34,532 nt of DNA, from contig JAGWWZ010000038.1 in NCBI GenBank assembly GCA_018970165.1, positions 1 through 34,532 on the forward strand, written 5' to 3'. Under the pieces are notes generated by a model, which had not been told where the DNA came from, searched no databases, and saw nothing but the letters and a program-made list of their open reading frames with translations. This stretch comes from Planctomycetota bacterium. Its GTDB lineage: Bacteria; Planctomycetota; Planctomycetia; Pirellulales; Pirellulaceae. A program made the position numbers and the translations under genes. Positions 1 to 34,532 of the stretch are shown here, one piece after another; position 1 is the first letter of the stretch; every line of letters starts with the position of its first letter.

Positions 1-3000
1 CCGATCGACAAACTACGAATCGTTCTTCAAAAGCTCCAACGCATCGATGTGCCCAATCTGAGCGCGCTGCTTGGTAAGGAACTGCGCGCCGCCGATTCAC
101 CGGGTTGGGGGTCCTACCCGATTCACTCGCAGTTGACGCTCGAACAGCGACAGCAGCTCGCTCGCGACATTCCTCAACTTCTTGAGAACGACGTATTTGT
201 GCGTCAGTATCTACTGCGGTTATTGCCAAACGACGATGTCGCCCCCCACAACCTCAAGGAAAGGCGAGCCCATCTGCAACGCCTGGAAGATTTCACCTCC
301 ACACTTCCTCCCTCGCAAAATAGCCTCAAGGGATTGGTGCTGTATCAACGGTTGATGCTGGATCTCACCGAGGAAAAATTCGATCGCCCCCGTTTTGAAC
401 GCTACCTGGCTCTTCCCCGCAATCAGTTTTACTGCAACCCGGAGTTCGTGCGAGCCAATCGCAATGTACCGATGATCGACTTCGGTGCGCAATATGAAAC
501 GGAAACGCGATTGCCTCCCATCATGAACGATGCAGAGTTGATTCGACGCTACTTGGAACACTTTCTGCAAGCGGACGACAAGATCGATCGATTCGCGAAA
601 TGGTTGGATCGCGGATTCTTGGATCGAGTCCTGATCGAGACAAAAATCCTGTACGGACTAGGCAATTCCGCCGAGTGGTACAAGAAACTCAACGCAGCGG
701 ATCAGAAAACGCTCCGCGATCGGATCGAATTGAAATTCGCGCCGATTTCCAAAACTCTCTACCAACCCGATGAACCAGTACAACTCGTACTGGATGTAAA
801 AAATGTTCCCAAGCTGATTATCCGGTTGTACCAACTCAATCCACGCAATATCTATCGCAGGCAAGGCAAGCAAGTATCGTCCGACATCGATTTGGATGGA
901 TTGGTCGCGAATGCAGAGCAGACCATTGAGTACACGGTACCTGGTGACCGTCGTCATCGTGAAGTCATCGAGCTACCTCAGTGCTCCGGTCGCGGAGCAT
1001 GGGTAATCGATCTGTTGGGTGGTGGCTTGAGATCGCGCGCGATGATCCTGAAGGGACAATTGCGCTCGACGCAAACTCTAACCGATGCTGGCCACGAATT
1101 CCGCATCTATGACGAATCGGGCAAACCCGTTCCATCGGCCACGATCGAAATGGGGACTCGCACCTTCCGGCCAGACGAACAAGGGCGCATCCTGATCCCC
1201 TATAGCGAAAGCAATCAAGAAGTATCCATCCTGTTGGTCGACGATGCAGTCGCGATGGTAGAGCGATTCATCCATCGGCGCGAGGAATACCGTTTGGAGC
1301 TTGGCCTGCTTGTCGATCCCCAGAATCTGATCAGTGGAGCTAAAGGAGCACTCATCGCGCGCCCGCAACTACTTTGCAATGGTCAACCAACAGCGATCAA
1401 AAACCTCGAAGATCCCATCCTGACCATCGTGACGACCGACCAGGATGGAACCAAGAGTACGCTCGCAATCCCGAACGTATCCTTGAAGGACGAGGAGGAT
1501 CTGTTCCAACAGTTCTTGGTTCCTCAACGATTGCGAGACGTACAAATCACCCTCTCTGGCAAGGTCCTCGCTGTTAGCCGCAATATCAAAGAGGTCATCA
1601 GCGAGTCGAAAAATCTCCCCGTCAACGATGTGTCGGCGACAGCGCAACTAGCCGATTTCTATCTGATTCATGATGCCGACGGGTACCGCTTGCAGGTCCT
1701 AGGTCGCAATGGGGAACGGGTTGCAAAGCTTCCTGTCACAGTTCAGTTGCAAACGGACAGTGTTGCGAACGATCTATCGGTTCTCCTAGCGACCGACGCG
1801 GAAGGCCAGATCCGATTAGGATCGCTCGATCATGTCAAATCATTCCAGGCTTCGGCGACGGGGCTGGCAAATCGTATGTTTTCATTGCGAAAATCGATCT
1901 CGCAATGGCCGGCGAAACATTCCGTTGTTGCAGGAACACCGATCGATTTCCCCTGGTCAGATGACCTTGATGGAGATCTTGCCTTGGGAACGGCAAGCAC
2001 CCTTCTCGAGGTTCGCGGCGGCCACGTCTACGCCGATCTATCCGCTAAGCTCTCCATAGATAATGGTCGACTAAAGATCCCTTCGCTCGGACCGGGCCTG
2101 TATTACCTGACACATCATCGGGCAGGGTTGGATGCGAAGGTCACCGAGATTCGATCGGTGCGAGGGGCAGAGCACCATGGATTCATCCTCGGTGAATCGC
2201 AGTCGGTCGAATCAAGTCCACCGACTGCAGCTTCAATCGCGAAGACAGACACGCGAGATGGTAAGTTGCGATTACAAATCTCTGGTGCACGCGAAGGAAC
2301 GCGTGTTCATATACTCGCGACTCCCTTTGTATCGGATACAACCCGTTTTCGATTGCTCCTCAGTGGCCCGCCCCACTTCCGTCAGACTTACGCATCGAAC
2401 CTGAGCTTCTATGCAGATTCGCTTCGCCTAGATGAAGAGTACCAGTACATCCTTCAACGGCAATATGCAACCAAGTATCCGGGAAATCTCCTGTCGCAAC
2501 CGAGCTTGCTGTTGAACCCTTGGGACACCGCATCCACAGAAAATGCGAGGCGGGAAGCCGGAAGTGGTGATGCTCCACCTCCGAGCCCTGCCAATCCCCA
2601 AGCAGCTGACGCATTCGGCCTGAACGATGCTAGTGCTGCCCCGAAAGCAGCAGAGAACCAAGGAAGAAGCTCATATGAGTTTCTTAGCAAGCCAGCCGCT
2701 ATCATCGCGAATCGTCGCCCCGATGAAAACGGATGGATCGAGCTCCCGTTGTCGGAACTCCAAGGTTATCACGGCGTGACTGCTGTTATCGTTAGCGATG
2801 AGGGTGTCAGCTCAAAGACGATCCCCTTGCCTGCGTCGCAGATCCCAACGGCCGACTTGCGACTTGCTCAGGCCTTCCAAGCAGATCAGCATTTGGCTCA
2901 GGTACAACGCGCGAAAATTTTGGAAGCTGGCATCCATACCGACCTCGGCGATGCCCGTTCCACTCGAATTCAGATTTACTCCAGCTTGTCGGATGTCTAT

Positions 3001-5847
3001 CGACTCTACAGCACGCTGTCTCCGTCCCCCGAGTTGGAGAAATTCCGTGTCCTGACACGTTGGAATCAGTTGAAGGACGAGGAGAAGTCTCATGCCTACA
3101 GCGAATTGGCCTGCCATGAACTGCATCTGTTTCTGTATCACAAAGACCGCGACTTCTTCGATCGTGTCGTTTCTCCGTACATTGACGACAAGTACCAGAA
3201 GCAACTCACCGATCGGTATCTGTTGACTCAAGACCTGAGCGGCTACCTCGAATCCTGGCAACGCCATCGGCTCAATACGCTCGAACGCATCATGCTCTCG
3301 GACCGTATTGCGGACGCTCGTCGCGGTACCCGTAAATGGATAGCGGATGCAGTCACTGCATCGCCGATCTCGTCCGAAGAGCGATCGCAGAGGTTTCTTG
3401 CCGCGCTCGCTGGTTCGTCGCTCGATCTCAATCGCGCAGAGTTAGCTACGCTGATGTTTTCCGTCACTCCGCGATTCGGAATCCCAGAGGAACAGCTGTC
3501 GGAGGAACTGAGCCGCGACCGCGCGGCAGCAGGATACGCGGAATTCGGAAAGCGTGCAGACAAGAACGCCGCTGATTTTGACGGTGCGGAAGAGGAAAAA
3601 CTAAGCTTGGGGGGACTGGCCGGTGGTGGTGGCATGGGTGGCTCCTCCGGAAAGCCCGAAAGTGCGGGCGCATCCCGCGGCCTAGCCAGAAAGGAATCGC
3701 GGCGAGGTAGCCTCGGTCGCCAGATGATGTACACATCGCTCGATGCGACTCGCGAGTGGGCAGAGAACCAATTCTATCGAACTCGCATTCAGCAACAGAA
3801 CTTGCCAATCATTCCGCCTGGCCCATTGTGGCTGGAGCTATCCAACCGAGACTCCATCGAGCGATTCTTGTCAACGGAATTCCATTTGACCAACCACACC
3901 CTGAGCGAAATGCTCGCGGTGATGGCGATCCTCGATCTCCCTTTCGATTCCCCAGAGGTCGTTGTGGGAGTGGAAAACGATCGCCTCATGGTAAAGAGCC
4001 CCTCCCAAAGCGTCGTCTTTTTGGAGAGTATCGAACCGATTCAGGCCGGAGAGACGTCTGCCACGATTCTCGTGGGCCAGGATATCTACGTGGCTAACCC
4101 GGGTGCGAATGCCGATGCCCAGCAACCTGTCACGGGACAATCCTTGGTGCGCGGAGTCGGATATCGGACCAATGTCGTCGTGACGAACCCCGGCAACAAT
4201 CCACAGACGGTCTCGGCGTTGACTCAAATCCCACAGGGGGCAGTGCCGCTCGAGGGAGGCAAACGAGTCGCAAGCAAAACGCTACGGCTCGAACCCTACA
4301 CAACACAGCAACTCGCCTACACATTCTACTTTCCTACCGCAGGTGAATTCCAACACTACGGAGCCCAAGTCAGCATCGCTGGCCAATTTGCCGCCGAAGC
4401 TCCGAGCTCAGCCATGCGTGTTCTCGATGCCCCCGAAGACCAGAACAAGGAATCGTGGAGTTACATCGCTCTTTGGGGAACCAATGAACAGGTTCTCGAT
4501 TACCTCAGGACTCGGAACGTTCAGCAAGTGCAACTCGATTTGATCGCATTCCGCATGCAGGACAAAGGATTCTACGATGTCTGCTTGAAGGAACTTGAAT
4601 CCCAAGGGATCTACCAGCCCGTTCTATGGGCGTATTCAGTGCAACACAACGATCCGCCGCGCATCCAACAATTGATTGCGTTTCGCCCCGAATGGGCGGA
4701 CAAATTGGGCCCGGTATTCCGTTCCGCGATTGCGACGATCGATACTGCAAATCGCTACACCTATGAGCATCTCGACTATCGACCCTTGGTGAACGCCCGG
4801 ACGCATCTACTCGGGGCGGAGCGAGTCATTCTCAACCAAAGATTGGCCGGGCAATATCAACAATTGCTCGAGCGATTGGCTTATCAGCCGGCAATTCGCG
4901 ATGAAGAGCGTATGGCGATCGCCTATTACCTGTTGCTGCAGAGTCGCATGGATGAGGCCAAACAGCACTTTGAACGCATCGCGGTGGACGCCTTGCCGAT
5001 GCGCATCCAGTACGACTACATGGACGCCTACCTCGACTTCTATCGGGATCGCTATGATCGCGCAGCGGAAATCGCAGATCGCTATGCCAACTATGGTGTT
5101 TCTCGCTGGCGGGACCTGTTTGGTCAAATCCGACTGCAAGTAGCGCAGCGGCGCGCGATGATGGATGGTCGACCTGTTCCCGTGTCTGATCCGAATGCAA
5201 CCGATGTGACCGATCCGGTGCAGCGAATGCTTCTCGATGCACGCGGTATGGAACAGGACACCCTTGCATCCGATACGCCAGCCCTCGACCTAAAGATCCA
5301 GGATGGACGTTTGCTGATGACCTATCAAAATCTTGATCGCGTCGATGTCCGGTACTACCAGATGGATATCGAACTCCTCTTCAGCCGCAACCCGTTTGTT
5401 CAGCAGGAGGGGGGATCGCTCATGTCCATTCAACCCAACCGCCTGGAAACGCTGCCGTTGGCAGAAAAGAAGGGCAAACAAGAAATCGCCATTCCCAAAG
5501 ACTTCGCGGCCCGCAACGTCCTGGTAGAGGTGAGTTCGGGTGCGCTATCGCAATCGCAAGTGTTGGTTTCCAATGCGATGGATATCACGCTCGCAGATGC
5601 ATTTGGTCGATTGCAAGCCACCAGCGGCAACGGCAAACCTGTAGAACGTGCATACACAAAGGTTTATGCCAGACACAAGGACGGCACCATCAAATACTAC
5701 AAGGATGGGTATACGGATTTACGAGGTCAGTTTGATTATGCGAGTTTATCGACCAACGATTTGGATTCCGTCGATCGATTTGCGATCCTGATTTTGCATC
5801 CAGAGTTAGGAGCATGGATCCGCGAGGTATCGCCACCGAAACGGTGA
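1..5847 (+). CDS. Very large macroglobulin-like protein, 5' end outside window
   Basis: The reading frame is open to the left edge, so the true start probably lies upstream; a GTG at 49 is only the first possible start inside the window. About 1,948 codons are visible, ending in TGA. Around residues 230-340 (numbered from the GTG) there is a beta-rich stretch like the MG2 domain of bacterial alpha-2-macroglobulins, followed by a KPVPSATIEMG segment typical of carboxypeptidase-regulatory-like folds. A Gly-rich linker lies near residues 1185-1205 and helical repeats near 1560-1720. I see no thioester motif (CxEQ), so covalent protease trapping is unlikely. The C-terminus (YARHKDGTIKYYKDGYTDLRG) matches a planctomycete-type ending I recognise. 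A periplasmic or surface role is inferred. The next gene starts 237 bases downstream, across a palindromic repeat. Confidence 0.85.
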   Translation, partial: PIDKLRIVLQKLQRIDVPNLSALLGKELRAADSPGWGSYPIHSQLTLEQRQQLARDIPQLLENDVFVRQYLLRLLPNDDVAPHNLKERRAHLQRLEDFTSTLPPSQNSLKGLVLYQRLMLDLTEEKFDRPRFERYLALPRNQFYCNPEFVRANRNVPMIDFGAQYETETRLPPIMNDAELIRRYLEHFLQADDKIDRFAKWLDRGFLDRVLIETKILYGLGNSAEWYKKLNAADQKTLRDRIELKFAPISKTLYQPDEPVQLVLDVKNVPKLIIRLYQLNPRNIYRRQGKQVSSDIDLDGLVANAEQTIEYTVPGDRRHREVIELPQCSGRGAWVIDLLGGGLRSRAMILKGQLRSTQTLTDAGHEFRIYDESGKPVPSATIEMGTRTFRPDEQGRILIPYSESNQEVSILLVDDAVAMVERFIHRREEYRLELGLLVDPQNLISGAKGALIARPQLLCNGQPTAIKNLEDPILTIVTTDQDGTKSTLAIPNVSLKDEEDLFQQFLVPQRLRDVQITLSGKVLAVSRNIKEVISESKNLPVNDVSATAQLADFYLIHDADGYRLQVLGRNGERVAKLPVTVQLQTDSVANDLSVLLATDAEGQIRLGSLDHVKSFQASATGLANRMFSLRKSISQWPAKHSVVAGTPIDFPWSDDLDGDLALGTASTLLEVRGGHVYADLSAKLSIDNGRLKIPSLGPGLYYLTHHRAGLDAKVTEIRSVRGAEHHGFILGESQSVESSPPTAASIAKTDTRDGKLRLQISGAREGTRVHILATPFVSDTTRFRLLLSGPPHFRQTYASNLSFYADSLRLDEEYQYILQRQYATKYPGNLLSQPSLLLNPWDTASTENARREAGSGDAPPPSPANPQAADAFGLNDASAAPKAAENQGRSSYEFLSKPAAIIANRRPDENGWIELPLSELQGYHGVTAVIVSDEGVSSKTIPLPASQIPTADLRLAQAFQADQHLAQVQRAKILEAGIHTDLGDARSTRIQIYSSLSDVYRLYSTLSPSPELEKFRVLTRWNQLKDEEKSHAYSELACHELHLFLYHKDRDFFDRVVSPYIDDKYQKQLTDRYLLTQDLSGYLESWQRHRLNTLERIMLSDRIADARRGTRKWIADAVTASPISSEERSQRFLAALAGSSLDLNRAELATLMFSVTPRFGIPEEQLSEELSRDRAAAGYAEFGKRADKNAADFDGAEEEKLSLGGLAGGGGMGGSSGKPESAGASRGLARKESRRGSLGRQMMYTSLDATREWAENQFYRTRIQQQNLPIIPPGPLWLELSNRDSIERFLSTEFHLTNHTLSEMLAVMAILDLPFDSPEVVVGVENDRLMVKSPSQSVVFLESIEPIQAGETSATILVGQDIYVANPGANADAQQPVTGQSLVRGVGYRTNVVVTNPGNNPQTVSALTQIPQGAVPLEGGKRVASKTLRLEPYTTQQLAYTFYFPTAGEFQHYGAQVSIAGQFAAEAPSSAMRVLDAPEDQNKESWSYIALWGTNEQVLDYLRTRNVQQVQLDLIAFRMQDKGFYDVCLKELESQGIYQPVLWAYSVQHNDPPRIQQLIAFRPEWADKLGPVFRSAIATIDTANRYTYEHLDYRPLVNARTHLLGAERVILNQRLAGQYQQLLERLAYQPAIRDEERMAIAYYLLLQSRMDEAKQHFERIAVDALPMRIQYDYMDAYLDFYRDRYDRAAEIADRYANYGVSRWRDLFGQIRLQVAQRRAMMDGRPVPVSDPNATDVTDPVQRMLLDARGMEQDTLASDTPALDLKIQDGRLLMTYQNLDRVDVRYYQMDIELLFSRNPFVQQEGGSLMSIQPNRLETLPLAEKKGKQEIAIPKDFAARNVLVEVSSGALSQSQVLVSNAMDITLADAFGRLQATSGNGKPVERAYTKVYARHKDGTIKYYKDGYTDLRGQFDYASLSTNDLDSVDRFAILILHPELGAWIREVSPPKR

Positions 5848-5861
5848 ATGTAGTGGAGCAA

Positions 5862-5896
5862 CATCGTGGCACGACGCTCCGCGTCGTGCCACGATG
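5862..5896. repeat. Perfect 35-bp palindrome (16-bp arms, 3-bp loop)
   Basis: The arm CATCGTGGCACGACGC is followed by TCC and its exact reverse complement, 14 bases after the macroglobulin-like stop codon. Related copies occur at 6962-7052 and 7098-7158. The similarity to the copy at 7098 continues beyond the palindrome (GAATCG, ATATCTC, GAGTACA), so the repeated unit is longer than the hairpin. No T-run follows, so a simple rho-independent terminator is not indicated, although the hairpin could stabilise the mRNA end. Confidence 0.9.
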
Positions 5897-5994
5897 AATC
5901 GCATATCTCCGATGAGTACAGCCAGCCTAGCGACGTTCGGAATATCATCCTCATGTTCGTGGTCTTTTGTTCCTTACATCCGCGGACCAGCATG

Positions 5995-6023
5995 TTGACA
6001 TGATATACGCACCCTTGTAGGGT
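5995..6023 (+). promoter_or_regulatory. Possible sigma-70-type promoter of the secreted-protein gene
   Basis: A perfect TTGACA at 5995-6000 is followed after 17 bases by TAGGGT at 6018-6023, which keeps only part of the -10 consensus. It lies 62 bases before the preferred ATG at 6085. Planctomycete promoters are poorly conserved, so this is suggestive only. Confidence 0.3.
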
Positions 6024-6084
6024 GAACAAGAAATCAATCACGGATACCACACAAAACCTTGTCCAACGAAAGAGAGATACCGCC

Positions 6085-6666
6085 ATGTTGAGAGCATTTC
6101 TGTGCATTTGTTTTGCCATTGCCGCTATTGGGTATGCTTTTGCGCAAGGGACACCCAATGCGTTGAATGGGCCTGAGATTTCCGCTTCGTACATAGTGCA
6201 GTTGACGGAGTATCGTCTGAACCAACCGATGGATCCCTCCAAGTCTGCTGCGGAAATCTTGGCGCTAGTATCCAAGGACAGCGATGATCTGAAAAGGAAG
6301 GTGGAGACGATTCGGCTTTCCGCATCGAATGGCGTCGAGAGCATGGCGCAGTTTGGACAGTCCGTATTCGTGACCGTCGGCACGGTTTCCGGGACTAAGG
6401 GATTTCCGGTTCAAAAGAGTATGCAAGAGATGGAGATTGGGACGCTCGTCAAAGTAACCGTAGTGCCGCAAAACGACAAAGTTGCCATGACGCTTACCTA
6501 CGAATCTTCCAGCCTCGGTGATGCAGCCGGGGAAGACTCGCCTCCCGATATCAACAAAACCAAGGTCAATACGACACAGCTTCTTGATTTGGGCAAATCG
6601 AGTTTGGTGAGCGCATCCACGACGTCTTCGAGTTCAATCGTGGTAGTGAAGGTAACTCAAAACTGA
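6085..6666 (+). CDS. Small secreted protein of unknown function
   Basis: The protein has 193 residues. I chose the ATG at 6085 over an in-frame GTG at 6022 because it follows AGAGAG at a suitable distance and begins directly with a signal peptide: MLRAFLCICF, a hydrophobic core, then AYAFA-type cleavage before QGTPNA. The mature part is about 170 residues, rich in Ser, Thr and Val. It has one clearly charged segment (SKDSDDLKRKVE) and a second half alternating beta-strand-like patterns (VFVTVGTVSG, TLVKVTVVPQ, VAMTLTYESS), ending in a serine-rich strand (SSSSIVVVKV). I do not recognise a family. It stands alone between two repeat-rich intergenic regions. Export to the periplasm is inferred from the signal peptide. 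Confidence 0.75.
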   Translation: MLRAFLCICFAIAAIGYAFAQGTPNALNGPEISASYIVQLTEYRLNQPMDPSKSAAEILALVSKDSDDLKRKVETIRLSASNGVESMAQFGQSVFVTVGTVSGTKGFPVQKSMQEMEIGTLVKVTVVPQNDKVAMTLTYESSSLGDAAGEDSPPDINKTKVNTTQLLDLGKSSLVSASTTSSSSIVVVKVTQN

Positions 6667-6719
6667 ATTGCAGCGGAGCCTACTCACGGCGTCATCGATA
6701 TGGACGCCGAAAACACCTG

Positions 6720-6863
6720 GGACAGGCATTGCATTCTGAGTCCTCGGATTGCTATCGCGAGACGCGAGGAGCACTCCCCAAGGCAGTTTCCCTTGAACTT
6801 CACACGTTGATACCGTCTCGCAATGATAGCAATCGACGGCTATTGCGATGACAATGCCTGTCC
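6720..6863. repeat. 144-bp nested inverted-repeat element (MITE/REP-like)
   Basis: GGACAGGCATTG at 6720-6731 is exactly inverted at 6852-6863. Inside, ATTGCTATCGCGAGACG near 6748 pairs imperfectly with CGTCTCGCAATGATAGCA near 6813. The result is a long imperfect hairpin with no coding capacity, resembling a non-autonomous mobile or REP-type element. No target duplication was assigned. Confidence 0.6.
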
Positions 6864-6909
6864 TTGTTCTTGTTTCTTGTTCTTGTTTTGTTCTCGTTCT
6901 TGTTCTCGC
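6852..6909. repeat. CAATGCCTGTCC end plus TTCTTG-type low-complexity tract
   Basis: After the CAATGCCTGTCC motif comes a run of CTTGTT/TTCTTG units to about 6909. Read on the minus strand this is a purine-rich tract ending in GGACAGGCATTG. The same arrangement (GAGCAAAACAAGGACGAGC... then GACAGGCATTG) occurs on the plus strand at 22969-23006, so it is a dispersed repeat within the window. Confidence 0.6.
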
Positions 6910-6961
6910 AACGGTACAGAAGCCAACCTGCCAGCCTCAGATTATCTCTATTGGAGTCGCA

Positions 6962-7052
6962 CATCGTGGCACAACGCTCCGCCGTTGTGAAGCCATCGTG
7001 GCACGACGCTCCGCCGTTGTGAAGCCATCGTGGCACGACGCTCCGCGTCGTA
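6962..7052. repeat. Tandem 32-bp repeats derived from the CATCGTGGCACGACG palindrome
   Basis: Three consecutive units start at 6962, 6994 and 7026 with a 32-bp period. Each begins CATCGTGGCAC(A/G)ACGCTCCG. The first two end in CCGTTGTGAAGC, and the third diverges after GCGTCGTA. They are half-palindromes of the family at 5862-5896. No gene lies between 6667 and 7136. Confidence 0.85.
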
Positions 7053-7097
7053 ACCCGCCGCAGTACACAGCCCCCAAAGCCAGAACAAAACCATCTT

Positions 7098-7158
7098 TCA
7101 CGACGCGGAGCGTCGTGCCACGTTGAATCGTATATCTCATACTGTCGAGTACAACCAC
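7098..7158. repeat. Further copy of the palindrome family overlapping the glgX 3' end
   Basis: TCACGACGCGGAGCGTCGTG followed by CCACGTTGAATCG matches the right half and flank of the copy at 5862-5896, including the downstream ATATCTC and GAGTACAACC. The matching flank runs through the glgX stop codon at 7137-7139 into its last codons. Confidence 0.7.
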
Positions 7159-9191
7159 ACCACCGATCGATCGAGCAGCCGATAGTGGCCATCGATAACC
7201 GTCGGCGCTTCAGTCCATGGAACAATATCGTCCGGGGATTTGAGGCCGGTGTCGATCCAGCGCCGCCAGGGACTCTTGCTTTCCGGCAATTCAAATTCCT
7301 GTGGCTCCCAGTGAGCATTCAGCGCGAAGTAGATAAGGAGGTCCTGCTGTCGGAATTCGCCGCTGAATGCGATCGTGAAGGAATTGTCGCTCCAATCGGG
7401 ATGATTCGCCTTCACTCCATGCCACGCTTTGGTCGCTCGCCTCAGCATTTCCGTGAGCCCTATTCGATTTTCCTCGTAGGCGACATCGCGCGTGGAACGT
7501 TGATGGCAGAGCATCTGTGCGAAACGGAAAATCTCTTTGTGCCTGACGAGATCGGTCCAATCGAACCAACTGATTTCGCTGTCTTGGCAATAGGCGTTAT
7601 TATTCCCTTGCTGAGTCCGTCGCACCTCGTCTCCCATCAACATCATAGGCATACCGAGTGACAGCAATGTAACCGACAAAAAATTCTTGACCTGTCGATT
7701 ACGGAGAGACTCGATCACAGGGTCATCGGTTGGCCCTTCGACGCCGCAATTCCAACTCCGATTGTCATTGCAGCCATCAGCGTTTCCATGTCCGTTTGCT
7801 TCGTTGTGTTTCTCGTTATAAGAGACAAGATCATTGAGGGTGAATCCATCATGACAGGTAATGAAATTCACGCTTTGTTCGGCTTCGCGATGTTCGTGGC
7901 CATAAATCTCTGGACTCCCGAGCAATCGATCTGCGACTCGGCGTACGGCGCCCGGCCTTCCTCGAAAAAAATCTCGTACGTCGTCCCGAAACCGGCCATT
8001 CCATTCCTTCCAAGCGTCTCCGACGAAGCATCCGACTTGATATAGCCCTGCCGCGTCCCATGCTTCTGCCAGGAGTTTGGTCCCTGCCAATGCGGGATGG
8101 GATTCGATATCCCAGAGTACAGGAGGATTGGGAAGCGGAGCACCTGACGCATCTCGAGTCAAAATCGATGCTAAGTCAAAACGAAATCCGTCGACGTGCA
8201 TCTCATGCACCCAATACCGAAGCGAGTCGACGATCATGCGTCGCACGACAGGTTGGTTGGCGTTGAGCGTGTTACCGCAACCTGAAAAGTTTGCGTAATT
8301 CTCGCCGCCCCCCTCAAGAATGTAGTAGGCGGGATTATCGATCCCGCGAAAACAAGTGGTGGGGCCTGTTTGGTTTCCTTCGGCAGTGTGGTTGAAGACA
8401 ACATCGAGGATGACTTCGATACCCGCGCGGTGCAGCGCCTTGACCATGTCTCGAAACTCGTTGACCGGCCCGAGTGGCGATTTGTCGGAACTGTACGCTT
8501 GATGTGGAGCGAAGAAGGAAATGGGCGCATATCCCCAATAGTTGACTCGGCCCTTGGGGGCATCCTGAGCGTCGAATTGAAAGACTGGGAGCAACTCTAC
8601 TGCGGTGATACCTAGTTGTTGCAGGTATGGAATCTTGTCGATGAGACCTGCAAAGGTTCCACGCTTTGCGTCTGCTACCCCTGAGTTTGGATTTCTCGTG
8701 AAACCTCCAACATGCATTTCATAAATGATCGTGCTCGCCGATGGGCGTTGTAGCGGCGCATCACCTTCCCAGTCGTAATCATACGGGTCGACGACAACGC
8801 TCTTCATCGCCGAAGCGGCATTATCTCCGGGACGACTCGCTGCGTCTCTCGCGTACCCGCGTGGAACGACGACGGCACGTCCATAGGGATCGAGCAGGAC
8901 CTTCTGCGAGTCAAATCGCATACCGCACTGCGGTTCGGACGGTCCCAGGACTCGATAAGCGTACAATTGGCCCGACTGGATTTTCGGTACGAAAACGTGC
9001 CAATAGTTGTATGTGCGGTTATACCGTGGATCGAGCGTAATGGAGCGAGTTGGAATCGCATCGTCCTCGCGATCGAACAGAAGCAACTCGACTCCTGTCG
9101 CATGCCGAGAAAACAGATTGAAATTCACCCCCCCGTCCATGACGGTTGCACCTATAGGTGAAAAGTGCCCTGCGGGTCGCTGTGTTCTCAT
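7137..9191 (-). CDS. glgX: Glycogen debranching enzyme GlgX (isoamylase-type, GH13)
   Basis: The enzyme cleaves alpha-1,6 branches of glycogen or limit dextrin in the cytoplasm. The N-terminal CBM48-like region (GGVNFNLFSRHATGVELLLF) precedes a GH13 barrel carrying all four conserved regions. Numbered from the ATG these are DVVFNH near 263-268, GFRFD near 335-339 with the Asp nucleophile, AEAWD near 375 with the Glu acid, and TCHDGFT near 445 with the transition-state Asp. The 684-residue length fits GlgX. I chose the ATG at 9191 over a TTG at 9206 because GGAAAG precedes it. It lies 36 bases after the phosphoketolase stop codon, so the two are probably one operon. The last codons and stop lie in a dispersed repeat. 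TreX-type isoamylase is a minor alternative name. Confidence 0.95.
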   Translation of the reverse strand: MRTQRPAGHFSPIGATVMDGGVNFNLFSRHATGVELLLFDREDDAIPTRSITLDPRYNRTYNYWHVFVPKIQSGQLYAYRVLGPSEPQCGMRFDSQKVLLDPYGRAVVVPRGYARDAASRPGDNAASAMKSVVVDPYDYDWEGDAPLQRPSASTIIYEMHVGGFTRNPNSGVADAKRGTFAGLIDKIPYLQQLGITAVELLPVFQFDAQDAPKGRVNYWGYAPISFFAPHQAYSSDKSPLGPVNEFRDMVKALHRAGIEVILDVVFNHTAEGNQTGPTTCFRGIDNPAYYILEGGGENYANFSGCGNTLNANQPVVRRMIVDSLRYWVHEMHVDGFRFDLASILTRDASGAPLPNPPVLWDIESHPALAGTKLLAEAWDAAGLYQVGCFVGDAWKEWNGRFRDDVRDFFRGRPGAVRRVADRLLGSPEIYGHEHREAEQSVNFITCHDGFTLNDLVSYNEKHNEANGHGNADGCNDNRSWNCGVEGPTDDPVIESLRNRQVKNFLSVTLLSLGMPMMLMGDEVRRTQQGNNNAYCQDSEISWFDWTDLVRHKEIFRFAQMLCHQRSTRDVAYEENRIGLTEMLRRATKAWHGVKANHPDWSDNSFTIAFSGEFRQQDLLIYFALNAHWEPQEFELPESKSPWRRWIDTGLKSPDDIVPWTEAPTVIDGHYRLLDRSVVWLYSTV

Positions 9192-9227
9192 GGTGCGGCT
9201 TTCCAAGGTAGGGGGGTTGCAAAACCG

Positions 9228-11648
9228 CTAGAGGTTATCTCCCTCGGTCGATGTTCCTGGTTGAATTGGTATCGCTTCCTGTCCCCATGTCCACCCAGCA
9301 ACACTCGGCATGTCGTCCCCGTGTTCCTCAATGTAGTTCTTATGATCTATCAGCGCTTCGTGAATCGCCTGCTTGAAGTATGCGGCGCGCGAACCGAGTT
9401 GCGGTAGGCGATCGATCACATCGCCGCACAGGTGAAACCGATCGATTTCGTTCATCACCACCATGTCGAACGGAGTCGTGGTTGTTCCTTCTTCCTTGTA
9501 CCCTCGAACGTGCATATTCGCGTGATTGGTACGTTTGTAGGTTAATCGATGGATCAACCAGGGATAGCCATGAAATGCAAAGATGACCGGCTTGTCCTTG
9601 GTGAACAGGACATCGAAGTCATGATCGGGCATGCCATGGGGGTGGAGCGACTGGGGCTGCAACCGCATTAGATTCACAACGTTCACGACGCGGACTTTGA
9701 GGTCGGGCAAGTATTTCCGGAGCAAGCTGACGGCCGCGAGCGTTTCCAGTGTCGGAACATCGCCGCAACATGCCATCACGACATCGGGCTCGCATCCTCG
9801 ATCGTTGCTCGCCCACTCCCAGATGCCAACGCCTGCAGCGCAGTGCTTAATCGCTTGATCCATCGTCAGCCACTGAGGTGCGGGCTGTTTACCTGCGACG
9901 ACCACGTTGACGTAGTTTCGACTGCGCAGGCAATGGTCGGTGATGGTTAACAGGCAGTTTGCATCCGGGGGCAAGTAGACGCGAATGACCTCTGCCTTCT
10001 TATTAACCACATGATCGATAAAGCCAGGATCCTGGTGACTGAGACCGTTGTGGTCCTGGCGCCAAACGTGAGAGCTTAAAAAATAATTGAGCGATGCGAT
10101 CGGGCGCCGCCAAGGAATATGATTGCAGACCTTCAACCACTTGGCATGTTGGTTGAACATCGAATCGACGATGTGGATGAATGCCTCATAACAAGAGAAA
10201 AATCCGTGGCGACCGGTAAGCAGGTATCCCTCGAGCCACCCCTGGCATTGATGTTCGCTGAGGACTTCCATGACTCGACCATCGGGCGATAGCTTGTCGT
10301 CTTCGGGATAGATTTCTCCCATGAAGCAACGATTGGTCACATCGAGCACATCTTGCCAACGGTTGGAGTTGTTTTCATCGGGGCTGAAGAGACGAAAGTT
10401 CTTGCTGTCGAGATTGAGCTTCATCACATCGCGCAGGTAGGTCCCCATCACGCGAGCCGATTCCGCGATAGTGCCGCCAGGCTTGGAGACCTTGACGGCA
10501 TAATCGCGATAGTCGGGAAGCCGCAGATCGCGGAGCAGTTCACCACCATTGGTGTGTGGGTTCGCGCTCATACGCCGCGTGCCTTTCGGAGCTAGCTCAG
10601 CGAATTCCGTTCGGAAGCGTCCAGACTCATCGAATAATTCCTCTGGACGGTAGCTCTTCATCCATTGTTCGAGGATGCGGATGTGCTCTTCTTTGTCCAT
10701 GTCTCCCATGGGTACTTGATGGCTCCGCCAGTAGTCTTCGCATTTCTTGCCGTCGATCTCTGGAGGACAGGTCCAGCCCTTGGGCGTGCGAAAAACAATC
10801 ATCGGCCAGGTCGGACGCTGAGTGACTCCACGCTGGCGAGCGTTCGCCCAGATCGCTTCGATTTCGGGAATTACGTGATCTAGGGCCGACGCAAGCTGTT
10901 GGTGAACCGAAGCATGGTCGGAGCCTTCCACAAAGTAGGGCTTGTAGCCCATCCCTTCGAAGAGTTTCTCCAGTTCATCCTTCGGGATGCGGGCGAGGAA
11001 GCATGGGTTAGCGATCTTGTAACCGTTGAGGTGCAGTATCGGCAGAACGCAACCGTCGCGAGCCGGGTTGAGGAATTTATTGCTATGCCAACTGGTCGCA
11101 AGGGGTCCTGTTTCCGCTTCGCCGTCTCCAACAATGCATGCGACGATCAAATCGGGATTGTCGAACGCGGCACCGAAGGCATGGCTGAGGGCATAGCCGA
11201 GTTCGCCACCTTCGTGAATACTGCCGGGGGTTTCAGGGGCGACGTGACTTGGGATACCCCCTGGGAAACTGAACTGCTTGAACAGTTTCTGCATGCCATC
11301 GGCGTCTTGGCTGATATCTGGGTAGACTTCGCTATAGGTCCCTTCGAGGTACGCATGGGCTACGAGCGAAGGACCACCGTGACCGGGCCCGATGATATAC
11401 ATCATATCTAGGTCATCGCGCTTGATGACCCGATTGAGATGAACATAGAGCATATTCAAGCCGGGGGAGGTACCCCAGTGGCCTAGCAGCCGTGGCTTGA
11501 TATGCTCGCGCCGCAGTGGTTCTTTGAGGAGCGGGTTTTTGAAGAGATATATCTGGCCGACCGAGAGATAATTGGACGCCCTCCAGTAAGCGTCCATTTT
11601 ATGCAGTTCCTGATCCGACAGTGGTCCAGCGTGAAATGTCGATGCCAT
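9228..11648 (-). CDS. xfp: Xylulose-5-phosphate/fructose-6-phosphate phosphoketolase
   Basis: This thiamine-diphosphate enzyme splits xylulose 5-phosphate or fructose 6-phosphate with phosphate to give acetyl phosphate plus glyceraldehyde 3-phosphate or erythrose 4-phosphate. The 806-residue length is standard. Family landmarks are HWGTSPGLN near 57-65, [10 protein letters not shown] near 86-95, the ThDP-binding [14 protein letters not shown] near 174-187, and a C-terminal transketolase-like domain ([16 protein letters not shown]). ATG at 11648 is preceded by GGAG ten bases upstream. It is first in an operon with glgX, which links glycogen mobilisation to a phosphoketolase shunt; no acetate kinase or phosphotransacetylase is in view. 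Two direct repeats lie just upstream. Confidence 0.96.
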
Positions 11649-11691
11649 AACCGTTCGACTCCAGGGTTCATAAAAATTTTTGCTGCACCGA

Positions 11692-11716
11692 TCTTTTCGT
11701 TCGGCTCTTTTCGTTC
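11692..11716. promoter_or_regulatory. Direct repeats upstream of xfp
   Basis: TCTTTTCGTTC occurs at 11692-11702 and again at 11706-11716, a 14-bp period, about 44-68 bases upstream of the xfp start codon. This position suits a repressor or activator site. The role is inferred from location alone. Confidence 0.3.
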
Positions 11717-11840
11717 AGCAGATACATCGATCAGTTTACCCGCCTTCTTATTGAGTGTCTGCTACGGGTTCCGGATTCACCGAACCGTACTAACCATGAA
11801 TAGAAATAAGGTGATTGACACATTCGATCTGGAAGTTTTG

Positions 11841-11852
11841 GGATTGCAATCC
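11841..11852. promoter_or_regulatory. Perfect 12-bp palindrome GGATTGCAATCC
   Basis: This sits in the 620-base divergent region between xfp and the sugar-modification cluster. Another inverted repeat, TTGGGG-7-CCCCAA, lies at 11933-11951. Either could be an operator; nothing ties them to a known regulator. The rest of 11649-12270 holds two doubtful small ORFs listed separately. Confidence 0.25.
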
Positions 11853-11961
11853 TGAGATACGTAGGGAATTGCCTATAACTCGTAGCGTCGGCGCATGTAC
11901 TTGTTAAATTCCGGATCTGATTTCGTTTAGGTTTGGGGTAATTTGCCCCAATCTACGAATA

Positions 11962-12054
11962 GTGGTGGATAAACGCCCGGAAATAGTCGCCATCGGGCTT
12001 GCGTGCTTTTCGGCGGCCGTTTTGGCATTCGTTTTGACTTGGGCCTGCTTTTAG
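11962..12054 (+). CDS. Possible 30-residue single-span membrane peptide
   Basis: A GTG-initiated frame encodes a charged start (VVDKRPE) followed by one hydrophobic span (IVAIGLACFSAAVLAFVLTW) and TAG. The composition is what one expects of a small membrane protein, but no convincing ribosome binding site precedes it and GTG is the only start. It may be chance. Confidence 0.25.
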   Translation: MVDKRPEIVAIGLACFSAAVLAFVLTWACF

Positions 12055-12087
12055 ATCGGGGGCGAAGCAACGATTTGGATCACGAAG

Positions 12088-12270
12088 ATGGCCAAACCTA
12101 GGAGCATTAGGAACCATGGCTGGAGCTTTGCAGTGTGGATAGGCGCTAGTTACACTATGAACGTGTTAGATCGTTTTCAGGTCCATTTTTTCGGATGGCA
12201 AGCTTCATTTCCTGATGGATGTGCGGGTGAGCCACGCAACCCAACGAAAGCCGATTCAGGTTTGGAATAG
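12088..12270 (+). CDS. Doubtful 60-residue ORF abutting the GT2 gene
   Basis: An ATG frame runs to a TAG that directly abuts the ATG of the glycosyltransferase at 12271. That could mean translational coupling, but the sequence (Trp- and Phe-rich, no recognisable motif) looks like no family I know and only a weak GAAG precedes it. It may simply be leader sequence of the cluster. Confidence 0.2.
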   Translation: MAKPRSIRNHGWSFAVWIGASYTMNVLDRFQVHFFGWQASFPDGCAGEPRNPTKADSGLE

Positions 12271-13530
12271 ATGATCCTTTCGGCATTCATTATTTGCGGA
12301 ACGCTGGCTGCAACAGCGATCTGGCAGACGTTATTTGGGATGTTGTTCGCCCGCTTGCTGTACCGATGTCGACCATGCGTGGTTGAGGACTCGCGCTTGC
12401 CGTTTGCCTCGGTGTTATTACCTCTTCGAGGGGCGGACCCCCAATTGGCTGAGGGTTTGAGGAAGCTTCTACTGCAGGATTATCCGAGGTACGACCTGCA
12501 GATTGTCGTAGACCGGCATGAAGATCCTGCTTGGCAGTTGGTTCAAGATGTTGTCAGTGCGACTGGGGCAACCAACGTTCACGTAAGCATCGTAGAGGAG
12601 CGGAGCCAACGTTGTAGTCCTCAATGCAGTGCCTTGATTCAAGCCGTTCGCAATTTGGATCCGCAATGCGAGGTGGTAGTCATTATCGACGGAGATGTTT
12701 TGACGCATCCAACTTGGCTTCGAGAATTAGTGCATCCCCTATTGGATCCGACGACAGGTATCTCCCACGGCAATCGCTGGTTTGTTCCGTCGATCAATAA
12801 CTGGGGATCGCTGGTTCGCGTCCTTTGGAATGCGGGGGCTGTGGTGCCGATGCACTATTTACACATTCCTTGGGCTGGAAGCTTAGCGATAAAAAAGTCG
12901 GTTCTGTTGGAATCGGGATTGTTCGATCTTTGGCCCACGACGATTGTACCCGATGCTCCTTCGAAGGGTTTGTTAACCCGCATGGGTTTACGGATATGTT
13001 TTGTCCCATCGCTGATGATGGTCAATCGCGAGCGGTGCGATTTGGCCTTCAGCCACGATTTCATGAAGCGTCAAATGATGTGGACTCGCATATACCACCC
13101 TAACTGGGCACCTGTTCTTCTTCACGCGGTATTGACATCGGCGGTGATTGTCGGGGCATTCTTGGTGACAGTGATTGCTGCAGTAGCAGGGCGGTGGATG
13201 ATTGCGGGTGGGGTTGGGGGTAGCTTGGTCGTTTTCTTACTGGCTATGGCATCCGTGTTTGGATGGATGGAAGGGGGGGTTCGGCATGTATGCCGTCTTC
13301 GCGGCGAAAACCTGGAAAATTTTGGAATTGGAAAATGGTTGAAGCTAGCATGTGCTATTCCGCTGACACAGTTCGTGTATTTGAGCGCCGTATTCCTCGC
13401 GACCTTCCAACGGCAAGTTACATGGAGAGGAATTACTTATCGTGTTCGCAGTGCTTTTGATGTTACGGTGGTCGGCGATCAGCCCTACAAACAGTCGGAG
13501 GAATTGGCGGGGTCCAATGTTTCGCTATAG
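12271..13530 (+). CDS. Membrane-bound family 2-type glycosyltransferase (ceramide-glucosyltransferase-like)
   Basis: The 419-residue protein has an N-terminal membrane helix (residues 1-30) and a cytosolic GT domain beginning PFASVLLPLRGADPQL. The nucleotide-sugar/metal motif IDGD is at 139-142, a likely third Asp is at 228 (VPDAPSKG), and RQMMW at 267-271 corresponds to the (Q/R)xxRW-type motif. Two to three C-terminal membrane helices span about 283-380, then VTWRGITYRV near 383-392, an ending common in processive or lipid-linked GT2 enzymes. This pattern resembles GT21/HpnI-type enzymes that glycosylate lipids; the substrate is unknown. ATG at 12271 has GGA five bases upstream. It starts a same-strand run of five sugar-modification genes reaching 17842. 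Confidence 0.8.
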   Translation: MILSAFIICGTLAATAIWQTLFGMLFARLLYRCRPCVVEDSRLPFASVLLPLRGADPQLAEGLRKLLLQDYPRYDLQIVVDRHEDPAWQLVQDVVSATGATNVHVSIVEERSQRCSPQCSALIQAVRNLDPQCEVVVIIDGDVLTHPTWLRELVHPLLDPTTGISHGNRWFVPSINNWGSLVRVLWNAGAVVPMHYLHIPWAGSLAIKKSVLLESGLFDLWPTTIVPDAPSKGLLTRMGLRICFVPSLMMVNRERCDLAFSHDFMKRQMMWTRIYHPNWAPVLLHAVLTSAVIVGAFLVTVIAAVAGRWMIAGGVGGSLVVFLLAMASVFGWMEGGVRHVCRLRGENLENFGIGKWLKLACAIPLTQFVYLSAVFLATFQRQVTWRGITYRVRSAFDVTVVGDQPYKQSEELAGSNVSL

Positions 13531-13652
13531 CGATAAAATGAAATCTCTTAAGCTCCCCCTAGATACGAACCAAAGGTCTGTTTAATCTGGTCTGTAGCGG
13601 CAGGTTGGTCTTCCGTTGGCTTTCACAATATGCCCTTTTCACTCGATATCCG

Positions 13653-14636
13653 ATGATGAGCCAACAGTCTTTTGCATCCACTTCCGTTGGGGCGATCCCT
13701 TCTGCGGCGATATCTTTCGAATTGCCTTCGGCGTTGGTTGCTCCGTTGACCGACAATCAGCACTTGATAGAAATGATCAGTGATGTTTTGCAACTTCCGC
13801 GGGATGAAGTGGGGCGACTTCTCTATGAAGAGGAGATGTCTCTTGGCGCGTATCAGCGGCGCGATGCGGATCGGTGGGGCATCGAGCCGGGTGTGTGGAA
13901 CGCTAAGTTGATCGAATTCTACAAAAACACCAACATGGGTATTTTTGGCAATCCGGTTTGGAATCGGCGTGCTGAAAAACTGGAACTCCGAGGTTGGATT
14001 GGCCGTTACTTGAGAAAGATTAGCCAGGCTCCACTCGACGTGCTTACGGTCGGGGATGGGTCGGGATTTGATAGTCTCTACTTAGCTCTATGTGGCCATC
14101 GCGTCACGTACTCGGAGGAGTCTCGTGCCAGTATTGCCTTTGCGAGGCGGATGTTTACCGAGTCGAACGTGCCGGTTCGGATAACGGATGATTTAGCAAA
14201 GGAGTCGCAGGAGTCATTTGACGTCGTGGTATGTTTAGACGTGTTAGAGCACGTGCCGGATCCGCCCGCTTTTGTTAAGCAGTTGACGGGCTACCTCCGG
14301 CCCGGCGGCCGTTTGATCGTGCATGCCCCCTTCTTCTTTGTTGGCTATCTGAATCCCACGCACTTGTCTAGTAATCGAAAATACAGCGGCGATCTGAATG
14401 CGCTTTACAGTTCGAATGGCCTGCGCTTAGTCGACGGTCGCTTTTGGTGGGATCCGATTGTATTGGCCAAGCCCGGGCCGCATCCTGTGTGTGACAGGAC
14501 TTCACGGATAACGCTTTTGAAGATCAGCGGACTCGTTCTCGCCTTGGCTCGTTGGTGGAACTGGCCCCATTGTCGTGTTGCGACTCGGGCGATGCAAAAG
14601 CGAGAGCCTCGATGGTTAAAGGGACTGGAACCGTGA
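13653..14636 (+). CDS. Class I SAM-dependent methyltransferase
   Basis: From ATG 13653 the protein has 327 residues; an in-frame TTG at 13605 would add 16, and neither start has a strong ribosome binding site. The SAM-binding motif I is VLTVGDGSGFDSL, followed by the acidic strand end YSEES, FDVVVCLDVLEHVPDP (motif II) and LRPGGRLIVHAPFF (motif III). An N-terminal 100-residue extension precedes the Rossmann fold. DVLEHVPDP and the neighbouring sugar enzymes suggest methylation of a sugar or glycolipid, which is inference. It lies 122 bases after the GT2 stop codon and 104 before the next methyltransferase. The intervening 14637-14739 shows no convincing gene. Confidence 0.85.
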   Translation: MMSQQSFASTSVGAIPSAAISFELPSALVAPLTDNQHLIEMISDVLQLPRDEVGRLLYEEEMSLGAYQRRDADRWGIEPGVWNAKLIEFYKNTNMGIFGNPVWNRRAEKLELRGWIGRYLRKISQAPLDVLTVGDGSGFDSLYLALCGHRVTYSEESRASIAFARRMFTESNVPVRITDDLAKESQESFDVVVCLDVLEHVPDPPAFVKQLTGYLRPGGRLIVHAPFFFVGYLNPTHLSSNRKYSGDLNALYSSNGLRLVDGRFWWDPIVLAKPGPHPVCDRTSRITLLKISGLVLALARWWNWPHCRVATRAMQKREPRWLKGLEP

Positions 14637-14739
14637 GCGACGACAACGGCGGCGAGTGGCCGCGAAACAATGCATTGCGAAGCAGCAGCGTTAACCTTGA
14701 TATGAACAATTTCCACTTGTTGGTGAACCAAGAAACCTA

Positions 14740-15615
14740 ATGCCCTGCACTGAATGTAATCTTTGTGAGACGCCAGGGACATTGGCAGAGTCCAGCGGCA
14801 TCGCTCGGGTGTCGTCCAATCTAAGGAAGTTCCGACAGGAGCAGTTCACCGTCTGGCGGTGCTCGAACTGTCAGTCGCTGCATTCGAAGGAGGACGTGGA
14901 CCTGGGCTATTACTATGCGCATTATTACTTAGGAAACCACCAGCTCGATTATTTTTCGCGATGCAGTTATCGCAGTCGTCTTCAGAAACTGATGCGACAG
15001 GGGTTTTGCCTCGAGCATTCACTGCTGGATTATGGGTGCGGCCCAGGCTTATTTGTGACGTATCTGCGAGAGAAAGGGCACGCCGACGTTGCGGGGTACG
15101 ATCCGTATGTGCCGGATATGGCCGATCCCCGTCGGCTGGAACGGCAGTACGACGTGGTTACTGCTTTCGATGTGATCGAACACGATGCGGACCCGCAACA
15201 GTTCTTGCAGCGCCTGCTGTCATTTGTCAAGCCAGGCGGTTTGCTCGTGATCGGCACCCCAAATGCCGAGACGATCGATCTGCAGAAGCCGCAGACCGTG
15301 GAACTGCATCAACCGTACCACCGGCATATTCTTTCGCAGCGTATCCTGGAGGCGTTGGGGCGGCAGTTGGGTTTAGAGGTCTTGGAGGTACAAAATCGAT
15401 ATTACATGGATACGCTGTTCCCGGCCGTGAACACGCGTTTTATCTGGGAGTATGTGTACGCGCATGGCGGCGTTTTGGACGCCACCATGGAACCAGCCCA
15501 GGTGGGGCGTGTGCTGACCTCGCCGCGGTTGCTGTTTTTCGCCGTGGCTGGCTACTTCTTTCCTCCGCGACAGAGTATGCTCGTTTTTTTCCGTAAACCA
15601 ATGGTGTCGCAATGA
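14740..15615 (+). CDS. SAM-dependent methyltransferase with N-terminal zinc-ribbon-like cysteines
   Basis: The 291-residue protein starts with cysteines at 3, 6, 9, 41 and 44 (CTECNLCE, CSNC), a probable zinc site. A Methyltransf_23-type domain follows, with motif I LLDYGCGPGLF near 95-105, acidic GYDPYVPDM near 119-127, YDVVTAFDVIEHDADP near 137-152 and FVKPGGLLVIGTPN near 162-175. Cys-rich N-termini of this kind are common in sugar C- and O-methyltransferases of glycan clusters. ATG overlaps an upstream TAA of an unconvincing ORF; the ribosome binding site is weak. It belongs to the 12271-17842 cluster. Confidence 0.87.
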   Translation: MPCTECNLCETPGTLAESSGIARVSSNLRKFRQEQFTVWRCSNCQSLHSKEDVDLGYYYAHYYLGNHQLDYFSRCSYRSRLQKLMRQGFCLEHSLLDYGCGPGLFVTYLREKGHADVAGYDPYVPDMADPRRLERQYDVVTAFDVIEHDADPQQFLQRLLSFVKPGGLLVIGTPNAETIDLQKPQTVELHQPYHRHILSQRILEALGRQLGLEVLEVQNRYYMDTLFPAVNTRFIWEYVYAHGGVLDATMEPAQVGRVLTSPRLLFFAVAGYFFPPRQSMLVFFRKPMVSQ

Positions 15616-15680
15616 CACATCACGCTGGGCGTCACCGCTGTGCCCTCTGATACCGCGTTGCCAATCTTTGAGGTCGATCC

Positions 15681-16565
15681 ATGTTGAGAGAAATCTATGC
15701 AGCGATGCAGCAGTTCTATCATGGTGTACGGAATGCAGCAGACTGGTCGCGCGTGACTTTGGAAGCTCTGCGGCGAGAGCCCTGCTACCAGGATCCGCGT
15801 TGTCTGATTCCGTTTGGGGGCAAGGTCTATTCGCAGAACGATGAGGACGGCATCCTCCGCGAGATCTTCCGCCGTATTGGCACGCACCGCAAAGTGTTTG
15901 TCGAATTCGGCGTGGGGCACGGGCTGGAGAATAACTCGGTCAGTCTGCTGCTGGACGACTGGCGTGGGCTTTGGCTGGAGGGGAACCGGCGCTTTGTCGA
16001 GCAGATCCAGCGAGGATTCCGACGGATGATTGCGGAAGACCAATTGCGGCTGGTCCACACCTTCATCACACGCGACAACATCGACGACTTGATTCGGCAG
16101 CACACACCCGATCGGGAGGTCGACTTGTTGTCGGTCGATATCGATGGCAACGATTTCCATGTCCTGGAGCGAATCCAGTGCATTTCGCCACGCGTCATCG
16201 TGATGGAGTACAACTCGAAATTCGCGCCGCCGTTGTTGTACTGCATGGATTACGATGACCGGCACATGTGGGACGGCACTGACAAGATGGGAGCCTCGCT
16301 GAAGTTTCTGGAACTTGCGCTAGCGGCCCGTGGCTATCATCTGGTGGGTTGCAGTCTGACCGGCATCAACGCGTTTTTCGTGCGACACGATTTGGTGGGT
16401 GACCAGTTTCTGCCGCCATTCACGGCGGAGACCCACTATCAGCCGCCGCGTTATTGGTTGTCAGGATTCAGCGCCGGCCATCGGCCATCGTATGCCACCG
16501 TGGACAATCGACTGCGTTCCGCTCGCCAGCGGGCCGCTGGTCAGGGAGCGGGCAGTCGACCATGA
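15681..16565 (+). CDS. FkbM-like methyltransferase-fold protein
   Basis: The 294-residue protein contains VYSQNDEDGIL near 49-59, the SAM-site-like FVEFGVGHGLENNS near 73-86, WLEGN near 98-102, DLLSVDIDGND near 148-158 and VIVMEYNSKF near 172-181. This order is characteristic of FkbM-like methyltransferases attached to polysaccharide or natural-product clusters. GAGG lies seven bases before the ATG. Its TGA overlaps the ATG of the next glycosyltransferase (ATGA at 16562-16565), which indicates translational coupling and a shared pathway. The acceptor is unknown. Catalytic activity is inferred from the fold only. Confidence 0.78.
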   Translation: MLREIYAAMQQFYHGVRNAADWSRVTLEALRREPCYQDPRCLIPFGGKVYSQNDEDGILREIFRRIGTHRKVFVEFGVGHGLENNSVSLLLDDWRGLWLEGNRRFVEQIQRGFRRMIAEDQLRLVHTFITRDNIDDLIRQHTPDREVDLLSVDIDGNDFHVLERIQCISPRVIVMEYNSKFAPPLLYCMDYDDRHMWDGTDKMGASLKFLELALAARGYHLVGCSLTGINAFFVRHDLVGDQFLPPFTAETHYQPPRYWLSGFSAGHRPSYATVDNRLRSARQRAAGQGAGSRP

Positions 16566-17842
16566 AGGCGCTGCTGATTCCGCTTGGCTCGCACGGCGAC
16601 GTGCACCCGCTGATCGGTGTGGGATTGGAGTTGCGATCGCGTGGACATGAGGTCACGGTTATTTCGAATGTGTACTTCGAGACACTCGTCCGCAGCCAGG
16701 GCTTAGATTTTATCGGCTTGCAGTCCTTTCGAGAGTTATCCGAGTTCTTCCAGCACCCCGACATCTTCCATCCCACGCGGGGGTGGAAGATCACCGGTCG
16801 CTGGGCCACGCTCGACCCGATGCGCGAGGTGTACGAAACAATCGCTCGCCTATATGTGCCTGGCGAGACGGTCGTAATGGCCGCGTACAGCGCCTTCGGC
16901 GCCCGGATCGCCCAGGAGCACTTGGGAGTGCCACTAGCGACCGTGGTCCTAGAGCCTGACAAGCTGCGCAGCCTCCACCAGACGGCCCTGATGCCCAGAC
17001 CGCTGGTGCTGGATGACTGGGTACCGCAGTTGGCAAAACGCTGGCAACTCGGAATCCTGGATCGGTTTTTTATCGACCGTTTTGTTGGTCCTGCTACCAA
17101 TGCTTTTCGTGCTGAATTGGGGCTGCCGCCAGTCCGCCGCTTTCTCGCGGAATGGTGCCTATCGCCGGACCGCGTAATCGGCTTTTTCCCGGAATGGTTC
17201 GCGCCGTATCAGCCCGATTGGCCACCACAGACCGTGCTGACGGGCTTTCCACTCTGGGACCCCGACTTTGCGCCGGAGGATTTCCGCGAGGTGTTTGAGT
17301 TCCTGGACAGCGGTGATGATCCACCCATCGTGTTTGCGCCGGGAACCCCGATGCAGCACGCGCACCATTTCTTTAGCGCCGCATCGGAAAGCTGTGCGGC
17401 TTTGGGGCGGCGCGGGATGCTGCTGACGAAATATCCGCAGCAACTGCCCACCCGGTTGCCCGCCGGGGTCCAGCATTTTTCCTACGTGCCGTTCCAAGCC
17501 GTTCTGCCCCGTGCCGCAGCCTTGGTCTATCATGGTGGGATCAGTTCCATAGGCCGTGTGCTGGCCACAGGCATCCCCCAGGTTCTCATGCCCATGGCCT
17601 ACAACCAGCCCGACGACGCGAGGCGTTTGAAGCGGCTGGGAGTCGCGGACGTACTGCCACCGAACCAGTTTCGAGGTCCACGGTTGACACGCGTCCTCGG
17701 TCGATTGCTCGATTCGCAGCAAGTCGCGGCACGCTGCCGACAGTTAGCCGGGAAATTCGGAGGTTGTCATCCCGTGGGCCAGATTAGCGACCTACTCGAG
17801 ACACTGCAAGGAACCGATCTGCGACGCTCCCGCATGAAGTGA
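16562..17842 (+). CDS. GT1-type (UDP-glycosyltransferase-like) glycosyltransferase
   Basis: The 426-residue, GT-B fold protein begins MKALLIPLGSHGDVHPLIGVGLELRSRGHEV, a classic N-terminal loop of GT1 enzymes. The donor-binding half carries FAPGTP near 258-263, YVPFQAVLPRAAALVYHGGISS near 308-329 and MAYNQPDDARRL near 345-356, matching the HGG...Q-D motif that holds the UDP- or dTDP-sugar. I chose the ATG at 16562 (ATGA overlap with the FkbM-like gene) over a GTG at 16454, which lies deep inside that gene. It ends the cluster and converges with the next minus-strand gene across 67 bases. Glycosylation of a lipid or secondary metabolite is inferred. Confidence 0.88.
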   Translation: MKALLIPLGSHGDVHPLIGVGLELRSRGHEVTVISNVYFETLVRSQGLDFIGLQSFRELSEFFQHPDIFHPTRGWKITGRWATLDPMREVYETIARLYVPGETVVMAAYSAFGARIAQEHLGVPLATVVLEPDKLRSLHQTALMPRPLVLDDWVPQLAKRWQLGILDRFFIDRFVGPATNAFRAELGLPPVRRFLAEWCLSPDRVIGFFPEWFAPYQPDWPPQTVLTGFPLWDPDFAPEDFREVFEFLDSGDDPPIVFAPGTPMQHAHHFFSAASESCAALGRRGMLLTKYPQQLPTRLPAGVQHFSYVPFQAVLPRAAALVYHGGISSIGRVLATGIPQVLMPMAYNQPDDARRLKRLGVADVLPPNQFRGPRLTRVLGRLLDSQQVAARCRQLAGKFGGCHPVGQISDLLETLQGTDLRRSRMK

Positions 17843-17873
17843 TGGCGGACGCATCCAAATCGAGTCATGAGTT

Positions 17874-17904
17874 ACTTAGAAGTGAAGTGCTGCACTTGGT
17901 AAGT
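17874..17904. terminator. Inverted repeat in the convergent gap, possible bidirectional terminator
   Basis: ACTTA at 17874-17878 pairs with TAAGT at 17900-17904, and AAGTG at 17885-17889 with CACTT at 17893-17897 around a CTG loop. It fills the 67-base gap between two convergent genes. The stem is short and AT-rich without a T-run, so termination is only plausible. Confidence 0.3.
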
Positions 17905-17909
17905 AGGGT

Positions 17910-20297
17910 TCACGGAATGCCGACGTTGATCGTGCGAGTCGCTTGATCCTTCTTGGTGACATTGCCAAAGTCCACCGCTTTGACGGCATCCTCGAATGGC
18001 CCGGCGAACCCAAGTGTGATGGTGGCGTTGTTGCCAGAATAAGACATCTGGTGATTCCCAACTTTCAGTTTGTTTTTGAGCTTATCAAGAATCGCATTAG
18101 CATCCAACGAAGACTTCGACTCCAGAATGAAACGGACGTTGGCTGACGAAGGATCGGGGGTTGGCGGGAAACCTCGGGGAAAGCCCGGGCCAGGAGGACC
18201 ACCTGCAAAACCAGGAACAACAGGGGAACTGGGATTGCCCCCACTCAAGACGCCTTGCGGACCAGCAAAGCCAGGTTCGCGATTCATTGGACCTGCAGAT
18301 GGATCGAGGTTGGCACCGGTGGCACCTGGATCGCCACCTGATCGGAATCGCCCACCCTGCAGTCCAGGTGGCGCGGCTCTCCCGAAAGGGGACGGTTCGG
18401 AATTGTTCCCTGGATTGAATTGAGCAAACCCGCCGCTGTTTTTTTCCTGTGCTATGCGGTCCTTGTCAGCCTGTGCCTTGCTTTGTGCAATCTCCCAAAC
18501 CTGATTGAACTGTCCCTCGACATTGGATGATTTGTCCAACACCGCCTTGGTTGACCAATAAACGCCAATCTGTTTCAAGGTCGCTAGTGCTACATCTTTA
18601 TCGCCGCTTTGGACAGCTTGCTCGAACGGTTGCCTAAGCATTCGCATCGAAACGAAGCCAGCTTGATTGGCTTGTTGCATGAACCTCGCCGATGCTGCTT
18701 GATCCACTTTGGCTTGCTGAACCAATCCGCGAACATAAAGCATGAAAGGATCGTTGAAGGTTTTGAAAAGGGACTCGGCCGATTGATCGATCACGCTTAA
18801 GAGAGATTCGGGCATTCTCGGTTCGATCGATGTCATCGCGAAGGAGATCACGGCGAGATCCGCACCGGGGTCCCCTGGGTACAACCTTTTAAATTCCGCG
18901 AAGAGCCCAGTCGCCTCGGGGGACGATTGATCGAGAGAGCTAGCCAACTTCACAAGTTGCGTGGTGCGGCTTGGAGTCTGCTGGGGCAACCATCGGGCGA
19001 CTTCCTGTGGCCCCAAGTCAAAAGTCGTTTTCGCATACTTACCTTCTGGGGGTAGAAACCAAAGCTTGGGCGCCGGAATGTCCTCTGCAGTGAGACCCGA
19101 ACCCGGAGATTTTGGGACTGTACCATAGATCGAAAACGACTTCCTACCAACTGCGTTTGCCTCGTTTTTTCGCTGCTTGATTGCATACTCCGGCTCCTTG
19201 CCGAGTTTAAGGACATACCAGTCGAGAAGATAAAGTAAGCCAGCCATTTGGCTCAACGGAACTTGGCCCAGTACATTGACGATATCAACCACCTTGGGAT
19301 TGTCCCCGGACTTATCGAATACCAACAGCATGTATCCAAACCGAGGAGGTAAAAAACCGATGGTGTCTGGGTATTCGGGCGGAAGATAGTGGTTTCGATC
19401 CTTGGCGTTGTAGAGAACTAGATCGTTTGCGTTGCTCTTAAAATCCTCCATGCTGATGACATTGGTAACGGCTTTCATCTTATTGGGGTCACTGATCAAT
19501 TGCCGAGGATACTCCGGGTCGCAGTAATACCTGAGCAGTGCAGCCGGTTGACCATCGTAGACCGTTTCGCCCAGGACGCGCCAATGACGGAACCCCTCGT
19601 CCAACGGTGTGCTGTCCAGACTTGTAGTCTGAAGATGAGCCAGGACTTTCGACGTATCGAGTTCCTCGACGATGGCTTCCCATGAAGCCTTTGGTCCATC
19701 TTTGAATCGCCTTTCAAAGCCTTCGCTGGTGATCATCCCAATCGCTCGATAGGAGCTCCCTTGCCGAACGTGGTTTGCGAACTCTTCGGCGAGTTTCAGG
19801 GTAGGGCTATTGGCTTTGGTGATTTCCGGACCAACCGTACCTGAGATCAGCTCGATGGTTTCCGTCGTGCCATTGCCAGGATTGCTGTTCGAAGCCGAGC
19901 CCAGGGCATTCGTTGTATTCGGTGAGGTAACCTCACTCGGCCGAAATGCAGTGCTCATCGAGGGCTGACGACTCATGAGGAGGACCGCTGAGATCCCCGC
20001 TACCAATGCCAGCGCACCGACCCCTGCTGCGATCCACAAGCCCATCGGTATCCCAGCCGACTTTTTTGCAGAGGATATCGACCACGACGATCGATTCGAA
20101 GGAGCCGATGGAAACGTGTTTGCCTGAGAATTCCAATCGAGTGGATCCAGCGGATTGTTTGCCTGCGGAGTTGGCTCGGCAGCAGCAGGCTTGATCTGCA
20201 ATTGCCTACCGCACTTGGGGCAGGTGATTTTTTTGCCAGCGACCGATTCACTTACGCGAAGTGTTGTTCCACAGGGACATCGAATTTGAATAGCCAT
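17910..20297 (-). CDS. Zinc-ribbon, single-span membrane protein with Pro/Gly-rich C-terminal region
   Basis: The 795-residue protein begins with a zinc-ribbon: cysteines 7, 9, 26 and 29 (CPCGTTLRV...ITCPKCGRQL). One membrane helix follows near 84-108 (GLWIAAGVGALALVAGISAVLL). The large outer part includes a tandem of helical, TPR-like segments around 480-600, then a Pro/Gly/Asn-rich linker near 630-725. A final small domain (FILESKSSLDANAILDKLKN...TINVGIP) may be a DNA- or peptide-binding fold, which I do not recognise. The same zinc-ribbon/helix layout is frequent in planctomycete proteins. ATG 20297 follows GAGAAG. It is divergent from a decayed gene to its right. Confidence 0.85.
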   Translation of the reverse strand: MAIQIRCPCGTTLRVSESVAGKKITCPKCGRQLQIKPAAAEPTPQANNPLDPLDWNSQANTFPSAPSNRSSWSISSAKKSAGIPMGLWIAAGVGALALVAGISAVLLMSRQPSMSTAFRPSEVTSPNTTNALGSASNSNPGNGTTETIELISGTVGPEITKANSPTLKLAEEFANHVRQGSSYRAIGMITSEGFERRFKDGPKASWEAIVEELDTSKVLAHLQTTSLDSTPLDEGFRHWRVLGETVYDGQPAALLRYYCDPEYPRQLISDPNKMKAVTNVISMEDFKSNANDLVLYNAKDRNHYLPPEYPDTIGFLPPRFGYMLLVFDKSGDNPKVVDIVNVLGQVPLSQMAGLLYLLDWYVLKLGKEPEYAIKQRKNEANAVGRKSFSIYGTVPKSPGSGLTAEDIPAPKLWFLPPEGKYAKTTFDLGPQEVARWLPQQTPSRTTQLVKLASSLDQSSPEATGLFAEFKRLYPGDPGADLAVISFAMTSIEPRMPESLLSVIDQSAESLFKTFNDPFMLYVRGLVQQAKVDQAASARFMQQANQAGFVSMRMLRQPFEQAVQSGDKDVALATLKQIGVYWSTKAVLDKSSNVEGQFNQVWEIAQSKAQADKDRIAQEKNSGGFAQFNPGNNSEPSPFGRAAPPGLQGGRFRSGGDPGATGANLDPSAGPMNREPGFAGPQGVLSGGNPSSPVVPGFAGGPPGPGFPRGFPPTPDPSSANVRFILESKSSLDANAILDKLKNKLKVGNHQMSYSGNNATITLGFAGPFEDAVKAVDFGNVTKKDQATRTINVGIP

Positions 20298-20438
20298 GGT
20301 GTCTTCTCAGTTAAGGATCCGGACTGGTCGAGAATCCACTTTAGCGGACTCTTCTGGACAAGCTACAAGTGGAACGCTCCGCCTAATCATCTGATACACT
20401 ATGATTCAACTCGAAAATTCCGCATCCAAGTCCCTCCT

Positions 20439-20741
20439 TTGGAGAGTTCCGTGGTCCTAAAAAAACCTGTGGTCGCCTATGTTGCAGGCTCGAATTTAGA
20501 ATCGCATCTGATTGTGACAATGCTCGTCAAGGCGACGGAGTTGATCGAGCACTACGAAGAAACAGAACGTGCTCGGCGATCAGCACAAGGAACGGATCGG
20601 TTGATCGAAGTGACCAGCGAAGAATGCGGTAAAACCTTTCACTTCCCAGAGTCCCAGCGTGGAACGGTTCAAGATTTTCCACAGTGCGGTGAGTATGTCG
20701 AAGTGGGGCCACCGGGATGGAGCGAAGAAGCAACGCGTTGA
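20439..20741 (+). pseudogene. DUF2007-like gene with internal deletion and lost zinc-ribbon cysteines
   Basis: The frame reads KKPVVAYVAGSNLESHLIVTML and then directly VKATELIEHYEETERARR. In DUF2007-like proteins I know, these two segments flank a core of roughly 40-45 residues, so the core appears deleted in frame. The C-terminal zinc ribbon retains EECGKT and FPQCGEYV, but the positions expected to hold the first and third cysteines are Ser/Glu and Phe. No good ATG exists; TTG 20439 or GTG 20451 are the only in-frame starts near the conserved part. It is probably a remnant. The 143-base gap to the left is the divergent upstream region of the zinc-ribbon gene. Confidence 0.6.
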
Positions 20742-20947
20742 CTCTACGGTTCTCGGGCCCGTTCTAGCGCGTGGCGACTAGCAGAAGGCTCGAATCCTAG
20801 TTATATCCTCCCGCGATCTCATAATCCTCGCCAACTCGGCGACTCTCCAATCCCGTGAGCGAATGGTTTCATGTCTGGCAACCAGTTGTTTCGGAAGAAA
20901 CCACTCGACTCCATGGTCGATGAACTTGGATCGCACCATTAGGTTAA

Positions 20948-21334
20948 GTGGTCGCTTGGGCCTGTGGCGAGGAACATCCGACATTCCGTACACCGTACAT
21001 GTCGATGATCTTGACTGGACTCATGGTTGCGGCGACGGCCAGTTTGTTGCCTCTGAACATTCGGGCAGAGTTAGAGAGGATCGGAACTCTGTTTGCATTT
21101 GTACTCGTGTGCGGCTCGATGCTCGTGCTTCGATATACTGATCCGGATCGCCCGAGGCTGTTCCGTTGCCCTTTGTCTCCCTGGTCACCGATGGCCGGAA
21201 TCATAATCTGTTTGATGCTGATGCTGTCTCTGCCTAGCGAAAACTGGTTGCAACTCGTCCTTTGGCTTTGCGTCGGATTGATTATTTACTTTTGCTACGG
21301 TTACTGGCACAGCAAGTTGAGCAAGCAGAGCTAG
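20948..21334 (+). pseudogene. C-terminal remnant of an APC-family amino-acid permease
   Basis: About 125 codons encode HPTFRTPYMSMILTGLMVAA, then IGTLFAFVLVCGSMLVLR and four hydrophobic helices ending WLCVGLIIYFCYG. This matches the last third of basic amino-acid/polyamine permeases of the APC superfamily, normally 450-500 residues. An in-frame TAA at 20945-20947 directly precedes the conserved region, and the roughly 200 bases upstream (20742-20947) hold no recognisable permease frame, so the N-terminal two thirds are missing. Isolated fragments of this kind cannot transport. Confidence 0.75.
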
Positions 21335-21468
21335 AGCGGGGAACTGCTCATTGGATTTTCACCCATCGCTGTACCATGCATACGGTTGTCATTTGCGATC
21401 GGGTTTGTTAGCTTGGGAAGCGGTTGGTAGATTTTTTAATTCCCATCGTTCCACAGGACGGATGTTCC

Positions 21469-22095
21469 ATGCGAGTCGTTGCCTCTCTACTGCTTCTCTG
21501 TGTATCGTTTTCAGGTCTTGCCACCGCCGAATCACCGAAGGACGCCAAAGTAACTCACAAAGTTTACTTCGACATAACGATCGACAATGAAGACGCTGGC
21601 CGGATCGTGATCGGGCTCTTTGGCGACGATGTTCCCAAGACCACGGAGAATTTTCGATGCCTGTGCACGGGGGAAAAAGGAAAGGGAAAGAGCGGAAAAC
21701 CTCTGACGTACAAGGGAAGCAAATTTCACCGAGTCATTCCGAATTTCATGCTCCAAGGTGGTGACTTTACGGCTGGCAACGGCACAGGTGGTGAGAGTAT
21801 TTATGGCACGACGTTCAAAGACGAGAACTTCAAATTCGTCCATGACGCTCCAGGCCTCTTGAGCATGGCCAACGCCGGTAAGGATACAAACGGATCGCAG
21901 TTCTTTATTACAACCGTAGTCACAGACTGGCTCAATGACCGACATGTCGTTTTCGGCAGAGTTCTAGAAGGCATGAACGTGGTGAAAAAGGTCGAGAAAA
22001 AGGGATCGGAAAGCGGAGCCCCCCGGGCTAAGATCATCATCAAAGATTGTGGCGAACTTAAAGACGACAGCACAAGCGATGGCGCGAAAAAATAA
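21469..22095 (+). CDS. Secreted cyclophilin-type peptidyl-prolyl isomerase
   Basis: The enzyme catalyses cis-trans isomerisation of prolyl bonds during folding. The 208-residue protein from ATG 21469 has AGGACGG upstream and a signal peptide ([20 protein letters not shown]), so it should act outside the cytoplasm; an earlier in-frame start at 21424 would spoil the signal. The cyclophilin domain is complete: [15 protein letters not shown] near 86-100 with catalytic Arg88, Phe93 and Gln96, then [16 protein letters not shown] near 133-148, and [11 protein letters not shown] near 153-163 with Trp154. The long [19 protein letters not shown] loop and Trp154 resemble eukaryotic cyclophilin A more than E. 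coli PpiA/B, an arrangement seen in planctomycetes. The C-terminus is a short charged tail. Confidence 0.93.
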
Positions 22096-22126
22096 GCATT
22101 CCGATGAGGGATCGGAGTCCTTGTCA

Positions 22127-22239
22127 GACCGTAGCTCATGAGCCACGACATCCATACTGTCGGCCCTTCGGGCCTACTCAGGCCTGCTGAGGCCCGAAGG
22201 GTCGATACAATCACTGCTGTGGCTCAACGAGCCACGGTC
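22127..22239. repeat. Nested inverted-repeat (REP-like) element after the cyclophilin gene
   Basis: The outer arm GACCGTAGCTCATGAGCCAC (22127-22146) pairs with 22219-22239 with few mismatches. The inner arm GGCCCTTCGGGCCT (from 22162) pairs with the segment ending 22203. A smaller CCCGACGGGC palindrome follows near 22264. The 22096-22346 gap otherwise contains no gene. The element could act as a terminator between the convergent cyclophilin and mutase-like genes. Confidence 0.7.
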
Positions 22240-22346
22240 GGATGGCCCACTGTATCGAAAAGCCCGACGGGCTGACACAATAATCATACAAGCCCAAGAG
22301 AGCTGCAACCCGCACAGAGAGGCATTCACCGATTCGTTGCGAATCA

Positions 22347-22805
22347 TCAATGGACGCTCGACTCACCTGTGGGCTGCTTCACGAAGCCGATGAGTAGCAA
22401 CGCCCACGCAATGATCAATCCTAAGCCGGCTGCGAAGTGTGCAATTGTGACAACCAACTCCTGCCAAGTTTTTCCCCCATCCGCGGCCGACTGACTGGCT
22501 GCAATCGGCAAGGTTTGCGTTGTGCCCCACCATGAATTGGCGACTTCGGACATCGCCATTCCCCAAGTCAACCATGCGGCTAAAATCATGATCCAAGTAG
22601 ACTTGGGCCCAACACGATGCGGAAGCGAGAGCAAGGCAGTCGCCAGGACCATGAGCAGCATCCCGTTCAATACGAACTGGATGTGAGCACCGAGCGCTAG
22701 TCGCGGATGCGGAGCCATGGGAATCGCAAACCCCCATACCAAGCCGACCAAAACCATAGCCATTCCGTGAATGAGTATCTGCCGAGCACCCCTGAGAACA
22801 GTCAT
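22347..22805 (-). CDS. Four-helix membrane protein, hydroxylaminobenzene-mutase-like
   Basis: The 152-residue protein from ATG 22805 has RQILIHGMAMVLVGLVWGFAIP, then HPRLALGAHIQFVLNGMLLMVLA, a third helix at WIMILAAWLTWGMAM, and a last helix after TWQELVVTIAHFAAGLGLIIAWALLL. The His/Asn pattern (HG, AHI..VLNG) and four-helix layout match HabA/HabB-type hydroxylaminobenzene mutases, which rearrange hydroxylaminobenzene to 2-aminophenol, though other small membrane families look alike. GGTAGAG precedes the start; an upstream extension to 22904 lacks the family's start and is left out. Next to it on the same strand lies a cytochrome P460-like gene. Confidence 0.55.
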   Translation of the reverse strand: MTVLRGARQILIHGMAMVLVGLVWGFAIPMAPHPRLALGAHIQFVLNGMLLMVLATALLSLPHRVGPKSTWIMILAAWLTWGMAMSEVANSWWGTTQTLPIAASQSAADGGKTWQELVVTIAHFAAGLGLIIAWALLLIGFVKQPTGESSVH

Positions 22806-22968
22806 CTCTACCAACACTTTTCGAAAAAGTTTTGTTCGCGGCAGGACGATCCGCCATCGAGAAAATGTGCCACAACGCATCGCAGTTGTAGCTATCGAAA
22901 GCACACGGGACGAACTCCCATTTTACTGCTTTCCCATCCAACGGAGTGAGACCAAAACCAAAGGTGAG

Positions 22969-23019
22969 GAGCAAAACAAGGACGAGCAAAACAAAGACAG
23001 GCATTGTACCTGACAGTTA
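22969..23019. repeat. Second copy of the purine-rich/GACAGGCATTG repeat
   Basis: GAGCAAAACAAGGACGAGC, AAAACAAA and GACAGGCATTG (22996-23006) mirror the element at 6852-6909 in opposite orientation. CAGG-7-CCTG forms a small hairpin at its end. The remainder of the 22806-23221 gap shows no gene; TTTCAACACGTTGAAA near 23160 is a small palindrome. Confidence 0.55.
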
Positions 23020-23221
23020 AAAAAGTATTTGGCTCCTCCGCCATCAACACAAAGGCAACCAGAATCCAAAAGGTAACCCTGACGGGTAATTCTAGAGGCC
23101 AGAGCATTTCTGTCCTTAAACAACGCAATGGATCAACAATTCGACGCGGCGCCTCGCGATTTCAACACGTTGAAAATTTTGGGTTTTTTAAGCATCGCAG
23201 AGTCCGCGATCCGCCTCCTTG

Positions 23222-23794
23222 TTATGGCTCGTCATTTGGCCGTTCACGCAGATAGGTCCGAGTCAAGTACCCGGACTGGGCGTATGCATCGTGACAGCTG
23301 GCGCATGACTCCACGCGTCCGCGTGCGAGTACGTGCTTCTTTTCAGAATCCAAGACGCTAAACTCCCAATCTCCATGCTCGGGCCAATATCCCTTGGCCA
23401 TCTTTCGCATAACGGTATACAGCTCGACTCTGCTTCTCTGTTGATCGGGATACTTGCTCTTGATCACGAGAGTGCCAACAGGATACTCAGCTTTACCTTC
23501 GCGAATCGCAGCCTCACCCTCTTTGCTGACGTAAACATCGCAAAATCGATCGCCGTGAACATCCACATGATTTGAGACAACGCATTGCTCTGCCGTTGGT
23601 GCATGCATCAGAAATGGCTCGTCCGTAACTCGAACATAGCTATCCAATTTTTCAAGTGAAGCTAAAAATCTGCGATTCGAGAGGAGTGGATCACGTCGAA
23701 GTTCCTCCATTTCTTTAACAATGTTTTGAGGCCACACCCAGGCCGCGATCGCCGCCCAATACATCGCGATACCGACCAACAACAGTTTCTTCAT
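23222..23794 (-). CDS. Cytochrome P460-like c-type heme protein
   Basis: The 190-residue protein has an N-terminal membrane or signal segment (MKKLLLVGIAMYWAAIAAWVW) and a C-terminal heme c attachment motif CASCH near residues 164-168, as in the P460 family. Between them lie VYVSKEGEAAIREGKAEYPVGTLVIK and MRKMAKGYWPEHGDWEFSVLDSEKK, which fit the beta-rich P460 fold. P460 proteins oxidise hydroxylamine or related small nitrogen compounds; here the reaction is inferred. The ATG at 23794 has only a close AGG upstream; a longer start at 23845 would bury the signal segment. It should be exported and periplasmic. Confidence 0.72.
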   Translation of the reverse strand: MKKLLLVGIAMYWAAIAAWVWPQNIVKEMEELRRDPLLSNRRFLASLEKLDSYVRVTDEPFLMHAPTAEQCVVSNHVDVHGDRFCDVYVSKEGEAAIREGKAEYPVGTLVIKSKYPDQQRSRVELYTVMRKMAKGYWPEHGDWEFSVLDSEKKHVLARGRVESCASCHDAYAQSGYLTRTYLRERPNDEP

Positions 23795-23875
23795 CCTGTA
23801 TGCCTTTGTTTCTGGAGACGATCGATTTCGACCGAAGATTCGCAAGGTAGAACTTCATCAGCCCACAACGTCGGA

Positions 23876-23927
23876 GGCTCCAGGCCCAATGGGCCAACAT
23901 GCTGGATGCCGGGGCGACGAACCCCGG
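23876..23927. repeat. Palindromic REP-like sequence between two genes
   Basis: GGCCCAATGGGCC (23882-23894) is palindromic around one central base, and a short distance on CCGGGGCGACGAACCCCGG forms a second hairpin. The unit fills most of the 138-base gap after the transglutaminase-like gene and reads like a planctomycete REP. Its second hairpin could end transcription. Confidence 0.5.
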
Positions 23928-23932
23928 TCGTT

Positions 23933-25123
23933 TCAATCCATTTTGAGAGCTTCTGTTAGTTCCAGAGAATTGCCTGCAGTTGCAGCGCGGATTTGTCCTT
24001 CGCTCAGAACCCCCTCCCGCAGGAATTTATTCCAGGCACCGACCGCCAGCAAGACGGCCTCGTCGTCAGGTTCAAATTCTGCGAATGGCTTCGCCATCGT
24101 CCAAAAGAAATCTCGGCCGCTGAACATGACACCCGCGCCAGGCAATTCAGCTTCCTGCCCATACGGGCACCCCACAGACGTGCCCATCCGTGGGGTCATG
24201 GAGAGGTTTTCGTCCGCGATGGTACTCTTGGCCATGATGACGGTCTGCCATGCCTTCATCGGTACATCGGCGTTCAACAACGATGGATCAAAATACCTCC
24301 TTTGATCCGCATTCATATACTCCACGATGCGATGCATCTCGAGTCGTCGAGAGATTGGTGGAATCACCGCCATAGAACGAGACGGTATTCCCCTCGCCCT
24401 CATGAGCGCCAATGCGAGATTGGCATTCGCTGTACAAACTGTGTTCATTCCGCTATCGAGAATCCCGATCGCATCCAGCGAGCGAGGCATCTTCGATTGT
24501 TTCATCTCTTGGATGAATCGTTGAATATTCCGCGCATAATCATCTGTATTGCCGCTTTCGGGCCAAAGTTTCTCCGAGAGCTTTTGGATTATCTGCGAAT
24601 CGGCCTGCACGCATTTTGTCGACGAGCGATAAGAATCCGGAATCGCATCCTCGGATACGATGGCCTCCCCGGCAGTTAGGACGACCGCTGCCCACTCCAA
24701 CTGAATCTCTTTTCCGCGATCGGCCTTCAAAGTCACAATCAATGCATCGTTCAACTCGTCTCGTCGCTGGATTCGATACTCGATGGCAGCGTCTCGAGGC
24801 GTGCTGTGGATGCAAAAACAAATTGGCACTTGACCGTCGACTCTTTGAGGAAAAGACAGGATCACTTCGTGAGTCCCGGTCTTCAGCAGCTTGATGCCAA
24901 CACCTCCAGAAATACCAGCGAGCCCGGGTTTCTTCATTGCCTCCGCGTTCGAGGAATTCATCTGGGCTGCCAGCTTTTCGTGCAATGAGTCCATTTCCGT
25001 CTGTTTTATAGCAACTGGAGGCGACAAACTCTGGGTAACGGGATGCTGCGCATTGCAGCCTTCCAGCGAAACGACGCAGTGGGCCAGAAAGCTAGTGACG
25101 AACAAGTATCGAAGCTGTGTCAT
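23933..25123 (-). CDS. Lipoprotein with transglutaminase-like cysteine-protease fold
   Basis: The 396-residue protein starts with a lipoprotein signal ending SLEGC (lipidated Cys23). The second half carries a transglutaminase-core triad: Cys230 in NTVCTANANLALALMRARGIPSR, His264 in RLEMHRIVEYM and Asp279 in RRYFDPSL. Such domains cleave or cross-link peptide amides in the periplasm; the substrate is unknown. The first half (residues 70-160) is beta-rich and unassigned. ATG 25123 is preceded by AAGGA at good spacing. It is a single gene between two gaps in the minus-strand run. Confidence 0.8.
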   Translation of the reverse strand: MTQLRYLFVTSFLAHCVVSLEGCNAQHPVTQSLSPPVAIKQTEMDSLHEKLAAQMNSSNAEAMKKPGLAGISGGVGIKLLKTGTHEVILSFPQRVDGQVPICFCIHSTPRDAAIEYRIQRRDELNDALIVTLKADRGKEIQLEWAAVVLTAGEAIVSEDAIPDSYRSSTKCVQADSQIIQKLSEKLWPESGNTDDYARNIQRFIQEMKQSKMPRSLDAIGILDSGMNTVCTANANLALALMRARGIPSRSMAVIPPISRRLEMHRIVEYMNADQRRYFDPSLLNADVPMKAWQTVIMAKSTIADENLSMTPRMGTSVGCPYGQEAELPGAGVMFSGRDFFWTMAKPFAEFEPDDEAVLLAVGAWNKFLREGVLSEGQIRAATAGNSLELTEALKMD

Positions 25124-25370
25124 TTGTCCTTACTATCTCAGTGCCTCAATGTCGGCGAAGCGACAACTACGAAAGTAGCCTCCAAGCCCGTAACGTTGAC
25201 TTTAGCAGAACCAGTAGCCACCAGCGTCATCGGCTTCCGCACCGGAGGAGATCTCGATTATCATTTCTCAAGCCTCTGAAGTCGCTCCTTAGTGAAACTC
25301 ATCCGTATTGCTCCAATCAACCAGTCTCGGGAAAGACCGCAACCAGCACTTCGCAAAACGCCGCTAATGT

Positions 25371-25922
25371 TCATCGCGAGTCCACTGTGTTCCGCAGTTC
25401 GTTCGAATAGTTTTTTTCCATGACGGTAAAAGGCACACGAATACCCTCGAAGCCATACGTGTCTCTGCCGATCACGCGGTATCCGAAGCGTTCGTAGAAG
25501 CATACGGCTCGACGATTTTCCTCGTAAACCATCAACCACGCCGTGACAGAGCGTATCCCGCCAATCTCCGCGTCAGCGGATCGCATTAGACATGAACCGA
25601 GACCCGAACTAGCAAAGTTCGGCAGGACGTAGATCTTCTGAACTTGAACTTGGCATTCGCTGTGAATCAATTGGTGATGGCAAGCTAACTTCAGCTTCAA
25701 AAACCCAACAACTTCATCATCGACATCAGCCACGATAAACACATTGCGAGAGTTCGAAAAACTCGACGCGATCTTCTGTTCGGAATACGTGTCATCGAGG
25801 TACCGTTCGAGAACATCAAGGGGATACAGGTGTCCAAATGCCCTGGAGAAACTCTCGCGTCCAGTACGCGAAATGCCCCTTGCGTCCCCAGCAACGCCCC
25901 TTCGAATCATAATCCTGTTCAT
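25371..25922 (-). CDS. GNAT-family N-acetyltransferase (PaiA-like)
   Basis: The 183-residue protein begins MNRIMIRRGVAGDARGISRTGRESF, with FGHLYPLDVLERYLDDTYSEQKI near 30-52 as in polyamine acetyltransferases of the PaiA type. The acetyl-CoA-binding segment is VQKIYVLPNFASSGLGSCLM, and the C-terminal motif is ENRRAVCFYERFGYRVIGR. It transfers acetyl from acetyl-CoA to an amine; the substrate is unknown. GGAAGG lies four bases before ATG 25922; GTG 25925 is an alternative. Its last codons (GGAACACAGTGG) resemble the end sequence of the attC-like sites nearby. The 247-base gap downstream holds no gene that I can support. Confidence 0.82.
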   Translation of the reverse strand: MNRIMIRRGVAGDARGISRTGRESFSRAFGHLYPLDVLERYLDDTYSEQKIASSFSNSRNVFIVADVDDEVVGFLKLKLACHHQLIHSECQVQVQKIYVLPNFASSGLGSCLMRSADAEIGGIRSVTAWLMVYEENRRAVCFYERFGYRVIGRDTYGFEGIRVPFTVMEKNYSNELRNTVDSR

Positions 25923-25995
25923 CACACCTTCCGGCGATCACCATGGCAACGCCGCCCCCCCCGCTTCTAGCTCGCGACCAAACGTAGATTCGCGA

Positions 25996-26427
25996 TCAGC
26001 CCTGCGCTTCAAAAAACTTAGATTTTGCGTGCATGGGCATGACAAAAGCAAAAACGAAACTCATGAAGGCGAGAGCATAGAGCGTATTTGCCGAGGGTAC
26101 TCGGGATTCGTAGGCATTCAACAAAAATGCGACCGTTGCGATCCCCGCGCAGCCAAGCAAGAAACCGCTTCGGATCGCAGGCTTCGCAAGAGTCGATGAT
26201 CGCCTTGCCCAAAACATCGCGAGGTAGATGAAATGAATCGCAGAAATGGTAATCGCGATGAGTCCTGGTATTGAAGTCGTGTCGACGACGACGCTCCAAA
26301 TTCCAGCGATCAACGACAGACCGGAGCAACCTCCGATTCCGTAACCCAAGAACCAAACACGCCAATCCAACGATGAGAGAACCCAGGACGATTTATCCAC
26401 TTCGCTCGAGCGTGTATGCGCACTCAT
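25996..26427 (-). CDS. Four-helix membrane protein of unknown function
   Basis: The 143-residue protein begins MSAHTRSSEVDKSSW and has four predicted helices: VWFLGYGIGGCSGLSLIAGIW, IPGLIAITISAIHFIYLAMFW, SGFLLGCAGIATVAFLLN and TLYALAFMSFVFAFVMPM. I recognise no family. AGGA nine bases before ATG 26427 decides the start; an extension to 26529 lacks a site. It lies in the cassette-like stretch, 73 bases before the GNAT gene start. Confidence 0.7.
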   Translation of the reverse strand: MSAHTRSSEVDKSSWVLSSLDWRVWFLGYGIGGCSGLSLIAGIWSVVVDTTSIPGLIAITISAIHFIYLAMFWARRSSTLAKPAIRSGFLLGCAGIATVAFLLNAYESRVPSANTLYALAFMSFVFAFVMPMHAKSKFFEAQG

Positions 26428-26497
26428 CGAAAGGTCCTGGTCGTGAATTCCTTTAGGAGGGTAAACCGCCGACCGCTCGAACAATATACTCGCAGCA

Positions 26498-26602
26498 CGC
26501 ATCGGTTGCAACAATGACACGATGGCCAAGTTCTCCGCAGTAGTATTTTAGGCGACGCTGAAAGCGAGCACGAAGCTCACCGGCTTCTCAGTTTGCTTCG
26601 TC
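26498..26602 (-). other. Doubtful attC-like site (degenerate)
   Basis: GACGAAGCAAAC on the minus strand at 26591-26602 resembles GACGGAGCAAAG of the better site at 30028-30117, and CGGTTGCAACA on the plus strand near 26503 resembles its CAGCGGCAACA arm. An 8-base insertion interrupts the match. It lies just after the stop codon of the GNAT pseudogene, as expected for a cassette end. Confidence 0.2.
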
Positions 26603-26616
26603 AGCCCCGATCGGAT

Positions 26617-26960
26617 CTATCGGAGCATCTTGGTCATGAAGACGTTGAAGTCTGTAGCAATATACTCACCAAACGCACTGCTCCATTCGAAGCCATGTGA
26701 GCGTACTGCGCAGATAGAGCACATGCGCGGCTTCAAACGCTGGGCCGGTACCTGTTTCAAGATACAGTCGCGAATACCCTCGCTGGCTAGCCGTTCGTAT
26801 GATTTCATTGAGTATCGCTTGTCCGACACCGCGACGCAAAAAAGCCTCGCGTGTTCGCATGGCCGGGCGGAGAATTGCTATGCATGCCCGAGAGATGCTC
26901 TGCAATCAGAGAGTGCACTGCTTCAGTGGACAAGTCATCTTCACGGACTTCGATACGCAT
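26617..26960 (-). pseudogene. GNAT acetyltransferase with internal deletion and frameshift
   Basis: Three reading frames carry consecutive parts of one GNAT protein. ATG 26960 gives MRIEVREDDLSTEAVHSLIAEHLSGMHSNSPP. A different frame then gives AMRTREAFLRRGVGQAIL and NEIIRTASQRGYSRLYLETG. After a shift near 26700-26713 the third frame gives HGFEWSSAFGEYIATDFNVFMTKML. Between the first two parts about 40 residues of the fold's centre, including the expected strand before the acetyl-CoA loop, are missing; the junction is near 26860-26875. The remains are well conserved, so loss is recent. The ATG follows a GTTAGGC motif by 19 bases. Confidence 0.75.
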
Positions 26961-26978
26961 CTCGCTACTGCCTATACA

Positions 26979-27075
26979 GCCTAACTCCACCGATCACCCA
27001 ACCAATCGCAGAATATAGGATCCTCATTCACGATCAACCTGGTACTTGGACAGATCTCTTTGCTCTGTTGCTGCA
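26979..27075 (-). other. Candidate attC recombination site (integron cassette end)
   Basis: On the minus strand the site ends in GTTAGGC (26979-26985), the canonical R' box. It begins with ACAGAGCAAAGAGATCTGTC near 27070, resembling GGAGCAAAGCGGTGAAC of the site at 30028-30117. The internal arms GATCTGTCCAAGTACC and GATCACCCAACC (left arm read on the plus strand) pair partially with extra unpaired bases. It encodes the last residues of the ankyrin protein, and a start codon follows 19 bases after the R' box. The stem is weak, so this is tentative. Confidence 0.4.
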
Positions 27076-27935
27076 TCCAATAGTCTCGCGATCTCCTCTT
27101 TATCCTCGTCACCAGGAAAAGTACTTTCGCGATAGGATTCGCACCAGTAGGAAGGAGTAAGGCCCTCTTCATCTGTTGCCGTGATATCCGCCCCCGCATC
27201 GAGAAGCAATTTCACACTCGCGACGTTACCACCACGCACGGCCAAGTGCAAAGGGGTATCACCCGATGAATCAGCAACGTTGACGTTGGCTCCACGTCTG
27301 ATCATTGCCTCAAGTACCTTCGGACTATTGGTAGCACGATGCAGCGGTGTGATATCACCGACGCCGTCGATATAAACACCCGTCCTGGTGTTTATTTTTG
27401 CATTGGACTCGATTAGGAGCATAGAAAGATCATCATACCCGTTGTATACCGATGCCGCGAGTGCGGTACCGCCATATCCATCATCGAGATCGAGATACGC
27501 CTTCGCCTTGATCAGTAACCTCGCGATCGCGACGCGCCGTTTATCGCGTTCGGCGATGAGGTTCGAGTCAATCAACTTGAATCGTGTCTCCGCGTCTTGC
27601 CTTCCGGCGGTCGTGTTCTCTGTACGCTTTTCAGGCTGAGGTTCGCGATGACTGTTTGCTACTGCTAGCAAAGGAGTCCATTTGTCCGAAGCAACATGTG
27701 AAAAACCGAGTGACCATTTGTCCTCGAAAAGATGTTCGTCGTAGTATCCGAGCCAAGTGTTGGGGTCTGCCCCCTCAGCGAGCAGACGTTGGACACGGTC
27801 AACATCCAGCTCAAATGCTGCGATCACCAACTGCTGGTGTTTGCTGTATTTGGCCTTTGCTTGATCCTTGGTTTCCGAACATCCAGCCATGGAAACACAG
27901 ATAAATAACGTCAACATGGCTACCCAGTTTGGCAT
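27024..27935 (-). CDS. Ankyrin-repeat lipoprotein
   Basis: The 303-residue protein has a lipoprotein signal (MPNWVAMLTLFICVSMAGC) with the lipidated Cys at 19, then ankyrin repeats. Clear ones are LVIAAFELDVDRVQRLLAEGADPN, TALAASVYNGYDDLSMLLIE, TPLHRATNSPKVLEAMIRRG and TPLHLAVRGGNVASVKLLLD. Ankyrin repeats mediate protein binding; the partner is unknown and the location is outside the cytoplasmic membrane. I preferred ATG 27935 because AAGGA then lies eight bases upstream; ATG 27944 has it immediately adjacent. The gene begins 34 bases after the DUF4013-like stop codon. Its last codons lie inside the candidate attC site, including TEQRDL. Confidence 0.82.
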   Translation of the reverse strand: MPNWVAMLTLFICVSMAGCSETKDQAKAKYSKHQQLVIAAFELDVDRVQRLLAEGADPNTWLGYYDEHLFEDKWSLGFSHVASDKWTPLLAVANSHREPQPEKRTENTTAGRQDAETRFKLIDSNLIAERDKRRVAIARLLIKAKAYLDLDDGYGGTALAASVYNGYDDLSMLLIESNAKINTRTGVYIDGVGDITPLHRATNSPKVLEAMIRRGANVNVADSSGDTPLHLAVRGGNVASVKLLLDAGADITATDEEGLTPSYWCESYRESTFPGDEDKEEIARLLDAATEQRDLSKYQVDRE

Positions 27936-27969
27936 CTGTAACATCCTTTTTGCAAGTGAAAAAAAGGGG

Positions 27970-28857
27970 TCACCGGATTGGAGCCTCGATCGGGCCGAGC
28001 CTCAGAGCAACGAACGGCGACCGTGGCCACGTAGCGAGGTAGCCCGGGATCGGCTCATATCGGACGGTCAGTACTCCATTCGGTGCGGCCGCAAATCCTT
28101 GCCAGTAGCAATCCCGGAACTCGGCGTACGGCCCCCCCTCGGGGTGCGGCACCTCGTTAAATAGGTACGTGATGCCGAGGTAGCACCAGACCACTCCCCA
28201 CGGTGAGAAGGGCAGGCAAAAGTGTCCGAGCAGGCTCATCACACTCGACCCGATCCACGCCTCTAGGTATCGCCGCGGGTGTCGGGCGATCAACTGCACC
28301 GCTGGCCACAACGCGAACGCGGAACGCATCCGCCGAGTACGGGTTACGTTCAAGAAGCCAGCCGGGATGAAGAATACCACCAGATGGAACGCGGCTCCCA
28401 ACGCATACAACTCCCACTCACTCACGTCGAGGGTTGAAAGAGTGACTCGGGCATAGATTAGTCCAGATGGGATGATGAGCGTCGAGAAGATCGGGATAGC
28501 CAAAAAGAACAACAAGACCGGAACCCACGGGACGCTCCCGATGAAGGAATCGTTCGCCACCCGCAGCGCGAACCAGAGGTAGAGTGGCGAGAGATAGAGG
28601 TGAATCACCCCCACCGCCTGTAGCCCGCCACGGAGGTAGTGCCACAACCCAGCCTCCCAGTCAGGGAGGATCGGTGACGCCCCTTCGGCCAGTCGGAACA
28701 CCGCCTCACGCCGGTATCCGAGCAAGGCGAGCCAGCCGATGAATGGAATCAACAGCACCAGCCCGGCGGTCCAAATCTTGGACTTCCAGCGTGGATCGGC
28801 CACGATGTATCGGCTTGCGGAACTCCAGTCGAGTTGGCGAAGTGGCATGGTTATCAC
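27970..28857 (-). CDS. DUF4013-like multi-helix membrane protein
   Basis: The 295-residue protein carries about six hydrophobic helices: IWTAGLVLLIPFIGWLALLGY, HLYLSPLYLWFALRV, VPVLLFFLAIPIFSTLII, ELYALGAAFHLVVFFIPAGF, SSVMSLLGHFCLPFSPWG and others. The opening pair with DPRWKSKIWTAGLVLLIPFIGW and LGYRREAVFRLAEG matches DUF4013 proteins I know; function is unknown. The GTG start (28857) overlaps the upstream stop codon by four bases (GTGA), showing translational coupling; ATG 28848 is an alternative. Codon use looks more GC-rich than in flanking genes, as does the upstream gene, so the two may have arrived together. Confidence 0.65.
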   Translation of the reverse strand: MITMPLRQLDWSSASRYIVADPRWKSKIWTAGLVLLIPFIGWLALLGYRREAVFRLAEGASPILPDWEAGLWHYLRGGLQAVGVIHLYLSPLYLWFALRVANDSFIGSVPWVPVLLFFLAIPIFSTLIIPSGLIYARVTLSTLDVSEWELYALGAAFHLVVFFIPAGFLNVTRTRRMRSAFALWPAVQLIARHPRRYLEAWIGSSVMSLLGHFCLPFSPWGVVWCYLGITYLFNEVPHPEGGPYAEFRDCYWQGFAAAPNGVLTVRYEPIPGYLATWPRSPFVALRLGPIEAPIR

Positions 28858-29978
28858 TGAGGATTGGTCGCTGTGGGCAGGGTCCAGCCGGTTTCATCAC
28901 CCCGGACTGCCCACACACCCAAGGGTCGCAGGTGGGCTACGATCTCGTCAAACGTGATCAGCCCCATACACGCCATGGCCCCGATCTTCGGCGGTTGCCC
29001 ATCGAGCAGCTTTCGGGCCAGGATGATGGCTGGCGAACTAGGGGTTGCCGGGCCGTCGAAGTCGGTCACGATCGAGAGACGCCGCTCGATCGATATCCCA
29101 CCGTGATCACGCCCCCGAACCCAGACCGCCAGTGCGCCGTTCTTTGATCCAAGCGGGTAGAGCATCAGGGAAAGATTGAGGAATGTCCGGGCGTGCCGTT
29201 CGGGGCGCCAACCAAACAATCTTGCCGGAAACCGGCAAAGCGAAAGTAGGTAGTTGAGCAAATTGAGTTCTAACCCAGCTTGGAATCGGACGGTTCGCGC
29301 CCCGAACTCAGCCGGGAACAACTCCAATTCGGGGACATCGCAGTTGTGGACGCGACGGCGATTTACTGGCGGCGGAAATACCCGACGTTGAGCGTCGCCC
29401 CATCCGTCCCGGAGTACCCATCGCCCCCCGTCCCAGTACCGAATCTTCCGGCTCAGGTACGTCAAGACGGCGGCGATCGTGGAAGCCCCACGGGGATTTT
29501 GGTTTCCAGGGCTGAGCGCGGTGTGGATCTCATCGATGGTTGCGAACGCCGGTGCCATCTCGCGGACCATTGCGGATGTGATCGCAGGGGTCGAACTGGC
29601 ACCAGAAGTCACGAGCAGACCGCGACTGCGAGCCTTTTGATCTAAAGCCCCGATCCCGGCAACGAACTCGCGCCCATCGGACAGGTCGAGGTAGTGAGCA
29701 CCAGCTTCCAGGCAGATCGAGGCGACGCGGTAATCCGCTCCTTGGAAGGGCCCAGCGGCGTGGATGACAACAGCAGAATCTTCTATCGCAGCCCGAAGTG
29801 ACGCCGAGTCTTCGAGATTGCAGGGGACGAATTCAGCCCCGATGCGGTGGGCGAGATTGGACCCAACTCGAACGTCACGGCCCGCGATCCGAACACGGCA
29901 TCCAGGGTGGTGTACCAATGCCTCGGCGACCCGGCCGCCGAACACACCATAACCGCCCAGAACAGTCACTATTTGCAT
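28854..29978 (-). CDS. Saccharopine-dehydrogenase-like NAD(P)-binding protein
   Basis: The 374-residue protein starts MQIVTVLGGYGVFGGRVAEAL, a Rossmann GxGxxG-type fingerprint near 8-15. It continues HHPGCRVRIAGRD, ASLRAAIEDSAVVIHAAGPFQG and CLEAGAHYLDLSDGREFVAGI, the pattern of saccharopine-dehydrogenase-family (trans-acting enoyl reductase-like) oxidoreductases. The C-terminal half is alpha/beta with YLSRKIRYWDGGRWVLRDGWG. Substrate unknown; a reductase acting on a lipid-linked or amino-acid substrate is inferred from family members. ATG 29978 has no strong ribosome binding site. It precedes and overlaps the DUF4013-like gene. Confidence 0.75.
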   Translation of the reverse strand: MQIVTVLGGYGVFGGRVAEALVHHPGCRVRIAGRDVRVGSNLAHRIGAEFVPCNLEDSASLRAAIEDSAVVIHAAGPFQGADYRVASICLEAGAHYLDLSDGREFVAGIGALDQKARSRGLLVTSGASSTPAITSAMVREMAPAFATIDEIHTALSPGNQNPRGASTIAAVLTYLSRKIRYWDGGRWVLRDGWGDAQRRVFPPPVNRRRVHNCDVPELELFPAEFGARTVRFQAGLELNLLNYLLSLCRFPARLFGWRPERHARTFLNLSLMLYPLGSKNGALAVWVRGRDHGGISIERRLSIVTDFDGPATPSSPAIILARKLLDGQPPKIGAMACMGLITFDEIVAHLRPLGVWAVRGDETGWTLPTATNPQ

Positions 29979-30027
29979 GATTTCAAGTCGCTAAAGTACG
30001 CGAATGCCCAATGTCAATCGCTCTTGT

Positions 30028-30117
30028 TCAAGCGCCAGCGGCAACAGGGCCATCGCTTAGAATACTACAACTTGATTTTCTGCGCTGTCCAAGGTTCTCG
30101 TTCACCGCTTTGCTCCG
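30028..30117 (-). other. Candidate attC recombination site
   Basis: On the minus strand GACGGAGCAAAGCGGTGAAC (from 30117) starts the site. The plus-strand left arm CCAGCGGCAACAGGGCC (30035-30051) corresponds to ACGGCGGTAACGGGGCC of the site at 34353, and the right arm CGTTCACCGCTTTG is identical to that site over 14 bases. The arms GCGGCAAC and GCGGTGAAC pair with one extra G in the same place. The R' end GCTTGAA deviates from GTTRRRY. The stop codon of the truncated glycosyltransferase lies within it. Confidence 0.5.
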
Positions 30118-30615
30118 TCGAACCCGCCAATCGAATCAAAATCGCTCTTGTAGCACCAAAACATCCCGGCGCTGACACGATGCCATAGAACAAAGGGCAA
30201 AACGACCATGAGACTGCATGCTATCCCCAAAGACCATCGTTCGGGATAGATTCTGACGCCACCCCCGATGTACCGTCGAGTACTGAGCGTACGCATAACT
30301 TCTCCGAGCATGTTTCGCGACATCACGCTATCCGCATCGATCGTCACTATAATCTCCCCGGTCGCTGCCGAAACACCCGCATTCCGAATTCTGCTTACGT
30401 TGCGAGCATCTTCTCGGACGATGCGACAATCCAATGAAACAGCAATCTCCTCGGTTCGGTCATTGCACCGGTTCAGGACAACAATGTGCTCGAAATCGAT
30501 CGCTGCGAATTGTGCAGACTCAATTACCGACGAGACGCACGCTGCAAGGTGCTTTTCTTCATTATGAGCTGGTGTGATGACGGAAAGTTTCTTTTTTGAT
30601 ACAACGCCCCATCAT
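30102..30615 (-). pseudogene. Truncated, frameshifted family 2 glycosyltransferase
   Basis: The main frame reads VITPAHNEEKHLAACVSSVI, then IVVLNRCNDRTEE, NAGVSAATGEIIVTIDADS with the DxD-type motif, and SAGMFWCYKSDFDSIGGFDG, a GT2 A-fold. It stops at GAKR, where normal members continue another 60 or more residues. Upstream, ATG ATG at 30615/30612 is in another frame; a run of six A (30592-30597 on the complementary strand) lies where the frames would join, and losing one A would give MMGRCIKKKLSVITPAH. So it is either a pseudogene or slippage-controlled. Codons before the break have no in-frame start. Confidence 0.7.
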
Positions 30616-30640
30616 GTACCAAGTGGGCGCAAGAAAAGGT

Positions 30641-30722
30641 TCGAAAGCCGAACGCCGACAACCGATATCTTAGGTGCAATGGATTGCTCTGCATTTCGGA
30701 CATCTTTACGAGTTGGATGTCA
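30641..30722 (-). other. Doubtful attC-like site after the DKN-repeat lipoprotein gene
   Basis: The minus strand contains GTCGGCGTTCGGC near 30641-30655, one base off the GTTAGGC box, and plus-strand GCCGACAACCG parallels the inner arm of the better sites. The far arm GGACATCTTTACGAGTTG is only loosely similar. It lies between the stop codon of one ORF and the start of the next, as a cassette end would. Confidence 0.22.
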
Positions 30723-31358
30723 TTTGATCTTCGCACTTCGCCGAGGTCCTAGGTAGGTCCATTTTCCATCCGTAGCCTGCCCTCGATTAGGAACCAGCAC
30801 GGCGTACCGTTCATCGCGTTTCTGTTCGTCGTAAAGTACATTTACGTCTTGAAATTCCTCGCCGAACATCCTGACCACTTCGGCCTTAGAGCGCAGATAG
30901 CAAACGGATCGAACCGTACTCTTGTCTTCGATCACACGAAAGTTGCTAGGCTCTTCAACGTTCATTCTTAAGCAACCAATAAAGATGTGCTTTGAATCAC
31001 AGGCATACGGATACCCCAGGACTTCAAATGTTTCCGAATCGGCGTCGACAATGATGGAATTCCCAAAGTATGCGTTGTTCTTGTCTTTTGCGTACTCTGT
31101 ACCTTCGAATTGAACATAGGAACCAGGATCAAAACCTTCCAAGACAGAAATACCGTGATAGACGTGGTTTTTGTCGACAGCATAGTCTCCAGATTTGAGG
31201 ACACGGAACGTATCCTCATCGACATCCATTTCGTGGACTTGATATCCTGCCGCATTATTCGTCACAAAGGCCCATTTCCCGTCAATCTTCTTGTATCCGC
31301 TTTCGCAACCTGTCAGCAATAAAACCATCAAGCCAATGAGTATCGTCTCAAATCTCAT
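30720..31358 (-). CDS. Lipoprotein with DKN-type (DKNYY-like) repeats
   Basis: The 212-residue protein has a lipoprotein signal ending LLLTGC (Cys18) and three repeats of about 30 residues: YAVDKNHVYHG near 59-69, YAKDKNNAYFG near 89-99 and YACDSKHIFIG near 118-128. Each is followed by a D-P-x-S/T-F segment (GFDPGSYVQF, DADSETFEVL). This matches DKNYY-family repeats found in outer-membrane-associated lipoproteins and frequent among cassette proteins. Function is unknown. It has the strongest ribosome binding site in the window, AAGGAGG at 31364-31370, five to six bases from the ATG. Confidence 0.85.
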   Translation of the reverse strand: MRFETILIGLMVLLLTGCESGYKKIDGKWAFVTNNAAGYQVHEMDVDEDTFRVLKSGDYAVDKNHVYHGISVLEGFDPGSYVQFEGTEYAKDKNNAYFGNSIIVDADSETFEVLGYPYACDSKHIFIGCLRMNVEEPSNFRVIEDKSTVRSVCYLRSKAEVVRMFGEEFQDVNVLYDEQKRDERYAVLVPNRGQATDGKWTYLGPRRSAKIK

Positions 31359-31687
31359 AAATACCTCCTTCTGACGTCATGACAGCCATTATTTTTCAAG
31401 TCAAGTTTGGCGGAACGGCGACCGTGGTTAGGCCGCAGCCCTCCGCGTGAAGAGGTACTCATGATTTGTGCGACCAATCCAAGATATGCGAAAGGCAGTC
31501 TGTTCCTGTGCTGGGTGAATTGAGTGGACGAACAACAACCTGACTCCAGCGGCGGGGTGATGGTTTCCATATCAACGCCCCGGATCGTCGCTTGCGTGTA
31601 TGGGATTGCTCCGAGGTTTTATGGTGAGTCGTTGAGGATAGCATCTTCAGAGCGCTCGAATATCACTGTTGCTCCAGAGCGTGTTCG
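31359..31687. other. Gap with remains of the IS-split cassette
   Basis: No full gene is supported. On the minus strand the sequence next to the IS end reads RTRSGATVIFERSEDAILNDSP then TAA (about 31618-31687), which may be the tail of the ORF cut by the IS. Plus-strand CCAGCGGCGGGG (31549 region) and GGATCGTCGCTTGCG with TTGCTCCG farther on recall the attC arms but are interrupted. A GTTAGGCC at 31429-31436 is an isolated half-site. Confidence 0.25.
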
Positions 31688-31730
31688 GCGACAGTTAGAA
31701 TTCCGCTTTAGCGACAATTAGAATTCCGCT
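31688..31730. repeat. Left terminal repeats of the IS
   Basis: GCGACAGTTAGAATTCCGCT (31688-31707) is followed by GCGACAATTAGAATTCCGCT (31711-31730), 23 bases apart. The istA-frame stop TAA (31695-31697 on the minus strand) lies in the outer copy. Confidence 0.85.
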
Positions 31731-34055
31731 GTTTAATTTTTCCTGGCTCACGATGATGCATTGCGGTCTTGGCTGGCTCGGTCCTTGCTGGCTTGTTCGA
31801 GCCGAAAGCTCGGAACGTTGAGTTCCAAGATCACGCTGTGATGCACGAGTCGATCGATAGCCGCAGCCGTCGTCATTGGATCCTTGAAGATGCTCTCCCA
31901 CTTCGAGAACGGCAGGTTGCTGCTCAGCAGGATGCTCGATCTCTCGTAGCGATCTGCGATCAACGTAAAGAGCACTTCCATCTCCTCGCGACTCTGCTGA
32001 ACATAGCCCAAGTCGTCGATGATCAAGATCGAGAACCTCCCAATCTTCGATAACAGTTGCGGTAGTTTCAAGTCCCGCTTCGCGGCCAGAAGGTGCTGCA
32101 CCAACTTCACACACGGTGCAAAGCATACCGTATAGCCCGCTCGAACCATCGAATCCCCCAACGCATTGAGCAAGAGCGTCTTTCCCGTACCTGGACGACC
32201 AAAGATCAGCACGTTGCTCGGTTGCTTCAAGAACTCGCCCGTGCGAAGCAGTTCCATCTTTTGACGTACGGTCCTCGGCAATCGGGTCCAATCGATTTGA
32301 TCCCAGGTCTTGCTCCGCTCCAATTCCGATGCTTTTAAGCGTCGCTGGATTCGATTCTGGTTGCGTGTCTGGCATTCGAGGATCGTCAGCTCGTTGAGAT
32401 ACTCCAAGTGACTCCAGTTCTCTTTGGCCGCTTGCTCTGCGATGCTGACCGCCGAAGTTCGCACCGTAGGCAGGCGAAGCTTCTTCAAACGGGAAGCCAG
32501 TTCCGATGGGTTCAGTGGCGTTCTCGCATGCTCGATCGAATTCGCTTCCGAGGTCAGATTGTTGGTCATTTAGCACCTCCTTGTGCTCTAACAGGTCATC
32601 GTATGAGTCGAGATCCGGTATCTCGACCTCCACATCTCGCATGTTCGTTGCAGGCAGGGCCGGGTGAATTTCATCGAGCATGGCAAACGCCAGCTTCTTG
32701 GTCAGATTTTGGCCCATCGCCATCATTCGCTGCGCGATGGGTTCTACGACGGCCAGGCCCTCCTGTTTCGCGCATTGGAGCATTCGAAGATAAACGCGCG
32801 TCGCATGGGCATCGCCGAGGGTTTCTCCCAGGTAATCGAATGCCTTGCGGAACTCAAGCGTTGGAAACATATGCTCCCGGTACCGATAGTGAGCGAACGC
32901 ACCGGGCTTGCGGACCAAAGTGTCGATGACATGCCGAAAGTCAATGAATTCCTGCTTGCTGCCGATCAGTCGGGGTGCCTCGAAACGTCTCTTACCCGCG
33001 TACCAGAGTTCGATCTGGTCGGAATGAATTCGGATCGTCACGCGATGACCAATGAAGCAGCTTGGGATCGAATACCGATTCTGTTTGACAGTGATGATCG
33101 AGTTACTGCCCACCATGCAATCGATTTCCGTGTAGGTCGGAAACGGCTTGGGTGGCAACGAGGCGAGCACAGCTTGCTCTTCTTGAAATAATGTCTCACG
33201 TGGCTGGTTCCTTGTTGCGGCGCATCGCTTCAAAAACGCTTGGTACTCATCGACACCAGCGAAGTTGCGATCTCCTCGCACTCGCAAGCATTGATCGACG
33301 TGGTCTTTGAAATGCCCATGGGAAGACTCGCAATCGCCGTTCTCTTCGGGCGACCTCACGTTAATTCGATGAGGCTTGACTTCGAAATGCTCAAGCAGTC
33401 TTCGGAAGTTGGCTTGGAAATGCCGCTCGGTACTGAGATTGTTCACCGCGGCTGTCATGGAATCGAAACGAATGCGCTCCGTCAATCCACCCATTGCATG
33501 GAAGGCATTTTGAATCCCTCGAGCGACGGCTTCAAACGACTCGGATAAACAAACCTCGGCATACTCCCAGTTGGAGAATGTCAACACGCCATGAAACACC
33601 AGATGGTCGAACCGCTCCCCAGCGATCGTGATCTTCAGATCGTTCATGCTGGTGAAATCGATCGCCAGGACATCTCCTGCCAAATGCTCCTGGTCAAAGG
33701 TTACCTCTTGCTCGACGCGATGATCGATTTTCCAATCGCGAACACGTCGCTCCAAGGTCCTTTTCCATGTGGCGGGGAACGTTTCAGGGTGACGGGTTCG
33801 CATTTCTTCGAAAAGGATATAGGCCTTGAGCGCCGAGTCCTGCTGAAGCATCGCCTCGATCTCGGGCCAAAACGGCGCGAGTCGATCCGGATGCGTTCGG
33901 TAACTGCGTGGGCCTTTGTCTCGTGGAGGATCTTCTCCCTTGAGAATTCGCGATGCTGTCTTGGGATCCATCTTGCACTTCCTTGCGCACTGAGTGATGT
34001 TGAGGCCTTGGTTCCAAAGGCGACGTAAACGCGATTTCCGAATCTCCGTGATCAT
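31695..34055 (-). CDS. istA: IstA-type IS21 transposase with an unusually long reading frame
   Basis: DDE-type transposase. The N-terminal helix-turn-helix is RLRRLWNQGLNITQCARKCKMDPKTASRIL (about 8-38); the catalytic triad is likely Asp133 (LAIDFTSM), Asp198 (RFDSMTAAV) and Glu243 (ENGDCESSHG). A C-terminal beta domain follows to about 495, where normal IstA proteins of this size end. Here the frame stays open for another 290 codons across istB in a different frame, ending in the left terminal repeat. ATG 34055 has AGGAGG six bases upstream. IstA cuts and joins the IS ends. The extra C-terminal part has no recognisable domain and is probably non-functional. Confidence 0.9.
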   Translation of the reverse strand: MITEIRKSRLRRLWNQGLNITQCARKCKMDPKTASRILKGEDPPRDKGPRSYRTHPDRLAPFWPEIEAMLQQDSALKAYILFEEMRTRHPETFPATWKRTLERRVRDWKIDHRVEQEVTFDQEHLAGDVLAIDFTSMNDLKITIAGERFDHLVFHGVLTFSNWEYAEVCLSESFEAVARGIQNAFHAMGGLTERIRFDSMTAAVNNLSTERHFQANFRRLLEHFEVKPHRINVRSPEENGDCESSHGHFKDHVDQCLRVRGDRNFAGVDEYQAFLKRCAATRNQPRETLFQEEQAVLASLPPKPFPTYTEIDCMVGSNSIITVKQNRYSIPSCFIGHRVTIRIHSDQIELWYAGKRRFEAPRLIGSKQEFIDFRHVIDTLVRKPGAFAHYRYREHMFPTLEFRKAFDYLGETLGDAHATRVYLRMLQCAKQEGLAVVEPIAQRMMAMGQNLTKKLAFAMLDEIHPALPATNMRDVEVEIPDLDSYDDLLEHKEVLNDQQSDLGSEFDRACENATEPIGTGFPFEEASPAYGANFGGQHRRASGQRELESLGVSQRADDPRMPDTQPESNPATLKSIGIGAEQDLGSNRLDPIAEDRTSKDGTASHGRVLEATEQRADLWSSRYGKDALAQCVGGFDGSSGLYGMLCTVCEVGAAPSGREAGLETTATVIEDWEVLDLDHRRLGLCSAESRGDGSALYVDRRSLREIEHPAEQQPAVLEVGEHLQGSNDDGCGYRSTRASQRDLGTQRSELSARTSQQGPSQPRPQCIIVSQEKLNSGILIVAKAEF
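31748..32569 (-). CDS. istB: IstB-type AAA+ ATPase of the IS21 element
   Basis: The 273-residue helper protein selects the target and activates IstA. The N-terminal helical region (residues 1-115) is followed by Walker A FGRPGTGKT (123-131), Walker B ILIIDDLG (181-188), sensor SSNLPFSKW (216-224) and the C-terminal AAIDRLVHHSVILEL (236-250). Length and motif order are normal. GGAGG precedes ATG 32569 by six bases and lies inside the end of the conserved istA region, so translation is likely coupled. Ser-rich residues end the protein. Confidence 0.95.
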   Translation of the reverse strand: MTNNLTSEANSIEHARTPLNPSELASRLKKLRLPTVRTSAVSIAEQAAKENWSHLEYLNELTILECQTRNQNRIQRRLKASELERSKTWDQIDWTRLPRTVRQKMELLRTGEFLKQPSNVLIFGRPGTGKTLLLNALGDSMVRAGYTVCFAPCVKLVQHLLAAKRDLKLPQLLSKIGRFSILIIDDLGYVQQSREEMEVLFTLIADRYERSSILLSSNLPFSKWESIFKDPMTTAAAIDRLVHHSVILELNVPSFRLEQASKDRASQDRNASS

Positions 34056-34111
34056 GGCAAGCCTCCTGAAAAATGGTGCTTGCCACAGTGAAAACCAAAC
34101 CGCTTCACTCG

Positions 34112-34220
34112 GGAATTCTAATTGTCGCTGATCGCCACAAGTCGTTATGCTAGCGTTGCTTAGCGACAGGGAATTCTAATTGTCGCGGAAGACCAAATTC
34201 CGGGATTTCTAACTGTCGCT
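34112..34220. repeat. Right terminal repeats of the IS
   Basis: GGAATTCTAATTGTCGC occurs at 34112-34128 and 34170-34186, and GGGATTTCTAACTGTCGCT at 34202-34220, inverted relative to the left end. Two inner copies and one outer copy are unevenly spaced. Confidence 0.82.
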
Positions 34221-34320
34221 ATACCTCCAGCAGGAGTTGTGCCAGTAAATGACGACGAGCCGCCAATACGGTGTCGAAATTGCGAGGCTTGGCCATCGAG
34301 TAGTTCATAGCAACATACAT
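34219..34320 (-). pseudogene. Short ORF cut by the IS insertion
   Basis: After the candidate attC site, a minus-strand frame encodes MYVAMNYSMAKPRNFDTV, then LAARRHLLAQLLLEV and a TAG formed across the IS boundary. The stop codon contains IS-end bases, so the reading frame was probably longer before insertion. GGAG lies just before the first ATG (34320) and 12 bases before the second (34308). I do not recognise the protein. The other half may be the short frame just left of the IS. Confidence 0.45.
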
Positions 34321-34352
34321 CTCCAGTCCAAATTCTTTGCCATACTTAAGCT

Positions 34353-34444
34353 CGCTAACGACGGCGGTAACGGGGCCGCCGCCAAGAGACTATGATTTCA
34401 ATACCCGCGTCGCTGGCGGCTCCCGTTCACCGCTTTGTTCTGCG
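34353..34444 (-). other. Candidate attC recombination site, best example
   Basis: The plus-strand left arm 34364-34380, reverse-complemented (GGCGGCCCCGTTACCGC), aligns to the right arm 34415-34433 (GGCGGCTCCCGTTCACCGC) with no mismatch and exactly two extra bases in the right arm. Extrahelical bases in one arm are the defining feature of integron attC sites. Outside the stem, minus-strand GCAGAACAAA (R'' side) and GTTAGCG (R' side, 34353-34359) are near-complementary and match the RYYYAAC/GTTRRRY pattern partly. The loop (34381-34414) is 34 bases. No attC in the known database was consulted. Confidence 0.65.
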
Positions 34445-34532
34445 ACGTTTCGGCTCACCATCATTCGATCGTGCTTCTCACGAGGAAGCAACATCGCGAC
34501 GTAGTGCGTCCCCGTTGCGGATCGGTCGATAT
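34390..34532 (-). CDS. C-terminal part of an ORF running into the attC-like site
   Basis: The frame is open to the right edge and reads IDRSATGTHYVAMLLPREKH, DRMMVSRNVAEQSGER and EPPATRVLKS before TAG. The last 17 residues are encoded by the attC-like arm and loop. I do not recognise the protein and only 46 residues are visible. Its frame through the site (AEQS from GCAGAACAAAGC) is the same as in the ankyrin gene (TEQR from ACAGAGCAAAGA). Confidence 0.4.
   Translation of the reverse strand, partial: IDRSATGTHYVAMLLPREKHDRMMVSRNVAEQSGEREPPATRVLKS

Follow-up and report, generated by a model that had tools for sequence, protein, structure and literature searches.

A very probable integron attC site with C as its second extrahelical base, as appears usual in its planctomycete family

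The hairpin at the right end of a 34,532-nt window (the whole stretch of DNA that was analysed, which is the entire contig C96 of a 5.2-Mb planctomycete genome assembled in 330 contigs) is very probably, judged from its sequence, an integron attC, a recombination site that bacteria use to acquire and exchange small gene cassettes, and belongs to a cassette within an array. Its second extrahelical base is C, which site counts present as a lineage-wide variant of one base in a known kind of element: C-type attCs appear to be the rule in the host family and not rare elsewhere. We lean towards the broader reading that a whole family normally carries C where G has been reported, in parts of PMC2727003, as the almost exclusive extrahelical base, and that the described integrase contact residues do not separate C-type from G-type hosts. 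The family used for these comparisons is probably Pirellulaceae, as suggested by the best named match of the host integrase (Rubripirellula sp., 66% identity).

The site spans 34350–34448, with the cassette direction on the minus strand; the plus strand is the 'bottom' strand, that is, the presumed recombining strand. In minus-strand order, it comprises an R'' box, CGCAGAAC (34437–34444, assigned from the sequence and from the equivalent position in three attCs beside the integron integrase, IntI), an L'' arm with both extrahelical bases in a T-N6-C layout (34415–34433), a loop between the two arms forming the variable terminal structure (34381–34414), a 17-nt L' arm without an extra base (34364–34380), and an R' box, GTTAGCGA (34352–34359, assigned from the sequence and from chain logic at other sites); both arms were placed from the sequence and a scan. 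The crossover presumably lies at G^TT in the R' box, the position known for integrons. On the plus strand, the left arm reads GCGGT-AACGGG-GCCGCC and the right arm GGCGGC-T-CCCGTT-C-ACCGC, and direct reading gives a stem of 17 bp, as 5+6+6, with the unpaired T34421 and C34428 confined to the right arm, none opposite them, and six pairs between them. On the loop side, the bulge-tolerant scan adds a third unpaired base and then two further pairs. The flanking plus-strand cores, TCGCTAAC on the left (34352–34359) and GTTCTGCG on the right (34437–34444), are of the AAC/GTT type and match RYYYAAC/GTTRRRY partly, in the inner AAC/GTT and in some of the outer letters. The site has several of the attributes by which an attC is recognised, namely an imperfect L''/L' palindrome with short unpaired spacers and a variable loop, inverted cores (AAC at the end, GTT at the start), and extrahelical bases in L'' only. 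The initial annotation of this DNA had described 17 paired bases, their coordinates, and one extra C and one extra T in the right arm, all of which direct reading confirmed; it was mistaken in assigning a Vibrio-like spacing of three pairs, as six pairs (N6) separate the unpaired bases. Its interpretation of the hairpin as an attC is supported by the sequence tests run on the site.

Folding of both strands, which the initial annotation had proposed as a check, gives an energy that is only moderately low (z of -2.88 for the plus and -2.26 for the minus strand, with equally good folds in 2/200 and 4/200 shuffles), and by folding energy alone the site is only moderately unusual. In a scan of the window for cores with bulged arms, the site scores 29 and one unrelated place (6712) scores 27. 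When 200 Markov copies of the window were scanned (single strand, every bulge pattern admitted), one match scored 29 and none scored more. A simple core-box scan, in which the site was absent among the 25 matches listed, was superseded by the bulge-tolerant scan, which disregards bulge identity and sees long-armed sites only. All covariance models were built from the host genome's own sites. Model R2, constructed from 13 sites on other contigs with the window site left out, finds the site at 79.1 bits (E 3e-21, full length 1-99/99), a leave-out test that is not wholly independent, because its training sites were gathered by an earlier model seeded with four sites, one of them the window site. 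When the 92-nt site was searched as DNA against the genome, six matches came back, the credible ones being the site itself and a 23-nt piece at 30093; few such matches are expected, since the sites keep structure rather than sequence.

The genome contains both cassette arrays and an integron integrase, the company in which an attC is found, with the window contig unjoined to the IntI contig. One strong IntI is encoded at C233:2573-3508 (409.6 bits against the TIGR02249 cut-off of 265 bits), and its reading frame is open over the full length. Upstream of IntI, moving away from the gene, there is an attI-like core, GTTCGTGC, followed by three cassettes (in the order C, B, A from IntI), each terminated by an attC constructed like that of the window. 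The R'' boxes of attCs C, B, and A (GCACGAAC, GGACGAAC, and GACAGAAC) are each an 8/8 reverse complement of their own cassette's start, these starts being GTTCGTGC at the attI junction, GTTCGTCC at R' of site C, and GTTCTGTC at R' of site B, a complementarity that reads as the trace left by cassette circles. These three attCs are physically adjacent to IntI, the arrangement expected of a sedentary chromosomal integron, and the window contig is unjoined to them in the assembly. In total, 14 sites at E <= 1e-5, including the four that built the model, occur over four contigs of the genome. Contig C144 (5.2 kb) carries sites from end to end, and the arrays of C144 and C159 are likewise unjoined to IntI in the assembly. 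Ten proteins were submitted to Pfam, and the cargo ORFs with a match encode an RDD membrane protein, a 23S rRNA-intervening-sequence-type protein, a glyoxalase-family protein, and a DUF6882 protein. Two further features of these arrays were observed. A 48-nt inverted repeat of CTCGTACTCGTACTC units, 88% complementary (L012:1454-1501 and 1888-1935), sits within the ORF of the first cassette, at its two ends, and encloses the 23S rRNA-intervening-sequence-type domain. Additionally, in the C144 array (L031), arm sequences are common to the site pairs 1093/2224, 3646/5012, and 4165/4598 and differ from the other arms there, which suggests that cassettes of different origin lie next to each other.

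In the window, the minus strand read from the contig end runs from the terminal part of an ORF through the attC and a little of the next cassette to an insertion sequence, and then to a DKNYY-family ORF, a glycosyltransferase ORF, and a decayed attC. The first ORF (34390–34530, minus strand, recognised by translation) is the 3' end of the window attC's own cassette ORF, with 46 codons, open at the contig end, and its stop codon falls inside the attC loop. The insertion sequence (31688–34219, minus strand), which we take to be IS21-like, was delimited by repeated terminal GCGACA(A/G)TTAGAATTCC ends, its ORF (31695–34055, 786 aa), and a Pfam match to Mu-transpos_C_2; it separates the attC from the rest of the array remnant. 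Its ends carry a repeat of about 20 nt, twice on one side and three times on the opposite side, and no target duplication was seen flanking 31688–34219. Past the insertion sequence, the DKNYY-family ORF (30720–31358, minus strand; PF13644, E 8.8e-23) is possible cassette cargo, and a partial glycosyltransferase-2 ORF (30102–30434, minus strand; PF00535, E 1.9e-8) ends in the degenerate attC (30024–30123, minus strand), the second match of R2 in the window (32.4 bits, E 1.8e-7). This decayed site, with GGAGC for GAAC in R'' and a mismatched right arm, is the probable distal end of the array remnant, and a saccharopine-dehydrogenase-type ORF (28854–29978) follows it.

These neighbours bear on a sub-case of the attC reading, in which the site is a genuine attC in a relic cluster without integrase (CALIN) and is immobile. 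The insertion sequence and the decayed attC may be taken as signs of a dying array, the window contig is, as noted, unjoined to IntI, and attC matches without an IntI at E <= 1e-70 occur in at least 56 of the 149 family genomes. Moreover, the last 300 bases before the contig end (34532) share no 12-mer with the tested ends of contigs C233, C159, and C144, and a 15-mer comparison with the same ends likewise found none; because the contig end matches no tested contig end, the window attC may belong to a separate cluster that lacks an integrase, or else to the far end of the IntI array. Against immobility, the site is intact in stem, bulges, and cores, and the genome's full-length, open IntI could work in trans, and we therefore consider a relic possible but rather doubtful. 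The survey of the 149 family genomes, in which up to 27 candidates were scored per genome, recorded attC-type sites in at least 130 and IntI at E <= 1e-70 in 76. Two single-contig genomes (G105 and G006) have at least 24 and at least 20 attC matches, respectively, without an IntI at that threshold, pointing to arrays without integrase.

For a working attC, the following course is predicted. The single-stranded plus strand would fold into the hairpin, and the genome's IntI would bind the paired R and L boxes, holding the flipped-out T34421 and C34428. IntI would then cut the R' core at the minus-strand GTT, its likely position being 34357–34359, and the cut site would recombine with attI or another attC, so that the cassette with its 3' end at 34390–34530 would be inserted or excised. 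The sequence data support the structure, its covariation, an IntI that retains the usual active-site residues, an adjoining array, and past cassette exchange in the genome, while hairpin formation, strand choice with C, the cut position, and current activity are predictions.

Covariation and the chaining of cassettes bear on the remaining alternatives. Among the four seed sites (window site included), 91.1% of cells are paired and 10/20 pairs have two-sided changes, and in 104 matches from the host genome and 29 family loci, 97.2% of cells are paired, with two-sided changes in 16/20 pairs. The cells with two-sided changes in these 104 matches number 528, compared with 166.2 +/- 15.1 in shuffles and at most 84 in slid controls, a margin that is partly built in because the alignment was fitted to the structure. 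Compensatory changes with pairing retained, as anticipated by the initial annotation, are thus present, and the pattern it had named as pointing to an ordinary dispersed repeat (pairing lost, primary sequence kept) did not occur, as other copies diverge in sequence and still pair. In the chain test, R'' was compared with the start of its own cassette in neighbouring pairs of sites from the host genome's other contigs and the family loci, restricted to sites that have a gap in the left arm and none in the right, and to pairs less than 1600 nt apart. Outside GTT, 38/63 pairs match at 5/5, 11 at 4/5, and 14 at 3/5 or less, against a background of 5/5 in 2.3% of all combinations and in 2/95 comparisons with a site's own downstream R'; for the host genome alone, 6/13 pairs match at 5/5. 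The window was excluded from this test, its attC having its own cassette start past the contig end, and CGCTAAC, the sequence that should partner its R', stands beside no site in the window.

Similar hairpins in so many family genomes might be explained by a dispersed palindromic repeat of the ordinary kind (REP/MITE-like) that has no function in integrons. Such a repeat would not be expected to produce a match of R'' with the previous site's R' far above chance, nor does it fit stems that diverge in sequence with pairing retained, or the orientation of sites at the family's IntI loci, where 88/99 are opposite to intI, as in ordinary integrons; we regard it as highly improbable. A rho-independent terminator or other RNA element, which a GC-rich hairpin located where an ORF ends somewhat resembles, deserves equally little credence, as it needs no AAC/GTT cores, one-sided bulges, or the cassette-start complementarity of the group, and no Rfam family reached its gathering score anywhere in the window.

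With the hairpin read as an attC, the identity of its second extrahelical base can be compared across sites. The initial annotation had flagged C in place of the usual G on the presumed recombining strand as a notable variant: the C itself is real (34428), but within the host family it is the rule and not the exception. In the host genome, C is present in 14/15 sites readable by the scan and in 14 of the 15 readable among 16 model matches, one being unreadable. For the family, 20 IntI loci were picked by integrase and not by attC; they were hand-chosen from the 76 genomes with IntI, and most of them lie on long contigs. The 99 sites read at 18 of these loci, which are not independent within one locus, comprise 87 with C, 8 with G, and 4 with A; one shuffled copy of each locus gave zero matches. 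Of these 99 sites, eight have a T-N3-C layout. The counts omit sites with right-arm gaps or fewer than two left-arm gaps. In a wider set of 80 IntI loci from many phyla, 32 loci yielded 60 sites, of which 18 have C, 31 have G, 6 have A, and 5 have T, and the majorities of these 32 loci were C in 10, G in 13, A in 3, T in 3, and mixed in 3. The bulge reading is not fixed to C, because one planctomycete locus (L066) gives 12 T-N6-G sites. As a separate observation, three attCs at a deltaproteobacterial IntI locus (L102) lie on the intI strand, the reverse of the other loci listed beside it. The G next to the bottom-strand AAC, reported for most attCs in parts of PMC2727003, is present in 98/99 family sites. 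Since its second extrahelical base is C34428 and not G, we file the window site as an attC outside the T-N6-G subclass.

The host IntI, aligned to the Vibrio enzyme (PDB 2A3V), keeps the six active-site residues, R135, K160, H267, R270, H293, and Y302, as well as the T pocket (P232, H240, H241). In the G pocket, K209, Y210, and W219 are kept, and Q145 and W157 are replaced by K and R, respectively; IntI1 has K156 and R168 at these two positions, according to parts of PMC3053210. An adaptation of IntI to fit C was considered and rejected, as the five G-pocket residues are nearly alike in 20 family IntIs and 37 others drawn from the 80 loci of many phyla. Position 145 is K in 20/20 family IntIs versus 34/37 others, position 157 is R in 14 and H in 6 of the 20 versus R in 34/37, position 210 is Y in 17/20 versus 37/37, and positions 209 and 219 are K and W in all IntIs compared. 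None of the listed contact residues in these alignments distinguishes hosts of C-type sites, as a group, from those of G-type sites.

The host IntI also has a conserved N-terminal extension of about 110 aa (L012:2171-2572, contig C233) ahead of the usual core-binding domain, which was observed in L063, L064, L066, L071, and 14/20 family IntI loci as well. The extension profile matches at E <= 2.4e-18 at these 14 loci, 13 of which were in its training set, and more weakly beyond that set in L122, L129, L087, L103, L134, L099, and L133. The extension may be a duplicated, diverged core-binding domain, a reading based on a profile comparison with the core-binding domain (60.6% probability) and on two similar four-helix runs in a structure model of the L063 protein, which is poor overall (mean pLDDT 54.7), with residues 11-100 at 76-91 by block. 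No description of this extension was found in the open-access literature searched.

Several known systems resemble the window site in part. As described in portions of PMC3053210, T-N6-G attCs, such as those of ant(3'')-Ia cassettes, share with it the AAC/GTT cores and L'' bulges six nucleotides apart with T first, whereas the window site has C as the second bulge and differs in the outer R-box letters. According to the same portions, T-N6-C sites are excised as well as T-N6-G sites, and better by several integrases. The attC of blaVIM-2, a known natural C-type example, has C as its second bulge, and laboratory mutants of attC dfrA1 have the T-N6-C layout itself; there, C belongs to one cassette or a mutant, whereas here it is found in most sites examined in a family. 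The Vibrio cholerae VCR (G16, T20, T24), as treated in parts of PMC2727003, likewise has its bulges in one arm, and its G16C mutant tolerates C, whereas its bulges follow in three-nucleotide steps with G instead of N6 with C. Those parts describe the extrahelical G as a selector of the recombining strand and report that changing it to C in the VCR lowers attC x attI recombination 2.7-fold and raises attC x attC recombination 1.2-fold, from which the authors conclude, working with IntI1, that the nature of this base is not essential. Planctomycete attCs have already been collected and modelled in a taxon-specific Planctomycetes attC model (PMC8352920), in the main text of which the word 'extrahelical' is absent.

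No report of the C rule itself was found in what was read of the open-access literature. C tolerance was already known by experiment, and, as far as these searches show, what is new is the breadth of C in nature; the mechanistic question was opened earlier by experiment, and the gain here is breadth. The mostly-C family offers a natural counterpart to the VCR G16 replacement experiment and suggests that the second extrahelical base can differ from G across a whole lineage. Attempts to find attCs, or arguments about them, that expect G would undervalue planctomycete cassettes. If the reading is true, the C tolerance published for IntI1 on VCR mutants would be the natural state of a lineage, the near-universal G would reflect sampling or history and not need, and known integrases should accept the cassettes of this family, which would form a large natural pool.
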